64,000 nucleotides of DNA from the NCBI GenBank assembly GCA_024682395.1, contig JAIKZH010000020.1, forward strand, positions 1 through 64,000, written 5' to 3'. Both the position numbers and the translations under genes were made by a program. Source of the DNA: Bacteroidaceae bacterium. GTDB taxonomy: Bacteria; Bacteroidota; Bacteroidia; Bacteroidales; Bacteroidaceae. Numbering within the stretch: position 1 is the first letter of the stretch; the number at the start of each line of letters is the position of its first letter. Below, in pieces: positions 1 through 64,000 of the stretch. The notes under the pieces were generated by a model, which did not search any database, was not told the DNA's origin, and was given only the letters and a program-made list of their open reading frames with translations.

Positions 1-77
1 TTCGTTATTATGAAGTGATCAAGCACTTCCTTGGGTAGCACCATACGGGCTAACATTAATAAACCTTTGTCTTCCAT
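1..77 (-). CDS. 5' end of a possible IS-associated ORF, cut by the window edge
   Basis: Reading leftward from an ATG at 77, 25 codons stay open to the window edge; the peptide contains LARMVLPKEVLDHF. From memory this resembles the small N-terminal-region ORF that accompanies ISAon1-type transposases in Bacteroidales, but 25 residues are too few to be certain. A promoter -7 element (TACCTTTG) ends only five bases before the ATG, so the message would be nearly leaderless. The rest of the gene and any inverted repeats lie outside the window. Confidence 0.35.
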   Translation of the reverse strand, partial: MEDKGLLMLARMVLPKEVLDHFIIT

Positions 78-176
78 AGTGCAAAGGTAATTCTATTATG
101 GGAAATTTAAAAACTTATCCCTATGAAAAATCTATTGAGCCGATATAATTCGTTAAGGAATATTACATACAAACTA

Positions 177-207
177 AGAGGATGTGTCTTGAATAGACAC
201 ATCCTCT
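177..207 (-). terminator. hairpin terminator after the small lipoprotein gene
   Basis: A perfect 12-bp stem (arms 177-188 and 196-207) with a 7-nt loop follows the stop of the leftward gene at 235. The U-run is weak on the minus strand. The stem core GAGGATGTGTC recurs almost exactly in the terminator at 18969-18996. Confidence 0.6.
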
Positions 208-234
208 CGTGTTTTCTAGGTAATAATTACTCAA

Positions 235-621
235 TTAGTTCATCTCATCTTTAATTGTTGTTTTTGAGTTCTCCTTTAGGAGATTATCATACCCGTCTTC
301 AACGAGCTCTTCTACCTTTTTTTCAATTGCAGCTAAGAATTTTGCGTATGCAACATCTACCTTAGCTTTTTCCTTTTTGTATTCATCTGGATCAGTTTCT
401 TCTAATTTGTTAAGATCTTCCTCGATCTCAGACAACTTTGTTTCAATTTCAGTTTCCCATTCTGAGTTTTCTTCAAGATCCAGTGTATTAAGAGTTTCAA
501 CCTTTTGGGTGTATTCGTCGTAAATCGCAACTGCTTTATCGCCAATTGATTGCTTCTCTTGGCAATCACTTAATGCAAATACTACGAGAGTAGCAAATGC
601 GAATGACATAAACTCTCTCAT
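235..621 (-). CDS. small charged lipoprotein, function unknown
   Basis: This predicted 128-residue protein starts with a short hydrophobic segment and a lipobox-like LSDC, so it is probably exported and lipidated, leaving about 108 mature residues. The mature part is almost all Glu, Lys and Asp in helix-forming runs, suggesting a coiled coil or helical hairpin. No family is recognised. It is a single gene with its own promoter (787-819) and terminator (177-207). The ATG at 609 (Met5) is an alternative start that leaves a shorter signal segment. Confidence 0.6.
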   Translation of the reverse strand: MREFMSFAFATLVVFALSDCQEKQSIGDKAVAIYDEYTQKVETLNTLDLEENSEWETEIETKLSEIEEDLNKLEETDPDEYKKEKAKVDVAYAKFLAAIEKKVEELVEDGYDNLLKENSKTTIKDEMN

Positions 622-786
622 TCTTTAGTTAATTAAAAATCATTTCGCCTACGCCCTTCAAAGCGGTTCGGCCTTCTCTTAACTTTGTTTCGTTACGTAA
701 TGTTTTTTTTTAGATTAGTAATTTTGTAAGGTTTTTTGAGGTTAGGGTTGTAATGAAGAAGATTCTCTTTTTTTGTTATCTCTGAG

Positions 787-819
787 GCAAAGATATAAAT
801 AATTAATATATAAAGCAAG
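787..819 (-). promoter_or_regulatory. Bacteroidetes-type promoter for the lipoprotein gene
   Basis: On the minus strand a TTGC element is followed after 19 bases by TATCTTTGC, matching the -33/-7 consensus of Bacteroidetes. Confidence 0.65.
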
Positions 820-908
820 TAAAATGTAAAAAAATATTAAAAAAAGTGTTATTTTTAAAAATTGTGTTGATATAGATACCTGAGTCCTGTTTGTATCAAT
901 ATAAAATT

Positions 909-938
909 AAGCCGCTATTTTGTGATTGATAGCGGCTT
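909..938 (-). terminator. terminator of the rnf operon
   Basis: A perfect 10-bp stem (909-918 with 929-938) and a 10-nt loop lie 36 bases after the rnfA stop. On the minus strand AATTTTAT follows the stem. Confidence 0.7.
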
Positions 939-973
939 GTTGAATAAATATTATCGTTTGTGCTTTGTTGTTG

Positions 974-1582
974 CTATAATCGTAGTCCAGCATCTATACC
1001 GCTGAATCCCATAAACGCCATTGCGAGTAAACTTGCAGTTATAAGCGCAATAGGCATTCCTTGCATTGCTTTTGGAACTTTACTGAATTGTAGTTGCTCT
1101 CTAAGTCCTGCAAATATAATCATTGCAAGGGCAAATCCAAGTGCTGTTGATACAGCATACATTATACCTGGAAGTAATCCGAATTCAAGTCCTTGACTAT
1201 TATATTGATTGCTTGCAACTTGTATTGCAACACCTAATATACAGCAGTTTGTTGTAATGAGTGGAAGGAATACACCTAAAGCTTGATAAAGTGGGGGACT
1301 TACTTTTTTTAGTATGATTTCCACCATCTGTACTAATGCCGCAATTACAAGTATGAATGCAATTGTCTGTAGGTATTCCAATCCATATGGAGTTAGTACA
1401 TATACTTGAATAACATAAGTGACTATTGTTGCAAGTGTGAGCACAAAGGTCACAGCGGCTCCCATTCCTGCAGCTGTGTTAACTTTCTTTGATACACCAA
1501 GAAATGGACAGATTCCTAAGAATTGTGACAATATGACGTTGTTGACGAATATTGCAGTGATGAATATAAGTAAGTATCCCAT
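974..1582 (-). CDS. rnfA: Rnf complex subunit A
   Basis: RnfA is an integral membrane subunit of the ion-pumping ferredoxin:NAD oxidoreductase. The predicted 202 residues form about six transmembrane helices. The N-terminus contains FVNNVILSQFLGICPFLG, the hallmark of RnfA/NqrE proteins, and TTNCCILGVA marks the second half-repeat; conserved cysteines in both halves are thought to hold an intramembrane iron-sulfur cluster. The length is normal. It is the last gene of rnfB-C-D-G-E-A, 54 bases after rnfE, followed by the terminator at 909-938. Confidence 0.95.
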   Translation of the reverse strand: MGYLLIFITAIFVNNVILSQFLGICPFLGVSKKVNTAAGMGAAVTFVLTLATIVTYVIQVYVLTPYGLEYLQTIAFILVIAALVQMVEIILKKVSPPLYQALGVFLPLITTNCCILGVAIQVASNQYNSQGLEFGLLPGIMYAVSTALGFALAMIIFAGLREQLQFSKVPKAMQGMPIALITASLLAMAFMGFSGIDAGLRL

Positions 1583-1636
1583 ATTTCTTTTGTTTTTTCA
1601 GTTGATAGTTTATTTCAGCTTGCAAACTTCTGAATT

Positions 1637-2224
1637 TTATTCTTCTTTCTTTAACTTGTTGACTATTGCAATAACATATCCCAATGTTAAGAAAGCACCA
1701 GGGGCAAGGACAAACATTAACATTCCGTAATCCTCACCTTGTATTTTGATGCTGAATAGATGCCCTGTTCCAAGGAATTCTCTTATAGCACCTATAAGTG
1801 TTAATGCTAATGTGAATCCTAATCCGATACCTATTCCGTCAAATATGCTTGCTATTGGGTTGTTCTTTGCAGCAAAAGCTTCTGCACGTCCCAGAATAAT
1901 ACAGTTCACAACAATAAGAGGAATAAATAATCCTAATGTGTTGTAGATATCTGGTACGTATGCTTGCATAAGCATTTGTAGAATAGTAACCAATGTGGCA
2001 ATAACAACTATGTAACATGGTATTCTAACCATGTCGGGTACTAAATTCTTGATAAGCGAGATAATTAAATTAGATAGAATGAGTACGAACATTGTAGCTA
2101 TACCCATTGACATACCATTGATAGCGTTGCTTGTTGTAGCAAGTGTAGGACACATACCTAACATTAAGACTAATGTAGGATTTTCCTTTATTATCCCGTT
2201 TAACAGTATTTTGAAGTTATTCAT
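1637..2224 (-). CDS. rnfE: Rnf complex subunit E
   Basis: RnfE is the second RnfA-like membrane subunit (RnfE/NqrD family). The predicted 195 residues begin MNNFKILLNGIIKENPTLV and carry LGMCPTLA and VNCIILGRAEAFA, the paired Cys motifs of this fold. About six hydrophobic helices alternate with short loops. It lies 41 bases after rnfG and 54 bases before rnfA and is transcribed with both. Length and motifs are ordinary. Confidence 0.95.
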   Translation of the reverse strand: MNNFKILLNGIIKENPTLVLMLGMCPTLATTSNAINGMSMGIATMFVLILSNLIISLIKNLVPDMVRIPCYIVVIATLVTILQMLMQAYVPDIYNTLGLFIPLIVVNCIILGRAEAFAAKNNPIASIFDGIGIGLGFTLALTLIGAIREFLGTGHLFSIKIQGEDYGMLMFVLAPGAFLTLGYVIAIVNKLKKEE

Positions 2225-2265
2225 TATATATCCTGTTTTTAGGTGGTTTCTATTCTTATTGTTTA

Positions 2266-3066
2266 TTATTCTTGTGCTGTTGCTGCTGTGGTAGCGTCAG
2301 TAGTTGCCGCTTTGTTTTCTTCAGTTTGTTCTGCTGAAACATTTGTGGCAGCTGTGTTTCCGTCAGTTGATGCCTTTTTATCTTCTTTATCTTTTTTTGA
2401 CGCTTTTGGACTCTCGGTTTTTTTTGTTACAATTGTATCCGATGATGTTTCTTCAGGTTTAACAGTTTCACAAGCATCAATCTTTGTTTCTTGTGTGGCA
2501 GATGTTAATCCGTCGGTATTTCCATGAAATAGTGCTTGGTAGGCTGCTTGTACTGCATTTAGGAAAGCTCTGGAAGTAATGGTTGAGGCTGTTATGGCGT
2601 CAATATCACCCTCATCACCTTTTTTGACTCCCATTCTTGTGGTAGAAGGATTCTTGCCAATGATGCAACCTTTGCCGTCTTTCTGGAACCATTCACTTGC
2701 TTTTGCTCCAAGTCCTGGTGTTTCTTGAGTCTCAAGTATTGAATATCCTAAAATATTACCTTCTTTGTCGAAGCCAACTAAGACCTTCAATTTCCCTCCA
2801 AATCCATTTTGTGTAGATTCTACTGCAGTTCCTTTGTCTGTTTTATGAAAAATGAAATCATTTACAGTATCATTTTCAACAGTCAATTGTTCAGAAGCAG
2901 GTACGTTGAGTACTTCTTTTATACTTTTAGCAAGTTTTTCAGATTTAATCTCTGAAATCTTTTTCTCGGTATATTTATTAATGGCAGCTAAAGCAGCACC
3001 AGCAATCACGCTGATTGTGGTGAGAACCACCACCATGTTTAATAATGATGATTTTAGTTTTTTCAT
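2266..3066 (-). CDS. rnfG: Rnf complex subunit G with a long low-complexity tail
   Basis: RnfG is the membrane-anchored periplasmic FMN-binding subunit. The ATG at 3066 is chosen because it overlaps the rnfD stop as ATGA and follows GGAGG at good spacing; the frame stays open 11 codons upstream. The predicted 266 residues have one N-terminal membrane helix and an FMN-binding domain (about 45-190). DAITASTITS is the covalent flavin motif of RnfG/NqrC and GLGAKASEWF is also conserved. After about residue 190 comes a Thr/Ala/Glu/Lys-rich tail of some 75 residues that RnfG normally lacks, presumably periplasmic and disordered. Confidence 0.93.
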   Translation of the reverse strand: MKKLKSSLLNMVVVLTTISVIAGAALAAINKYTEKKISEIKSEKLAKSIKEVLNVPASEQLTVENDTVNDFIFHKTDKGTAVESTQNGFGGKLKVLVGFDKEGNILGYSILETQETPGLGAKASEWFQKDGKGCIIGKNPSTTRMGVKKGDEGDIDAITASTITSRAFLNAVQAAYQALFHGNTDGLTSATQETKIDACETVKPEETSSDTIVTKKTESPKASKKDKEDKKASTDGNTAATNVSAEQTEENKAATTDATTAATAQE

Positions 3067-4079
3067 TTTACTACCTCCCCGAATCTTTTTGGTTTGCAAT
3101 AGTTATTGATAAGTGGAGTAAATGCATTCATGATAAGGATTGCGAATGACATTCCTTCTGGATATGCTCCCCAAGTACGTATAACAACTGTTAGCAATCC
3201 GATTGCAATACCATAAATGATTTGTCCTTTCTTTGTCATCGGGCTTGTAACGTAGTCTGTTGCCATGAATACGGCTCCTAACATCAAACCTCCTGATAAT
3301 ATGTGAGATATTGGATCTGCATACATTGGATTGATGAGATGTAAGGCTCCTGTGAAAACAGATACAGATAAGAGTATTGACACAGGGATATGCCATGTAA
3401 TAATTTTTCTTACAAGCATGTATATCAATCCGATAAGTATTGCTAATGCACAAACTTCACCAAGACATCCTCCCCCTAAAGGTCCGTCATTGAATAAGAA
3501 TTTGCTTGTATCACCAATCAAAAGGTTCCACGCATCTGGTAAGTCGGATAGCATATCTGCATTTTTACTTTTGATAGCAGCTTTCATTATTGCAAGTGGA
3601 GTAGCACCTGAAACCCCATCAATAGTGGTAAATGTCTGACCGACGATAGGCCAATCAGTCATTTGCACAGGGAATGAGATAAGTAGGAATGCTCTTGCAG
3701 CTAATGCTGGGTTGAATAAATTACATCCCAAACCTCCAAATGTCATTTTAACCACGCCGATAGCAAATAAAGCACCTATAACAACAATCCAAAGAGGTAA
3801 GTTTGATGGCATGTTAAAAGCAAGAAGCAGTCCGGTAAGAATTGCTGAACCATCTGTTATGGTTGATTTTGGATTCTTGAGCATATATTTGTTTATTGCC
3901 CATTCAAAGAAAACACATGATGCAACAGATACGGATGTTACAGCAATAGCCCCTAATCCAAAATATATGAAAGAGCATATTAAGGCAGGTATGAGTGCGA
4001 TACATACCCCAAACATGTTTTTTCTTACAGAATCGCCTCCGTGGATATGTGGTGATAATGATAATTTAAGTTTATTCAT
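3063..4079 (-). CDS. rnfD: Rnf complex subunit D
   Basis: RnfD is the large membrane subunit, related to NqrB, and carries covalent FMN. The predicted 338 residues hold about nine transmembrane helices. GVSGATPLAIMK contains the flavinylation motif, with Thr160 as the likely attachment site. GGLGCNLFNPALAARAFL and FMATDYVTSPMTKKGQ are typical conserved loops. Its stop overlaps the rnfG start by four bases (ATGA), implying translational coupling; rnfC ends 29 bases upstream of its start. Confidence 0.95.
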   Translation of the reverse strand: MNKLKLSLSPHIHGGDSVRKNMFGVCIALIPALICSFIYFGLGAIAVTSVSVASCVFFEWAINKYMLKNPKSTITDGSAILTGLLLAFNMPSNLPLWIVVIGALFAIGVVKMTFGGLGCNLFNPALAARAFLLISFPVQMTDWPIVGQTFTTIDGVSGATPLAIMKAAIKSKNADMLSDLPDAWNLLIGDTSKFLFNDGPLGGGCLGEVCALAILIGLIYMLVRKIITWHIPVSILLSVSVFTGALHLINPMYADPISHILSGGLMLGAVFMATDYVTSPMTKKGQIIYGIAIGLLTVVIRTWGAYPEGMSFAILIMNAFTPLINNYCKPKRFGEVVK

Positions 4080-4108
4080 CGTTTTAATTCTATCAGTTGG
4101 TAGTATTT

Positions 4109-5452
4109 TTATTTTGTGTTGCGACTTCTTATGATGCCCATAACCGTGTTTTTACCCAAACGTATATAGTCGAGCAGTGGACGGTTGGCAGGACAAGTGT
4201 ATTGACATGAACCACATTCAATACATGAAATTACATCTTCTTTTTCTGATCGCTCCCATAATTGTAGTTCTGAGCAGTCGCTAAGAAGATATGGCTCAAG
4301 TCCCATAGGACATGCATCTACGCATTTTCCACAACGAATACAATTTGTTGGTTCTATACGTGATGCTTCTTTCTCATTCATTATCAATACTCCAGACGAA
4401 CCTTTACATATAGGAATATCTGTTGATAATAATGCTTTTCCCATCATTGGACCGCCGCCGATGATTTTACCTGTATCTTCTGGAAGTCCTCCACATGCAT
4501 CAATTAATTGACTCATAGGAGTACCCAAGCGTGTTAGGAAGTTACTTGGATTCTCAAGACTCTTACCTGTAACAGTTACAATACGTTCGATAAGAGGCTT
4601 GTTTTTCATTACAGCTTCATATACAGCATATGCAGTGCCTACATTTTGTATTATAGCACCAACGCTGACGGGAAGTGCAGGTGGAGCGGGCACTTGACGA
4701 CCTACAACAGCGTCGATCAATTGCTTTTCTCCTCCTTGAGGATATTTTGTCTTGAGTTTAATAATTTCTATGTTTTTGTAAGCAGAGGCTTTTTCTTGCA
4801 TTATTTTGATAGCATCGGCTTTGTTGCTTTCAATAGCAATAAATCCTTTGCTTACATTAACTGCTTTCATTAATAAGGTCACACCGACTAAGATTTCATC
4901 AGCATGTTCTAACATAAGACGATGGTCGGCTGTTAGATATGGTTCACATTCTGCTGCATTGATTATTACCCATTCTGGTTTTGTGCCAGGAGGAGGACTT
5001 AACTTGACATGGCATGGGAAACATGCTCCTCCCATTCCGACAATGCCGGCATTTTTTACTTTCTCGATAATGTCTTTGTCGGTTAGTTCTGGCTTGTCTT
5101 CAAGTCTAACAAGTTGGGTTGTTCTGTCGATGCTATCCAACCATTCGTCACCTTCTACAGTGATGTAGATTGCGGGTTTGTTGTATCCGCTCGCATCTAT
5201 TGCCTTGTCAACTTTTAATACAGTTCCTGAAACTGATGAAAAGATATGTGCAGAAACAAATCCATTGGCTTCTGCTATCATTTGTCCGACTTTTACTTTG
5301 TCGCCTTTCTGTACAATAGCTTTTGCAGGTGCTCCGATATGTTGTCCCAAAGGAAATACTGCAACTTTAGGCAACTCTGCAACTTTTATTGGAGAAGCTG
5401 CTGATAACTTGTTTTCTGCTGGATGTATGCCGCCGATCTTGAATGTTTTCAT
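4109..5452 (-). CDS. rnfC: Rnf complex subunit C
   Basis: RnfC is the peripheral subunit that carries electrons between NADH/FMN and the complex. The predicted 447 residues have an N-terminal barrel-like domain containing FPLGQHIGAPAKAIV, then GMGGACFPCHVKL and NAAECEPYLTADHRLM from the NuoF-like nucleotide/FMN domain. Two 4Fe-4S ligand sets follow: CIRCGKCVDACP and CIECGSCQYTCP. Its start overlaps the end of rnfB by four bases (ATGA). Confidence 0.95.
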   Translation of the reverse strand: MKTFKIGGIHPAENKLSAASPIKVAELPKVAVFPLGQHIGAPAKAIVQKGDKVKVGQMIAEANGFVSAHIFSSVSGTVLKVDKAIDASGYNKPAIYITVEGDEWLDSIDRTTQLVRLEDKPELTDKDIIEKVKNAGIVGMGGACFPCHVKLSPPPGTKPEWVIINAAECEPYLTADHRLMLEHADEILVGVTLLMKAVNVSKGFIAIESNKADAIKIMQEKASAYKNIEIIKLKTKYPQGGEKQLIDAVVGRQVPAPPALPVSVGAIIQNVGTAYAVYEAVMKNKPLIERIVTVTGKSLENPSNFLTRLGTPMSQLIDACGGLPEDTGKIIGGGPMMGKALLSTDIPICKGSSGVLIMNEKEASRIEPTNCIRCGKCVDACPMGLEPYLLSDCSELQLWERSEKEDVISCIECGSCQYTCPANRPLLDYIRLGKNTVMGIIRSRNTK

Positions 5453-6558
5453 TTGCCTAAAAGAATTTGTTGTGATGGAAGCAGTGGTGCATCATAGTTA
5501 TGCGCCTTGCTCTGTGATTGGTTATCGGATACTGTTGATTGTGCAAGTGGGGTCAAGTCAATAACTCCAGCCAGCATATATTGCTGTGATGGAAGTAAAG
5601 GGGCGTCGAAACTGATCTTTATTGGAGAAGGGTAAGGACGAATATTTGTTGTCTTGACTTCTTTTGCTGTATTTGTGTCGTTTTCTGCTTTCTTTGCAGG
5701 TGCAACGTTGTTTTTCTTTATAATAGTTTTTCGTGGTTGACCTATCATTCTGATAGAAGCACTTGGACATGCCTCTTCACAGGCTCTACAAAGGGTACAT
5801 TTTTCAGCATCGATATATGCAAGATTGTTTTCAACAGTTATAGCATCGCTACCGCATACTTGTACGCATTTGCTACATCCGATACATGCTGATGAACATG
5901 CTTTCTTCGCTGCTGCACCTTTATCATTATTGACGCATTCAACAACCATGCCGGTTTTGTCTTTATCGACGAGCCTGATTTCTATGATGTTGCGTGGACA
6001 ACTTTTAGCACAAGAGCCACATCCTCCACATTTGTCATAATCAACCTCAGGTAGTCCAGTTTCATTATTTATCTTGATGGCTCCGAAACTACATGCGTTG
6101 ACACAATCACCACAACCGAGACAACCGTATTGGCATAATGTTTCGCCTTGGCATGTAGAGTGTGCTATGCGACAATTCATGGCACCATCGTATTTGATTA
6201 CGTGAGGACGATTTTCACATGTACCATTGCATCGTACTACAGCAACTCTTGTGGCTTGTTCTTTTGCTTCTACCCCAAGTAGGGCTGCAATCTTCTGCAT
6301 GCATTCATTACCACCAGCAGGACATTTTAGATCTCCTAAACTACCTTCATCTGCGGCTTTTACACATGCTACCGCCATTCCGCTACATCCGGGAAATCCA
6401 CATCCGCCACAATTAGCTCCTGGTAATAATTCGTTAACTTGAGCAATGCGAGGATCTTCTTTTACTGTAAAAAACTTGGCGGTGATGAAGAGCACCAATG
6501 CGGCAATGAGTCCGATTGTGCCAAGTACAGATACAGTAATCAGAATAACTTCTATCAT
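5449..6558 (-). CDS. rnfB: Rnf complex subunit B with extra clusters and a repeated tail
   Basis: RnfB takes electrons from ferredoxin. The predicted 369 residues begin with a membrane anchor, then an Fe-S domain with CGGCGFPGCSG. Four ferredoxin-type Cys sets follow: CLGCGDCVNAC, CGGCGSCAKSC, CIGCSKCVQVC and CTLCRACEEAC. E. coli RsxB is about half this length and has two. After about residue 285 an unusual Lys/Asn/Thr/Pro-rich tail carries DAPLLPSQQ twice, the second copy close to the C-terminus. It is the first rnf gene, 65 bases after the rseC-like gene. Confidence 0.94.
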   Translation of the reverse strand: MIEVILITVSVLGTIGLIAALVLFITAKFFTVKEDPRIAQVNELLPGANCGGCGFPGCSGMAVACVKAADEGSLGDLKCPAGGNECMQKIAALLGVEAKEQATRVAVVRCNGTCENRPHVIKYDGAMNCRIAHSTCQGETLCQYGCLGCGDCVNACSFGAIKINNETGLPEVDYDKCGGCGSCAKSCPRNIIEIRLVDKDKTGMVVECVNNDKGAAAKKACSSACIGCSKCVQVCGSDAITVENNLAYIDAEKCTLCRACEEACPSASIRMIGQPRKTIIKKNNVAPAKKAENDTNTAKEVKTTNIRPYPSPIKISFDAPLLPSQQYMLAGVIDLTPLAQSTVSDNQSQSKAHNYDAPLLPSQQILLGK

Positions 6559-6623
6559 AGTGTTGTAAAAAGATATTTAATGTGAATCAATTTTGTTGCA
6601 AGAGCTTGACAATTAAGTCGTAT

Positions 6624-7046
6624 TTATTTTATTTTAAACACAAAATTTTGTGCTATGTTGTTCCTTAATAAGTAGAGTATTATGTAGTAAAGTGCCAAAA
6701 CACCAATCATTATTAAAATACTGGTCAACTCACTTAGTCCTACGTATTCAATGCCGATTGCAATGCAACCAATCATTAATATAAGTGGTAAGACGAATGC
6801 TAATACCACAGCGTAGGTCCCCATTTGTGTGGTTCCAATAACTTTAACATGATCGCCTTGAGATATTGATCTTGATTGATAATCAGATGATTTTTTTACC
6901 TCTATAATTTTCTCCTTACTTTCGGCTGACTGACATAGTGATTTGGCTTTACATCCAGCGCATGCAGACGTTTGTATGATACGTACAAAAATACTTTCGT
7001 CATTAATGCTTTCGACGTAGCCTTCATGTTCTATGTAGCCTTTCAT
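6624..7046 (-). CDS. RseC/MucC-family protein at the head of the rnf operon
   Basis: This predicted 140-residue membrane protein belongs to the SoxR-reducing-system RseC family found next to rnf genes in Bacteroidales. The N-terminal cytoplasmic part holds CAGCKAKSLC, a four-Cys motif (CxxCxxxxxC with another Cys nearby) that could bind a metal or cluster; two transmembrane helices follow (about 75-97 and 105-125). The ATG at 7046 is preferred over a TTG at 7055 because family members begin at this point. That ATG sits five bases after a TATCTTTGC promoter element, so the operon message may be leaderless. Confidence 0.85.
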   Translation of the reverse strand: MKGYIEHEGYVESINDESIFVRIIQTSACAGCKAKSLCQSAESKEKIIEVKKSSDYQSRSISQGDHVKVIGTTQMGTYAVVLAFVLPLILMIGCIAIGIEYVGLSELTSILIMIGVLALYYIILYLLRNNIAQNFVFKIK

Positions 7047-7051
7047 ATGCT

Positions 7052-7060
7052 GCAAAGATA
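7052..7060 (-). promoter_or_regulatory. promoter -7 element for rseC-rnfBCDGEA
   Basis: TATCTTTGC on the minus strand ends five bases before the ATG of the first gene. Transcription would start at or next to the start codon. Confidence 0.6.
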
Positions 7061-7314
7061 ATAATTATTTGTTATTTGGCAATATTAAACCTTATAAAAA
7101 TATACAGATATTTTGAAAAAAATATACAACTATATGCATTTGTACTTTTGGGCACTGATTATTGATGATATAATCCTGTCGGCAATCTGTTTTCCTCCAT
7201 GTGATATATATATAAATATGGTATGAATTATTTTTATAAAAAATAAGGTGAAAGCGGGGAAGTGTACCAACCGATATTGTTTGATAAAACAGATATGTCT
7301 ATATTGAAAAATAA

Positions 7315-7350
7315 AAGGAGATGTTTTGCGATTGTCAAAAACATCTCCTT
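7315..7350 (-). terminator. terminator of tRNA-Leu(UAA)
   Basis: A long hairpin with arms AAGGAGATGTTTT and AAAACATCTCCTT closes a short loop. On the minus strand it is followed by TTTTATTTTTC, and it lies directly after the tRNA 3' end. Confidence 0.8.
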
Positions 7351-7354
7351 TGGG

Positions 7355-7442
7355 TGGTACCGAAAGTGGGACTCGAACCCACACAGGCGTAATTGCCCAA
7401 GGGATTTTAAGTCCCTCGTGTCTACCATTCCACCATTTCGGC
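7355..7442 (-). tRNA. tRNA-Leu (UAA anticodon)
   Basis: The minus strand folds as a type II tRNA. The acceptor arm is GCCGAAA with TTTCGGT, the anticodon stem AGGGA/TCCCT encloses CTTAAAA (anticodon TAA), a long variable arm follows, and the T-loop is GGTTCGAGTCC. The terminal CCA is encoded, unlike in the other tRNA genes here. A TATCTTTGC promoter element lies about 35 bases upstream. Confidence 0.95.
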
Positions 7443-7477
7443 AGCCTGATTACAACTGCATTTCTGCATTTGCGACT

Positions 7478-7486
7478 GCAAAGATA
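7478..7486 (-). promoter_or_regulatory. promoter -7 element for tRNA-Leu(UAA)
   Basis: TATCTTTGC on the minus strand lies 36 bases before the tRNA 5' end. No clear -33 element is seen. Confidence 0.5.
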
Positions 7487-7591
7487 AGAAATAATTCATA
7501 AATGACTAATCTTTATTTGTATTTTTTTACAAAAAAAGTCACTTTTGTCATTAAAAAGGCTATTTATGTCCATAATGTCCCAAACTTTTTC

Positions 7592-7599
7592 TAACTTTG
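7592..7599 (+). promoter_or_regulatory. promoter -7 element for the cyclophilin gene
   Basis: TAACTTTG on the plus strand lies about 105 bases before the ATG at 7703; the -33 element is weak. Confidence 0.4.
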
Positions 7600-7702
7600 T
7601 CGCATTGTTAGACGAAAATGTGAGGCATATAGACTTCTCTTTTTATGTCTTTTTTTTTGATAAAACAAATAGATTAATTAATCAGTATAATTTAATTTGA
7701 TA

Positions 7703-8533
7703 ATGAAACGTATCTTTTTATTGATATTATGTGTTTCTTTTTTGACTTTAACATCTTGTAATGGTCAATCTGATGATAAAGAAAAGGAAATTGAGGTCAT
7801 GATTGAAACAACAAAAGGTAATATACGTGTAAAGTTGTATAATGATACTCCTATTCATCGTGATAATTTCTTGAAGAATGTTCGTGAAGGAAGGTTTGAT
7901 GGCTGCGTCTGGCATCGTATAATCCGTAACTTTATGATTCAGACAGGCGATATAGCAACTTCTGTAAAAGGAATGAAAGATAGTTCAGAGATTGATTCCT
8001 CTCATTGGATTAAGCCTGAGATTCTTTTTCCAACACATTTTCATAAGAGAGGGGCTTTGGCTGCTGCACGAAGTGATGACGATGATAATCCAGAACGCAA
8101 ATCGGATAGATTCCAGTTTTATATAGTCACAGGACGAGTATTCTCAGATGCTGGTTTGGTGGAATTGGACGAAACTAATGAGGAAAGAGCGGCTCAACGA
8201 TTGTTTGAGAAGAAAAAGGAACAGAATATTGATAAACTAGATCAACTACGTAAAAAGCGTGACACACAAGGTGTTAGTGATATGTTGGAACGTTTGTTGG
8301 ATCAGGCACGTGAAGAGGTATCAAAAAATCCTCCAGTGTCATTTACTCAGGAACAAAGACGTTTTTATCGTTCACTTGGTGGGGCTCCATGGCTTGATGG
8401 TGAATATACAGTGTTTGGTGAGGTTGTTGAAGGCATGAAGTCGGTGTTAGATATAGAACGTGTTAAAACTGATAAATCAGATCATCCAATGTCTGATGTG
8501 AGGGTTTTGAAAGCATATGTAATAACAGAATAA
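7703..8533 (+). CDS. periplasmic cyclophilin-type peptidyl-prolyl isomerase (lipoprotein)
   Basis: The enzyme would catalyse proline cis-trans isomerisation during folding of exported proteins. The ATG at 7703 is preferred over a TTG at 7697. The predicted 276 residues begin with a signal peptide and a lipobox (LTSC, Cys about 19). The cyclophilin domain shows TTKGNIRVKLYNDTPIHRDNF, FDGCVWHRIIRNFMIQTGD and FQFYIVTG. A charged helical insertion of about 70 residues interrupts it before GGAPWLDGEYTVFGEVVEGM, a layout I recall from Bacteroidetes PPIases. The pseudouridine synthase follows after 13 bases. Confidence 0.88.
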   Translation: MKRIFLLILCVSFLTLTSCNGQSDDKEKEIEVMIETTKGNIRVKLYNDTPIHRDNFLKNVREGRFDGCVWHRIIRNFMIQTGDIATSVKGMKDSSEIDSSHWIKPEILFPTHFHKRGALAAARSDDDDNPERKSDRFQFYIVTGRVFSDAGLVELDETNEERAAQRLFEKKKEQNIDKLDQLRKKRDTQGVSDMLERLLDQAREEVSKNPPVSFTQEQRRFYRSLGGAPWLDGEYTVFGEVVEGMKSVLDIERVKTDKSDHPMSDVRVLKAYVITE

Positions 8534-8546
8534 AATTTAAATAGAA

Positions 8547-9191
8547 TTGAAAGTCGTATACGAAGATAATCATGTTATCATTGTTGATAAATCATGTTCA
8601 GAGATAGTACAAGGTGATAAAACTGGTGATGTGCCTTTGTCGGAGATAGTAAAGCAGTATATCAAAGAAGCATACGCCAAACCTGGTGAAGTTTTTCTTG
8701 GTGTAGTGCATCGTCTTGATCGTCCTGTTAGTGGATTGGTCATGTTTGCTCGTACCAGTAAGGCTCTTTCACGTTTGAACAAGATGTTTAGTAATGGTGA
8801 GGTGCATAAGATTTATCATGCAATGGTAAAGAATCGTCCTCCAAAGGATGAGGATGAACTTGTGCATTGGCTTGTAAGGAATGAAAAACAAAACAAATCA
8901 TATGCCTATGATCGTGAGATGCCCAACTCTAAAAAGGCAATCCTTCATTATAAGGTAATCCAGAAGTTGGATAATTATTATTTGTTGGAGATTGATTTGA
9001 AAACAGGTCGTCATCATCAGATTCGTTGTCAATTGGCTAAAATTGGTTGTCCTATCAAAGGTGATTTGAAATATGGTGCTAAGCGCAGTAATCCTGATGG
9101 AGGTATAAGTCTGCAGTCATATTCAATGAATTTCATTCATCCAGTATCAAAAAAGGAGATTTCTGTTGAAACCTCCCTGTCTTTATTCTAA
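8547..9191 (+). CDS. RluA-family pseudouridine synthase, TTG start
   Basis: The protein would convert a uridine in rRNA or tRNA to pseudouridine; its target cannot be told from sequence. The predicted 214 residues carry the family core HRLDRPVSGLVMFART, with the catalytic Asp in HRLD, and LKTGRHHQIRCQLA. There is no N-terminal S4 domain. The frame has a stop at 8538-8540 and no ATG before the conserved VVYEDNHVIIVDKS, so the TTG at 8547 must be the start unless ATA is used. It follows the cyclophilin gene by 13 bases and is probably cotranscribed with it. Confidence 0.85.
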   Translation: MKVVYEDNHVIIVDKSCSEIVQGDKTGDVPLSEIVKQYIKEAYAKPGEVFLGVVHRLDRPVSGLVMFARTSKALSRLNKMFSNGEVHKIYHAMVKNRPPKDEDELVHWLVRNEKQNKSYAYDREMPNSKKAILHYKVIQKLDNYYLLEIDLKTGRHHQIRCQLAKIGCPIKGDLKYGAKRSNPDGGISLQSYSMNFIHPVSKKEISVETSLSLF

Positions 9192-9222
9192 ATAATATCT
9201 GCGGTTGGCGCAGGTATTATTT
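9190..9222. terminator. bidirectional terminator between converging genes
   Basis: A 13-bp stem (9190-9202 with 9210-9222, one G-U pair) overlaps the stop codons of both the pseudouridine synthase and fabG. A/T-rich arm ends give U-runs in both directions. Confidence 0.7.
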
Positions 9223-9967
9223 ACATATTCATACCACCATCTACTTGAATTACTTGTCCAGTGATGTAGCTTGACATGTCGCTTGCGAGGAATGCTGTAG
9301 CGTTAGCAACATCTTCAGCAGTACCACCGCGTCTTAAAGGTATCTTCTTAACCCATTCGTCGCGTAAATCTTGTGGTAATGCAGCAGTCATATCTGTATC
9401 GATGAAGCCTGGTGCAATGGCATTTGCTCTAATTCCTCTGCTTCCGAGTTCTTGCGCTATTGATTTAGCGAGTGCTATCAAACCTGCTTTTGATGCGGAA
9501 TAATTACATTGTCCGGCATTTCCGTGTACACCAACCACACTTGACATGTTTATGATTGAGCCTTTGCGTTTGCGAGCCATGATTGGCACACAAGCGTGGA
9601 TGAAGTTGAATGCAGATTTAAGGTTGATTGCGATAACATCGTCCCATTGTTCTTCTGTCATTCTTAACATCAGACCATCTTTAGTGATTCCTGCATTGTT
9701 TACAAGTATATCGATGCCTCCAAATTCTTCGTTGATTTCTTTTACAACTTGTTCTGTTGATGCAAAATCAGCTGCATTACTTGAATAACCTTTTGCTTTA
9801 ACACCAAATGCTTCAAGTTCTTTTTCAATTTCAATACTCATTTCGCGGTTTACTCTGTAAGTAAATGCGATATTAGCTCCTTCTGCTGCAAATTTCAATG
9901 CAATTGCTTTACCGATACCACGTGTGGCACCAGTAATAAGCGCAGTCTTTCCTTCTAATAGTTTCAT
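9221..9967 (-). CDS. fabG: 3-oxoacyl-[acyl-carrier-protein] reductase
   Basis: FabG performs the NADPH-dependent reduction of 3-oxoacyl-ACP in fatty acid synthesis. The predicted 248 residues are a complete short-chain dehydrogenase: GATRGIGKAIA (nucleotide binding), NNAG, catalytic Ser in NMSSVVG and YSASKAG, and the FabG-type end DVANATAFLASDMSSYITGQ followed by VDGGMNM. It lies 95 bases after a tetR gene on the same strand, so a shared message is possible. Confidence 0.93.
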   Translation of the reverse strand: MKLLEGKTALITGATRGIGKAIALKFAAEGANIAFTYRVNREMSIEIEKELEAFGVKAKGYSSNAADFASTEQVVKEINEEFGGIDILVNNAGITKDGLMLRMTEEQWDDVIAINLKSAFNFIHACVPIMARKRKGSIINMSSVVGVHGNAGQCNYSASKAGLIALAKSIAQELGSRGIRANAIAPGFIDTDMTAALPQDLRDEWVKKIPLRRGGTAEDVANATAFLASDMSSYITGQVIQVDGGMNM

Positions 9968-10062
9968 TTCTTAAATTATGAATTATTTAAATATATCGTT
10001 ATTGAATAACAGAAAAGCTATGACATTGTCATTCTTTTCATGTTAATAAACTATGTTTTTGT

Positions 10063-10662
10063 TTAATACATGAAATGGTCATGGTCGCGATCTGCACCAT
10101 ACATCTTATTTACCATTCTAAAGATATAAGGATATAGTTCTTCAGGCGATGTAACTCCGAATCTTCCGAAAATATATGGTACTTCACAGCCTTTAAGGCA
10201 ATAATGAGTTATTCTTGCCATTAGTTTCACATTTCTTATGTCAAATACTCCGCTGTCGTTACCTTCATTCATAACTCTTCTAAAGAGAATCATCTCATAT
10301 CTGTCGAAATTTTTGCGAACACTTTCCACTTTCCAGATGTCTCGGAAGAATTCTGCACGTAGATTTCCGTTTCTGTAAACTGTCTCTTTGATGAATTCCA
10401 AATGTGCGAAAAAGAGTTTAGCCATTTTCTTTTCAGGTGACATCTCTTGGCGCGCAACGCTTTCCATGCGTTCCGATAAGCGTTCGAGCTCGGATTCGAT
10501 TACTGCAACGTATATCTCTTCCTTGCTGCTGAAATAGGTGTACAATGTTCTGCGCCCTTTTCCTGATGCCTGTGCTATATCATTCATAGTGGTGGATTCA
10601 AATCCTTTCTTAGCAAAAATAAGTCTTGCTGTGTCCACCAATAAATTTCGGGTCTTAATCAT
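10063..10662 (-). CDS. TetR/AcrR-family transcriptional regulator
   Basis: The predicted 199 residues have an N-terminal TetR DNA-binding domain: TARLIFAKKGFESTTMNDIAQ, then GRRTLYTYFSSKEEIYVAVI. The C-terminal ligand domain matches nothing I can name. Its neighbour fabG suggests a link with lipid metabolism, but this is only positional. A -7 element (TATTTTTG, 10684-10691) precedes it. Confidence 0.85.
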   Translation of the reverse strand: MIKTRNLLVDTARLIFAKKGFESTTMNDIAQASGKGRRTLYTYFSSKEEIYVAVIESELERLSERMESVARQEMSPEKKMAKLFFAHLEFIKETVYRNGNLRAEFFRDIWKVESVRKNFDRYEMILFRRVMNEGNDSGVFDIRNVKLMARITHYCLKGCEVPYIFGRFGVTSPEELYPYIFRMVNKMYGADRDHDHFMY

Positions 10663-10962
10663 AATTTATGAGTTTTTATGCTACAAAAATAGTTTAAAAT
10701 CTATAAACCTCCAAATTTTTTTGCACTCAATTTAAGAAAAATGATTTAACATTCAGTAAATCAGCTATATAGGAACTGCTCATGCTTTGTCGTGCAAAAG
10801 TGACGTGTTTCGCGTTTTGTATATCAGCACGTATTATTTCAGCAAATCAAGTATTTTAGGTGATTTCAGGGGGATGTATTAGTGCTCGTGTCCGCAATAT
10901 TAATCGTATTTATTTGTCTTTTGTATGTAAAAGTTTGAAATAAAAACATAAAATATTGGTTT

Positions 10963-11018
10963 TGATACCATCTTGTGCAAATATAAAAGAGTGATACATG
11001 GCAAAAAATGTTTGATAC
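10963..11018 (+). promoter_or_regulatory. three TGATAC repeats upstream of the GH3 promoter
   Basis: TGATAC occurs at 10963, 10992 and 11013, in the same orientation and immediately upstream of the -33 element. This is where an AraC-type activator such as the HTCS of this locus would bind. The operator role is inferred. Confidence 0.35.
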
Positions 11019-11027
11019 AAATTGTTA

Positions 11028-11057
11028 TTGCGTTTATGATTTCATATATTATCTTTG
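11028..11057 (+). promoter_or_regulatory. promoter of the GH3-GH27 arm
   Basis: A TTG (11028-11030) and TATCTTTG (11050-11057) are separated by 19 bases. The leader would be about 43 nt. Confidence 0.65.
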
Positions 11058-11106
11058 CAACGTAAAAAAATAATCAAACTATTCTTAACAGAAACAATCC
11101 TTTTTT

Positions 11107-13683
11107 ATGAAATTAATACATACCCTTACAATAACTATCGCATTGTCATCAGTTGTGCCTGTATGTGCCCAAGAGGCATATAAGAATCCAAATTTAACAC
11201 CTCAAGAACGTGCAAAAGATCTTATTGGACGTTTGACAATAGAGGAAAAAGCTCAATTGATGCTTGATATATCTAAACCAATTCCGAGATTAGGTATAAA
11301 GACATTCAATTGGTGGAGCGAAGCTTTACATGGTGTTGCAAATCAGGATAATGTGACTGTTTTCCCAGAGCCTATAGGTATGGCTGCTTCATTCAATGAG
11401 AAAATGGTTCGTAAGGTTTTTGATGCTACTTCAGATGAGTTTCGAGCTAAATATAATGCTTGGTTGGCTGAAGGAAACGAAGATCAACGTTTTCACAGTA
11501 TATCAGTATGGACTCCAAATATAAATATATTCCGTGATCCACGTTGGGGACGTGGTCAGGAAACATATGGCGAGGATCCATATCTCACAAGTGTTATGGG
11601 AGCAGAAGTAATCCGTGGATTACAAGGTCCTGAGGATACCAAATATAGAAAACTCTATGCATGTGCAAAGCACTTTGCAATACATAGTGGTCCAGAATAT
11701 ACTCGTCACACAGCTAATATCACAGATGTGACTCCTCGTGATTTGTGGGAAACATATCTTCCTGCTTTCAAGGTGGCAGTTCAGGATGCTAATGTAAGAG
11801 AGGTGATGTGTGCTTACCAGAGATGGGATGATGAACCTTGTTGCGGTAATAGTCGTCTTCTTCAGCAGATATTAAGAGATGAGTGGGGATTTAAATATCT
11901 CGTAGTCTCTGATTGTGGTGCTTTGACGGACTTCTGGGATACTCACAAGTCGTCATCAGATGCTGTTCATTCAGTAAGACCGGCAGCTTTGGCAGGAACA
12001 GATGTTGAATGCGGTTATGACTATGTGTATAAGAATGTTCCTGAGGCAGTTAGATTAGGACTTGTCTCAGAAAAAGAGATAGATATACACCTGCAACGTT
12101 TGTTGGAAGGCCGTTTTGAATTAGGTGAAATGGATGATCCTTCTCTTGTAGAATGGTCAAAGATTCCGATATCTGTTGTCAACTGTGATAAACATCAACA
12201 GATAGCTTTGAATATGGCTCGTCAATCGCTTGTCCTTCTGAAAAATGGTAACAAAACTCCTGTTTTGCCATTGAAAAAAGGCGAAAAGATTGCTGTTATC
12301 GGTCCAAATGCCAATAACACAACTATGATGTGGGGTAATTATAATGGAACACCTACAAAAACTGTAAATATCTTGGATGGACTAAAACAGAAAATAGGTT
12401 CTGATAATATTGTTTATTTCCAAGGATGTGATTTCGTAAATGAAAAGAATCTTACATCGTTTTTCTCTCAGTGTTCAATTGATGGTCAGCAGGGAATGAA
12501 AGCTAAATTCTGGAATAGTCGTGAGTTTGAAGGTGATATTGTGGCAACACGCAGACTTACAGAGCCTATAGTCGAAACAACATATGGTCAGCATGCTTTT
12601 GCTCCAAATGTGAATCTCACTGATTTCGGCGCAGAATACGAAACAGAGTTTATCGCACCACGTTCATGTGAGATTGTTTTCAATCTTGAGGCAAGTAGTT
12701 ATTTTGAATTGATTGTGAACGGTGAATCACTTGTAAAGAACAGAACATGGCTTACCATTCCAACTCGAACTGCATATAAGGTAGAAGCAGGAAAGAAATA
12801 TAATATTAAATTACGTTTTGCTCAGATAGAGAATTATAATGCTAATTTGAAGTTTGATTTCGGTGAAGAGCACGATGTTGATTATAAGGGACTTATCCGT
12901 CAACTTGCCGAATGCAAAACAGTGGTGTTTGTGGGTGGTATTTCTCCTAAACATGAAGGAGAAGAGATGCCTGTAAACCTAAAAGGATTTAAAGGTGGTG
13001 ACCGCACAGATATAGAATTGCCTGCTGTTCAACGTCAGTTCCTTAAGGAATTGCACGATGCAGGAAAGACTGTTGTCTATGTAAACTGCTCTGGTTCTGC
13101 AATTGCATTAGAACCTGAAACAAAAACATGTGATGCAATTCTTCAAGCATGGTATGCAGGTGAACAAGGTGGTACTGCTATAGCAGATGTCCTTTATGGA
13201 GATTACAATCCTGGAGGAAAATTACCTGTGACATTCTATAAGAATACTGCTCAACTTCCTGATTACGAGGATTATAGTATGAAGGGACGTACTTACAGAT
13301 ATATGAATGATGCGTTATATCCATTTGGATATGGATTAAGCTATACAAACTTCAATGTGGGAAAAGCATCGATTAAGAATGATAATCTTATTATTCCAAT
13401 ATCTAATGTAGGCAAACGTGATGGTGCAGAGGTAGTTCAGGTATATATTAAAAAAGATGATGATATAAATGGTCCGTTAAAATCTCTTCGTGCATATAAA
13501 CGTGAAGAGATATCTGCGGGAGAAACCAAGAATGTAGTATTCGCGATTACTCCTAAGATGTTTGAATTCTTTGATGAACAGACCAATACAATGTGTGTTC
13601 TATCAGGTTCATATACAATCTATTATGGAACAAGCTCTGATGATAAGGATTTAAAAACCTTGAAATATGTGATTAAAGATTGA
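11107..13683 (+). CDS. GH3 exo-glycosidase, beta-xylosidase-like, with PA14 insert
   Basis: A secreted glycoside hydrolase family 3 enzyme (predicted 858 residues) that would release terminal beta-xylose or beta-glucose. After a signal peptide ending near AQ22, the barrel domain shows NWWSEALHGVA, typical of GH3 beta-xylosidases, then DPRWGRGQETYGEDPYL, KHFAIHSG and VVSDCGALTD, where Asp269 is the expected nucleophile. A PA14-like insert (about 465-590) splits the second domain; KHEGEEMPV near 617-623 may supply the acid/base Glu. A fibronectin III-like domain ends the protein. It is the first gene of the rightward arm of the locus. Confidence 0.88.
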   Translation: MKLIHTLTITIALSSVVPVCAQEAYKNPNLTPQERAKDLIGRLTIEEKAQLMLDISKPIPRLGIKTFNWWSEALHGVANQDNVTVFPEPIGMAASFNEKMVRKVFDATSDEFRAKYNAWLAEGNEDQRFHSISVWTPNINIFRDPRWGRGQETYGEDPYLTSVMGAEVIRGLQGPEDTKYRKLYACAKHFAIHSGPEYTRHTANITDVTPRDLWETYLPAFKVAVQDANVREVMCAYQRWDDEPCCGNSRLLQQILRDEWGFKYLVVSDCGALTDFWDTHKSSSDAVHSVRPAALAGTDVECGYDYVYKNVPEAVRLGLVSEKEIDIHLQRLLEGRFELGEMDDPSLVEWSKIPISVVNCDKHQQIALNMARQSLVLLKNGNKTPVLPLKKGEKIAVIGPNANNTTMMWGNYNGTPTKTVNILDGLKQKIGSDNIVYFQGCDFVNEKNLTSFFSQCSIDGQQGMKAKFWNSREFEGDIVATRRLTEPIVETTYGQHAFAPNVNLTDFGAEYETEFIAPRSCEIVFNLEASSYFELIVNGESLVKNRTWLTIPTRTAYKVEAGKKYNIKLRFAQIENYNANLKFDFGEEHDVDYKGLIRQLAECKTVVFVGGISPKHEGEEMPVNLKGFKGGDRTDIELPAVQRQFLKELHDAGKTVVYVNCSGSAIALEPETKTCDAILQAWYAGEQGGTAIADVLYGDYNPGGKLPVTFYKNTAQLPDYEDYSMKGRTYRYMNDALYPFGYGLSYTNFNVGKASIKNDNLIIPISNVGKRDGAEVVQVYIKKDDDINGPLKSLRAYKREEISAGETKNVVFAITPKMFEFFDEQTNTMCVLSGSYTIYYGTSSDDKDLKTLKYVIKD

Positions 13684-13834
13684 GATCTATTGATTGAGGA
13701 TTGAAATCTATTGATTAAAAATTACCATATGTGTCTGTGTGTCTTTGGGGATATACGACAGATATAATCTCTTGTTAGTTAAGAACATTTAAATAAATTA
13801 AAATAGTAAATCTAACCATTAATTTTATCTTACA

Positions 13835-16800
13835 ATGAAAAAAAGTTTGCGATTAAACCAACGTGGTTTAGAACTTAAGACATGTTTTAATATGTCTAAA
13901 CGAGTATTCTCATTGTTTTTATTGAGTACAACACTTTTTTCTACTGTCTATGCTCAGGAATACGAAAAGCCAACAATGGGATGGAGTTCATGGAACACAT
14001 TTGCTTTGAATATTAATGAAAGTATCATTAAGGGACAAGCAGATGCCATGGTAAATAAAGGCTTTAAAGATGCCGGATATTTGTTTATTAATATTGATGA
14101 CGGATATTTTGGAGGTCGTGACAATAATACAGGTGAACTAAAGATTCACCCTCAGCGATTCCCAAATGGCTTGAGAGGTATTGTGGATTATATCCATAAT
14201 AAGGGTCTTAAAGCTGGTATCTATTCAGATGGAGGTCGTACTACTTGTGGATATTATCATGGTGGTGACCAAACCGGAAATGGAGTAGGATTGTATGGAC
14301 ATGACCAGCAAGACTGTGACATGTTCTTTAGACGTGACCGACTTAACTTTGACTTTATCAAGGTTGACTTCTGTGGTGGTGCTTACGGACATAACCCTCA
14401 AAATATTCATCTTGATGAAAAACAACGTTATGAGGCTATCTGGCAGGCAATTAAGAACACAGGACGTACTGATGTCAGAATGAATATCTGCCGTTGGGAT
14501 TTCCCTGGTACTTGGGCTGAAAATTGTGCTTGCTCTTGGAGAACCACAATGGATATCAACTGTAGTTGGGGGTCAATCAAGTCAATTCTTAAGGAAAACA
14601 TGTATCTTTCTGCATATTGCCGTGGTGGTCACTACAACGATATGGATATGCTTGAAGTTGGTCGTTCTCTTTCTGAAGAAGAAGATAAGACACACTTCGG
14701 TATGTGGTGTATCATGAGTTCTCCTCTGCTTATAGGATGTAACATGGCAACAATCAATGAGAGAGCAAGAACTTTGTTGACAAACAAAGAACTTATTGCT
14801 CTTAATCAGGACCGTCTTGCTATTCAGGCATATGTTGTTCAACATAAGAACGATACATATATTCTTGTAAAAGACCTTGAGAATCTGTTTGGTACAACAC
14901 GTGCTATAGCATTCTACAATCCAACAGATGCTACTAAGACAATGTCAATCGATTTCGCTTCAATTGATTTAGCTGGTAATGTAAAGGTAAGAGACCTCTT
15001 CCAAAAGTCAGATGTGGGTACAATGACAAATTCAATGTCAGTTTCTGTTCCTGCACATGGTACACGTATATACAAATTAGTTGCAGAACGCCGTTTAGAA
15101 CGTCTCGTTTATGAAGCAGAATCTGGATATATCGGAAACTATCAGGAAATAGAAAACAACCAAAATGTGAAAAGTGGTATCTATTCTGAAGATGGTGCAT
15201 GTTCAGGTGGTGCTAAGGCAAGTTGGTTAGGTGGAAGAGCCGAGAACTATCTTCAGTGGGACAACGTATATAGCAGCGAAGGTGGTGAATATACAATGGT
15301 GTTAAAGTATATGTGTGGTGAAAACCGCGATGTAAATATTCAGGTTAACGATGGTTCAGCAACAAAAGTTACATTGAACTCTGGAGGTTGGAGTAATGTA
15401 GGTTCTCACCGTATGACAGTTCAATTGAAAGCCGGTGTTAACAAAATCCGTATCTTCAATAATTCAAACTGGATGCCAGATGTCGACTGTATTGAAATCA
15501 GCAATGGATCTTCACGCGAGGTGAATCAGATTGTAAGTGGTGGAAAGGGTGAAAGACATCTTTCTTCTTTCGATTTCTGTTCATGGAATGGACCAAGTGC
15601 AACTGCTTCCTCAACAAGTTTCCGTGAGAATAACTATTCAGGTGGTAAATTGCTTGATGGCGGTAACTTAATTTTTGGTGACAATGAAGTTAGTCAGTAT
15701 AATTATGCAAATCTTACAGGTTGTCAGAAAATTACGTTTGAAGGATCTGACGGAGTTTCAATTCGTGCTCTCTTCAATCGTCAGACAATGGCAGATAACG
15801 ACTTTATTGAGAAGGATGTAACAATAACCAATGGTAAGGCTGAAATCAACCTTTCAGAAGTTTCAACCTCATATGTCCATTTGAATGCAATTAAGATGGC
15901 GTGGGGCTCACCTTCAGGTACAGTTAGTAATGTGTATGTAAGCGATCCAAGTGCTCCTATGGATTATTATCTCTCTGGTAGTGGTTCACTTAGTGAAAGC
16001 GCATCTAAGGCTCTTGCCGATGCAACAGCAAAGAATATTGATGCTCAAGGACTTTCTAACACAAAAGCCGTAGCCCTTAATACAGCAAACAAAAACTGTT
16101 TAATCTATGTTAAGGATGCAAGCAAACTTTCTAACACACAGAATGTGGTAGTAAAGAATGGTAATTCATATACAGCATCAAATATCGTACTCACAGATAT
16201 GGATACTAAGTCTTCAGATATCGCTCAAGCAGGATTCCCATGGGCTTCTACTTCTGGAAATGCACAATGGAACTCCGCAGGTGGAGATGCATATACTTTC
16301 TCTTGGACTACAAGCAACGATGCCGTGGAAATTTTCCACAACTTCACTGGTAAAACTCAGTATAATTATCTCGTAATCGAAACAAGTGAGTTTACAGCTC
16401 CTTGGGGTGTGAGATTTTATGATGATGGAGGTAGTTTGATTGCCGAAAAGGATTATTGGGTAGCTCAAGCTCCAAATAACCTTATTAAAGAGATTAATCT
16501 CGATTCATTATTTGCGGCGAAAGGTGTTGGATATATGCGTAATTCTCTTAAGACAGTAAGCCTTTATGGTGTAGGTGATGGTAATAATAGAGTTACCTTA
16601 AAAGATATGTACTTTGCAATAGGTTCTAGCAACACAACCTTCCCTTTCTTTGCTCCTTATGCAATTCAAGCGAACAATGCATCATGTTCAGTTAACGTAG
16701 ATACTTATTCACCAGCATGGGTACCATTCAATGCAAATATCCCAAATGGATTTGACGCATACCTTACAGATGGAAATAATGTTACTAAGGTTTCTTCTGT

Positions 16801-17236
16801 CTCTGCTAACAAACCTGTAATTGTAGCAGGTAATGGAGTGGCTGAATTTAAAGCATCAAATGTTACAATTAATGCAACAAATAACTTGACAGAAGGTGCT
16901 CTTGTCGGTGAATATGAAAAGACAAAAGTAGCTAATGGATCATATGTAGTAAAGAAGAATTCATCAGATTTTATGTTGTATCAGGTAACATCTAACGATG
17001 ATCTATATACATTGCCTTTGCATGCTTTTGTATCAAACAATGCAAACAATTCAATCACAAAATCAATCAATGCTTTGCTCTCAGGCGATGCAAGTGGAAT
17101 CTTTAATGTAAATGCAGGTTCTCCTGTGATTGAATCTATTTATAATGTTACTGGTTCAAAACTAAGTAGCCTTCAAAAGGGTATCAATATAGTTAAAGAA
17201 TCAACTGGAGCAACGAAGAAAATACTTATTAAGTAG
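13835..17236 (+). CDS. GH27 enzyme (alpha-galactosidase-like) with several C-terminal modules
   Basis: A large secreted enzyme of predicted 1133 residues. The GH27 domain (about 45-425) starts PTMGWSSWNTF; Asp178 in FIKVDFCGG is the likely nucleophile and Asp240 in WRTTMDIN the likely acid/base. GH27 includes alpha-galactosidases and beta-L-arabinopyranosidases, and sequence alone does not decide. A CBM6/35-like sandwich follows (about 430-555, starting YEAESG), then two or three further sandwich modules. The last 40 residues end GINIVKESTGATKKILIK and resemble a type IX secretion sorting tail. Met20 (13892) would give a cleaner signal peptide than Met1. Confidence 0.85.
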   Translation: MKKSLRLNQRGLELKTCFNMSKRVFSLFLLSTTLFSTVYAQEYEKPTMGWSSWNTFALNINESIIKGQADAMVNKGFKDAGYLFINIDDGYFGGRDNNTGELKIHPQRFPNGLRGIVDYIHNKGLKAGIYSDGGRTTCGYYHGGDQTGNGVGLYGHDQQDCDMFFRRDRLNFDFIKVDFCGGAYGHNPQNIHLDEKQRYEAIWQAIKNTGRTDVRMNICRWDFPGTWAENCACSWRTTMDINCSWGSIKSILKENMYLSAYCRGGHYNDMDMLEVGRSLSEEEDKTHFGMWCIMSSPLLIGCNMATINERARTLLTNKELIALNQDRLAIQAYVVQHKNDTYILVKDLENLFGTTRAIAFYNPTDATKTMSIDFASIDLAGNVKVRDLFQKSDVGTMTNSMSVSVPAHGTRIYKLVAERRLERLVYEAESGYIGNYQEIENNQNVKSGIYSEDGACSGGAKASWLGGRAENYLQWDNVYSSEGGEYTMVLKYMCGENRDVNIQVNDGSATKVTLNSGGWSNVGSHRMTVQLKAGVNKIRIFNNSNWMPDVDCIEISNGSSREVNQIVSGGKGERHLSSFDFCSWNGPSATASSTSFRENNYSGGKLLDGGNLIFGDNEVSQYNYANLTGCQKITFEGSDGVSIRALFNRQTMADNDFIEKDVTITNGKAEINLSEVSTSYVHLNAIKMAWGSPSGTVSNVYVSDPSAPMDYYLSGSGSLSESASKALADATAKNIDAQGLSNTKAVALNTANKNCLIYVKDASKLSNTQNVVVKNGNSYTASNIVLTDMDTKSSDIAQAGFPWASTSGNAQWNSAGGDAYTFSWTTSNDAVEIFHNFTGKTQYNYLVIETSEFTAPWGVRFYDDGGSLIAEKDYWVAQAPNNLIKEINLDSLFAAKGVGYMRNSLKTVSLYGVGDGNNRVTLKDMYFAIGSSNTTFPFFAPYAIQANNASCSVNVDTYSPAWVPFNANIPNGFDAYLTDGNNVTKVSSVSANKPVIVAGNGVAEFKASNVTINATNNLTEGALVGEYEKTKVANGSYVVKKNSSDFMLYQVTSNDDLYTLPLHAFVSNNANNSITKSINALLSGDASGIFNVNAGSPVIESIYNVTGSKLSSLQKGINIVKESTGATKKILIK

Positions 17237-17258
17237 TTTCAATATAAATAATGTTTCA

Positions 17259-17288
17259 TTCAAGGGCGGTGACTTTGTTGCCGCCTTT
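17259..17288 (+). terminator. possible weak terminator after the GH27 gene
   Basis: GGCGGTGAC and GTTGCCGCC pair with wobbles around a short loop about 20 bases after the stop. The U-run (TTTGATGATTAT) is poor, so it may only attenuate. Confidence 0.4.
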
Positions 17289-17361
17289 GATGATTATATA
17301 TAATAAGGTGTAATTTGTCGTTACTTTTATATGCTAAAAGTCAAAAAATCATTTTTTAATA

Positions 17362-17391
17362 TTTGTCATAAAGAAAAAATACGTAACTTTG
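17362..17391 (+). promoter_or_regulatory. promoter of the SGNH esterase gene
   Basis: A TTTG at 17362-17365 and TAACTTTG at 17384-17391 are about 18 bases apart. It indicates that the esterase can be transcribed separately from the GH27 gene. Confidence 0.5.
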
Positions 17392-17502
17392 TATTATAGT
17401 TTCTTTTTACAAGCATTTTTTACAATCGATATTGTTGTTTGAAGCTATTGATTCTGATGAAATTATATTGAAACCAAAATTATTATTAACTAAATAAATA
17501 TT

Positions 17503-18666
17503 ATGTACAGAATTCTATTTACATTTATTGTGTTCGTGGCATCTGTCGGATGTTCTATGGCACAGAATTGGGTTACTACATGGGCTGCAGCTCAGCAAGT
17601 CATCGAACCAAAGAACAATCCACCGATTGCTCTTGCAAATGAAACATTCCGTCAGATTGTTCAGGTTTCTATACCAGGTGAACAAATGCGTTTGAGACTT
17701 TCAAATCGTTATAGTAGAGAAGATTTAGAGATTAAAGCAGTTGAGATTGCTAAGGCAAAATCTGCCGGTGCTTCATCTGACATCGAAGAATCTACAACTC
17801 GCCAGTTGACTTTTAATGGCAGTAAGTCTGTTGTAATTAAAGCCGGTGAGGAAATATATGCAGACGTATGTGATTTTAAAATCACTCCACGTATGAATAT
17901 TGCCATTACAATTCATTATGGAAAGGCTCCATTGAATATCATTACTGGTCATCCAAGTTCTCGTACAACTTCATATTTCATGGATAAGAATATCAGTACT
18001 GAACATTGGTACACAATCGAAAGTATTGATGTTATCGCTGGTAAAAAGGGACGCGCTATTGCTGTAATTGGTAACTCAATAACTGACGGACGTGGTTCTA
18101 CAACAAATGGTCAGAATCGTTGGCCAGATGTTTTGTCTGAAAGACTTCTTAAGAATAAAGCAACTCGTGATGTAAGTGTGCTTAACTTCGGAATCGGAGG
18201 AAACTGTGTGGTTGAAGGTGGACTTGGTCCAACTGTGAAGAGAAGATATCAACACGACATCTTTGGTATGTCTGGTGTTAAGTATGTGATATTGTTTGAA
18301 GGTGTTAATGATTTGGGCGGTGCTCGCGATGCTGTGGCTAAGGCTGATCAGATAATCGAAGTATATAAACAGATCATTAAAGAAGCTCATGAGAAGGGAA
18401 TGAAAGTGTATGGCGGAACAGTTATGCCTTTCAAATATAGTTTTTATGATTTCGGAAATCACGAGGCAGGACGTCAGCATCTTAACGAATGGATTCGTTC
18501 ATGTAAAGATTTTGATGCAGTGCTTGATTTCGATGCTGTTATGAGCGGTACTTTAGAGAAAGACGCACTCAATCCTATTTTCCTTTTCGAAAACGACTGG
18601 CTTCACCCAAATGCTATTGGATACAAGAAAATGGGTGAATCAATCAATTTGAAATTGTTCAAGTAA
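17503..18666 (+). CDS. secreted SGNH/GDSL hydrolase, probable carbohydrate esterase
   Basis: The predicted 387 residues have a signal peptide with a possible lipobox (SVGC, Cys17) or ordinary cleavage after AQ. An N-terminal beta-rich domain (about 25-180) precedes the SGNH domain: IAVIGNSITDGRG holds the catalytic Ser, FGIGGN and LFEGVNDLGG the oxyanion Gly and Asn, and ENDWLHPNAIGY the Asp/His pair. In this setting it most likely removes acetyl groups from hemicellulose or pectin side chains, but the substrate is inferred. It is the last gene of the rightward arm. Confidence 0.85.
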   Translation: MYRILFTFIVFVASVGCSMAQNWVTTWAAAQQVIEPKNNPPIALANETFRQIVQVSIPGEQMRLRLSNRYSREDLEIKAVEIAKAKSAGASSDIEESTTRQLTFNGSKSVVIKAGEEIYADVCDFKITPRMNIAITIHYGKAPLNIITGHPSSRTTSYFMDKNISTEHWYTIESIDVIAGKKGRAIAVIGNSITDGRGSTTNGQNRWPDVLSERLLKNKATRDVSVLNFGIGGNCVVEGGLGPTVKRRYQHDIFGMSGVKYVILFEGVNDLGGARDAVAKADQIIEVYKQIIKEAHEKGMKVYGGTVMPFKYSFYDFGNHEAGRQHLNEWIRSCKDFDAVLDFDAVMSGTLEKDALNPIFLFENDWLHPNAIGYKKMGESINLKLFK

Positions 18667-18690
18667 ACAATTAATCAAACAATAAAATTG

Positions 18691-18722
18691 AGAGAGTACA
18701 TTGCGATGTGCTCTCTTTTTTT
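18691..18722 (+). terminator. terminator of the SGNH esterase gene
   Basis: AGAGAGTACAT and ATGTGCTCTCT pair around a short loop, followed by a run of eight T, 24 bases after the stop codon. Confidence 0.85.
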
Positions 18723-18888
18723 ATTCGCTTTAATATACAAGAGTTGCAAATTGAGAGTTGAAGGTAAGGTGCTACACGTAATTTATAATTTATAATCATT
18801 CTCGTAGCTTCTGAAACCTCTCTACTCTCATCTTTTTACTTGTTGATTCGTTGTTACAAGGATATCGCAGCGCAACATAGTTTCTTCT

Positions 18889-18960
18889 TATAGCTTCGTT
18901 TAAAATCATAACCTCCAATGAGATCGAAATCATAATGGAGGGAATCCTAACGAAGTTATA
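18889..18960. repeat. 72-bp nested inverted repeat between convergent genes
   Basis: The outer arms 18889-18900 and 18949-18960 pair over 12 bp with one G-U. Inside, CCTCCA pairs with TGGAGG, and within that ATGA with TCAT. The whole piece could fold as one long hairpin and adjoins the susD terminator. It could be a terminator part, a mini-inverted-repeat element or an RNA; nothing in the sequence decides. Confidence 0.6.
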
Positions 18961-18968
18961 ATAAAAAA

Positions 18969-18996
18969 TGAGGATGTGCCGTTTGACACATCCTCA
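18969..18996 (-). terminator. terminator of susD
   Basis: The 10-bp stem TGAGGATGTG/CACATCCTCA is followed on the minus strand by TTTTTTATTATAAC. It lies 48 bases after the susD stop and shares its stem sequence with the terminator at 177-207. Confidence 0.85.
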
Positions 18997-19044
18997 CTCA
19001 TAAGTTTATGCTATTTTATAGCGTTATACTTTTCGTATCAGCTA

Positions 19045-20904
19045 TTAATAACCAGGGTTCTGAGTTAATTCAACAGTGTTAGCTTCGATATCACGCAATG
19101 GAATAGGGTAGAGAGTGAATTTCTCTTTGAAGTCTTCTCCTGTTGCGCTATGTTCAGAACTGTACCAAGTACCATATTTCTTAACACGCTTGAAGAATAC
19201 TTCTGTACCCATACGGCCTAAAGTAAGACGACGCTTTTCTTCAACACCATATTCACGCATACGTTCGTCAAGGATATAGTCTAAACCAGCACCGATTCCA
19301 GTGTTATCAACTTTAAAATCATCTTCAGATACTGCAGGTGCATTTGAACGATTGCGGATAACGTTGATATCATCCTTTGCCTTAGAATAATCACCTTTCT
19401 TTGCATATGCTTCAGCACGGAGGAAGTAAGCTTCTGTGAGACGATAGAGATATTGGTCACAGAATGTACCACCAGCAGTACCAGCCAAATCGTGAGTTTC
19501 CTTGTTAAGAATCAATGCGTCTGGGTGGTCGCCAGGAGTTGTAACCTTAGCTTGGTAACCTGTAAGACCACGGCAAGGAAGTTTTGTTTCACCGAAGTCA
19601 CCAGTGATGAATGATACTTCGTCTTTTTCATCATCAGTCATATCAAAGTTTGCTTTAGGATCCATAACGTCAATTTCTGTTCCAAATTCAGGATGACTTT
19701 GCATGAAATCCTTATTGTTGAATTGGAATACACGGATGAAGTTGTAGTTTGAGTTACGTATATCGTTCTTCCATTCTGGGTCCTCGCGGAAAGCCTGAGA
19801 TCCTTCAGCAAATAATTCTTCTGCATCACCAGAAACCCAAATTTCATTGTGGAAGTGATAGTTAGCATAACCAGAACCAATACCTCTACCACCTGTGCAG
19901 TCGTCAACAGGCCAGCGGAATGGAGTTAATTGTTGATTTTCTGAAGTTACAATCTTGAACTTGTTTACCTGAGGTGAGCAGTGACGTTCAAGAAGGTAGT
20001 TAGATGGGTTATCCCAGAACTGGATGTTAGAACGGCTACCACCACCTGGAGCATCTACGTTTGCAAGTTGAGCAACCCAAATTGCTTCAGTGTTACCTGC
20101 TCCGCGGTTTTGGTTTTTACGTTGGAAGAGGTCCCAATAAACATCACCTGGTTCACTCTTACGTCTTCCGAAACGTTCTGTCATCAATGAAAGACCTTCG
20201 CAGTTGATTACTTCTGTAGCGTAATTGATGGCTTCGTCGTAATTGTCAAGAGCAAGATTCAATTCTGATGCGAGAAGTTGAGCTGCTTGTTTGTTGATTT
20301 CACCATCCTTAACATTAGCATCTGTGATGTCTCTCAAATTTTCTGCTGCAAATTCAGCATCTTCCAATGCCTTTTCAAGAACAAATTCTCTGCTTTCGCG
20401 AGCCTTGTCAGCTACATATGAAGTGACTGGTTTGTCAAGATATGGAACACCACCATAAAGGTAAACCAAAGTACGATAAGCGAATGCGCGGAAGAACTTA
20501 GCTTTTGCTTCGTATTCAACTTTCTCATCATCGTTGAGTTCTGAACCATCAATCTTTGAGATTGTCATGTTTGCAGAAGCGATAACCTTATACCAGTTTT
20601 TCCAGTGCTTGCTTGAGATATCACTACTTGGAGTAAGTTCAGCCTCAAGATTTGATTTTGTTTGGTCACCTCTGTCTAAAAGGTCTGTACCATATAAGTA
20701 GTCGATAGCACGATCTTGATCCTGGAAGAATTCGTAACGTGTCAAGTAATACAAGTCTGTGATTGACATGTCGAAATCTTTGCTTGTGATGTATGAGTTC
20801 TCAGGGCTGTTGAAGTCCATTGGATTCTCATCGAGGAAGTCTCCACATGCACATAGTGTTGATGCAATGGCACCAATCATTAATAATTTTCTATAATTTT
20901 TCAT
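19045..20904 (-). CDS. SusD/RagB-family glycan-binding outer membrane lipoprotein
   Basis: SusD-like lipoproteins cap the SusC transporter on the cell surface and capture oligosaccharides. The predicted 619 residues have a lipobox at LCACGDFLDENP (Cys20). KAKFFRAFAYRTLVYLYGGVPYLDKPV is typical of the TPR half, and the C-terminus ends in IPLRDIEANT and LTQNPGY, as most family members do. It lies 20 bases after susC and ends the leftward arm. Ligand specificity cannot be read from sequence. Confidence 0.95.
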   Translation of the reverse strand: MKNYRKLLMIGAIASTLCACGDFLDENPMDFNSPENSYITSKDFDMSITDLYYLTRYEFFQDQDRAIDYLYGTDLLDRGDQTKSNLEAELTPSSDISSKHWKNWYKVIASANMTISKIDGSELNDDEKVEYEAKAKFFRAFAYRTLVYLYGGVPYLDKPVTSYVADKARESREFVLEKALEDAEFAAENLRDITDANVKDGEINKQAAQLLASELNLALDNYDEAINYATEVINCEGLSLMTERFGRRKSEPGDVYWDLFQRKNQNRGAGNTEAIWVAQLANVDAPGGGSRSNIQFWDNPSNYLLERHCSPQVNKFKIVTSENQQLTPFRWPVDDCTGGRGIGSGYANYHFHNEIWVSGDAEELFAEGSQAFREDPEWKNDIRNSNYNFIRVFQFNNKDFMQSHPEFGTEIDVMDPKANFDMTDDEKDEVSFITGDFGETKLPCRGLTGYQAKVTTPGDHPDALILNKETHDLAGTAGGTFCDQYLYRLTEAYFLRAEAYAKKGDYSKAKDDINVIRNRSNAPAVSEDDFKVDNTGIGAGLDYILDERMREYGVEEKRRLTLGRMGTEVFFKRVKKYGTWYSSEHSATGEDFKEKFTLYPIPLRDIEANTVELTQNPGY

Positions 20905-20924
20905 ATTTTTTTCAATAAGTTTGA

Positions 20925-23900
20925 TTAGAATGTAATATTAAGACCTAAAGTGAATGAGCGCATAAGTGGCCAATCATCATATGTGCTTCCGGCGCGTCTG
21001 TCACCATAACCGATGTTGTATTGAGTACCATCCAATTCAGGATCCCATCCGTGCCAACCTGTAAGAGTAATAAGGTTCTTTGCATTGACGTAAACATTTG
21101 CGCTTGAAAGTCCTACTGTAGAAAGATACTTCTTAGGAAGGTTGTAGCTTAATGTTACATCTTGGAGACGAACGAAGTTACGTTGTTGGTAACGGTTAGC
21201 TGTATATTTTGGTCCATTTGTAGGAAGAGCGAAGTAACCATCTCTGTTGAGTGGAGACCAGAACAAATCAGCCTTTTCAGAAATCATGTTGTAACGCAAA
21301 GTGTTGTTATCGAATGTCTTAGTATCTGTGTTACGTCCAAGATATCCGTGCTTTCCACCTTGTACAGTGTTGATGAAGAATGTAAATGTGAAATCCTTGT
21401 AAGTGAACTTGTTCAATAAACCAGCACGGTAAGCAGGTTCAGTTCTACCAAGAATTGTCTTATCGTTATCATTAACTTCTCCGTTATTGTCCATATCAAC
21501 AATACGATATGCACCTGCATGGTATCCAGTAGGGATATCGTCTTCAATCTGATAGATACCGTCAATCTTGAAATCGTAGAGTGTAGTGAGGTCTTTTCCA
21601 ATAAACAAACCTGAAGCAATCAAGTCTTTATCTCCAGCGAGACTTGTAATCTTGTTTTTGTTTGCAGAGAAAGTTAAAGTAGTTGACCATTCAAAATCAG
21701 ACTTAACGATATTGCGTGAAGTCAAGCTCAATTCAATACCTTTATTTCTGATACCACCAACGTTTGATGGAACACCTTCAGAACCTGTGTAAGTAGGCAT
21801 AACTACATCGTAAAGCAAGTCTTTAGTGTTTGTGAGGTATGCGTCGATGTTACCCATGAGTCGGTTTCCAAAGAGAGTAAAGTCGATACCTGCGTTCCAT
21901 CCACGAGTGCTTTCCCATGTAAGATTAGTGTTACCTAATTTGTGAACATATTGGCGTTTTGCAACGTTTGCATCGTTACCAAATGTGTAACCATCACCTG
22001 TTTGTACCTGAGATTTAGTTGCATATCTTGCAGCAGGGTTACCGATGCTTCCGTAACCAGCACGGAGTTTCAAGTAGTCAACCCATTTAACTTTGAAGAA
22101 TGATTCTTCTGAAGCAACCCAACCAAAAGCTGCTGAAGGGAATGTTCCCCATCTGTGACCTTTAGCGAATGTACTTGAACCATCGTGACGAATTGTACCA
22201 GTGAAGAGGTATCTGTTATCGTAGTTGTAACCTAAACGGTAAACTTGATAAGCTGCTTTCTGATTCCAAGCTCCAGTACTAATTGTTTGTGTTTGACCAA
22301 GGTCGAGTTTATTGTAACTGAGAGTCATACGAGGGAATGTGTTAGCATCTGCATTAGTCCAGTTGTATTGTTTCTTGTTGCAACCAAGTACGATTGTTCC
22401 GTTAATGCTGTGCTTGCCAAAGGTGCGAGCATATGATAAGATATTATCTAATGTGAAGCTGTAGTATTCATTGTGGTTCTTATATGCATTACCATTGTGA
22501 GAATAAGAGAATTCACTTGAATAGTTATGGTCAGCAACAGTGTAAACATTACCGAAATTAAGTCTGTAAGTCAAACCTTCAATTGGTAATTTTACATCAG
22601 CATAAATGTTTGCGAAGAAGTTGTTTCTGCGGTCTTTGTCTGAAGCCAAGATAGTATAGTATGGATTTTCTCTTGCTGCACCAGCACATGGCATATCTAA
22701 CCAATTACCATTTTCATCCTTAGGCTGTGCCATTGGAGGGAATGCTTCGAGGAATGGAAGATATGGTGATAAACCATCCTTATTAACTAATGATGCAGAA
22801 GATTGCAAACCAATTCTCACCCATTTGTTAAGAGCTCCTTCAACGTTAGCACGGAGAGTGTTACGCTTGAAGTCATCGTTAACCATGTGGTTTTCTTGTT
22901 CAACATGTCCGAATGAAAGGAGGTATAACACATCTTTTGTACCACCAGAAATACTCAACTTAGTGTCGAAGATATATCCGTTGCGTGTGAATTTATCCAT
23001 CCAGTCATAGTCTGTATCAATAATATTTTTGTTTTCGTCAACAAGATATGGGTCTGGCATTACTGTATATAACTGGAAGTCAGGATTTGCAAGTGTGTAT
23101 CCTGATTCTTCAGTATATGCTTGTTGCCAACTTGCTTTTCTGTCCCAATCCAACATCTTTGAACGATTCATAGTGTGAAGGTCCTTAGTTGGGCTTTGGA
23201 AAGAGTATGATGTTGTGAGATTGATCTTAGTCTTACCTTCTTTACCTTGCTTTGTAGTGATGAGCATAACACCATTAGCAGCGTTAGTACCATAGATTGC
23301 AGTAGAACTTGCATCTTTCAAGATGTCGATAGATTCAATATCTGCAGGGTTTAATGAAGAAAGATCCTGGTCGTAGATGATACCATCGAGGATGATCAAC
23401 ATGTCTTTGTTACCGTTGATAGTGTTAGTACCACGGATAGACATTTTAGGAGTATCACCTGCACTACCAGAAACACCAACGTTCAAACCTGGTACAGTAC
23501 CTTGGAGAGACTGAACGATGTTTGTGTTAGGTGACTGTTCAAAATCCTTGAGGTTAGCACTTGCAACAGAACCTGTCAAGTCACGACGCTTCATTGTACC
23601 ATAACCGACAACAACGATTTCGTCAAGTGACTTTGTGTCTTCCTTAAGGATAACATTAACGAAGGATTTTCCTTTGACAGTAATTGTCTGAGGAACGAAA
23701 CCTAAGTAAGAAACTTTGATAGCATCCTTTGTTACATTCTTGAGTTCAAAGTTACCATCGTAATTTGTGACTGTACCATGGTTGGGATTTCCAACTTCAA
23801 TAACGGCTGCACCGATAATTGGTTCACCATTATTGTCTTTCACAATACCTTTAATGACGTTTTGTGCTGACATTGCCAACGGCATCATACACAACACAAG

Positions 23901-23936
23901 AGACATCATCAAAAATCTTCTAAAGATTTTGTTCAT
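20925..23936 (-). CDS. SusC/RagA-family TonB-dependent oligosaccharide transporter
   Basis: An outer membrane beta-barrel that imports glycans bound by its SusD partner, powered by TonB. The predicted 1003 residues have a signal peptide ending near SAQ, a carboxypeptidase-regulatory-like domain (about 25-100, with GIVKDNNGEPIIGAAV), the SusC signature DEIVVVGYGTMKRRDLTGSV leading into the plug, and a barrel ending in RSFTLGLNITF with terminal Phe. Its promoter is at 24160-24192, leaving a leader of about 215 nt. It is cotranscribed with the SusD gene. Confidence 0.96.
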   Translation of the reverse strand: MNKIFRRFLMMSLVLCMMPLAMSAQNVIKGIVKDNNGEPIIGAAVIEVGNPNHGTVTNYDGNFELKNVTKDAIKVSYLGFVPQTITVKGKSFVNVILKEDTKSLDEIVVVGYGTMKRRDLTGSVASANLKDFEQSPNTNIVQSLQGTVPGLNVGVSGSAGDTPKMSIRGTNTINGNKDMLIILDGIIYDQDLSSLNPADIESIDILKDASSTAIYGTNAANGVMLITTKQGKEGKTKINLTTSYSFQSPTKDLHTMNRSKMLDWDRKASWQQAYTEESGYTLANPDFQLYTVMPDPYLVDENKNIIDTDYDWMDKFTRNGYIFDTKLSISGGTKDVLYLLSFGHVEQENHMVNDDFKRNTLRANVEGALNKWVRIGLQSSASLVNKDGLSPYLPFLEAFPPMAQPKDENGNWLDMPCAGAARENPYYTILASDKDRRNNFFANIYADVKLPIEGLTYRLNFGNVYTVADHNYSSEFSYSHNGNAYKNHNEYYSFTLDNILSYARTFGKHSINGTIVLGCNKKQYNWTNADANTFPRMTLSYNKLDLGQTQTISTGAWNQKAAYQVYRLGYNYDNRYLFTGTIRHDGSSTFAKGHRWGTFPSAAFGWVASEESFFKVKWVDYLKLRAGYGSIGNPAARYATKSQVQTGDGYTFGNDANVAKRQYVHKLGNTNLTWESTRGWNAGIDFTLFGNRLMGNIDAYLTNTKDLLYDVVMPTYTGSEGVPSNVGGIRNKGIELSLTSRNIVKSDFEWSTTLTFSANKNKITSLAGDKDLIASGLFIGKDLTTLYDFKIDGIYQIEDDIPTGYHAGAYRIVDMDNNGEVNDNDKTILGRTEPAYRAGLLNKFTYKDFTFTFFINTVQGGKHGYLGRNTDTKTFDNNTLRYNMISEKADLFWSPLNRDGYFALPTNGPKYTANRYQQRNFVRLQDVTLSYNLPKKYLSTVGLSSANVYVNAKNLITLTGWHGWDPELDGTQYNIGYGDRRAGSTYDDWPLMRSFTLGLNITF

Positions 23937-24327
23937 AATGATTTTTTGATTTTTAATTAAACATGTTATTATAGCAAGATAAAAAAATTAATTGAGATTT
24001 GATTTATCTTATTTCGTTTATCAGTCAAAGATTTGATTACTTTTTATTGTCATGTATTTCCAGGTATATTTAATAGAACGTGTGTTTTGACAAGCGTTGT
24101 AGTTACTACGTAATGGTGTCAATCGTACGCTATAGTATACACTTTCATACATTTACAATGCAAAGATATAATTAATAACGTTTTTTAGCAAAATTTAGCG
24201 CATTAAAATGACTTTTTTTTGTCGTAAAACGCGTAAAATGCATATTTTTTGAGTTTTTGAGCTATAAATCGTATGCTTTTTTGTACGATTATTAATATAT
24301 ATTAATAATTATAGTTCTCTGGTAATG
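23937..24327 (-). promoter_or_regulatory. susC leader and upstream control region
   Basis: From 23937 to about 24153 lies the susC leader, with an inverted GTAG/CTAC pair near 24098. Upstream of the promoter the region shows a tandem CGTAAAACG/CGTAAAATG pair (about 24222-24241), an inverted AATCGTA/TACGATT pair (24267-24290), and a 22-bp A/T palindrome at 24288-24309. These are candidate binding sites of the HTCS regulator encoded next door; the palindrome could instead help end the HTCS message. Confidence 0.45.
24160..24192 (-). promoter_or_regulatory. promoter of susC-susD
   Basis: On the minus strand TTTGC and TATCTTTGC are 19 bases apart, a full match to the Bacteroidetes consensus. Confidence 0.7.
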
Positions 24328-27300
24328 CTAATTCTTATGTGATTTTGCATATTCTGAAGGTGAAACACCAAAATAATTCTTAAACACTGTTGAGAAATGA
24401 GTCTGGTCGTTGAAACCAACTAAATACGCAATTTGACTAATGTTAACTTTTCCCTCTTTTAGCAAGCGTGCAGCCTGTTCCATACGCAGATTACGTAGGA
24501 ATTTACCTGTTGGCACACCTGTAAGTTCTTTTATCTTTCTGTGTAGTTGGGCACGGCTTATGCACAGTTCTTCTGCCAGCGCATCTACATTAAAATCAGA
24601 GTTTTGCAGATTAGAATTGATGGAATTCATTACGCGTTCCATAAAGGCATCGTTATTGCCTTTTACAACAATGTTTTCAACTCTTTCTTTTTGTTGAAGA
24701 GCTCCACTGAATTTGCCTTTTAATCTGAGTATGTTGTTTATAAGATTGTCTATTTGAATGTTAAGTTCTTCGATATCAAATGGCTTTCCTATATATGCAT
24801 CTGCTCCGAATTTCAGTCCTTTTAATTTCTCTGTTATCTCTGCTTTTGATGTGAGCAGAATTACAGGAATTTCACTTATTGTAGGATTAGTTTTGATGCG
24901 TTTAAGCAGTGTCAATCCATCCATTTCTGGCATCATGATGTCGCTAATGAACAGGTCGTATTTATGTGTCAATAGTTCCTTTAATGCTTCTTTTCCGTTT
25001 GGAACATGATTGAACTTGTATTTCGTACCTAACTCACTATTAATGTATTCCGCAATCTCATAATCGTCGTCGGCAATTAGAATACTGAAAGAAGGTGTTG
25101 AATGTTTAGACTCATTATTTGATAACAACGAGTTGTTGGCAATATCTTCTTTTATAATCTGGTCGGCTTTCAGGTGTTTGTTGCCTAATGGAATGGTTAC
25201 AGTAAAGCAGGCTCCTGTTTTGCCATCGTTGCGGTTTGAAGCTTTTATCTTTCCTCCGTGTAGTAAAACGATAGAACGTGATAAATTAAGTCCAATTCCT
25301 GTTCCTCTTATACCACTGTCGATTGACGAATTGCCTTGATAGAAGCGTTTAAACAGACGTTCAGGATTCTCTTCTTTTATTCCTATTCCGTTGTCTATTA
25401 CACTTATCTCAAAGTTCTGTTCGTCAGATTCTAATACGATGTTTATTTCACTTCCGTCAGGGGTGTGTTTGAATGCGTTTGATAATAGATTTGACATGAC
25501 CTTGTCGAAGTTGATACGATCGATCCATCCTTCAACATGTTTTGCTTTATGCTCAAAAGTGAAATTGATGTTGCGCATGTTGGCTTCGGTCTGGTATAAA
25601 GTATAAATACCATTGATGAAATTTACTAAATCGGTCTTTTTGCATCTTAATTGCATTTGTTTCTTGTCGATTTTTCTTTCATCAAGAATCTGACTTACCA
25701 AGATCATAAGTCTTTGGGCATTTCTGTCGATTATGTCAATATACCCTTTCCCCGTGTCGTCTGTTATAGATTCCTTCAGTTTATTTAAAGGTCCTATAAT
25801 TAGCGTAAGAGGGGAGCGTATGTCGTGAGTGGCATTAATTAAGAACTTCATTTTTTCCTCGTCCAATTGCTTTTTCTTGCTTTGGTTGAAGAAATATATT
25901 CCAAGTATAATACCAGCAATTATGATGATACAATATAGTATATATGCAATTGATGTCTGATACCAAGGTGGGATAACGGTAACAGTGAAGGTAGATATGT
26001 CTGAATAGGTTCCTGCAGCTAACGCACGTACATCAATTGTGTATGTACCTGGCTGTAACTGACTAAGTTGGATGCTATTCTGTCCTTCTGTGTTCTGTAT
26101 CCAATGACCATTGTTTATTTTGTATTCAAAAATTATATTTCCAGGATTATGATAGTCGAATGAAGAGAATTCCAAAGAAATGGTGTTGTCAAGATATGAC
26201 ACATTGAAATTCTTTGCATCAATGACCGAACAATCGATAACTTGTTTGCCATTTGAGAGGGTTTTTGAACTGATTGGCTCACCTGCAATGAAGAAACCAG
26301 TAAGTTTTACATTTGGCAGAGATAAGTATTCATTTTTTACATTTACAGGTGTAAACATTGTGAGACCGCTGTTGTTTCCGAAGAATGCAATTCCTTGGGA
26401 ATTAAGCAGTCCTACATTGTTGATATATTCTTTTTTAGTAAGCCCATTTCCAATGACGTGACCAATGAATTTCTTGTTTTTTATATCGTATTGCCATATT
26501 CCCATTGATGTAGAACACCAGATATCTCCATTCTTATCCTCAAAAATATAGCTGATAACTTTATTTCTTAATGTTTCATTATCTGTGAATGGTTTTGCCT
26601 CTTTGTCACCTCGTTTGTAACTATATAAACCTTGGTCTGTTCCAATTAATATTAGTCCGTTGCGTGTCTCATTTATGGAATGACATAAAACTCCTTCTAA
26701 AAGATTGTCCCATTCATATGGCTTGAAAGAGTCTTTACTAGGATCGTAACACGAAATACCGAAATTAGTAGCAATCCAAATATATCCAAGGTGGTCGCGT
26801 TTCATTGCGGTAATCCAGTCGTTACATAAGCCTCCCTTTTTGCTGTCCTTGTTTAAGTTGCTGTAGTGTTTTATCTCTTTAGTCTGTGGATTGAAAGAAC
26901 ACATACCTTTTGAATATACAGATATATACAGGTTGCCATTTTTGTCGTCTGACATACATTTGAAATTGTCGCAACTGTATTTAAACTGTAATTGGTAGTC
27001 TCCTGTGAGTGGGTTATATGAATATAACCCGTCGTTTGTTCCAATCCAATAACGTTTTTTACTGTCTCGATATATAATCTTTGTTGACGGAGGTGCTGCA
27101 GGCGATGCTATAATTCGTCCTTGTTCGTTAAATCCGTAAATACCATTATCTTGTACAGAACACCATGTCACATTATTATCGCCTTCACATATTGAGGATA
27201 CTGTGGAACTTACAAATACACGTTGCTCAGTAAAGTTCCAGCCATTGAATTGAGGTTGCTTTTTCATGATGACCACCAGACCTTTTGACGGACATCCAAA

Positions 27301-28221
27301 CCATATATTACCCTGACTATCTTCAGTGATACTTTTGACAGTTGTGGTATTCAAATCTAATCCTCTTATTGTATATTCAACACGTTCAAGTATATTCTTG
27401 TTTTTTTTGATTTTGAAAATACCCTCTCCGATGGTTCCTATGTAGATGTCACCACTTTTGTCTTCCATTGCGATGCGTAGGGTTCCCCTTGATGCATCAA
27501 ACTCGCTAATGTCGATATTTGAATTGGTTAGTTTTCCGTTGCGATACGACATTATGCCGTATTTGCAGATGATCAATATCTCATTGTCTCGTTCAACGAA
27601 ATCGGTAACTTCTCCCTTTGTTGATGTGAATTCTTTTACACCTTTATCGTTTTTCATGGTAAATGTGTTACTATAATAATAAGTCCATATGCGCCCATGA
27701 CTGTCTTCAACCATGCGCTTAATGAATTTATATTCTTCGCGTTCGATATATTTATCGGTGCTTACCGCCACATGTTTGTCTTGGTCAATGATGAAAGTTC
27801 CATACCCACTGGTTCCTGCAAGGATCTTATTGTCCTTACTGTGTATGATAGCATTGACACGCGGTACCCATCCGTTAGGAAATTTATAATGAATGAATTC
27901 CTCTTTTGCATAATCAAAACGATCCAAACCATTACGTGTACCAATCCATAAATCGCCATTTCTGTCACACATTATTCGGGCAATGGTATTACTGCTGATT
28001 GTAGTGGTATCAGAAGCATTTCGTATGTATGTGGTGAAACGATAACCATCAAATTTATTTAAACCATAATCGGTGGCTATCCATATGTAACCGTACTTGT
28101 CTTGACAAATATCATTAATAAGACCACTGGAAAAGCGTTCAGAAGGGAATAGAATTCCATTATGAGCATAGGTGATAAGTATAAATGATAGACTTATTAT
28201 TAATGAAAGTAGTCTTTGCAT
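24328..28221 (-). CDS. hybrid two-component system regulator (HTCS)
   Basis: HTCS proteins sense an oligosaccharide in the periplasm and activate the neighbouring locus. The predicted 1297 residues comprise a signal peptide (1-19), about 14 beta-propeller repeats of the Reg_prop type (such as DKYGYIWIATDYGLNKFDG), a Y_Y_Y domain (about 675-755), one membrane helix (about 759-780), a histidine kinase with H799 in NATHDIRSPLTL and GTGIGL near 973, a receiver with the phospho-Asp in LFISDIMMPEMDG (about 1090), and an AraC-type HTH (about 1205-1294). All parts look intact. Its own promoter is at 28251-28282. Confidence 0.95.
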   Translation of the reverse strand: MQRLLSLIISLSFILITYAHNGILFPSERFSSGLINDICQDKYGYIWIATDYGLNKFDGYRFTTYIRNASDTTTISSNTIARIMCDRNGDLWIGTRNGLDRFDYAKEEFIHYKFPNGWVPRVNAIIHSKDNKILAGTSGYGTFIIDQDKHVAVSTDKYIEREEYKFIKRMVEDSHGRIWTYYYSNTFTMKNDKGVKEFTSTKGEVTDFVERDNEILIICKYGIMSYRNGKLTNSNIDISEFDASRGTLRIAMEDKSGDIYIGTIGEGIFKIKKNKNILERVEYTIRGLDLNTTTVKSITEDSQGNIWFGCPSKGLVVIMKKQPQFNGWNFTEQRVFVSSTVSSICEGDNNVTWCSVQDNGIYGFNEQGRIIASPAAPPSTKIIYRDSKKRYWIGTNDGLYSYNPLTGDYQLQFKYSCDNFKCMSDDKNGNLYISVYSKGMCSFNPQTKEIKHYSNLNKDSKKGGLCNDWITAMKRDHLGYIWIATNFGISCYDPSKDSFKPYEWDNLLEGVLCHSINETRNGLILIGTDQGLYSYKRGDKEAKPFTDNETLRNKVISYIFEDKNGDIWCSTSMGIWQYDIKNKKFIGHVIGNGLTKKEYINNVGLLNSQGIAFFGNNSGLTMFTPVNVKNEYLSLPNVKLTGFFIAGEPISSKTLSNGKQVIDCSVIDAKNFNVSYLDNTISLEFSSFDYHNPGNIIFEYKINNGHWIQNTEGQNSIQLSQLQPGTYTIDVRALAAGTYSDISTFTVTVIPPWYQTSIAYILYCIIIIAGIILGIYFFNQSKKKQLDEEKMKFLINATHDIRSPLTLIIGPLNKLKESITDDTGKGYIDIIDRNAQRLMILVSQILDERKIDKKQMQLRCKKTDLVNFINGIYTLYQTEANMRNINFTFEHKAKHVEGWIDRINFDKVMSNLLSNAFKHTPDGSEINIVLESDEQNFEISVIDNGIGIKEENPERLFKRFYQGNSSIDSGIRGTGIGLNLSRSIVLLHGGKIKASNRNDGKTGACFTVTIPLGNKHLKADQIIKEDIANNSLLSNNESKHSTPSFSILIADDDYEIAEYINSELGTKYKFNHVPNGKEALKELLTHKYDLFISDIMMPEMDGLTLLKRIKTNPTISEIPVILLTSKAEITEKLKGLKFGADAYIGKPFDIEELNIQIDNLINNILRLKGKFSGALQQKERVENIVVKGNNDAFMERVMNSINSNLQNSDFNVDALAEELCISRAQLHRKIKELTGVPTGKFLRNLRMEQAARLLKEGKVNISQIAYLVGFNDQTHFSTVFKNYFGVSPSEYAKSHKN

Positions 28222-28250
28222 ATTGGCTATATATTTGTCTTTTTACGGTA

Positions 28251-28282
28251 CAAATATATATAAAATAAGTGATAATACAAAG
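28251..28282 (-). promoter_or_regulatory. promoter of the HTCS gene
   Basis: On the minus strand CTTTG and TATATTTG are separated by 19 bases; the leader is about 24 nt. Confidence 0.6.
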
Positions 28283-28512
28283 AAACTCAATGAAATTTGT
28301 AAATGTACAACGAAGATTCTATTCTTTTGTTCTCTGAGTAGTCATGTTTTTAAATCTCAGTATGATATCAATGAGTAAATTTTAGATTATCAAACATTTA
28401 ATTTTGTGCGTTTGTTTATGTTACTTTTGTCTATTTTTCACTCTTGTAATATGGTGAGATACATTTTTAGAAAATTCTTATATTTTAATCGATAAAACAT
28501 AAAAGCACACAA

Positions 28513-28551
28513 TAAAAAATGATAACGATATAGTGTTATACCGTTATCATT
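28513..28551 (-). terminator. terminator of the GH36 gene
   Basis: A perfect 10-bp stem (AATGATAACG with CGTTATCATT) follows the stop by about 27 bases and on the minus strand runs into TTTTTTATT. Confidence 0.8.
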
Positions 28552-28577
28552 GATAATCTTGCTTGTTGTTTGTAATT

Positions 28578-30800
28578 TTATTCGGTAGTGAGAGATAATA
28601 CACGACTTGACCAATCGCTTTGGTTTTGTCCTGTAACACTGTGGTTGTTAGGGATATCCAAACCATTATTCATTAAGTATGCTCCAGAGAAGGATTTTCC
28701 TTCGTAAGGCAATGGTCTGATATCTATTCTGTTAAGTTCGTGTATTGTATAATATTTGTTTGGATCTAATCCGTGCATTTTTATACGAGGAAGATGCTCG
28801 TTGATAAATGTACGCATTTTATACCAATAGAAAACTGCTTGATTCTTGTTTTCAGAGACATACATGAGTGATGCTACATTATCATCGTCGTATGGTGAGT
28901 TAAGCCTGTAGATATCTCCCATCTGTATGACGGGGCGAACTGTTTTATATTCCTCTATAGCTTTTTTGCATAATGCTTTTTCGTCCTCACTCATTTTCTT
29001 AGGTTGTATTTCCATGCCGAGGCGTCCAGCCATAGCAACATCAATTCTGAATTTTAATGGGATAGTGCGATGTGTTTGATGGTTTGGTGCATCAGATATG
29101 TGACTTGCCATTGCAATTGATGGGAAGAAATAGCTTGTGCCCCATTGAAGGAAGATACGTTGTAGCGCGTCTGTGTCATCGCTAACCCAGAATTCATCAA
29201 AATATGGTAGAACTCCCCAGTTTGCTCGTCCTCCTCCTGACGCGCATGCTTGGATAGTTAAATCTGGATACTTGGCACGTATGCGTTTGCATACAGATTC
29301 TAATCCTTTGTGGTATTCTATATATAGGTGGCTTTGACGATTAGGTGCAAGATATTGTGAACCATGTGAGGCAATCGACATGTTTGCATCCCATTTTATG
29401 TAATTTATCTCAGGGTATTTAGTCATGAGATTGTCCACAATTGAGAATACATAGTCCTGTACTTTAGGGTTGGATAAATCAAGTATAACCTGTGTGCCTC
29501 CTCTACCTTGAACTAATTTACGATTATCGGCTTTGATTACCCAGTCAGGATGTTTCTCATAGAGTTCACTGGCTGTATTTGCCATTTCCGGTTCAATCCA
29601 TATGCCAAATTTTATTCCATGTTTCTTTGCATCGCGTAATAGTCCCTCAATACCTTCTGGAAGCTTGTTTTTGTCAACCACCCAGTCGCCAAGACTGGAA
29701 TTGTCTGTCTTTCGTGGATATTTGTCTCCGAACCATCCGTCGTCCATAACAAATAATTCTCCTCCCATACTTGAAATGTCATTCATCATCTGATCCATTC
29801 CTTTCTGGTTGATGTCAAAATAGACTCCTTCCCATGAATTCAAAAGGATTTTACGCTCTTTATTTCCGTTTGCAAGCATGTAATTACGTCCCCATTTATG
29901 AAAGTTTCGTGAAACACCCGACAAACCTTCGTTAGAGTAAGTCAAGGCTAATGGTGGAGTAATAAATACTTCATTTGGCATGAGATGATATTCAGAATTA
30001 TCTTCATTAATACCAGCAAAGAAATAATGGAAATCACTATCGTCGGTGTCAATGCGCAATTTGTAATTACCTGAATAACAGAGTGCCGCCCCAATCACAG
30101 CCCCAGTGTTTTCCATAGGAGTTCCGTCGAGTGAGAACATTACCTCGGCATGGTCTGTATGAGCATTACGTACACCATCGCGATTTTTAATGACTTTCAT
30201 TCCTGGTTCAATTTTTTCAGTGGACAATCTTCCTTCATTTCCCCATGAACCATATAGATGTGACAGATAAACGTTACCACGGCGAATTGGTAATACACCA
30301 CTGCTATATTGGGTTAATAAAACTTCTTTTTTCTCTTTGTTTTTGATTTCAGTCCATGTTTCAATCATATCAACATCGCTGTAAGCAAAATAATGTAATG
30401 ATACAGCGGTTTTGTATGAAGGATCTGACATTTCAATGACAACATGTGTTCCAGATGTGCTATTTCCGTTACGTGTTGTAATTGTTTGTTTCTTTTCAGA
30501 TATATTGTCAATGAATAGTTCCGTGGTCTTGTTGCCATCGGCATGTGTCATTGCCATTGCTGATTCTGATGTGCATTGCATTCCATAAGGCATGTATAAG
30601 TCCATGCGGCCTCCACGTTGATTTGGAATACTTTTTACTTCAAGTTCTGATAATTGAGGCCCAAAATAAACAAAATTGGCCTTTTTGCCTTTTGATGCAT
30701 CTATTACCAGACTCATGTTAGGTGTTTTGATGTTGTATAACTCGGCAAACATGTTTGTTGCCAGAATAAAAGTTAAAGCAAAAATAAGAGATTTTTTCAT
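28578..30800 (-). CDS. GH36 alpha-galactosidase
   Basis: This exo-enzyme would remove alpha-1,6-galactose from raffinose-type sugars or galactosylated hemicellulose. The predicted 740 residues start at the ATG at 30800, which gives a clean signal peptide (MKKSLIFALTFILATNMFA); the frame extends 10 codons further. An N-terminal beta-supersandwich precedes the barrel with FGIWIEPEM, YIKWDANMS (Asp471, nucleophile) and FWVSDDTDALQR (Asp near 541, acid/base). QACASGGGRANWGVLPYFDE is also typical. It has its own terminator, so it is probably a separate unit from the HTCS gene. Confidence 0.92.
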   Translation of the reverse strand: MKKSLIFALTFILATNMFAELYNIKTPNMSLVIDASKGKKANFVYFGPQLSELEVKSIPNQRGGRMDLYMPYGMQCTSESAMAMTHADGNKTTELFIDNISEKKQTITTRNGNSTSGTHVVIEMSDPSYKTAVSLHYFAYSDVDMIETWTEIKNKEKKEVLLTQYSSGVLPIRRGNVYLSHLYGSWGNEGRLSTEKIEPGMKVIKNRDGVRNAHTDHAEVMFSLDGTPMENTGAVIGAALCYSGNYKLRIDTDDSDFHYFFAGINEDNSEYHLMPNEVFITPPLALTYSNEGLSGVSRNFHKWGRNYMLANGNKERKILLNSWEGVYFDINQKGMDQMMNDISSMGGELFVMDDGWFGDKYPRKTDNSSLGDWVVDKNKLPEGIEGLLRDAKKHGIKFGIWIEPEMANTASELYEKHPDWVIKADNRKLVQGRGGTQVILDLSNPKVQDYVFSIVDNLMTKYPEINYIKWDANMSIASHGSQYLAPNRQSHLYIEYHKGLESVCKRIRAKYPDLTIQACASGGGRANWGVLPYFDEFWVSDDTDALQRIFLQWGTSYFFPSIAMASHISDAPNHQTHRTIPLKFRIDVAMAGRLGMEIQPKKMSEDEKALCKKAIEEYKTVRPVIQMGDIYRLNSPYDDDNVASLMYVSENKNQAVFYWYKMRTFINEHLPRIKMHGLDPNKYYTIHELNRIDIRPLPYEGKSFSGAYLMNNGLDIPNNHSVTGQNQSDWSSRVLSLTTE

Positions 30801-30938
30801 GTGGTTATTAGGTGTGAATTTAATATTCAAAAATGATAAAAACAGAATTGTAATTATATTTATTGCAAAGGTAATAAAAATATATTATTAATGGATTGTT
30901 TTGCTAAAAAATATAATAATAGCGTGTATTTCATATAA

Positions 30939-30968
30939 ATAAGGCAAGGATTGCTGCCCTTGCCTTAT
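30939..30968 (-). terminator. terminator of pta-ackA
   Basis: An 11-bp perfect stem (30939-30949 with 30958-30968) lies 21 bases after the ackA stop. On the minus strand TTATATG follows. Confidence 0.7.
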
Positions 30969-30988
30969 CAATATATATAATAATTGTA

Positions 30989-32191
30989 TTAAAGTTTTGA
31001 TACAATATTAAGTGTGTCTGTTGCAATCATCAATTCTTCGTCAGTAGGAATCACACATACTGTAACTTTACTGTCGTCTGATGAAATAATCTTTTCTGTT
31101 GCACGGCATGAGTGGTTTTTCTCTTCGTCAACTTTTACGCCAAGGAATTCCAAACCGTTTGTAGCACCTTCGCGCACTTCCCATTGGTTTTCTCCAGCAC
31201 CACCAGTGAAGAGGATGATATCTACACCTCCCATAGCTGCAGCATATTCGCCGATATATTTCTTGATACGATAAGTGTACATTTCTTTTGCAAGACGAGC
31301 TTGGTCGTTGCCACTTTCGATTTGTGCAAGAATGTCACGGAAGTCGCTATATCCACCGCTTACACCTTGAAGACCAGATTTCTTGTTGAGCAAGTTGCTA
31401 ACCTCTGTTGTGTTGAGATTAAGTTTGTCCATAAGGAATGTAACTGCTCCTGCATCAATGTCACCACTTCGAGTACCCATGATTAAGCCTTCAAGTGGAG
31501 TGAGTCCCATACTTGTGTCAACGCATTTTCCGTCTTTTACAGCTGCGATAGATGCACCATTACCGATATGGCATGTGATGATTTTCTTACCTTCTGGCTT
31601 GCATCCTAAGAATTCGCATACACGTTGTGATACGTAACGGTGGCTTGTTCCGTGGAATCCATATCTGCGTACACCATATTTCTTATATAGGTCATATGGA
31701 AGAGCATACATGAATGCGTAGTCAGGCATACTTTGATGGAATGCTGTGTCGAATACACCTACCTGAGGTACATTTGGTAAGCATGCTTTAACTGCGTTTA
31801 CACCTTTGATGTTTGCTGGGTTGTGGAGTGGAGCAAGGTCGTTGCATTGAGCAAATTCTTCCATAACCTTGTCGTTGAGCAACACACTCTGGTTGAATTT
31901 CTCTCCTCCGTGTACCATACGGTGACCAACAGCATTAATTTCATTAAGACTGCTGATTACAGCATGTTCTCCTTCTGTTAAGCATTCGAAGATGAACTGC
32001 ACACCTGCTGTGTGTTCAGGAATTTCACGGTCAATCTTAACCTTATTTCCGTCTTTTGTCTTTAATTTGATGAAAGAATCAGGTAAACCGATTTTCTCGA
32101 TACCTCCGCTTGTGATGACACTTTGGTCATCCATATTGTATAATGCGTACTTAATAGAACTGCTTCCGCAATTTAATACGAGAATTTTCAT
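30989..32191 (-). CDS. ackA: acetate kinase
   Basis: AckA makes ATP and acetate from acetyl phosphate, the last step of acetate fermentation. The predicted 400 residues are full length: MKILVLNCGSSSIKYALYN at the N-terminus, GHRMVHGGEKF, FDTAFHQSMP, the catalytic YGFHGTSHRYVS, ITCHIGNGASIAAV, and DIILFTGGAGEN near the end. It lies 30 bases after pta and shares its message and terminator. Confidence 0.97.
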   Translation of the reverse strand: MKILVLNCGSSSIKYALYNMDDQSVITSGGIEKIGLPDSFIKLKTKDGNKVKIDREIPEHTAGVQFIFECLTEGEHAVISSLNEINAVGHRMVHGGEKFNQSVLLNDKVMEEFAQCNDLAPLHNPANIKGVNAVKACLPNVPQVGVFDTAFHQSMPDYAFMYALPYDLYKKYGVRRYGFHGTSHRYVSQRVCEFLGCKPEGKKIITCHIGNGASIAAVKDGKCVDTSMGLTPLEGLIMGTRSGDIDAGAVTFLMDKLNLNTTEVSNLLNKKSGLQGVSGGYSDFRDILAQIESGNDQARLAKEMYTYRIKKYIGEYAAAMGGVDIILFTGGAGENQWEVREGATNGLEFLGVKVDEEKNHSCRATEKIISSDDSKVTVCVIPTDEELMIATDTLNIVSKL

Positions 32192-32221
32192 TTTTCTATA
32201 TATTGTTTTTGTTTCGTGACA

Positions 32222-33229
32222 TTATTTAGCATCCATTGCCTGACATGCTGTAATTGCTATCATCTTGTATATATCATCAACGCTACATCCGCGACTGAGG
32301 TCGTTTACAGGACGAGCTATACCCTGGAGAATAGGACCTATAGCGTCTGCATTCCCGAGACGTTGAACAAGTTTATATGCAATATTACCAACCTCAAGAC
32401 ATGGGAATACAAGTACGTTTGCTTTTCCTGCAATATCGCTACCTGGGGCTTTCTTCTGACCTACAGATGGTACAAGTGCAGCGTCGGCTTGAAGTTCTCC
32501 ATCGATTTTAAGTGATGGCGCCAATTCTTTTGCGAGTCGTGTAGCTTCTACAACTTTATCGACAACTTCGTGTTTTGCGCTACCTTTAGTTGAGAAACTG
32601 AGCATAGCAACACGTGGATTGGCAAAACCTGCAACACTCTTTGCAGTTTGCGCTGTACAAACAGCAATCTGTGCCAACTGATTAGCATCTGGCATTGGAG
32701 TTACTGCAACATCGCCGATAACGAGTACACCTTCTTCACCATATTGAGGTGTTTGAGTGATCATTAACATGGCACCGCTTACACAAGATATACCTGGAGC
32801 ACATTTTATAATCTGGAGAGCAGGACGTAAAGTGTCTCCAGTAGTTGACAAAGCACCTGAAATCTGTCCGTCGGCATCTCCGCTCTTTATGATGAGGCAT
32901 CCGAAATAAAGAGGGTTTTGTGTCAACTTGCGTGCTTCTTCAATTGTCATACCTTTCTTTTTTCTGAGTTCGAATAACAATTGTGCATATTCCTCTGTCT
33001 TTTCTGATGTGGCAGGGTCGATGATTGTAGCCTTCTCGATATTCTTAAGATTTAATTTGTTGGCAAGATTAAAAATTTCTTCACGGCTACCAATAAGAAT
33101 GATTTCTGCCAAGTCGTCAGCCAATGCTTTGTCGGCTGCAGTCAGTGTGCGTTCTTCCAAACTCTCAGGAAGTACGATTCGCTGTTTGTTTGCTTTTGCT
33201 CGAGCAATGATTTTTTCTAATAATGTCAT
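32222..33229 (-). CDS. pta: phosphate acetyltransferase
   Basis: Pta converts acetyl-CoA to acetyl phosphate for AckA. The predicted 335 residues form only the catalytic PTA domain, without the long N-terminal part of E. coli Pta: [39 protein letters not shown] cut short here to its start, MLSFSTKGS and [16 protein letters not shown]. The ATG at 33229 fits the family start. A strong AAGGAGG sits 24 bases upstream, better placed for an in-frame GTG at 33241, which would add four residues; both are possible. Confidence 0.94.
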
Positions 33230-33346
33230 GTTTAAGCCCACTCTCAAAGTCCTCCTTAGATGTTTTTTTTGACTTAAATAAAGGGGGAAGTAGAAAACTG
33301 GCGGGTATGTCTACTTTGTGTTGTTTATTATGTTAATTATATTTCG

Positions 33347-34126
33347 TTAGAAACCAGTCTTGAATGCTTTGATTACAGCAGAAGAGAATCCTGCATGATC
33401 CATCTCATTCAATCCTTTGATAGTGAAACCACCAGGTGTAGTCACACGGTCGATGGCTGCTTCTGGATGTTCTCCTGTTTCACGCAACAAAGAAACAGCA
33501 CCTTGCATTGTTTGCATTGCAATATTCAGTGCATCTTTTGGATAGAATCCCATCTCAACTCCGGCTTGAGTCTGAGCTCTAAGAAATCGCATTACATAAG
33601 CAAGTCCGCATGAAGCAAGAAGCATTCCTGGGTTAATAAGTTTCTCGTCGCATACAATTGCATTTCCTACACATTTGAATAAGGATTCAACTTTCTCAAT
33701 ATCTGATTTGTCAACATCCTTTGCTGCACTTACGAAAGACATACTGTCGCAGAATTCAGCAGCGATATTTGGTATAACATGAAAAACCTTTGGCATTTCG
33801 CAATTAGTCAGATATTCTTGAACTTGACTAATAGTTACTCCTCCTGCAATAGATACAAGAAGTTGCTTTGATGTGATATTAGGCTTGATAGTATTGATAA
33901 CCTTCTCTACAAGCCAAGGCTTTACAGCAATAATAATAATTTCTGCATCCTTGATGGCTTCTGCACCATCTGTAGATGTGTTGATACCAGGGCATTCTGC
34001 CTTGAAAAGCTCAAGTTTGTTCTTGTCAACTTCAACAATAGTTTGCTGAATATCTTTACCATTCTTATTCCAGCCCTTAATGAGTGCTCCACCCATGTTT
34101 CCGGCTCCGATTACTGTAATTTTCAT
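33347..34126 (-). CDS. proC: pyrroline-5-carboxylate reductase
   Basis: ProC makes proline by NAD(P)H-dependent reduction. The predicted 259 residues have the Rossmann start MKITVIGAGNMGGALIKGW, then IIAVKPWLVEKVI, SIAGGVTISQVQEYL and the C-terminal signature PGGFTIKGLNEMDHAGFSSA. Length is normal. Promoter element TAACTTTGC lies at 34188-34196. It sits 117 bases upstream of pta on the same strand; readthrough is possible but no functional link is evident. Confidence 0.94.
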   Translation of the reverse strand: MKITVIGAGNMGGALIKGWNKNGKDIQQTIVEVDKNKLELFKAECPGINTSTDGAEAIKDAEIIIIAVKPWLVEKVINTIKPNITSKQLLVSIAGGVTISQVQEYLTNCEMPKVFHVIPNIAAEFCDSMSFVSAAKDVDKSDIEKVESLFKCVGNAIVCDEKLINPGMLLASCGLAYVMRFLRAQTQAGVEMGFYPKDALNIAMQTMQGAVSLLRETGEHPEAAIDRVTTPGGFTIKGLNEMDHAGFSSAVIKAFKTGF

Positions 34127-34187
34127 GTTGAATTGTATTTTTAACTATACGACATAGTTTGTGCTGTCAATTTTTTTTAAAAACACT

Positions 34188-34196
34188 GCAAAGTTA
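34188..34196 (-). promoter_or_regulatory. promoter -7 element of proC
   Basis: TAACTTTGC on the minus strand, 62 bases before the ATG. No good -33 element is seen. Confidence 0.45.
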
Positions 34197-34267
34197 ATAA
34201 TAAAAAGACAAAACAGAAAGTAAATCAACTACAAAAAGTTTTTTAATCAAAAAAAGAACGGCAGATA

Positions 34268-34297
34268 TTGCTAAATTGTAAATATTTATTACCTTTG
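34268..34297 (+). promoter_or_regulatory. promoter for the ferredoxin gene
   Basis: TTG at 34268-34270 and TACCTTTG at 34290-34297 are 19 bases apart. No other promoter is obvious before the gene, so the leader is about 260 nt. Confidence 0.55.
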
Positions 34298-34565
34298 CAA
34301 GCAAAATCGTTAAAGAATGGTTTTGCGGATGAAAAGGTGGGGTGATTAAATGAAAAGAGAGAGGATGAGAAGATTGGATATGAAAAGATGAGAAGGGGCG
34401 GAGATGAGAAGAGGTGAGGTGGTAAGATGAAAAGATGGGTAAAGTGAGGATGAAATAGTGGCGATGAGAAATGGTGTGAAACAAAGGCTAATAAAACAAA
34501 ACAAAGAATATCATATATAATTGATATATTTTACATTAATTTAAATTAATAAAACAAAGTAGATC

Positions 34566-34739
34566 ATGGCTTATGTAATTACAGATGACTGCGTTATGTG
34601 TGGAACATGCGCAGGTGAATGTCCTTCTGAAGCAATTTCTGAAGGTGATGGAAAGTATGTTATCAACCCAGACTCTTGCGTAGACTGTGGTACATGTGCT
34701 GATGCATGTCCTTCAGGTGCAATTGTTCCAGGTGAATAA
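34566..34739 (+). CDS. small 2[4Fe-4S] ferredoxin
   Basis: A 57-residue ferredoxin with two clostridial-type cluster motifs, CVMCGTCAGECPSEAI and CVDCGTCADACPSGAI, related by an internal duplication. It probably carries low-potential electrons for fermentation enzymes and could be the electron donor to the Rnf complex at 974-6558; that partnership is inferred. It stands alone, with a leader of about 260 nt, and its codons look like those of a highly expressed gene. No associated oxidoreductase lies next to it. Confidence 0.95.
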   Translation: MAYVITDDCVMCGTCAGECPSEAISEGDGKYVINPDSCVDCGTCADACPSGAIVPGE

Positions 34740-34917
34740 TGTATAGTTTAATACATTCATAACAAATAGTCATCGATACTTGTTGTGTCGGTGGCTTTTT
34801 TTATTATTCAATATCGGAATTATCCAAAATAGAGATACATATCAGGTTTTTAGCATAAATCACAATTAAATCTGTTTTATCATACAATAAAAATATATAC
34901 AAATCGTTATTGATATT

Positions 34918-35652
34918 GTGAACAAAAGAAATGAACATATAAATTGGTGTCGTGTGGCATTATTCGTTTTATGTTGGCTGTTTATGTCAACATCAATGAC
35001 GTATGCCCAGTTGCGTAAGGTAATGAATCGTCCATACATAGACCAACGCCAATTTCATTATGGATTTTATGTGGGTACTCACGTACAGGATTTGGAATTT
35101 CAGAATAATGGCTTTGTTGGGGAAAACGGAGACCAATGGTTTGCTGATGTCCCAAATTATGATCCAGGCGTGAGTGTGGGTATTCTTGGCGAATATAATT
35201 TGCATCCTCATATTGCTTTACGTGTCCTTCCTTCTATACATTTTGGCGAAAAGCAAATCATGTATAAAAACATGTTGAATGGATCGCACGAATTGCAGTC
35301 AATGAAATCAACATATATTGCAGCTCCAATAAACTTGAAATTCACAGCTGAACGCTTCAATAATTATCGTCCGTTTGTTGTAGCAGGTGTAAATCCAATG
35401 TTTGATCTTAATTCCAAAAAACAGAGAAATCTTAAATTGAAGCAATATGACATGCAGTTGGAAGTTGGATTCGGATGTGATTTCTATCTCCCATTCTTTA
35501 AACTGATTCCTGAAATCAAATTTGGGTATGGACTCCTAAATATGGTTGATAAGAACAGAACTGATTTGACTGACGATTCAAAACTGATTTTTACAAAGTC
35601 TGTGGATAACGCCCGCTCAAGAATGATTATTTTCTCACTCTATTTCGAATAG
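34918..35652 (+). CDS. porT: PorT-like outer membrane protein (type IX secretion), GTG start
   Basis: PorT-family proteins are small outer membrane beta-barrels; PorT itself is needed for type IX secretion in Porphyromonas. The predicted 244 residues begin with a signal peptide ending SMTYAQ, then VMNRPYIDQRQFHYGFYVGT, a start I associate with PorT, followed by alternating barrel strands (LRVLPSIHFG, EVGFGCDFYLP, IPEIKFGYGL) and a terminal aromatic strand IIFSLYFE. The frame has no ATG before the signal peptide, so GTG at 34918 is the start. Presence of this gene fits the sorting-like tail on the GH27 enzyme. Confidence 0.75.
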   Translation: MNKRNEHINWCRVALFVLCWLFMSTSMTYAQLRKVMNRPYIDQRQFHYGFYVGTHVQDLEFQNNGFVGENGDQWFADVPNYDPGVSVGILGEYNLHPHIALRVLPSIHFGEKQIMYKNMLNGSHELQSMKSTYIAAPINLKFTAERFNNYRPFVVAGVNPMFDLNSKKQRNLKLKQYDMQLEVGFGCDFYLPFFKLIPEIKFGYGLLNMVDKNRTDLTDDSKLIFTKSVDNARSRMIIFSLYFE

Positions 35653-35732
35653 GTAATAGGGTATTGTCTGATACATTTATATCATCTTTAGTAGAATATA
35701 GGAAACATGATTCCTATTTAAAAAAAAATTCT

Positions 35733-35740
35733 TACCTTTG
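35733..35740 (+). promoter_or_regulatory. promoter -7 element at the glycosyltransferase start
   Basis: TACCTTTG ends four bases before the ATG at 35745, so transcripts would start at or next to the start codon. Confidence 0.5.
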
Positions 35741-35744
35741 CAAC

Positions 35745-36758
35745 ATGAAGTATTCTGTAATAATACCCGTTTTTAATCGTCCTGATGAGGTCGATGAATT
35801 GTTGGATAGTCTGACACGACAAACTATCACTGATTTTGATGTGATAATAGTGGAGGATGGCTCCAGCAAGAAATGTAAGGATGTGTGCGATAAATATGTT
35901 GACCGCTTGACCTTACACTATTATTATAAGGATAATTCAGGACCAGGTCCTTCTCGTAATTATGGGGTTGAACGTGCTGAAGGTGAGTATGTTCTGATTC
36001 TTGATAGTGATTGTGTACTACCTTCGGGATTTATTGAGTCTATTAGTGCAGAACTAAACGAAAATCCTGCAGATGCCTTTGGAGGACCAGATAGGGCTCA
36101 TGAATCGTTTACTGCCGTTCAAAAAGCAATAAGTTATTCTATGACCTCGTTCTTTACGACTGGAGGAATCCGTGGCGGAAAGAAAAAAATGGATAAGTTC
36201 TATCCTCGTTCATTTAATATGGGAGTACGTCGTGAAGTATATAATGCCTTAGGCGGTTTCTCTCGTATGCGTTTTGGTGAGGATATAGATTTTAGTATTA
36301 GAATATTCAAAAACAATTATAAATGCAGACTATTTCCTGATGCGTGGGTGTGGCATAAACGCCGTACCGACATGAAGAAGTTCTTCAAACAGGTGTATAA
36401 TTCTGGTATTGCAAGAATCAATCTCATGAAACGTCATTCTGGAAGTCTGAAAATTGTACATTTGTTGCCTACCGTATTTACTTTAGGCACATTGTCGTTG
36501 GTTTTACTATCTGTAATTTTGGCCGTTTTAGGGTCATGCTTATGGGTTGTGCCTCTTTTGCCTATATTATTATATAGCTTACTTCTTATGATTGATTCAG
36601 CCGTCGTTAATAGAAGTTTGATTATTGGCATATTGTCGGTAGTGGCTGCTTTTGTGCAGTTGTATGGATATGGTTTCGGCTTTATTCAGGCATGGTGGCA
36701 AAGATGCGTACTGAAACATGGTGAGTTTAGTGCGTACGAGAAAAACTTTTACGATTGA
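35745..36758 (+). CDS. family 2 glycosyltransferase, membrane-associated
   Basis: The predicted 337 residues begin with a GT-A domain: MKYSVIIPVFNRPDEVDELL, IIVEDGSS, GPGPSRNYGVERAEGEYVLILDSDC (metal-binding DSD) and GEDIDFSIRI. Two or three C-terminal membrane helices (about 245-320) anchor it. Such enzymes build polysaccharide or lipid-linked glycans; donor and acceptor are unknown. The ATG at 35745 matches the family start although the frame is open 27 codons upstream. It ends 13 bases before radC. Confidence 0.88.
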   Translation: MKYSVIIPVFNRPDEVDELLDSLTRQTITDFDVIIVEDGSSKKCKDVCDKYVDRLTLHYYYKDNSGPGPSRNYGVERAEGEYVLILDSDCVLPSGFIESISAELNENPADAFGGPDRAHESFTAVQKAISYSMTSFFTTGGIRGGKKKMDKFYPRSFNMGVRREVYNALGGFSRMRFGEDIDFSIRIFKNNYKCRLFPDAWVWHKRRTDMKKFFKQVYNSGIARINLMKRHSGSLKIVHLLPTVFTLGTLSLVLLSVILAVLGSCLWVVPLLPILLYSLLLMIDSAVVNRSLIIGILSVVAAFVQLYGYGFGFIQAWWQRCVLKHGEFSAYEKNFYD

Positions 36759-36771
36759 TAAAACGTGTAGG

Positions 36772-37482
36772 ATGATGGGGAAAGAATCGATAAAAGAACA
36801 GGGCAATACAATAAAGGATTGGAACGAGGCAGATAGACCACGAGAGAAATTGGCTCTGTATGGAGAATCATCATTGTCGAATGCAGAACTCTTAGCGATA
36901 TTGATAGGTTCTGGCACTCAACAAAAATCAGCGGTAGAGTTGATGCAAGATGTTCTTAAGGTATGCGATGGACATTTGTCGCGATTAGGAAAAATGAGCA
37001 TCGCTGAATTGATGGAGTTTAATGGTATAGGTGATGCAAAAGCTATTACCATAAAGGCGGCAGCCGAACTTGGAAGACGCAGAGCTTTGGAACATGTCGA
37101 TGACATGCAGCAGATTGCGAATGCAAGCGAAGCATATGCGTATATGTATCCGTTGATGCGTGATTTGAAATGTGAAGAATTTTGGGTGATATTGATGAAT
37201 AACAGCTCACGGATAATTAAACGCGTTAAAATCAGTACTGGTGGATTAACAGCAACAGCTGTTGATATTCGTGTGGTACTCAAAGAAGCATTGATTTCGG
37301 ATGCAACATGTATGATAGTGTGTCACAATCATCCTTCGGGCTCATTACGACCATCAAACGATGACAAGAATCTGACATCACACTTAGTTGCAGCATCGCG
37401 CACAATGAATATCCGTTTGATTGACCATGTAATTGTCACAGACGGTAATTATTATAGTTTTGCAGATAATGGACTGATTTAA
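36772..37482 (+). CDS. radC: RadC-family JAB-domain protein
   Basis: RadC proteins were named for DNA repair but their biochemical role is unsettled. The predicted 236 residues start IKDWNEADRPREKLALYGESS, carry a helix-hairpin-helix segment (MEFNGIGDAKAITIKAAAE, about 85-105), and end with the JAB metalloprotease-like motif MIVCHNHPSGSLRPSNDD, where the two His and the Asp would bind metal. Starts at 36772 or 36775 are both possible; the frame remains open into the preceding glycosyltransferase gene. SufT-like and lpxH genes follow closely. Confidence 0.9.
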   Translation: MMGKESIKEQGNTIKDWNEADRPREKLALYGESSLSNAELLAILIGSGTQQKSAVELMQDVLKVCDGHLSRLGKMSIAELMEFNGIGDAKAITIKAAAELGRRRALEHVDDMQQIANASEAYAYMYPLMRDLKCEEFWVILMNNSSRIIKRVKISTGGLTATAVDIRVVLKEALISDATCMIVCHNHPSGSLRPSNDDKNLTSHLVAASRTMNIRLIDHVIVTDGNYYSFADNGLI

Positions 37483-37523
37483 TTATTTAATAATTATCAG
37501 TTTGATTTTTAAACGTAAGGATT

Positions 37524-37850
37524 ATGACTCAATACGATATAGAAGTGAAGGTGGTCGAGTTGTTGAAGACAGTGTTCGACCCTGAAATCCCAGTGAATGT
37601 GTACGACATGGGATTGATATATAAGATAGATGTGTCAGAAAATGAGGATGATTCAACCTTTAAGGTTGATATCGACATGACACTAACAGCTCCAAATTGT
37701 CCTGCTGCTGATTTTATAATAGAAGACATCACTCAGAAGATAGAATCCATAGAAGGTGTGTCAAAGGTGAACGTGCAACTTGTCTTTGAGCCAGAGTGGG
37801 ATAAGAGTATGATGAGCGAGGAAGCTCAGTTGGATTTGGGATTCATGTAA
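37524..37850 (+). CDS. SufT/MIP18-family (DUF59) iron-sulfur assembly protein
   Basis: A predicted 108-residue protein of the DUF59 family, related to SufT, PaaD and eukaryotic MIP18, which help mature iron-sulfur proteins. FDPEIPVNVYDMGLIY is the family signature, and APNCPAADF contains its conserved Cys. No suf genes are adjacent, so its role here is inferred from the family. It lies 41 bases after radC and 15 bases before lpxH. Confidence 0.85.
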   Translation: MTQYDIEVKVVELLKTVFDPEIPVNVYDMGLIYKIDVSENEDDSTFKVDIDMTLTAPNCPAADFIIEDITQKIESIEGVSKVNVQLVFEPEWDKSMMSEEAQLDLGFM

Positions 37851-37865
37851 AATGTAAGTAAAAGT

Positions 37866-38630
37866 ATGATTTATTTCATTTCAGATGCTCATTTAGGTTC
37901 AAGAGCAATACCGCATCAAAGAACACAAGAACGCAAACTTGTGAGATTTCTTGATAAAATCAAGGATAAGGCTGAAGCTGTGTATATGCTTGGCGACATG
38001 TTTGATTTCTGGTTTGAATACAAAGATGTTGTACCTCGTGGTTTTACGCGTTTCTTAGGAAAAGTAAGCGAATTGACTGATAATGGTGTGGAAGTGCATT
38101 TCTTTGTAGGAAATCATGATATGTGGATGGATGACTATCTCACAAAAGAATGTGGTGTGATTGTGCATCACGAACCTTGTTTGGTGGAATTACATGGCAA
38201 AGAGTTTTATTTGTCGCACGGACATCATCAAGATGTTGATAAGAATGATTGGAAATCAAATCTTATGTTTAAGTGCTTTGAAAGTAAGTTCTTGCGTCGT
38301 GTGGCAAAAATGATACATCCACACTGGTTTATGAATTTTGGACTTACTTGGTCGCAACATAACAGAGAAAAGCATTTTAAAGAAGGTGAACCAGTCTTTC
38401 GAGGTGAAAAAGACGAACACCTTGTGAAATTTGCTAAAAACTACCTTAAAACCCATGCTGGAGTAAATTATTTTATCTTTGGACATAGACATATTGAACT
38501 TGACATGATGCTTAATCACGATTGTCATATGATAATTCTTGGCGAATGGTTTAGTATGTTTACTTTTGCGGTATTCGATGGCGAAAACCTGAGGATGGAT
38601 AATTATATAGAAGGTGAGACTATTCTGTAA
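37866..38630 (+). CDS. lpxH: UDP-2,3-diacylglucosamine pyrophosphatase, LpxH-like
   Basis: A metallophosphoesterase that would hydrolyse UDP-2,3-diacylglucosamine in lipid A synthesis. The predicted 254 residues show the calcineurin-like metal sites in order: ISDAHLGS, MLGDMFDFWFEY, FVGNHDMWM, LSHGHHQDV and FGHRHIEL. The length is close to family members of Bacteroidetes. It probably shares a message with radC and the SufT-like gene. Confidence 0.88.
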   Translation: MIYFISDAHLGSRAIPHQRTQERKLVRFLDKIKDKAEAVYMLGDMFDFWFEYKDVVPRGFTRFLGKVSELTDNGVEVHFFVGNHDMWMDDYLTKECGVIVHHEPCLVELHGKEFYLSHGHHQDVDKNDWKSNLMFKCFESKFLRRVAKMIHPHWFMNFGLTWSQHNREKHFKEGEPVFRGEKDEHLVKFAKNYLKTHAGVNYFIFGHRHIELDMMLNHDCHMIILGEWFSMFTFAVFDGENLRMDNYIEGETIL

Positions 38631-38762
38631 AAGAGGTTTTTTGGTAAAGAATAGGATTATTCCTATTACATTATAGGACTTTTATTAATAGAGAGTCATA
38701 TATTTTTTATATATTTGCTCCCGAAAAGATAAAAATGGTACTAACTTTTAATTAATACGATT

Positions 38763-39338
38763 ATGAAAAATTTATTTACACTTTTAACTATCGCATTATC
38801 ATTGTTTATGGTATCTTGCGATGAGGATGTTGACAGAGCAATTATGTTGTCAGGTCAATGGAAGGGTGATTTGGGTGCTGCTTACGATTACGGAACACGC
38901 ACATACTATGCCGATTATTCAGATATAGTTTTCTATCCAAGCAGTAATTACTCTACACACGGAACTGGACGAGAGATAGATTTTTATAGTGTAGGTCCAG
39001 AGCCTTATGTTTATAGTGATTTTGATTGGGAAATTAATAATGGTCGCATATACTTGACGTTCTATAATTATAATCATCATAGATTGGATGCAATTATTGA
39101 TGATTATCGTATGACTAATGATTATTTTTCAGGTGTAATTTCAGATTATTATGGAGATACATCATTCAGATTATACAAGATCGAAGACTATTATGATTGG
39201 GATTATTATAAAAATGGTTATGATCCATTTTACTATGCAAAATCACGCTCAGTGAAGCAAAATACAGATTCTACAGTGGTAAATAATGACTCATTAGAGA
39301 TATATCCAAGACGTGTATTCAAAAACAAACAAAAATAG
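38763..39338 (+). CDS. Tyr/Asp-rich lipoprotein, function unknown
   Basis: The predicted 191 residues start with a signal peptide and lipobox (FMVSCDED, Cys19). The mature part, ISGQWKGDLG-like at first and then very rich in Tyr and Asp, looks like a small beta-sandwich or barrel; lipocalin-type lipoproteins of Bacteroidales share this style. The C-terminal 25 residues are polar. No family is recognised. It stands alone before a bidirectional terminator. Confidence 0.6.
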   Translation: MKNLFTLLTIALSLFMVSCDEDVDRAIMLSGQWKGDLGAAYDYGTRTYYADYSDIVFYPSSNYSTHGTGREIDFYSVGPEPYVYSDFDWEINNGRIYLTFYNYNHHRLDAIIDDYRMTNDYFSGVISDYYGDTSFRLYKIEDYYDWDYYKNGYDPFYYAKSRSVKQNTDSTVVNNDSLEIYPRRVFKNKQK

Positions 39339-39362
39339 AGTGTGGTAGCGCACTTATAAAAT

Positions 39363-39409
39363 AAAAATCGGAGGGTTATGCACAAGTGGTCTTAAACCTC
39401 CGATTTTTT
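39363..39409. terminator. bidirectional terminator between convergent genes
   Basis: A perfect 12-bp stem (39363-39374 with 39397-39408), with A-run and T-run outer ends, serves both the Tyr-rich lipoprotein gene and the converging TonB-like gene. Confidence 0.85.
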
Positions 39410-39445
39410 ATGTTGATGTTTTTTAATTGCGTTAATACTCTCTCA

Positions 39446-40012
39446 TCAATTAAGTTTGAAATTGATAGGGATGGCTTGTCTTACATTTACAGGCTCATTG
39501 TTTTTCATTCCAGCCTTCCATGTTGGCATGCTTTCAATTACTCTTATTGCTTCGTCCTCTAATGCTTTAAGCCCACTTTTTAGTGTTTCAATATGTTTGA
39601 TAGTAGTGGGAGTTTGCTCTTGAGATTCTAATTGTTTGATTAATTCGTATGTGTCAGATTTTGTACTTAAGACATATGGATTAATCAATTGACCTTCTTT
39701 GTTGATAATATATGATATAATAACCCTTGCTTGTACGGAATGATCCTTCGCAATATTTGGATAACGAAGATTGTTTCTCAGATAATTAGCGAGAGAATCA
39801 GTTCCTCCTGGAAATTGTGGATATACATCAGGCTTAATATCTTTTTCTTTATCATCTTGCTCATCATCAGTCTTTGCTGTCTGAGTTGATGTAATTGTAG
39901 TTGTAGAAGGAGTGTCCTTAGCTGAGGTGTTCCATGAGAATCCATATCCAGTGTATGGAAATGCCGACTGGCAGATAATACCTGTAAGTAAAAACAATGA
40001 TGTTCTTTTCAT
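39446..40012 (-). CDS. secreted protein with a TonB C-terminal domain
   Basis: The predicted 188 residues begin with a signal-like segment, then a Thr/Asp/Lys-rich linker, then a TonB C-terminal domain: YPQFPGGTDSLANYLRNNLRYP, VQARVIISYIINKEGQLINPYVL and IESMPTWKAGMKNNEPVNV. An insert of about 25 residues (SQEQTPTTIKHIETL region) splits the domain. There is no long Pro-rich periplasmic spacer and no exbB/exbD next door, so a role as main energy transducer is doubtful; it may be a periplasmic TonB-like adaptor. Confidence 0.75.
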   Translation of the reverse strand: MKRTSLFLLTGIICQSAFPYTGYGFSWNTSAKDTPSTTTITSTQTAKTDDEQDDKEKDIKPDVYPQFPGGTDSLANYLRNNLRYPNIAKDHSVQARVIISYIINKEGQLINPYVLSTKSDTYELIKQLESQEQTPTTIKHIETLKSGLKALEDEAIRVIESMPTWKAGMKNNEPVNVRQAIPINFKLN

Positions 40013-40227
40013 TATTCTATAGTTTAAAGTTAATATCTAAATATAATAATGGTATATTACAAGATATACTCAAATTGTCTTGTCATTCAAAGGATGAATA
40101 GTTAAATGATTTAGTTTGGAAAAGTCAAATATAGAGATTAAGTATGAATTTCGTGGAGTTATAAATTGTTGTATGTTTTTATTGGGAAAAACAAAACGAA
40201 AGCGATGATAAATGACTTTTCTTAGGG

Positions 40228-40301
40228 TAGCGAGAGAGGGACCCGAACCCTCGACCTCCGGATTATGAATCCGACGCTCTAACCAACTGAGCTATCTCGC
40301 C
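40228..40301 (-). tRNA. tRNA-Met (CAU anticodon), probably elongator
   Basis: The minus strand folds as a tRNA: acceptor GGCGAGA with TCTCGCT, D-arm AGCTCAGTTGGTTAGAGC, anticodon stem TCGGA/TCCGG around TTCATAA, and T-loop GGTTCGGGTCC. CCA is not encoded. The CAU anticodon could also belong to a tRNA-Ile2 read with lysidine, but the acceptor arm looks like elongator Met. Confidence 0.9.
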
Positions 40302-40329
40302 ATTCTGCGTTCGTTTTCGATTTGCGGAT

Positions 40330-40360
40330 GCAAAGGTAAGAATAATTTGTAATTAGACAA
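40330..40360 (-). promoter_or_regulatory. promoter of tRNA-Met
   Basis: On the minus strand TTG and TACCTTTGC are 19 bases apart, and the tRNA starts 28 bases further on. Confidence 0.65.
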
Positions 40361-40433
40361 TACCAAAAAGGATTTTTTTTCATTTTTTTTTGTTTTTTGC
40401 CTAATATATCATGTTTTTTGTTGAATTTTTGGG

Positions 40434-41666
40434 TTAATGGAAGAATAAATAACTAATAAATATGGCTGCGATGATGCCTGCAAGGTCGGCTGCTAAACCA
40501 CAAATTACGGCATGGCGAGTCTTTTTGATACACACACTACCAAAATATACTGCTAAGACATAAAAAGTGGTGTCGGTGCTTCCTTGAAAAACACATGCAA
40601 GTCTTCCGATAAAAGAATCTGCTCCATATGTTGTCATTGCATCTACCATCATTCCTCTCGCTCCGCTTCCGCTTAATGGTTTCATTAATGCAGTTGGCAA
40701 AGCTCCGACAAAATCATTGTCGATTCCGCAAAGTGTGACACAATAGCCAATTCCTTCAATTAACCAATCCATCGCTCCAGATGCTCTGAAAACTCCGATT
40801 CCTACTAAGATCGCTACGAGATAAGGAATAATCTTTATGGCTGTAGTGAAACCATCCTTGGCTCCATCAATGAAAGTGTCGTAAACATTTAACTTCTTGA
40901 TTATTCCAGCAGTGATGAAACCAATTATAATTGTGAACAATAATATTGTGGCGAATAGGGTAGAAACCGTTTCCATATGTTCCGCTGGCATTTGACTGAA
41001 TCCCCAGATGATACCAGCAACAACTAAACACATACCTCCAAGAAACAAAATCATAGTTTTATTGAATAGGTTGATGCGCTGTATTACACTGGTTAATATA
41101 AGTCCTACTAATGTACTGAAGAATGTTGCAAGTAGAATCGGAATGAATACATCTGTGGGCTGTACAGCTCCTAATTGAGTTCTGAAGGTCAAAACAGTGA
41201 CAGGAATAATGGTTAGTCCTGATGTGTTTAACACAAGGAACATTATCATTGGATTGCTTGCTGTGTCCTTTTTAGGATTGATTTCCTGTAGTTGTTCCAT
41301 GGCTTTTAATCCCATTGGAGTCGCTGCGTTGTCTAACCCTAAAAGGTTGGCACTTATGTTCATAAACATAGTTCCCATAACTGGATGGTTTTTAGGAATG
41401 TCAGGGAAAATCTTTGACAGAACCGGCGATAATATTTTTGCGAATAATCCAACTATTCCGCTTCGCTCTCCAATTTTCATGATTCCCATCCACAATGATA
41501 AAACACCTGTAAGACCGATGGAAATCTCAAATGCGGTCTTGGCAGATGTAAATGTGGAATTAATAATCTCAGGAAATACAGTGGTGTTGCCACAGAAAAT
41601 CAATTGAATCAAAGCTGAAATAAATGCAATTATAAAAAAAGCAATCCAAATATAATTTAAAACCAT
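40434..41666 (-). CDS. nucleoside-recognition (Gate) membrane protein, SpmA/SpmB-like fusion
   Basis: The predicted 410 residues form a polytopic membrane protein with two Gate domains, equivalent to fused spore-maturation proteins SpmA and SpmB. The first half has GLTGVLSLWMGIMKIGERSG and NISANLLGLDNAATPMGLKAME; the second has AKDGFTTAIKIIPYLVAILV and KPLSGSGARGMM. The organism does not sporulate as far as this window shows, so a transport role is more likely; the substrate is unknown. Promoter at 41694-41724. Confidence 0.88.
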   Translation of the reverse strand: MVLNYIWIAFFIIAFISALIQLIFCGNTTVFPEIINSTFTSAKTAFEISIGLTGVLSLWMGIMKIGERSGIVGLFAKILSPVLSKIFPDIPKNHPVMGTMFMNISANLLGLDNAATPMGLKAMEQLQEINPKKDTASNPMIMFLVLNTSGLTIIPVTVLTFRTQLGAVQPTDVFIPILLATFFSTLVGLILTSVIQRINLFNKTMILFLGGMCLVVAGIIWGFSQMPAEHMETVSTLFATILLFTIIIGFITAGIIKKLNVYDTFIDGAKDGFTTAIKIIPYLVAILVGIGVFRASGAMDWLIEGIGYCVTLCGIDNDFVGALPTALMKPLSGSGARGMMVDAMTTYGADSFIGRLACVFQGSTDTTFYVLAVYFGSVCIKKTRHAVICGLAADLAGIIAAIFISYLFFH

Positions 41667-41693
41667 AGTCAGTAATATTGTTCAGTAATAATT

Positions 41694-41724
41694 GCAAATA
41701 TAGTCAATTATTGTAATTTGGCAA
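41694..41724 (-). promoter_or_regulatory. promoter of the Gate-domain gene
   Basis: On the minus strand TTGC and TATATTTGC are separated by about 19 bases; the leader is about 20 nt. Confidence 0.55.
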
Positions 41725-41796
41725 TATTTATATTGAATTTTATGCCGTGAATGGTAATAAATCTTAAATCTTAGCGATTTATTCTCGATATTTTTG

Positions 41797-41804
41797 TACC
41801 TTTG
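41797..41804 (+). promoter_or_regulatory. promoter -7 element for lptF/G-ribBA
   Basis: TACCTTTG on the plus strand, about 115 bases before the ATG at 41921; the -33 element is poor. Confidence 0.45.
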
Positions 41805-41920
41805 CAATGTAATATGTGGTATTATGGACTGACGTTAATGTCGGTACTGCTTTTTTAGTTGAGAATCTGTGTGGGAGATTATTGTGATATGTTAGAGAAA
41901 TTTTGTCTCTTATTGAAATT

Positions 41921-43834
41921 ATGCGCGTCATAAAGAAACTTGATATATATGTGCTGAAGAACTTTCTGACACTCTTTGCTGGTACATTCTGTATCAGTTT
42001 GTTTGTCGTTATGATGCAGTTTCTTTGGAAGTATGTAGATGAGTTGGTGGGAAAAGGATTGCCAATTGATATTTTGGCAAAATTCTTTGGATATGCAGCT
42101 CTTACGTTGGTTCCTTTGGCATTACCACTTGCTATATTACTTGCATCGCTCATATCTTTCGGAAATATGGGCGAACGTTTGGAGTTGTTGTCGATAAAGG
42201 CTGCTGGTGTTAGTTTGTTTCGCACACTTCGTCCATTGGCAATATTGATGGTTATATTTGCCGGAATATCATTCTATTTTCAAGATGTGATTGCCCCGAA
42301 AGCAAATACCAAAGTGTTGCAACTTCGTGTGTCGATCGCTATGACATCACCTGAATTAGATATTCCTGAAGGCGTTTTCTATGATGGAATTGATAATGTC
42401 AACTTGTATGTGAAGCATAAAAACAAAGATACTGGTATGCTTTATGATGTGATTATCTATAATCTGCGTGATGGATTGGATAATGCACATATCATACTTG
42501 CTGACTCGGCTGATTTGGAAACAAGTGCTGATGAAAAATATCTTGTTCTTAGCTTGTATAGCGGCAACCAGTACGAAAGTATGCCTTCAACAGCGTTGAG
42601 AACTCAGTTTGTGCCATATCGTAGGGAAACATTTTTGAGAAAACAATTGCTGATAGATTTTGACACAAGTTTTCAGAATGCCGATTCGACAGATGTGTCA
42701 ACTTCCGCTCTGACAAAGAATATCCAAGGTTTGATGCATGATATTGATTCAATCAATTCGCATATAGACAGCATTGGACTTTCTAATTACAATGATATGA
42801 GAAGGAACGTGTTGAACGTTCGGAATACAGAAGATGCCCATCAGAGAGTATTAATCGACAATGGACTTGGAAAGAAAATTGTGAGAGAGGATGATCATGA
42901 AGTGTTGTTTGTACGTGCTGATAAACCCGATAAGAATCACTCTCAAGGAAAGACAAAGGGTGGTGTGCAATCTGAGAAAACTAAGGTTGACATAGATTCT
43001 GTTTTTCATAAAATGGAATCAACAGATAAGGAGAATGTAGTACGTGCGGCTGTAGAAGCTATTCAGCGTCAGCAATCAGAACTTGAATTCCGTAGCTCTT
43101 ATATAAAGGACGAACAAAAAACAGTTCGTAGATATGAAGGACAGATATGGAATGAGATAACAATGGCGTTGGCATGTATAGTCTTCTTCTTTATTGGAGC
43201 ACCACTTGGAGCAATTATTCGTAAAGGTGGTTTAGGCTTACCTGTCGTGGTGTCGGTTGTGATATTTATCTTGTATTATATAATAAATACAGGTGGAACA
43301 AAAATGAGTCGTGAAGGAACTGTGCCAGTGTGGTTGGGACTTTGGGCAAGTACGATAGTGTTAGCACCATTGGGAGTTTTCTTTACAGTGAAATCAAATA
43401 ATGATTCGGTTGTGTTCAATATGGACACATATCGCAATTTCTTCATACGTCTGTTGGGTATTCCACAACATCGTCATATAGTAAGAAAAGAGGTTATTAT
43501 TGATGATCCCGACTATGAGGCTATCGTTCCAAGACTGAATGTGTTGGCTGAGGAATGTAGAAACTACAGAAAATCCCATCCACGTCTGTTCCAGTGGCAG
43601 TTGATGCTGTTGATTGTAAAGAATGAAGAAGATAAAAAACTCAAATATATAAATGAAGAATTGGAATTTATCGTTGATGAATTGTCAAATTCAAAAGATC
43701 GCCAACTTTTGTTGTATCTCAACGAGTTTCCTATCTTGCGAACCTCTCCTCGTCTGCGAAACAGACTTCGTAAGGAGTTGAGGACCGTATATAAGACATG
43801 TGAAAAAATAACAAATCATATAAGCGAAATATGA
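41921..43834 (+). CDS. LptF/LptG-family permease
   Basis: A membrane subunit of the LPS export ABC transporter (LptB2FG). The predicted 637 residues have N-terminal helices with [16 protein letters not shown] and [32 protein letters not shown], the family coupling region; a periplasmic beta-jellyroll; a polar insert (about 260-400) larger than usual; and C-terminal helices around [17 protein letters not shown] cytoplasmic tail of about 150 residues follows the last helix. ATG 41921 is preferred over TTG 41903. The stop overlaps ribBA as ATGA. Confidence 0.88.
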
Positions 43835-45093
43835 AAGAAGTGAATTTTAGTAAAATAGAAGAGGCAATCGAGGATTTCCGACAAGGGAAATTTGTGATTG
43901 TCGTGGATGATGAAGACCGCGAGAATGAAGGTGATTTCATTACTCCAGCAGAGTTAATCACTCCTGAGAAAGTAAATTTCATGTTACGCGAAGGTAGAGG
44001 AGTTCTATGTGCTCCAATAACTATCAGTCGTGCTAAAGAATTAGGCTTGAGCCATCAAGTTTATAATAATACATCGGTTCTTGGTACTCCATTTACCGTA
44101 ACTGTTGACAAATTGGAAGGATGTACAACTGGTGTGTCTGCAGCAGATAGAGCTGCCACAATTAAAGCATTGGCAGATCCTATGTCAACACCTCAAACTT
44201 TTGGACGTCCGGGACATATAAGTCCGTTGTATGCTCAAGATAACGGAGTAGTTCGACGTGCAGGACATACTGAGGCTGCAATTGATTTGGCTCGTTTGGC
44301 TGGAATGCGTCCAGCGGCTGCCCTTATCGAGATATTGAATCCAGACGGAACAATGGCTCGTATGCCTCAACTGATAGAAAAAGCAGAACAATTCGGTTTG
44401 AAAATTATTCAAATAAAGGATCTTATCGCATACAGATTGCAACAAGGCGAACCTAAGATATTTGGTGAGAAATCAGAAGACACTGTAACCACTCCATCTC
44501 CATCTTTGATAGAACGTGGTGTGGAAGCCGATTTGCCAACTGATTATGGACATTTTAGAATCATTCCTTTCCGTCAAAAAAGTAATGGTCTTGAACATGT
44601 TGCATTATTCAAAGGTACATGGACTGAAGATGAACCGGTATTGGTACGCATGCATTCATCTTGTGCTACTGGTGATATTTTCGGAAGTAAAAGATGTGAT
44701 TGCGGAGAACAACTTCATCGTGCAATGCAACTGATTGAGAAAGAAGGTAAGGGATGTATAGTGTATCTGCTTCAAGAAGGACGTGGTATCGGACTTATGA
44801 ACAAAATTGCAGCATATAAACTGCAAGAAGAAGGATTGGATACCGTAGATGCCAATATTCATTTGGGTTTTGACCCCGATTTGCGTGATTATGGTGTTGG
44901 CGCTCAGATTTTGCGTGAATTAGGCATCGGTAAGATTCGTCTTATCACTAATAACCCTGTAAAAAGAGTAGGACTTGAGGGATACGGACTTACAATCGTG
45001 GAAAATGTTCCGATAGAAATAAAACCTAACGAGTATAATGAACGATATCTTAAGACAAAACAAGATAGAATGGGACATACCCTTCATTTATAA
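43831..45093 (+). CDS. ribBA: bifunctional riboflavin synthesis enzyme RibBA
   Basis: The N-terminal half (1-205) is 3,4-dihydroxy-2-butanone-4-phosphate synthase: [27 protein letters not shown] and [14 protein letters not shown]. The C-terminal half is GTP cyclohydrolase [23 protein letters not shown] (zinc Cys ligands), [15 protein letters not shown] and TNNPVKR. Together they make two precursors of riboflavin. The predicted length of 420 residues is normal. Its start overlaps the upstream permease gene by four bases, and no FMN riboswitch is seen before it. Confidence 0.96.
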
Positions 45094-45164
45094 TATTTAT
45101 TCTGTACTCAAAGGAACTTATAAAATATTAGTAAAAGAAAAATAATAATTAAAAATATAAGAAA

Positions 45165-46367
45165 ATGGAACTATCAGCAAGACTTCAAGCACTTCAGCCT
45201 TCTGCAACACTCGCAATGTCGCAGAAGAGCAGTGAACTAAAAGCTCAAGGTATCGACATCATTAACATGAGTGTCGGTGAACCAGATTTTAATACTCCAG
45301 ATCACATTAAGGAAGCTGCAAAGAAAGCAATTGATGAAAATTATTCACGTTATAGCCCAGTGCCAGGTTATCCTGAATTGAAAAATGCTATTGTGAATAA
45401 ACTGAAAAAAGAAAATGGATTGGATTATTCTCCAGCTCAGATCCTTTGTTCAAATGGTGCAAAACAATCTGTATGTAATGCAATCATGGCATTGGTAAAC
45501 GCTGGTGATGAGGTGATTATCCCTGCTCCATATTGGGTAAGTTACCCACAAATGGTTTTGTTGGCAGAAGGTACACCTGTATTTGTTGAAGCAAAAATTG
45601 AACAAGACTTCAAAATCACTCCAGAACAACTCGAGGCTGCAATCACTCCAAAAACACGTTTGCTCATTCTTTGCTCTCCTTCAAATCCAACAGGCTCTGT
45701 ATATAGTAAGGCTGAGTTGGAAGCTCTCAAGAATGTTTTGTTGAAATATGAGAATATCATTGTTATTGCCGATGAAATCTACGAACATATTAATTATGTA
45801 GGTGAACATGCATCAATGGCTCAGTTTGCTGATTTAAAAGATCGTGTGGTTATTATCAATGGCGTGTCTAAGGCATATGCAATGACAGGATGGCGTATCG
45901 GATTTATTGCTGCTGCTGATTGGATTGTGAAAGGATGTAATAAACTTCAGGGACAATACACAAGTGGACCTTGCTCTGTTAGTCAGAAAGCTGCTGAAAT
46001 AGCATTTGCAGGTTCTCAAGATTGTGTTGAAACAATGCGTCAAGCTTTTGAACGCCGTCGTGACTTGATCGTACGTTTGGCAAAAGAAATTTCTGGATTA
46101 GAAGTAAATAAGCCACAAGGTGCATTCTATCTCTTCCCTAAGTGCTCAAGCTATTTCGGAAAGAAAGCAACTGTTGATGGTAAAGAATATGTTATTAACA
46201 ACTCTACTGATTTTGCAATGTATGTTCTTGAAGTAGGTCATGTTGCAACAGTAGGAGGCGATGCTTTCGGTAGCCCTGAGTGTTTCCGTATGAGTTATGC
46301 AACAAGCGATGAAAATATTGTTGAGGCTTTAACTCGTATTAAGAATTGTTTGGCTAAACTTGCATAA
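45165..46367 (+). CDS. class I aminotransferase, probable aspartate aminotransferase
   Basis: A PLP enzyme transferring amino groups, probably between aspartate and 2-oxoglutarate. The predicted 400 residues match the AspC/PatA subgroup: MSVGEPDFNTPDHIKEAA, YSPVPGYPELKNAI, SNGAKQSVCNA, CSPSNPTGSVYS, ADEIYEHI and VSKAYAMTGWRIGF with the PLP Lys. The codons look well expressed. It lies 71 bases after ribBA and ends at a bidirectional terminator. Confidence 0.92.
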   Translation: MELSARLQALQPSATLAMSQKSSELKAQGIDIINMSVGEPDFNTPDHIKEAAKKAIDENYSRYSPVPGYPELKNAIVNKLKKENGLDYSPAQILCSNGAKQSVCNAIMALVNAGDEVIIPAPYWVSYPQMVLLAEGTPVFVEAKIEQDFKITPEQLEAAITPKTRLLILCSPSNPTGSVYSKAELEALKNVLLKYENIIVIADEIYEHINYVGEHASMAQFADLKDRVVIINGVSKAYAMTGWRIGFIAAADWIVKGCNKLQGQYTSGPCSVSQKAAEIAFAGSQDCVETMRQAFERRRDLIVRLAKEISGLEVNKPQGAFYLFPKCSSYFGKKATVDGKEYVINNSTDFAMYVLEVGHVATVGGDAFGSPECFRMSYATSDENIVEALTRIKNCLAKLA

Positions 46368-46388
46368 TATGTTTAGTTGACATATATA

Positions 46389-46429
46389 CAAATAAAAAAG
46401 TTCTTCAAAACGAAGAACTTTTTTATTTG
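46389..46429. terminator. strong bidirectional terminator
   Basis: A perfect 18-bp stem (46389-46406 with 46412-46429) and a 5-nt loop, with A-run and T-run inside the arms, lies between the aminotransferase gene and the converging thioesterase gene. Confidence 0.9.
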
Positions 46430-46462
46430 TCATTTATTAAAAGATGATTTCTCAGACTGGAT

Positions 46463-46876
46463 TTACATCAAATCAGAAACCTTCATGTCAATATCCTTGC
46501 GATAAGCCAAACCTGTAACCACACATAATAATTTTCCGTCTTGATTTGTTATTTTTACATCTACATACGGAATTTTATGGTGATTGAATACCTCTGTGGC
46601 TTCAGCAGTCAGTTTATCACCTATTTTTGCGGAACTAAGAAAAACTATGTTGTTCTCAATACCGAATGAGAGTTTGCCATGGCTGTTCATAACAGCTGCT
46701 AACGCAATATCTGCTAATGTGAAATATACACCTCCTTGGCATACACCTCCAGCGTTTAGGTGGCAATCTTTAACCTCAAGTGTTGCGCGTGCATAACCAG
46801 CGCGTATTTCTTCGAGATGACAACCAATGCCAGTGGCGAAGTGGTCGCCAGATGTCAACAACTGTTGTAGTGTCAT
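46463..46876 (-). CDS. PaaI-type hotdog thioesterase
   Basis: The predicted 137 residues form a single hotdog domain: GCHLEEIRAGYARATLEV, HLNAGGVCQGGVYFTLADIALAAVMN (the family signature with the catalytic Asp) and LTAEATEVFNHHKIPYVDV. PaaI-like enzymes hydrolyse acyl-CoA thioesters; the acyl group here is unknown. It is the last gene of a leftward run with purN, a lipid kinase and a transporter. Confidence 0.88.
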   Translation of the reverse strand: MTLQQLLTSGDHFATGIGCHLEEIRAGYARATLEVKDCHLNAGGVCQGGVYFTLADIALAAVMNSHGKLSFGIENNIVFLSSAKIGDKLTAEATEVFNHHKIPYVDVKITNQDGKLLCVVTGLAYRKDIDMKVSDLM

Positions 46877-46903
46877 AATATGAGAACTTTGGATAATGAC
46901 GTG

Positions 46904-47476
46904 TTATTGTTGTTTGATTATAGCGGCCTCAATTACTGAAGGGAAGTATGTCTGTTCAAGAACATGAACCTTTTCTTCAATATCTTCAACTGTGTCTTCT
47001 GGAGCAATTGGAGTAGAGTATTGCTTGATGATTTCTCCTCCGTCGCATATCTCATTTACATAATGTATTGTGATACCGGTTTCTTTTTCTCCAGCCGCTT
47101 TTACAGCCTCATGTATATGGTGTCCATACATACCCTTACCTCCGTATTTCTTTAATATGGCAGGATGTATGTTTATCATCTTGTGGTCGTATTCATTGAT
47201 AAGATAAGGTGGAACCATCAGTAAGAATCCTGCAAGGACAATAAAATCGATATTATATTCTTTCAGTATTGGAAGAAGGAATTTCTCATCGTTGAATTGG
47301 CTCTTGCTTGCAACCATACTTGGAACATTGAGGTTTTTGGCTCTTGTTAACGCATAAGCATCGGCTTTGTTGCTAATCACAAGTGAAACCTTTGCGATGT
47401 CTGAATTTTGAAAGTATCGTATGATATTCTCACAGTTAGTACCATTTCCTGATACAAAGATTGCTATGTTTGTCAT
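46904..47476 (-). CDS. purN: phosphoribosylglycinamide formyltransferase
   Basis: PurN formylates glycinamide ribonucleotide with 10-formyl-THF, the third step of purine synthesis. The predicted 190 residues show NIAIFVSGNGTNCENIIRYF, VLAGFLLMVPPYLI, MINIHPAILKKYGGKGMYG (active Asn-Ile-His) and TGITIHYVNEICDGGEII with the conserved Asp. Length is normal. It lies 27 bases before the thioesterase gene. Confidence 0.95.
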   Translation of the reverse strand: MTNIAIFVSGNGTNCENIIRYFQNSDIAKVSLVISNKADAYALTRAKNLNVPSMVASKSQFNDEKFLLPILKEYNIDFIVLAGFLLMVPPYLINEYDHKMINIHPAILKKYGGKGMYGHHIHEAVKAAGEKETGITIHYVNEICDGGEIIKQYSTPIAPEDTVEDIEEKVHVLEQTYFPSVIEAAIIKQQ

Positions 47477-47499
47477 TGTTTTTATGTTATGTTAGTGTG

Positions 47500-48426
47500 T
47501 TATACAATATAATTTAAACATTCTGGTTCTATCTCCACTCTCATTGGTGTGAGTTTTTTCACATCGAGAATACAGCCGTCAACAGAAACTTTAGCTTTAC
47601 CTTCATCATAAACTATTACCTTTTGAATGCGGTAGGGGTGTACATTGGTGTAATTAAGGAACCTTCCTTTACCAAGTAACCAAAAGCCTTCAAGAAGTTG
47701 CCACCATTTCGGACGAGTGATTATTGACATGTCTAACATGGAATTGTATGGCACAGAATTTGGGGTTTGTCCATATCCGTGACAGTTTCCGATGCATATT
47801 GACATAACCTGTGTTTTTATTTCTTCAGTATCTGCTTTTAAACTGACATCGAATGATTTGCGCTCAAATATGTTGGCAATAGCAACAGGAATAATCGATA
47901 AACGTTTAGAACCTATTAGACGTGTGAATTTGTCTGTGAAATCTATGAGTCGTGCTCCCAAACCGATATTTACGCAATTGAGGAAATAATGTTTGTGTGG
48001 AACATTGTCCTCGTCGGTATATGTACATACCCCAACATCAATCAATTTGGTGTTGCGCTTAATCATCTTGTTGACTGTGTTTTTGTAATCGTCTATTTCT
48101 ATTCCCCAGAAACGAGCAAAGTCATTGCCTATTCCGTTAGGAATCAGTCCAAAAGCAAAGTCATCAACCAATTCTTCTTTTGATTTTATAACTCCATTTA
48201 AAGCTTCGTTCAAAGCCGCATCATTGCCTACAACAATTATTGTGTGATAATGATTGTTGCAAAGCATACGTGTCAATCGTTCAACAGAACCAGAACCCTC
48301 TGATTGTACAAAATCATATTGCACCCCGCATTTTTCCATGTATTGCTGAATCGCAATCCATCGTTTGTGCGAATTGATTGAGCCGGCTCTCGAACTATAT
48401 ATGACTCCCCATCTATTATTTTCCAT
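47500..48426 (-). CDS. diacylglycerol/lipid kinase-family protein
   Basis: A DAGK-catalytic-domain protein of the YegS/DgkB group that phosphorylates a lipid or sphingoid base. The predicted 308 residues include VVGNDAALNEALNGVIKS (the GGDGT-like loop, here GNDAA), FGLIPNGIGNDFARFWG (the substrate loop) and NCVNIGLGARL. The replaced first loop (GNDAA instead of GGDGT) is unusual and may lower or change nucleotide binding. It belongs to the leftward run with the NhaD-like transporter. Confidence 0.85.
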   Translation of the reverse strand: MENNRWGVIYSSRAGSINSHKRWIAIQQYMEKCGVQYDFVQSEGSGSVERLTRMLCNNHYHTIIVVGNDAALNEALNGVIKSKEELVDDFAFGLIPNGIGNDFARFWGIEIDDYKNTVNKMIKRNTKLIDVGVCTYTDEDNVPHKHYFLNCVNIGLGARLIDFTDKFTRLIGSKRLSIIPVAIANIFERKSFDVSLKADTEEIKTQVMSICIGNCHGYGQTPNSVPYNSMLDMSIITRPKWWQLLEGFWLLGKGRFLNYTNVHPYRIQKVIVYDEGKAKVSVDGCILDVKKLTPMRVEIEPECLNYIV

Positions 48427-48482
48427 AAATCAAAATCTGCGAATTTTCAAATCCCTCTATTATTCAGTCAAACCACACTATT

Positions 48483-49835
48483 TTAGTGCATTAACCAAAA
48501 TACAATCATACCAAATCCCCATGCTACAAGTACCCTCCAGAAAATATGGCGGAAATACCATGGTAAACTGATATGCTCAACTTCGACAACAGCATGACCA
48601 GCCAAACTTCCTACATAAAGCAACAAACTACCCATTGCTGAACAGAATGCAAGGAGTTGCCAGTAAGTTCCGTTTAAAACGAATTCCTGTGTTGATTGTA
48701 TTTGTTCTGTGTTGAATAGGTTCAAACCAATCATAACAAATGGAATGTTGTCGATAAGACAAGAAATGAAACCGAAAAACGCACCATATATATATATATT
48801 ATGTACGTGTGTAATAAGAAGTTCACTTGCGTATTTTAATGCACCAGTTTCAACCAATGCACCAACGGCAAGTGATATACCTAAGAAATACAGAATAAGG
48901 CGCATGCCTATAAACTCTGTATTACGAATGTATTTACGTTGTGTGAATAATATAATACCGTTTCTTCTTAAATTGAATATACCTTCAAGCACCCAAACCA
49001 AAGCTAATATGCACATAGCCCCGAGGAATGGAGGAAGGCAAGTCAGATTATGAAATGTAGGTATAGCCCATAGACCAGCAAGTCCGACAACCAACATCAC
49101 ACTTTTTTGGAAAAGTGATAACGAAGAATCGTCGCCGTCAAAACGTGAAATAAACGAAGTGACATTTAGTTGACCTACCAATAACTTAGAAATAAGTATG
49201 TTGAAGATACATAAACTTGTTAATGCCGGTAATATTAACCCTCCAGCAAAAGCAGATGGAGTCACAACTCCGTGAACCCATAACAAAAGCGAAGTCATAT
49301 CACCAATCACAGTAAATGAACCACCAAGGATGGCTGAAACAAGGATTACGCATGAATAAACCACACGTTGACTATGCTCAGAAACAACCTGCCCCATAAT
49401 TGTCATCATCAATACAACAGTGGTTAAGTTGTCAACATTAGCCGAAATAATAAAGGTGATGAGCGATAAAGCCCATAAGAATTTCTTACAACTACGAGTT
49501 CTCATCCATTTTATAAGAGAATCGAAAACTCCGTTGTTGTTCATTATCTCAACAATGGTGTTAGTGGCAATCAAGAAAAGAATGACTTGACAAGCCTCAT
49601 TTATATATTTTATAATAACATTACTCGCAATAAAATTTTTCTCTTGACCTGCAACATATTCAGGATATCCCATGTTGCCAAGAAATTCTGCACCATTAAA
49701 CATATATACAACCCAAGCGGTAACTCCGCAGAACATTGCAACAGCTGCGCGGTTAACGTGGTTTACTTGAACTGTGCTCATCATCAAAAAACCTGTGACG
49801 ATAATAGCAACGATAATCAATGTCGTTAGTAACAT
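48483..49835 (-). CDS. NhaD/SLC13-type (ArsB-like) ion transporter
   Basis: The predicted 450 residues hold about 11-12 transmembrane helices. LITFIISANVDNLTTVVLMMTIM and SAILGGSFTVIGDMTSLLLWV match the conserved cores of the NhaD Na+/H+ antiporter and ion transporter superfamily; ISCLIDNIPFVMIG is the second repeat. The start at 49835 follows its promoter element; an open frame continues through the tRNA array upstream but is not a gene. It is the first gene of a leftward run to 46463. Confidence 0.88.
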   Translation of the reverse strand: MLLTTLIIVAIIVTGFLMMSTVQVNHVNRAAVAMFCGVTAWVVYMFNGAEFLGNMGYPEYVAGQEKNFIASNVIIKYINEACQVILFLIATNTIVEIMNNNGVFDSLIKWMRTRSCKKFLWALSLITFIISANVDNLTTVVLMMTIMGQVVSEHSQRVVYSCVILVSAILGGSFTVIGDMTSLLLWVHGVVTPSAFAGGLILPALTSLCIFNILISKLLVGQLNVTSFISRFDGDDSSLSLFQKSVMLVVGLAGLWAIPTFHNLTCLPPFLGAMCILALVWVLEGIFNLRRNGIILFTQRKYIRNTEFIGMRLILYFLGISLAVGALVETGALKYASELLITHVHNIYIYGAFFGFISCLIDNIPFVMIGLNLFNTEQIQSTQEFVLNGTYWQLLAFCSAMGSLLLYVGSLAGHAVVEVEHISLPWYFRHIFWRVLVAWGFGMIVFWLMH

Positions 49836-49866
49836 AAAAACTGCTTTTATATATGAATTTCGCTCA

Positions 49867-49874
49867 CAAAGGTA
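49867..49874 (-). promoter_or_regulatory. promoter -7 element of the NhaD-like gene
   Basis: TACCTTTG on the minus strand, 31 bases before the ATG. It is divergent from the tRNA promoter at 49934-49965. Confidence 0.5.
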
Positions 49875-49933
49875 GTGATTTCTTATGAAATTACGAATAT
49901 TTACGTATAAAGAATCAAAAAAAACGCTAAAAG

Positions 49934-49965
49934 TTTTGGTAGTTTTAGAAAAAGCCTTACCTTTG
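49934..49965 (+). promoter_or_regulatory. promoter of the tRNA-Leu/tRNA-Gly array
   Basis: TTTTG at 49934-49938 and TACCTTTG at 49958-49965 are 19 bases apart. No further promoter match is seen before the terminator at 50674, so the array may be one transcript of about 730 nt. Confidence 0.65.
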
Positions 49966-50006
49966 CACTCGCAAATCGGCAGAAGAGCAAAAATGCCAGC
50001 GACATT

Positions 50007-50087
50007 GCCCACGTGGCGGAATGGTAGACGCGCTCGTTTCAGGTGCGAGTGTTGAGAGACGTGCAAGTTCGATTCTTGTCGTGGGCA
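50007..50087 (+). tRNA. tRNA-Leu (CAG anticodon)
   Basis: A type II tRNA: acceptor GCCCACG/CGTGGGC, D-arm with GAATGGTAGACGC, anticodon stem CTCGT/GCGAG around TTCAGGT (anticodon CAG), a long variable arm, and T-loop AGTTCGATTCT. CCA is not encoded. It is the first RNA of the array. Confidence 0.95.
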
Positions 50088-50130
50088 CATCGAAATTTTG
50101 CTATCTGTTCGATACTTTGAGAAATCAAAA

Positions 50131-50146
50131 TGCTCAGTTGGTAGAG
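50131..50146 (+). pseudogene. tRNA-Gly D-arm remnant
   Basis: TGCTCAGTTGGTAGAG matches the D-arm of tRNA-Gly with one change; the acceptor strand before it and the anticodon arm after it are gone. It is the most decayed member of the array. Confidence 0.6.
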
Positions 50147-50156
50147 TAAACATAAT

Positions 50157-50234
50157 GCGGAAATAGCTCAGTTGGTAGAGCACAACCTTGCCCCAAGAAT
50201 AAAAAGGATACCAACCTTGGCAAGGAGACATAAT
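50157..50234 (+). pseudogene. truncated tRNA-Gly unit 1
   Basis: The first 36 nt equal the 5' half of tRNA-Gly(GCC) up to the anticodon GCC. An 18-nt A-rich linker follows, then at 50211-50225 CCAACCTTGGCAAGG, the exact reverse complement of 15 nt of the anticodon arm. T-arm and 3' acceptor strand are absent. The unit is identical over its 78 nt to unit 4 at 50514. Confidence 0.85.
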
Positions 50235-50311
50235 GCAGAAATAGCTCAGTTGGTAGAGCACACCTTGCCCCAAAAGATAATGGTTACCAACCTTGGCAAG
50301 GATGACAAAAT
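50235..50311 (+). pseudogene. truncated tRNA-Gly unit 2
   Basis: Same build as unit 1 but diverged: G4 is A, one A is lost before CCTTGCC, and the linker differs. The inverted arm at 50287-50301 is unchanged. Confidence 0.8.
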
Positions 50312-50391
50312 GCGGAAATAGCTCATTTGGTAGAGCACAACCTTGCCCCAAGAACAAAAAAGGATACCAACCTTGGCAAGGATGACAAAAT
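50312..50391 (+). pseudogene. truncated tRNA-Gly unit 3
   Basis: Same build; the D-loop has CATTTGG in place of CAGTTGG. The inverted arm at 50367-50381 is unchanged. It directly precedes the first intact tRNA-Gly. Confidence 0.8.
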
Positions 50392-50464
50392 GCGGAAATA
50401 GCTCAGTTGGTAGAGCACAACCTTGCCAAGGTTGGGGTCGCGAGTTCGAGTCTCGTTTTCCGCT
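50392..50464 (+). tRNA. tRNA-Gly (GCC anticodon), copy 1
   Basis: A complete tRNA: acceptor GCGGAAA/TTTCCGC, D-arm AGCTCAGTTGGTAGAGC, anticodon stem CAACC/GGTTG around TTGCCAA, T-loop AGTTCGAGTCT. The discriminator is T and CCA is not encoded. Confidence 0.97.
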
Positions 50465-50513
50465 CAACGACGCAAAAATACTGAAACGACTCTGTAAAAA
50501 GAGTAAAGATAAT

Positions 50514-50591
50514 GCGGAAATAGCTCAGTTGGTAGAGCACAACCTTGCCCCAAGAATAAAAAGGATACCAACCTTGGCAAGGAGACATAAT
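50514..50591 (+). pseudogene. truncated tRNA-Gly unit 4
   Basis: Identical to unit 1, with its inverted arm at 50568-50582. It lies between the two intact tRNA-Gly genes after a unique 49-nt spacer. Confidence 0.85.
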
Positions 50592-50664
50592 GCGGAAATA
50601 GCTCAGTTGGTAGAGCACAACCTTGCCAAGGTTGGGGTCGCGAGTTCGAGTCTCGTTTTCCGCT
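50592..50664 (+). tRNA. tRNA-Gly (GCC anticodon), copy 2
   Basis: Identical to copy 1 over all 73 nt. It is the last RNA of the array, 9 bases before the terminator. Confidence 0.97.
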
Positions 50665-50673
50665 CAACGTAAG

Positions 50674-50699
50674 AGATGTACTGAGGTATATCTTTTTTT
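50674..50699 (+). terminator. terminator of the tRNA array
   Basis: AGATGTAC pairs with GTATATCT (one G-U) around TGAG, followed by six T. Confidence 0.8.
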
Positions 50700-50987
50700 G
50701 TTTTCTAAGGGAAACTATTACTATTATATAGGCTCAGTAGAGGCTCAGTAGATAATTAGTGGCTCAGTAGATAATTAGTGGGGATAAGCATATATCATAG
50801 CAAGCCTATAAAGGAAGATTTTCTGAAAATATTTGGTGGGGTATTTAAAAAAGTATATATTTGTAATAGTTTTTGCTAAACCATGAGATTAAAGTCAGTA
50901 AGGAAAAGGTTCTGAAATAGTCTTGTTAGAGCATAAATGCTAAATCTTTGATAAATCATTTTTGTTAATATTAAAAGAAAAAACATT
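50700..50987. other. intergenic region after the tRNA array
   Basis: It holds the small tandem repeat at 50731-50779 and AT-rich sequence with a possible weak promoter (TATATTTG near 50857) for the lipoprotein gene at 50988. Confidence 0.5.
50731..50779 (+). repeat. short tandem repeat
   Basis: A 19-bp unit GGCTCAGTAGATAATTAGT occurs twice in tandem (50742-50760, 50761-50779), preceded by its first 11 bases at 50731-50741. Confidence 0.85.
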
Positions 50988-52118
50988 ATGAAAATTATTT
51001 ACGTTACCGTTTTGATTGGCCTATTGTGTACTCTTTGTTGTTGTAAGAATGAAGGTCAGTATTCACCAGATGAACAGAAGGCAACTTCAATCCCAGAAAT
51101 AAAGGATACATTAAGTGCGAAAAAGTTGCAATACTCTGATTTGTTGCCACAATGGGCATTTTGTACAGAATCTTATGTAGTTCTGATAGATCGTAGTGAT
51201 GACGCTATAATAAAGGTTGTTGACGCACATAATGATTCGTTGATATCGGCTTTTGGAACAAAAGGACGAGGACGTAATGAATTGACTCATCCGTGTAGCG
51301 ATTGTTATTTCGATAAGAATGTAAAAGGTGAACTTTGTATGTTAGTGCCAACTTCGCAACCATGTACGTATGTGGTAAATATGTCTGCATCTTTAGCTAA
51401 GGGTGTGTGTGTTGTTGATACCGTTTACAAAGAAGATGGAATGTCTCTATCTTCGCGATTATTTTATCTTGATGGTGGAAAAAAGAATGTTCTCCATAAA
51501 GAAATGTGGTTTGATGGAGATGCCTCTGATGTGAATAATGTTCGTACTCCCGAATTGATGGTTCTTGCGGACGATAGTATTAGGCTGTCTGCTTTTTCTC
51601 GTTTAATAAGAGTTGACCAATCTTTTGCACATCTTATGTATCGTTCTACTTGTGCTTTGAATCCGATAGGAACAAAATTTGTGGAAGTGTATAATACGCA
51701 TAACACAATGAATATATACGATATGGTTAATAATCAGGTTCTTGGTGTGCAATTTGGTAATGAAGGAAATCTAGATGAAATTGAAGGCAAATATTTAAAT
51801 GCATCATTAGAGAAGGCCATAAAGGAACTTAAGATTTATAATGTGCTTTGTTGTGCAAGTAATGATTATATTTTTGTGACCCATGAAGATAATATAACTA
51901 TTGCGGACTCTGAAAATAGAGAGAAATTCTCTCCATCGTTATTGGTTTTTGATTGGAATGGAAATTGTATTGCCAATTTCGCTCTAAAAGAAAATTTGGT
52001 TAGCATTGCATATAATGATGTATGTAAAAAACTTTATGGATTAGATTATAACGATAATTTGTATTCATACGATATGAAGGATTTATTGCCCTTGTATAAA
52101 AAGAAAAATAGGGATTAA
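50988..52118 (+). CDS. BF3164-like lipoprotein, six-bladed propeller type
   Basis: The predicted 376 residues have a signal peptide with a Cys-rich lipobox region (LCTLCCCKNEG, Cys17-19). The mature part shows the layout of BF3164-type lipoproteins, which fold as six-bladed beta-propellers: SDLLPQWAFCTESYVVLIDR, ISAFGTKGRGRNELTHPC, and later LVFDWNGNCIANFAL and YGLDYNDNLYSYDM. Their function is unknown. It stands alone between the tRNA array and the gapA region. Confidence 0.75.
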   Translation: MKIIYVTVLIGLLCTLCCCKNEGQYSPDEQKATSIPEIKDTLSAKKLQYSDLLPQWAFCTESYVVLIDRSDDAIIKVVDAHNDSLISAFGTKGRGRNELTHPCSDCYFDKNVKGELCMLVPTSQPCTYVVNMSASLAKGVCVVDTVYKEDGMSLSSRLFYLDGGKKNVLHKEMWFDGDASDVNNVRTPELMVLADDSIRLSAFSRLIRVDQSFAHLMYRSTCALNPIGTKFVEVYNTHNTMNIYDMVNNQVLGVQFGNEGNLDEIEGKYLNASLEKAIKELKIYNVLCCASNDYIFVTHEDNITIADSENREKFSPSLLVFDWNGNCIANFALKENLVSIAYNDVCKKLYGLDYNDNLYSYDMKDLLPLYKKKNRD

Positions 52119-52224
52119 TCCCAATAAAATGATAATATTACCTTAAAAATTATAAACTAAATATTGCAATTCGTAATAAAAAATGACAATTTGTAACAAT
52201 GAGAGTGAAAAAATATTCGGGTGA

Positions 52225-52256
52225 TTTGGTATATTATAATATAATACTTATCTTTG
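52225..52256 (+). promoter_or_regulatory. promoter ahead of the small ORF and gapA
   Basis: TTTG at 52225-52228 and TATCTTTG at 52249-52256 are 20 bases apart. No terminator lies between here and gapA, so the gapA leader may be about 210 nt and include the small ORF. Confidence 0.6.
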
Positions 52257-52276
52257 CACCTTGAAAGGGTAAAAGT

Positions 52277-52372
52277 ATGAAGTATCGTTTACTGAATATA
52301 GTTATCATGATTGTTTTGCTGCTGGTTTTTATAGCCTGCGCGTCATCGAAACATTATTGTAATTGCGGATAA
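52277..52372 (+). pseudogene. tiny lipoprotein ORF, possibly frameshifted
   Basis: A 31-residue ORF encodes a signal peptide and lipobox (LLLVFIACASSK) and stops soon after. One base further, another frame continues with IIVIADKTTFRDHNEYERPF and ends at 52458, just before gapA; joining the two by dropping one base would give about 59 residues. Either a real micro-lipoprotein, a leader ORF, or a remnant of a larger lipoprotein gene (perhaps like the one at 50988). Start and promoter look functional. Confidence 0.4.
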
Positions 52373-52426
52373 AACTACTTTTAGGGATCATAATGAATAT
52401 GAACGCCCTTTTATGAAAGAATTTAA

Positions 52427-53488
<1,062 letters not shown>

Positions 53489-53515
53489 TCTTAACGTACA
53501 GACGATATAAATGAT

Positions 53516-53558
53516 AAGGTGTGCTCTGATTTATAAGGGCGCACCTTATTTCTTTTTT
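53516..53558 (+). terminator. terminator of gapA
   Basis: AAGGTGTGC pairs with GCGCACCTT (one G-U) and is followed by TTTCTTTTTT. Confidence 0.8.
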
Positions 53559-53586
53559 ATATATGACCTTTTTAATCCTGTTTATC

Positions 53587-54255
53587 ATGAATACAGATAG
53601 AAATATAATTTTGAAAAGAACCTTACTCGTATGTTTTCTTTTGTCTTTCATATTCACAGTTTTTGCCCAAAAGAAAATTAAAATAGCCTGTGTTGGTAAT
53701 AGCATCACATATGGTCATGGTATAGCAGATAGAGAACATGATACTTATCCTGCAGTTCTTGGTCGTTTGCTTGGTGACGCTTATGAAGTGCGTAATTTCG
53801 GAATAAGTGGTCGTACCTTAATGAACAAAGGGGATAGTCCTTACATGAAAGAGCAGATATATAAGGATGCCTTACTTTATCAACCAGATATCGTTACAAT
53901 AAAACTTGGAACAAACGATTCAAAACCTCAGAATTGGAAATATAACTCAACATTTAAGGACGATTTGAAAACCCTTGTGAGGAGTTTTCAGGGTTTACCT
54001 TCACATCCAAAGGTTTATCTTTGTCTCCCGATTCCTGCAACAGCCCCTGCTTGGAATATATCGGATAGTGTGATTATTAGCGGAGTTATACCTTATATTA
54101 AAGAGGTGGCTGATGAAATGAATCTTGAGGTGCTTGATCTTTATACCGCTTTTGCTCCCTATGTTCATTTGTTGCCCGATTCTGTTCACCCTAATGAAGA
54201 CGGGGCTGCCGTTATAGCACATATGCTGAGTGAATTCCTTAGAAAACAAGAATAA
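53587..54255 (+). CDS. secreted SGNH/GDSL hydrolase
   Basis: The predicted 222 residues begin with a signal peptide ending in VFAQ, starting from the ATG at 53587 (the frame is open 8 codons further up). The SGNH blocks are complete: IACVGNSITYGHG with the catalytic Ser, NFGISGRTL, IKLGTNDSKPQNW and LPDSVHPNEDGAAVIA with Asp and His. It resembles esterases that deacetylate sialic acids or polysaccharides. No glycoside hydrolase is adjacent, so the substrate is open; it is unlike the larger esterase at 17503. Confidence 0.85.
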   Translation: MNTDRNIILKRTLLVCFLLSFIFTVFAQKKIKIACVGNSITYGHGIADREHDTYPAVLGRLLGDAYEVRNFGISGRTLMNKGDSPYMKEQIYKDALLYQPDIVTIKLGTNDSKPQNWKYNSTFKDDLKTLVRSFQGLPSHPKVYLCLPIPATAPAWNISDSVIISGVIPYIKEVADEMNLEVLDLYTAFAPYVHLLPDSVHPNEDGAAVIAHMLSEFLRKQE

Positions 54256-54347
54256 GCGAGACAAAATGACATGGTGATATGACAAATCGTCTGTTTGTTC
54301 TTCGTGGTATTTCCTTTGAATGGTAATGAACGAAAGGAGATACAATT

Positions 54348-56432
54348 ATGAATACAACTACAACTAACAACAAACAAGACAATTTAGAAGCTTTGAAGCT
54401 ATATGCGACAAATCTTATAGATCAAGCCCGTAATGGAAAGTTAGATCCTGTGATTGGGCGTGATGAAGAGATTCGTCGTGTTTTGCAGATTCTAAGTCGT
54501 CGTTCAAAGAATAACCCAGTCCTTATAGGTGAACCAGGTACCGGTAAAACTGCAATCGTTGAAGGCTTGGCTCATCGTATATTACGTGGGGATGTCCCTG
54601 AAAACTTGAAACAGAAGCAACTTTATTCATTGGATATGGGTGCTTTGATTGCAGGCGCAAAGTATCAGGGAGAATTTGAGGAACGTCTGAAAAAAGTAAT
54701 CAATGCAGTAACAGAAAGTCAAGGTGAGATCATTCTGTTTATTGATGAAATACATACTCTTGTTGGCGCAGGACAAACATCTGGCGCAATGGATGCCGCT
54801 AATATTCTAAAACCAGCATTAGCTCGTGGTGAACTTCGAAGCATTGGTGCGACAACACTTGATGAGTATCAAAAATATTTTGAGAAAGATAAAGCACTGG
54901 AACGTCGATTCCAAATTGTGATGGTTGATGAACCAGATGTGATGAACAGCATAAGTATTTTACGTGGATTGAAAGAACGTTATGAAAATCATCACAAGGT
55001 GCGTATTATGGATGATGCAATAATTGCTGCGGTAGAATTAAGTAATCGTTATATAACTGATAGGTTCCTTCCCGATAAGGCTATTGACCTTATGGATGAG
55101 GCTGCAGCTAAGTTGCGTATGGAAAGGGATTCAGTACCTGAAGAACTGGACGAATTAGGACGTAAGATTAAGCAATTGGAGATTGAACGTGCTGCTATAA
55201 AACGTGAGGGAGATAAGGAAAAACTTAATCAATTGGCAACAGATATAGATAATTTGCAAAAGCAATATCAGGTTATCAATGAAAAGTGGTTACAAGAGAA
55301 AAAACAAGCAGATAGAATACAACAATTGCGTGCACAGATAGAGCAATTGAAGTTTGATGCTGATAAAGCTGAGCGCGAAGGCGATTATGGAAAGGTGGCA
55401 GAGATACGTTATGGTAAGATTCAGACCTTGCAAGAGGAAATTCAAACTCAACAAAATCAGTTGGCTCAAACTCAAGGAAATAATGCTCTTATCAAAGAAT
55501 ATGTCACAGCTGACGATATTGCAGATGTGGTAAGTCGTTGGACTCATATTCCTGTAAGTAAGATGCAGCAAAGCGAAAAGGATAAGTTACTGAATCTGGA
55601 AGCAGAACTGCATAAACGAGTGATTGGTCAGGATGAAGCAATCGAGGCAGTAAGTAATGCTGTGCGTCGAAGTCGTGCCGGTTTGCAAGATCCTCGTCGT
55701 CCAATAGGTTCATTCATCTTTATGGGGCCTACTGGTGTGGGTAAAACCGAATTGGCAAAGGCTTTAGCCGATTATCTGTTTAATGATGAGTCGCTTATGA
55801 CACGTATTGATATGAGCGAATATCAAGAGAAATATAGTGTGAGCCGACTTATTGGTGCGCCTCCTGGATATATTGGATATGAAGAAGGAGGTCAGTTGAC
55901 AGAGGCTGTACGTAGGAAACCATATAGTGTGGTTCTGTTCGATGAGATCGAAAAGGCGCATACAGATGTGTTCAATACGTTGTTGCAAGTGTTGGATGAT
56001 GGTCGTTTGACAGACAATAAAGGGCGTACAGTGAATTTCAAGAATACTATAATCATAATGACAAGTAACTTGTCTGATGAACAATTACACCAATTGATGC
56101 GTCCAGAGTTCCTGAACCGAATTGATGAAATCATCACATTTAAGCCGTTGGCTGAATTCGAGATAAGGAAGATTGTGGAATTGCAAGTAGAAGGTGTTAA
56201 GCGTATGCTTGCCGATTCTGGAATTACAATTCAATTGACTCGAAAAGCATTCGATTTCTTGTCTCAAGTGGGGTATGATCCTGTTTTCGGTGCTCGTCCT
56301 GTTAAACGTGCAATACAGCAATATCTATTAAATGAATTGTCAAAATTGATTCTTGCAGAAAAAATCGATAAGACAAAACCAATTGAGATCGATGCTGATA
56401 ATGAGCAATTATTGTTTGATGTAGCATCTTAA
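54348..56432 (+). CDS. clpB: ClpB-type AAA+ disaggregase lacking the N-terminal domain
   Basis: A predicted 694-residue Hsp100 protein that would rescue aggregated proteins with DnaK. It has both ATPase domains (GEPGTGKTA and GPTGVGKTE Walker [26 protein letters not shown]) and a coiled-coil middle domain (about 230-355) typical of ClpB, not ClpA/ClpC. The usual N-terminal Clp_N domain of about 150 residues is absent: the start [16 protein letters not shown] leads straight into [20 protein letters not shown]. The stretch before [11 protein letters not shown] is also some 20 residues shorter than usual. No upstream in-frame coding suggests a missed start. Confidence 0.92.
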
Positions 56433-56475
56433 TACTCATATTAATACTGATTATTTATCTAATAATCATAAATTG

Positions 56476-56516
56476 AAACTTCCCAAAGGGCACTAATACC
56501 TTTTGGGAAGTTTTTT
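56476..56516 (+). terminator. terminator of clpB
   Basis: AAACTTCCCAAAGG pairs with CCTTTTGGGAAGTTT (one bulged T), ending in a T-run. Confidence 0.85.
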
Positions 56517-56666
56517 ATGAATAAATAATCCTTTTTCACATTTTTTATATAGTAAAATTTGGTTGTTAGTTACTTTCTTTATTAATTTGTATTAATTTAG
56601 CGTCTTGACTTTATAAATTAAGTCTTTATGGCATAGAATAAATTAATTTTATAAAAAGATATTTTT

Positions 56667-56984
56667 ATGAAAGAAAATCAAATGAGGGCCTTTGGAACAT
56701 TGGATTTCTGTTCAACCTCTCAAATGAAGTATAAATCCAGTTCGGAAAAGATAAAGGCACTTGATGTATGTTCAAGAGGGCAATCTTTTGTGTCACAGAG
56801 ATTTATTATCACCCAATACTATAATGATTATAGATATATGACAAACATATACGATAGACAATCCGCACGGTCGTATTGTGGGGTTGTGAAAACACCAAAT
56901 TCACTCCCTTTCTTGCCTTGTAACCTACATAAAAATGTTCTTTATTCTATTAGTAATAAGGAACTTAACAACGAAGAGATATGA
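56667..56984 (+). CDS. hypothetical ORF, possibly not coding
   Basis: An open frame of 105 residues beginning MKENQMRAFGTLDFC. It has no signal peptide, membrane segment or motif, and the composition (many Ser, Tyr, Cys and Asn) does not look like a typical conserved protein. No clear promoter element is seen; a 5-bp hairpin (GACTT/AAGTC) lies about 50 bases upstream. It may be chance. Confidence 0.25.
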   Translation: MKENQMRAFGTLDFCSTSQMKYKSSSEKIKALDVCSRGQSFVSQRFIITQYYNDYRYMTNIYDRQSARSYCGVVKTPNSLPFLPCNLHKNVLYSISNKELNNEEI

Positions 56985-57029
56985 AATAATGATATAGTAT
57001 TGTTTAAATATAAATTAAAGTAATTGAAA

Positions 57030-57581
57030 ATGAAAAAGGTATTTTTAAGTTTAGTATTATTAGTTATGTTAGCATCGTGTGAATTAGAAGGCGGTGGAAC
57101 TATTAGTGGTAAATCATTACGTAAAAACACAGGAATTATTCTTGAATGTTATGATTCAGATGGAAATAATCTTGCTGAAGATGAGAATTTTATTAAGCAG
57201 ATAAAAATATTAAATACTCAAACAAATAAAGAAATTCATCTTGATGTCTTACGATACACAGGATTGGATGATTCGTATAATTGTTATTTGTTTTTCTTCG
57301 CAGACTTCCCTGATGTTGAGGACGTCCAATTTGATAATCATAACATAGCATATTGGGAATCTACGATAAATCTTTGTATTGGCGAACAAATTCTACCTCT
57401 GCATTGTAAAATAGAATATTCTAGTAACCCATTGATTCCAGGAAGTTTACATATGGTTTTGGTTAAAGTAAAGGAAGTTACATGTAATGATGTAAGAATA
57501 ATAGGAGACCCCGATCGTAGAATAAATGAATCTATAGTCCTTTATTTAGAGAAGACAGAGGATGGATATATAATCAAATAA
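57030..57581 (+). CDS. small lipoprotein, function unknown
   Basis: The predicted 183 residues start at the ATG at 57030 (a TTG lies six bases earlier) with a signal peptide and lipobox (LVMLASCELEGG, Cys about 18). The mature part has alternating hydrophobic stretches suggestive of a beta-sandwich, with a polar, acidic surface. No family is recognised. It stands alone. Confidence 0.6.
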   Translation: MKKVFLSLVLLVMLASCELEGGGTISGKSLRKNTGIILECYDSDGNNLAEDENFIKQIKILNTQTNKEIHLDVLRYTGLDDSYNCYLFFFADFPDVEDVQFDNHNIAYWESTINLCIGEQILPLHCKIEYSSNPLIPGSLHMVLVKVKEVTCNDVRIIGDPDRRINESIVLYLEKTEDGYIIK

Positions 57582-57704
57582 TCTATAATTTTCATGTTTG
57601 TCAATTTGATGCGTCTTGATATAAGACGCAGGCATAATTTATTGCGTGCAAAAGTAGGGCGTTCCTTTATTTATGATGATTATCATGAAAATAATTGAAC
57701 AAAA

Positions 57705-57735
57705 TTTGTTATGTATCAGATAATCATTATATTTG
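57705..57735 (+). promoter_or_regulatory. promoter of the Tyr/Arg/Asn-rich protein gene
   Basis: TTTG at 57705-57708 and TATATTTG at 57728-57735 are 19 bases apart. Confidence 0.65.
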
Positions 57736-57761
57736 CAAGGAAAACATAAAAACGTAATATT

Positions 57762-58709
57762 ATGAAAAGAATGCTTTTAAGTGTGGTTTTATCTGTGTTG
57801 GCATTGAGTATGTCAGCTATGTCATTGTCAAAGATGCGTACACATGCACGCTTCTTAACCGATCGTATGGCTTATGAATTAGATTTGTCATCAGACCAAT
57901 ATGATGATTGTTATGAGATAAACTATGACTTCATTTATGCAATAGAAGGGCTGATGAATGATGTGGTCTATGGTTATGAAGACGCAATAGATTCATATTA
58001 TCGTTATTTGGATTATCGTAATGAAGATTTAGCATATGTGTTGGATTATGTTCAATATGAGAAGTTTATAAGAACGGAGTATTTCTATCGTCCAGTATAT
58101 ACAAAAGGTGGCTCATGGGATTTCCGAATTTATATAATTTATAATAATGTGTCGTTCTATTATTTCGATAAGCCATTAGCATATAATACATATTATGGAA
58201 TACATAGTCGTAGATATTATTCTAATGGATACTATACATATCGATATAATCATATGAACAGATATTCATATTCTCCAATACGAGGCGGAGCCAACGTAGT
58301 TGTTCATCGTCGTAATGACTTTGGTACGAACATTCGTAAACGTGGGGATACACGTATATATAACAACTACAACAATAAAAATGCTAATTATCGCACTCAA
58401 GACCGAAGATATCGCGATGATAGCGGAAATAGATATTCTCCAGGTATTAACAACAGAATTGTGGAAGGACGCAGAAATGATGTAAGCGGAACAAATCAAA
58501 ATAAGGTGATTCCACACCGACGTGGTGATGTAGGTACGAATGCGCCAACTCCTTCTTCCTCTACATCAGATAGAAACGTGAATAGCTCACGCTATCGTGT
58601 TGATTCTCAAAATGTAGTGCCATCTCGTGCTGGTAGTAATAATACAAGCTCAAATAATGGGCAAACCAACCAATCTACAGGCTCAGAAATACGTGTGGGC
58701 CGTAAGTGA
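57762..58709 (+). CDS. secreted Tyr/Arg/Asn-rich protein, function unknown
   Basis: The predicted 315 residues have a signal peptide ending near SMSAMS. The next part (about 25-125) is helical and acidic (MAYELDLSSDQYDDCYEINY), then a Tyr-rich stretch (RRYYSNGYYTYRYNHMNRY), then a low-complexity tail rich in Arg, Asn, Ser and Gly with loose repeats such as HRRNDFGTN and HRRGDVGTN. Strongly basic tail and acidic head suggest a structural, surface-attached or matrix protein, but nothing identifies it. The promoter is strong by sequence. Confidence 0.6.
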   Translation: MKRMLLSVVLSVLALSMSAMSLSKMRTHARFLTDRMAYELDLSSDQYDDCYEINYDFIYAIEGLMNDVVYGYEDAIDSYYRYLDYRNEDLAYVLDYVQYEKFIRTEYFYRPVYTKGGSWDFRIYIIYNNVSFYYFDKPLAYNTYYGIHSRRYYSNGYYTYRYNHMNRYSYSPIRGGANVVVHRRNDFGTNIRKRGDTRIYNNYNNKNANYRTQDRRYRDDSGNRYSPGINNRIVEGRRNDVSGTNQNKVIPHRRGDVGTNAPTPSSSTSDRNVNSSRYRVDSQNVVPSRAGSNNTSSNNGQTNQSTGSEIRVGRK

Positions 58710-58753
58710 TGTAAAATAAAAATGAATAATTTTTTAACTTTTTTGTAAAATAT

Positions 58754-58784
58754 TTTGTTTAAACAAAAAATATATATATATTTG
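58754..58784 (+). promoter_or_regulatory. promoter of galE
   Basis: TTTG at 58754-58757 and TATATTTG at 58777-58784 are 19 bases apart. The palindrome TTTTGTTTAAACAAAA (58753-58768) overlaps the -33 element and could be a repressor site or chance. Confidence 0.65.
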
Positions 58785-58840
58785 CATTCAAACAGACACA
58801 GAAATTGTTTAAAAAAACAGTATATAAACACGATTATAAG

Positions 58841-59869
58841 ATGAAAGATACGGTATTGGTAACTGGCGGAACCGGATTTATTGGGTCGCATACAACAGTT
58901 GAACTCCAGCAAGCTGGTTATAACGTAGTGATAGTAGATAATCTCTCAAATTCCAATGCAGATGTGCTTGACGGAATAGAGAAAATAACAGGAATACGTC
59001 CTGCTTTTGAGAAAGTTGATTGTTGCGACATGAAAGCTCTCGAAGCAGTGTTCGATAAATATAATGGGATTAAGGGTATAATCCATTTTGCTGCAAGCAA
59101 AGCAGTAGGAGAGTCAGTAGAAAAACCACTGATGTATTACCGTAATAATCTCAATTCGCTCATTAACTTATTGGAACTTATGCCAAAATATGGTGTGAAA
59201 GGAATTATTTTCTCTTCTTCATGCACTGTATATGGACAACCTGACGCAGAAAATCTTCCTGTGACAGAATCAGCTCCTATCAAGAAAGCAGAAAGTCCAT
59301 ATGGCAACACCAAGCAAGTGAATGAAGAAATTATTCAGGATTACGTCAATAGTGGCGCACCAATCAAGAGTATCATCTTGAGATACTTCAATCCGATAGG
59401 TAGTCATCCAACTGCTTATATCGGTGAATTGCCAAACGGCGTACCTGCAAACTTAATACCATATCTTACTCAAACAGCCGCTGGAATACGCGAATGTTTG
59501 ACAGTATTTGGCGATAATTATAATACACCAGATGGTAGTTGTATCCGTGATTATATCTATGTGGTCGATTTGGCAAAGGCTCATGTGTGTGCAATGGCGC
59601 GCATTCTTGATGGTAAGGCAGAAGAACCAGTAGAGATATTCAATATCGGTACAGGACATGGTGTCAGTGTTCTTGAATTGATTAATTCTTTTGAACGTGC
59701 GACAGGTGTGAAGTTGAACTACAAGATAGGTGAACGTCGCGCAGGTGACATCGAAGCCATTTGGGGAAATGTAGATAAAGCTAATAAAGTGTTGGGCTGG
59801 AGTGCTAATACACCATTGGATGAAGTACTTCTATCAGCATGGAATTGGCAAAAGCATTTGGTAAAATAA
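58841..59869 (+). CDS. galE: UDP-glucose 4-epimerase
   Basis: GalE interconverts UDP-galactose and UDP-glucose, so it links galactose from the alpha-galactosidases of the polysaccharide locus with central metabolism; it is also needed for surface glycans. The predicted 342 residues show VLVTGGTGFIGSHTTVELQ, FAASKAVGESVEKP, SSSCTVYG and the catalytic SPYGNTKQ, then ILRYFNPIGSHP and DGSCIRDYIYVVDLAKAH. ATG 58841 fits the family start. It is a single gene with its own promoter and terminator. Confidence 0.95.
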   Translation: MKDTVLVTGGTGFIGSHTTVELQQAGYNVVIVDNLSNSNADVLDGIEKITGIRPAFEKVDCCDMKALEAVFDKYNGIKGIIHFAASKAVGESVEKPLMYYRNNLNSLINLLELMPKYGVKGIIFSSSCTVYGQPDAENLPVTESAPIKKAESPYGNTKQVNEEIIQDYVNSGAPIKSIILRYFNPIGSHPTAYIGELPNGVPANLIPYLTQTAAGIRECLTVFGDNYNTPDGSCIRDYIYVVDLAKAHVCAMARILDGKAEEPVEIFNIGTGHGVSVLELINSFERATGVKLNYKIGERRAGDIEAIWGNVDKANKVLGWSANTPLDEVLLSAWNWQKHLVK

Positions 59870-60021
59870 GTACTACATAAATTGTCAAGTAGACCATCGT
59901 TTGATTGTATGTGAATATGAGAAGACGATACATGTCAATTTTTATATACTATTTTATGTATATTGGCATGTTACTTGAATAATAGTAGTTTTGTCGTGTT
60001 TTATTTTGTGTTTGTGTTGTG

Positions 60022-60058
60022 GCTACCTCTCTACGTGAAGTAAAGAGGTAGCTTTTTT
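60022..60058 (+). terminator. terminator between galE and phoH
   Basis: GCTACCTCT pairs perfectly with AGAGGTAGC, followed by six T. It lies 150 bases after galE. Confidence 0.85.
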
Positions 60059-60167
60059 CTGTGTATATATGATAACAAAATAGGTCAATCCTATGTGAAA
60101 GATGAATTAATTATTTCGTTTTGCAAAATAAATGATAATAGTAAACTATTAAATAGTAAATAATTAT

Positions 60168-60175
60168 TATCTTTG
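60168..60175 (+). promoter_or_regulatory. promoter -7 element of phoH-purC-menG-aroE
   Basis: TATCTTTG lies 25 bases before the phoH ATG; the -33 element is weak. Confidence 0.5.
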
Positions 60176-60199
60176 CACAACCAAATGAAATAAATGTAG

Positions 60200-61219
60200 A
60201 TGATAGAGAAACATTTTGTACTTGATGACGTCGATTTAGTCACTTTTTATGGCGTGAATAATTCTAATCTTCAAATGCTCAAATCTCTGTATCCCAAGTT
60301 GCGTATAGTTGCAAGAAACAACGTTATGAAAGTACTTGGCGATGAAGAAGAGATGTGTTCGTTTGAGGAGAATCTCGATCGTCTGCGCTCATATTGTATC
60401 CAATATAATTCTTTGACAGATGAAGTAATCCTTCAGGTGATAAAAGGTCAAGCTTTAAATACAAAGAATGTAAATGCAAATGACAATGCAATATGTTATA
60501 GTATTTTGGGTAAGCCGATAACTCCAAGAAGCGAAAATCAACGCCGATTAGTTGATGAATACAAGAAAAATGATATGTTGTTTGCTATTGGGCCTGCTGG
60601 TTCGGGTAAAACATATATAAGTATTGCGTTGGCTGTAAGGGCGTTAAAGAATAAAGAGGTTCGAAAAATCATTTTATCAAGACCTGCTGTAGAGGCTGGT
60701 GAGAAGCTTGGTTTCTTGCCTGGAGATATGAAAGAAAAGATAGATCCTTATTTGCAGCCATTGTATGATTCTCTACAAGATATGATTCCTGCTCAAAAAC
60801 TACAAGAGTATATGGAGAATCAGACAATTCAGATAGCTCCGCTCGCATTTATGCGTGGACGCACCCTGAATGATGCAGTTGTGATTCTTGACGAAGCACA
60901 GAACACTACAACTCAGCAGATAAAGATGTTCCTTACTCGTATGGGACATAATACAAAGATGATAATCACAGGTGACTCTACTCAGATTGACTTGCCTCGA
61001 TCTACACGTTCTGGATTGTTGGATGCGTTAGAGATATTAAAAAATGTGTCAGGGATAGGTTTTGTGGAAATGACCGATAAGGATATCGTACGCCACAAAC
61101 TTGTGACAAAGATTGTGAATGCCTATAATGAATATGAAGAAAACTTAAAGTTGCGTAAGATTGTTCATTATCAGGAATCTCTTGATGCACCAGAGAATAA
61201 AGAAGAAATTTACAAATAG
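60200..61219 (+). CDS. PhoH-family ATPase
   Basis: PhoH-like proteins are cytoplasmic ATPases linked to RNA metabolism and ribosome maturation. The predicted 339 residues have an N-terminal region of the PhoH-L type (KLRIVARNNVMKVLGDEEEM), Walker A in FAIGPAGSGKTYISIALAV, LSRPAVEAGEKLGFLPGDMKEK cut here to its first part, Walker B in VVILDEAQNTT, and TGDSTQIDLP. It opens a rightward cluster in which purC follows after 18 bases. Confidence 0.92.
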   Translation: MIEKHFVLDDVDLVTFYGVNNSNLQMLKSLYPKLRIVARNNVMKVLGDEEEMCSFEENLDRLRSYCIQYNSLTDEVILQVIKGQALNTKNVNANDNAICYSILGKPITPRSENQRRLVDEYKKNDMLFAIGPAGSGKTYISIALAVRALKNKEVRKIILSRPAVEAGEKLGFLPGDMKEKIDPYLQPLYDSLQDMIPAQKLQEYMENQTIQIAPLAFMRGRTLNDAVVILDEAQNTTTQQIKMFLTRMGHNTKMIITGDSTQIDLPRSTRSGLLDALEILKNVSGIGFVEMTDKDIVRHKLVTKIVNAYNEYEENLKLRKIVHYQESLDAPENKEEIYK

Positions 61220-61237
61220 TAATAAAAACATAAAACA

Positions 61238-62188
61238 ATGAATGCTTTAACAAAAACAGATTTTAATTTTCCTGGGCAGAAAAGCGTGTATCATGGAAAA
61301 GTTAGAGATGTGTATAATATCAACGACGATTTGATGGTAATGGTTGCAACAGACAGAATCAGTGCTTTCGATGTGGTTCTTCCTAAAGGCATCCCATTTA
61401 AAGGTCAGCTTTTGAATCAAATTGCAGCAAAATTCTTAGATGCATCAGCAGCAGTTGTTCCAAACTGGAAATTAGCATGTCCAGATCCTATGGTAACAGT
61501 AGGTTTGAAATGTGAAGGATTCAGAGTGGAAATGATCATACGTGGATATCTTACTGGTAGTGCATGGCGCGAATATAAAGCTGGTGCACGTTCACTTTGT
61601 GGAGTACAATTACCAGAAGGTATGAAAGAAAATCAGAAATTCCCAACTCCAATCATAACTCCAACAACAAAGGCTGATGAGGGTCATGACGAGAATATCT
61701 CAAAAGAAGAAATCATAGCTCAAGGTCTTGTTAGTAAGGAAGATTATGAGCAAATGGAGAAATACACATATGCGTTATTTGAGTTAGGAACAAAAATAGC
61801 AGCCGAGAAAGGGCTGATTCTTGTTGACACTAAGTATGAATTTGGTAAGAGAGATGGAAAAGTATATCTTATTGATGAAATTCATACTCCAGACTCTTCA
61901 CGCTATTTCTATGCAGATGGTTATGAAGAGAAGTTTAATGCAGGTGAACCTCAACGCCAACTTTCAAAAGAATTTGTGCGTCAGTGGCTTATCGATCATA
62001 ACTTTATGAATCAACCAGGTCAGGTAATGCCAGAGTTGACAGATGAATTTGTAAATTCTATTACTGACAGATATGTTGAATTGTATGAGCATATCACAGG
62101 TGATAAATTCGATAAAAGTGGAACTGCAGATGAAGATATAGCAAAACGCATAGAAAAGAACGTTTTGAACTATCTTCAATCTATTTGA
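61238..62188 (+). CDS. purC: phosphoribosylaminoimidazole-succinocarboxamide synthase
   Basis: PurC joins CAIR and aspartate with ATP in purine synthesis. The predicted 316 residues are of the longer, eukaryote-like form common in Bacteroidetes: [62 protein letters not shown] and [13 protein letters not shown]. It lies 18 bases after phoH and 16 bases before menG. Confidence 0.95.
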
Positions 62189-62204
62189 TAGTGTATCCAT
62201 TCTC

Positions 62205-62939
62205 ATGATAAATGATGTAACTCCATACCATTCAAATGAGAGCAAACGTAAACAAGTAGAGGCGATGTTTGATAACATTGCCTCCACTTATGATTCGTTG
62301 AATCATACGATGTCCTTGGGAATTGATAGGAAATGGAGAAACTGCGTTGTTAATTATCTGAAAGATATTGGCTCGTGGCCTATGCGAGTTCTTGATGTGG
62401 CAACAGGTACTGGCGATTTGGCTTTGCTTGCTGCGATAGAATTAGGCTCAGACGAGGTTGTGGGTGCTGATATCTCAGATAAGATGATGAAAATAGGCGA
62501 GGAAAAAGCCAAAGCATTAAATCTGTCTCAGATTGTTCGTTTTGTAAAAGAAGATTGCTCCTCAATGACATTTTCTGATAAATCATTTGAAGCAGTAATA
62601 TCAGCTTTTGCATTACGCAATTTTGAGAATATCCCACAGTGCTTGAGCGAGATGAGGCGCGTGTTGCAACCTAACGGCGATATAGTCGTTATAGATTTGT
62701 GCGCTCCACGTAAGTTTCCTATGCGTCAAGTGTTTTATGTGTATAAAAAGATTATAATGCCATGTTTGGGAGCCAAAATAGCAAAAGATAAATTGGCGTT
62801 CCAGTATTTGCCAGAAACCATGTCTGAAGTACCTCAAGGGGAAGATATGGCAGAACTATTTCGTGCGGCAGGTTTTAGTGATGTTAAATATAAGTATTTG
62901 AATTTTGGGATGTGCTGTATGTACACAGCAAAAAGATAA
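62205..62939 (+). CDS. menG: demethylmenaquinone methyltransferase
   Basis: This SAM-dependent enzyme (UbiE/MenG family) adds the final methyl group to menaquinone, the quinone used by anaerobic Bacteroidales. The predicted 244 residues show FDNIASTYDSLNHTMSLGID, VLDVATGTGDLALLAA (SAM binding), AFALRNFENIPQCL and FQYLPETMSEVPQGEDMAEL. It lies 16 bases after purC and 3 bases before aroE. Confidence 0.93.
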   Translation: MINDVTPYHSNESKRKQVEAMFDNIASTYDSLNHTMSLGIDRKWRNCVVNYLKDIGSWPMRVLDVATGTGDLALLAAIELGSDEVVGADISDKMMKIGEEKAKALNLSQIVRFVKEDCSSMTFSDKSFEAVISAFALRNFENIPQCLSEMRRVLQPNGDIVVIDLCAPRKFPMRQVFYVYKKIIMPCLGAKIAKDKLAFQYLPETMSEVPQGEDMAELFRAAGFSDVKYKYLNFGMCCMYTAKR

Positions 62940-62942
62940 GTT

Positions 62943-63704
62943 ATGGATTTATACGGATTATTAGGCTTGACCTTACAACATTCATTCTCGCATAGTTATT
63001 TTAACGATAAATTCTCACGTGAGAATATAGATGCAAAGTATGTCAATTTTGAGATACCTCAGATTGGGGATGTGCTCGATGTCTTTCGTAATCATCCAAA
63101 TCTACGAGGAATGAATGTAACAATTCCATATAAACGTGAAATCATCCCATTTTTGACAGAACTAAACGATGATGCACGTGAAATAGGGGCGGTAAATGTC
63201 GTGAAAATAGTGCATGATGATAAGTGTAATGATAAAAATGGATTACCGATAAAGTTAATAGGATATAATACTGATTATCTTGGTTTTACGCAATCCATTC
63301 AGCCACTGCTTCAAGAGAAGCATAAGAAGGCTTTGATTCTTGGTACCGGTGGAGCATCACAGGCAGTAGAGTATGGCTTGAAGAAACTTGGCATATCTTG
63401 TCAGAAAGTCTCTCGTCGTAAAAGCGATAACTGTATATCATACGATGACATGACTTCAGAAGTGATGGCAGAACATGCTGTAATTGTGAATACTACACCA
63501 TTGGGTACAAGTCCAAATGTAGATGAATGCCCAGATATTCCTTATGATACTCTGACTTCTGAACATTTGTTGTATGACTTGATTTATAATCCTGCAGAAA
63601 CATTGTTCCTCAAGAAAGGTAAAGAACATGGCTGTGTAATAAAAAATGGACTGGAGATGCTTCAGATTCAAGCCGATTGGTCTTGGAAAATCTGGAATAT
63701 GTAG
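62943..63704 (+). CDS. aroE: shikimate dehydrogenase
   Basis: AroE reduces 3-dehydroshikimate with NADPH in aromatic amino acid synthesis. The predicted 253 residues show LQHSFSHSYFNDKF (substrate site), MNVTIPYKREIIPFL with the catalytic Lys, GAVNVVKI, GYNTDYLGF, LILGTGGASQAVEYGLKKLG and NTTPLGTSP. The start follows menG by only 3 bases. Length is slightly short but normal for Bacteroidetes. Confidence 0.94.
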   Translation: MDLYGLLGLTLQHSFSHSYFNDKFSRENIDAKYVNFEIPQIGDVLDVFRNHPNLRGMNVTIPYKREIIPFLTELNDDAREIGAVNVVKIVHDDKCNDKNGLPIKLIGYNTDYLGFTQSIQPLLQEKHKKALILGTGGASQAVEYGLKKLGISCQKVSRRKSDNCISYDDMTSEVMAEHAVIVNTTPLGTSPNVDECPDIPYDTLTSEHLLYDLIYNPAETLFLKKGKEHGCVIKNGLEMLQIQADWSWKIWNM

Positions 63705-63784
63705 TCTTCATATATTTCATATATGGTTTTTTGGTCTTATTTGCCTTATTGTCATGATAATAATGTGAAAAAGCTAATTATTAA

Positions 63785-63816
63785 TTTGCATACTTATTGT
63801 TTTTTTTGTAAATTTG
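63785..63816 (+). promoter_or_regulatory. promoter facing a gene beyond the window
   Basis: TTTG at 63785-63788 and TAAATTTG at 63809-63816 are about 20 bases apart. Nothing codes after it up to 64000, so its gene lies beyond the right edge or the transcript is noncoding. Confidence 0.5.
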
Positions 63817-64000
63817 CATGAATTTTTACAATAAGACAATTAATATGTGCAAAATAACAAGATTTGGTACGAGAAATTCATTGTTGAAATGAAAAAAAAT
63901 GTTACTATTCACAATAATAACTAAAAATCTTCGTTATTGTATATATAATAACCTAAAAATGCTGAAAATTTTATGCTTCGTATTAAACAAATGCCACCAG

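Follow-up and report, generated by a model that had tools for sequence, protein, structure and literature searches.

The locus described here raises the question of why four copies of the first half of tRNA-Gly(GCC), each ending directly after the anticodon, lie among functional tRNA genes, and whether they are debris of repeated duplication or RNAs with a role of their own. The window, i.e. the whole 64,000-nt stretch of DNA that was analysed, belongs to a Bacteroidales genome of 2.6 Mb (89 contigs, 93% complete). A promoter-like sequence of the Bacteroidetes type (TAnnTTTG; TTACCTTTGC), found by eye at about positions 49959-49968, lies just 5' of tRNA-Leu(CAG) (50007..50087, plus strand; ARAGORN and Rfam), the first gene of an apparent transcription unit. 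It is followed on the same strand by a decayed D-arm remnant (AAAATGCTCAGTTGGTAGAGTAAAC, 50127..50151), which derives from an older unit or tRNA-Gly copy (repeat family D2, 80% identity to the D-arm of the other units), by units 1 to 3, by an intact tRNA-Gly(GCC) (50392..50464), by unit 4 and by a second intact tRNA-Gly(GCC) (50592..50664). Both intact copies were called by ARAGORN and matched Rfam RF00005 with 70.5 bits. They are the tRNA-Gly(GCC) genes found in this genome, and each has a unit directly 5' of it. The first-pass annotation, which had proposed such an array together with an older remnant, was confirmed by these results. Three short direct repeats (GGCTCAGTAGATAATTAGT) are present just 3' of the last tRNA-Gly, at 50727-50775.

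The four window units consist of GCGGAAATAGCTCAGTTGGTAGAGCACAACCTTGCC (tRNA-Gly nt 1-36, with 0-2 changes per unit), a linker of 19-21 nt and a 3' arm, CAACCTTGGCAAGG, which is the exact reverse complement of tRNA-Gly nt 30-43; the earlier description of a tRNA half running into a linker and an inverted anticodon arm was therefore correct. Unit 1 (50157..50225, plus strand) carries the linker CCAAGAATAAAAAGGATAC. Unit 2 (50235..50301, plus strand; linker CCAAAAGATAATGGTTAC) shows G3A and one deletion (A28/A29) in its 5' half, unit 3 (50312..50381, plus strand; linker CCAAGAACAAAAAAGGATAC) has a single D-loop change (G to T), and unit 4 (50514..50582, plus strand) is identical to unit 1 over 78 nt, spacer included (blastn, 100%). 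The core pattern occurs three times in the window versus zero times in 100 dinucleotide shuffles. Model R1 (69 positions) tells the units apart from tRNA-Gly, with true units scoring above about 57 bits and tRNA-Gly at most 55.3 bits; units 1 to 4 reached 95.1 (E 2.2e-24), 80.8 (E 3.2e-20), 88.8 (E 1.6e-22) and 95.1 bits, respectively. Neither an ARAGORN call nor an Rfam match at threshold was obtained for the units, only for the intact copies. Because the anticodon arm of tRNA-Gly is nearly palindromic (CAACCTTG-C-CAAGGTTG), the 3' arm equally reads as nt 27-40 copied in direct orientation, with a single change from C to G. As judged from the sequence, the inverted reading needs zero mismatches and accounts for the extra C in front of the arm.

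For the distribution of the units, 84,980 genomes were scanned in one pass with the pattern GAGCACAACCTTGCCN{12,40}GGCAAGG, which returned 64 stretches. Five of these, from other phyla, were discarded as chance matches with no tRNA nearby, while about 59 loci all belong to Bacteroidales or unnamed Bacteroidetes. The taxa with units include Bacteroidaceae (Prevotella MAGs among them), Alistipes, Tidjanibacter, Tannerella forsythia, Petrimonas (complete genome), Fermentimonas and Paludibacteraceae. With a looser pattern, true units were found in 20 of 301 genomes of the window's own family (6 genera), and the model added two more genomes, so that about 7% of genomes carry units in the family and 2% in the order, where 7 of 393 evenly drawn genomes were positive (8 with the model). 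Across the phylum (395 genomes), real units were confined to the window's own genome, and the other Bacteroidota orders of this sample gave chance matches only, without tRNA context. No unit was detected in 2.9 million viral contigs, and phage and plasmid matches covered the tRNA half only. As far as sampled, the units are confined to Bacteroidales, in which they are widespread but patchy and absent from most members. Counts based on MAGs are minimum values, as their contigs frequently break off within an array. Five of the 16 other members of the genus (G004, G005, G011, G012 and G013) carry them.

These data bear on several points raised by the first-pass annotation. An assembly error, which would have removed the observation altogether, is excluded by many independent assemblies, including the complete genome of Petrimonas sp. 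IBARAKI and the isolate Tannerella forsythia OH1426_COT-023. Absence from close relatives together with random decay had been named as the mark of neutral debris; instead, units were found in the genus and in several Bacteroidales families with stems, arm and linker motif conserved. The remark that repeated 5' halves do not resemble the scars of integrating elements also held, as viral copies were lacking and no integrase occurred among the ten neighbouring proteins scanned. Of the two readings offered at that stage, simple debris is disfavoured because relatives carry conserved units 5' of tRNA-Gly; a role as RNA is what we tentatively infer.

The position of the units proved to be fixed. Among 90 distinct units, 58 have an intact tRNA-Gly(GCC) of the same strand as their immediate downstream neighbour (53 recognized by script and 5 by eye where the T-loop differs), 20 lead into another unit, 11 reach the contig end and one a run of N. 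All 78 units with readable downstream sequence are thus followed by another unit or by intact tRNA-Gly(GCC), mostly with spacers of 9-50 nt. Analogous units for other tRNAs were looked for and rejected: none of the 126 other, non-Gly(GCC) tRNA genes in unit loci has a complement of its own anticodon arm nearby. Members of the genus share the order tRNA-Leu - X - tRNA-Gly; depending on the species, X is either a unit or an intact tRNA-Gly. To judge from these sister species, the unit occupies the slot of a second, upstream tRNA-Gly copy. Loci without units contained one 18-bit trace of a decayed unit in 30 loci. In three loci (L030 after 4846; L047 and L076, minus strand), the unit is followed by another relic with a tRNA-Gly-like start, GCGGA, continuing TTTTCGTGCAAGCGAGTG..., which recurs in several Bacteroidaceae.

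An alignment of 62 units showed nt 1-36 and the 3' arm to be nearly unchanged, with variation in linker and spacers. The two stems (D-stem; CCTTGCC/GGCAAGG) are unbroken but hardly variable, so that the lone unit yields no covariation. Where the 5' half differs from the local tRNA, the acceptor strand and D-loop are mainly affected, a weak indication since detection favours intact stems. In Alistipes units with diverged flanks (L037, L055, L083), the D-loop reads GGAAAG instead of GTTGG, with D-stem and acceptor strand intact. Stronger evidence comes from the first five positions of the 3' arm, which the search had left free: 249 of the 250 cells (50 loci) are complementary to the host tRNA, and the arm tracks this tRNA, changing from CAACC to TAACC (L038, L223, L224) or CGACC (L049). 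In L027, L038 and L049, whose units have a 5' half unlike the tRNA, it is the tRNA that the arm follows. Arms reading CGACC (L126) and AGACC (L206) were found in two units whose own 5' half reads CGACC and whose contig ends without an intact tRNA; the exceptions were L216, with a single terminal mismatch (AAACC), and the outlying unit L047, whose arm is altered. In a few lineages both partners of an arm-to-tRNA pair have changed (TA replaces CG in three loci and GC replaces AT in one), although copying from the tRNA could yield the same. Of 50 loci, 44 have a base before the 3' arm that pairs with G44 (40 C-G, 4 U-G). The acceptor strand, which has no pairing partner in the lone unit, tracks the host tRNA acceptor as well, with A-T at position 4 in 6 and G-C at position 7 in 5 of 50 loci; some units lack this strand (L062, L088).

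The linkers follow a common theme. All 80 distinct linkers measure 16-24 nt and their overall A content is 49%. AGG is present in 71 of them against a shuffled mean of 19, AAGG in 62 (9.6 shuffled), an NCA[AG] start in 58 (4.7 shuffled) and a final C in 56 (13 shuffled), counts that are phylogenetically non-independent in linkers otherwise diverged between families. The element is constrained, because arm complementarity is kept and co-changes with the host tRNA, and because linker length and AGG are kept. Inversion of the segment between CCTTGCC and GGCAAGG was considered and reads well, but the linker theme has a fixed orientation everywhere. The element is real, conserved and without a name in Rfam, and from its conservation it looks like an undescribed RNA element and not gene debris; a literature search at title and abstract level returned no description of it.

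Folding predictions were performed for the unit alone and together with the tRNA downstream. The lone unit is predicted to form a D-arm and a hairpin at about -17 to -18 kcal/mol (z-scores -1.4 to -2.2). For unit plus tRNA, the lowest-energy structure predicted is a composite cloverleaf, in which GCGGAAA of the unit pairs with UUUCCGC of the tRNA, the unit gives the D-arm, a helix of 14-15 bp joins the 3' arm to the anticodon arm of the tRNA, and the tRNA keeps its T-arm. When a growing transcript was folded, in a thermodynamic and not a kinetic simulation, the arm moved from unit to tRNA once about 39 nt of the tRNA had emerged. The advantage of the composite over separate folds averaged 12.3 kcal/mol in 50 loci and 4.7 kcal/mol with the arm shuffled. 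However, the composite-fold energy failed its control as proof of function: tandem intact tRNA-Gly pairs (n=12), presumably functional, reach 9.0 kcal/mol, their near-palindromic anticodon arms pairing mutually, so that folding energy alone proves nothing. Pairing with the tRNA is favoured instead because bases useful solely for it, namely arm positions 27-28, the base opposite G44 and the acceptor strand, have been retained and vary in step with the host.

Further structures were rejected as general features. No stem followed by a T-run was seen after the window units, and T-rich hairpins in the spacers of Petrimonas (L038) and genome G1040 (L206) do not extend to a general terminator or attenuator. 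In G1040 (L206:1481-1705), two pairings are open to the linker TTCCGTTTTAACGGA, one internal and one with AACGGGA in the downstream hairpin AACGGGA-TGGCG-TTCCCGTTTT, an attenuator-like arrangement found in this one genus only. A pseudoknot between linker loop and downstream sequence reached p < 0.05 in 6 of 81 units; it is striking in five Alistipes-type units and at most clade-specific. In these, a stretch 11-23 nt past the unit is the complement of the linker loop, and the two sides have changed in a matching way (CACATCC/GGATGTG, CACACCC/GGGTGTG, GCACGTCC/GGACGTGC), which looks like a clade-specific pseudoknot (L037:1933-2039; L055:6458-6567; L086, minus strand, 134-268; L083, minus strand, 2523-2668; L052:4340-4447).

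The DNA itself shows how the units are built, that they keep a fixed place 5' of tRNA-Gly, that they occur across the order and that the 3' arm changes together with the host tRNA. Taking all readings that assign one together, some biological function of the units is fairly probable. The single best explanation, which we hold tentatively, is that they are a conserved Bacteroidales RNA element co-transcribed with, and acting in cis on, the tRNA-Gly(GCC) directly downstream. An effect on folding of tRNA-Gly or on its processing by RNase P would be the simplest role, because it explains the strict adjacency too. The transcribed unit would fold on itself first, with a D-arm and a 7-bp stem (CCUUGCC/GGCAAGG) often lengthened by AAGG/CCUU. 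Once the anticodon arm of the downstream tRNA emerges, CAACCUU of the 3' arm could serve as a 7-nt toehold, and the arm would swap into a helix of 14-15 bp with tRNA nt 30-44, while the acceptor strand GCGGAAA of the unit would take the 3' strand of the tRNA. In the resulting composite cloverleaf, the tRNA's true 5' half would be masked and RNase P would be presented with the 5' end of the unit in its place, so that the unit may delay, reduce or condition the maturation of tRNA-Gly. The composite folding only modestly above the tandem tRNA-Gly control, the patchy distribution, the loss of the acceptor strand in L062 and L088 and the absence of covariation in the lone unit speak against this cis-acting role. 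The stronger claim, a new class of cis RNA switch across Bacteroidales in which a half-tRNA hairpin exchanges strands with the nascent tRNA and a composite cloverleaf from two gene copies gates RNase P maturation of tRNA-Gly, is rather improbable as it stands.

The main alternative, also quite conceivable, is that the units are old tRNA-Gly duplicates without function, formed by fold-back (template-switch) at the near-palindromic anticodon arm, with similarity upheld by gene conversion in the 5' half and by templated inverted-repeat correction in the 3' arm, and with copies made and removed by tandem duplication and deletion. The unit sits in the slot of a tRNA-Gly copy, tandem arrays with identical and decayed copies occur, most 5' halves equal the host tRNA and the distribution is patchy, all of which fits such an origin. 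Correction cannot account, however, for a linker length, start, AGG motif and final C common to families whose linkers have otherwise diverged; decayed units are nearly absent from loci without units; and the GGAAAG D-loop kept in Alistipes genomes despite diverged flanks argues against continual conversion.

Action in trans or at the DNA level was weighed against the same observations. An RNA of 60-80 nt, its 3' end freed by RNase P at the next tRNA, might act as a decoy for an enzyme that binds the D-arm/anticodon arm of tRNA-Gly, or by antisense pairing with tRNA-Gly or with fragments of it. The compact hairpin with a D-arm identical to that of the tRNA and the conserved complementarity to tRNA-Gly are in line with this, but such an RNA would have no need to adjoin tRNA-Gly in every genome, and an anticodon paired in the predicted hairpin makes a poor mimic of the anticodon loop; we regard this reading as unlikely. 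Least probable is a very small DNA cassette, mobile or recombinational, that has entered at the anticodon (36/37) and brings a new 5' half to restore the tRNA. Formally, a unit together with the next 5' half can indeed be taken as inserted between nt 36 and 37 with the tRNA restored, and the patchy tandem arrays and the hairpin recall recombination sites. Against a cassette stand the failure to find units away from tRNA-Gly or in any of the viral contigs, the restriction of phage and plasmid matches to the tRNA half, the lack of a recombinase among ten neighbouring proteins (ten loci), and linkers that diverge at a fixed place, unlike mobile copies.

If the units are functional, they would constitute an order-wide RNA element of common gut and oral bacteria, specific for one tRNA and placed inside tRNA operons, which tRNA finders leave unannotated. 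A leader that controls the supply of a tRNA by mimicking the tRNA itself would be a new principle to our knowledge, and one that is easy to test. If they are not functional, they show clearly how a tRNA duplicate can stay in exact register with the gene it came from, and lend themselves to studies of inverted-repeat correction.

Compared with known systems, the units resemble tRNA pseudogenes and partial tRNA genes (RF00005 fragments) in being derived from tRNA-Gly, with the first 36 nt identical and some copies decaying. Unlike these, the units of many families are truncated alike, agree in linker theme and antisense arm and always lie 5' of tRNA-Gly; the truncation is not random, since the same breakpoint after nt 36, the arm and the linker theme recur in at least five named families or genera groups of Bacteroidales. 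Nor are they tRNA genes in the sense of RF00005, for which a complete cloverleaf with T-arm and 3' acceptor strand is needed. An attachment site or mobile cassette does not fit the absence of a linked recombinase among the neighbours of ten loci and of occurrences in phages, plasmids or other sites. YrlA and other tRNA-like small RNAs likewise hold a tRNA-derived module within a non-tRNA RNA, but the match to YrlA was below threshold (28.9 bits, cut-off 69) and lay across an intact tRNA-Gly, not on a unit. T-box leaders share complementarity to the anticodon region of a specific tRNA (GGC opposite GCC). The units differ in that they precede a tRNA gene, tRNA-Gly, and not an amino-acid or synthetase gene, have no terminator/antiterminator pair, and cover the whole arm and not a codon in a loop; no T-box covariance-model match was obtained in the window or six other loci. 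In the split tRNA genes of archaea (e.g. Nanoarchaeum), a separate 5' half ends at the anticodon and is followed by sequence with complementarity. The units, by contrast, come without a separate 3'-half gene: an intact tRNA-Gly lies directly downstream, and the complement is that of the anticodon arm itself.
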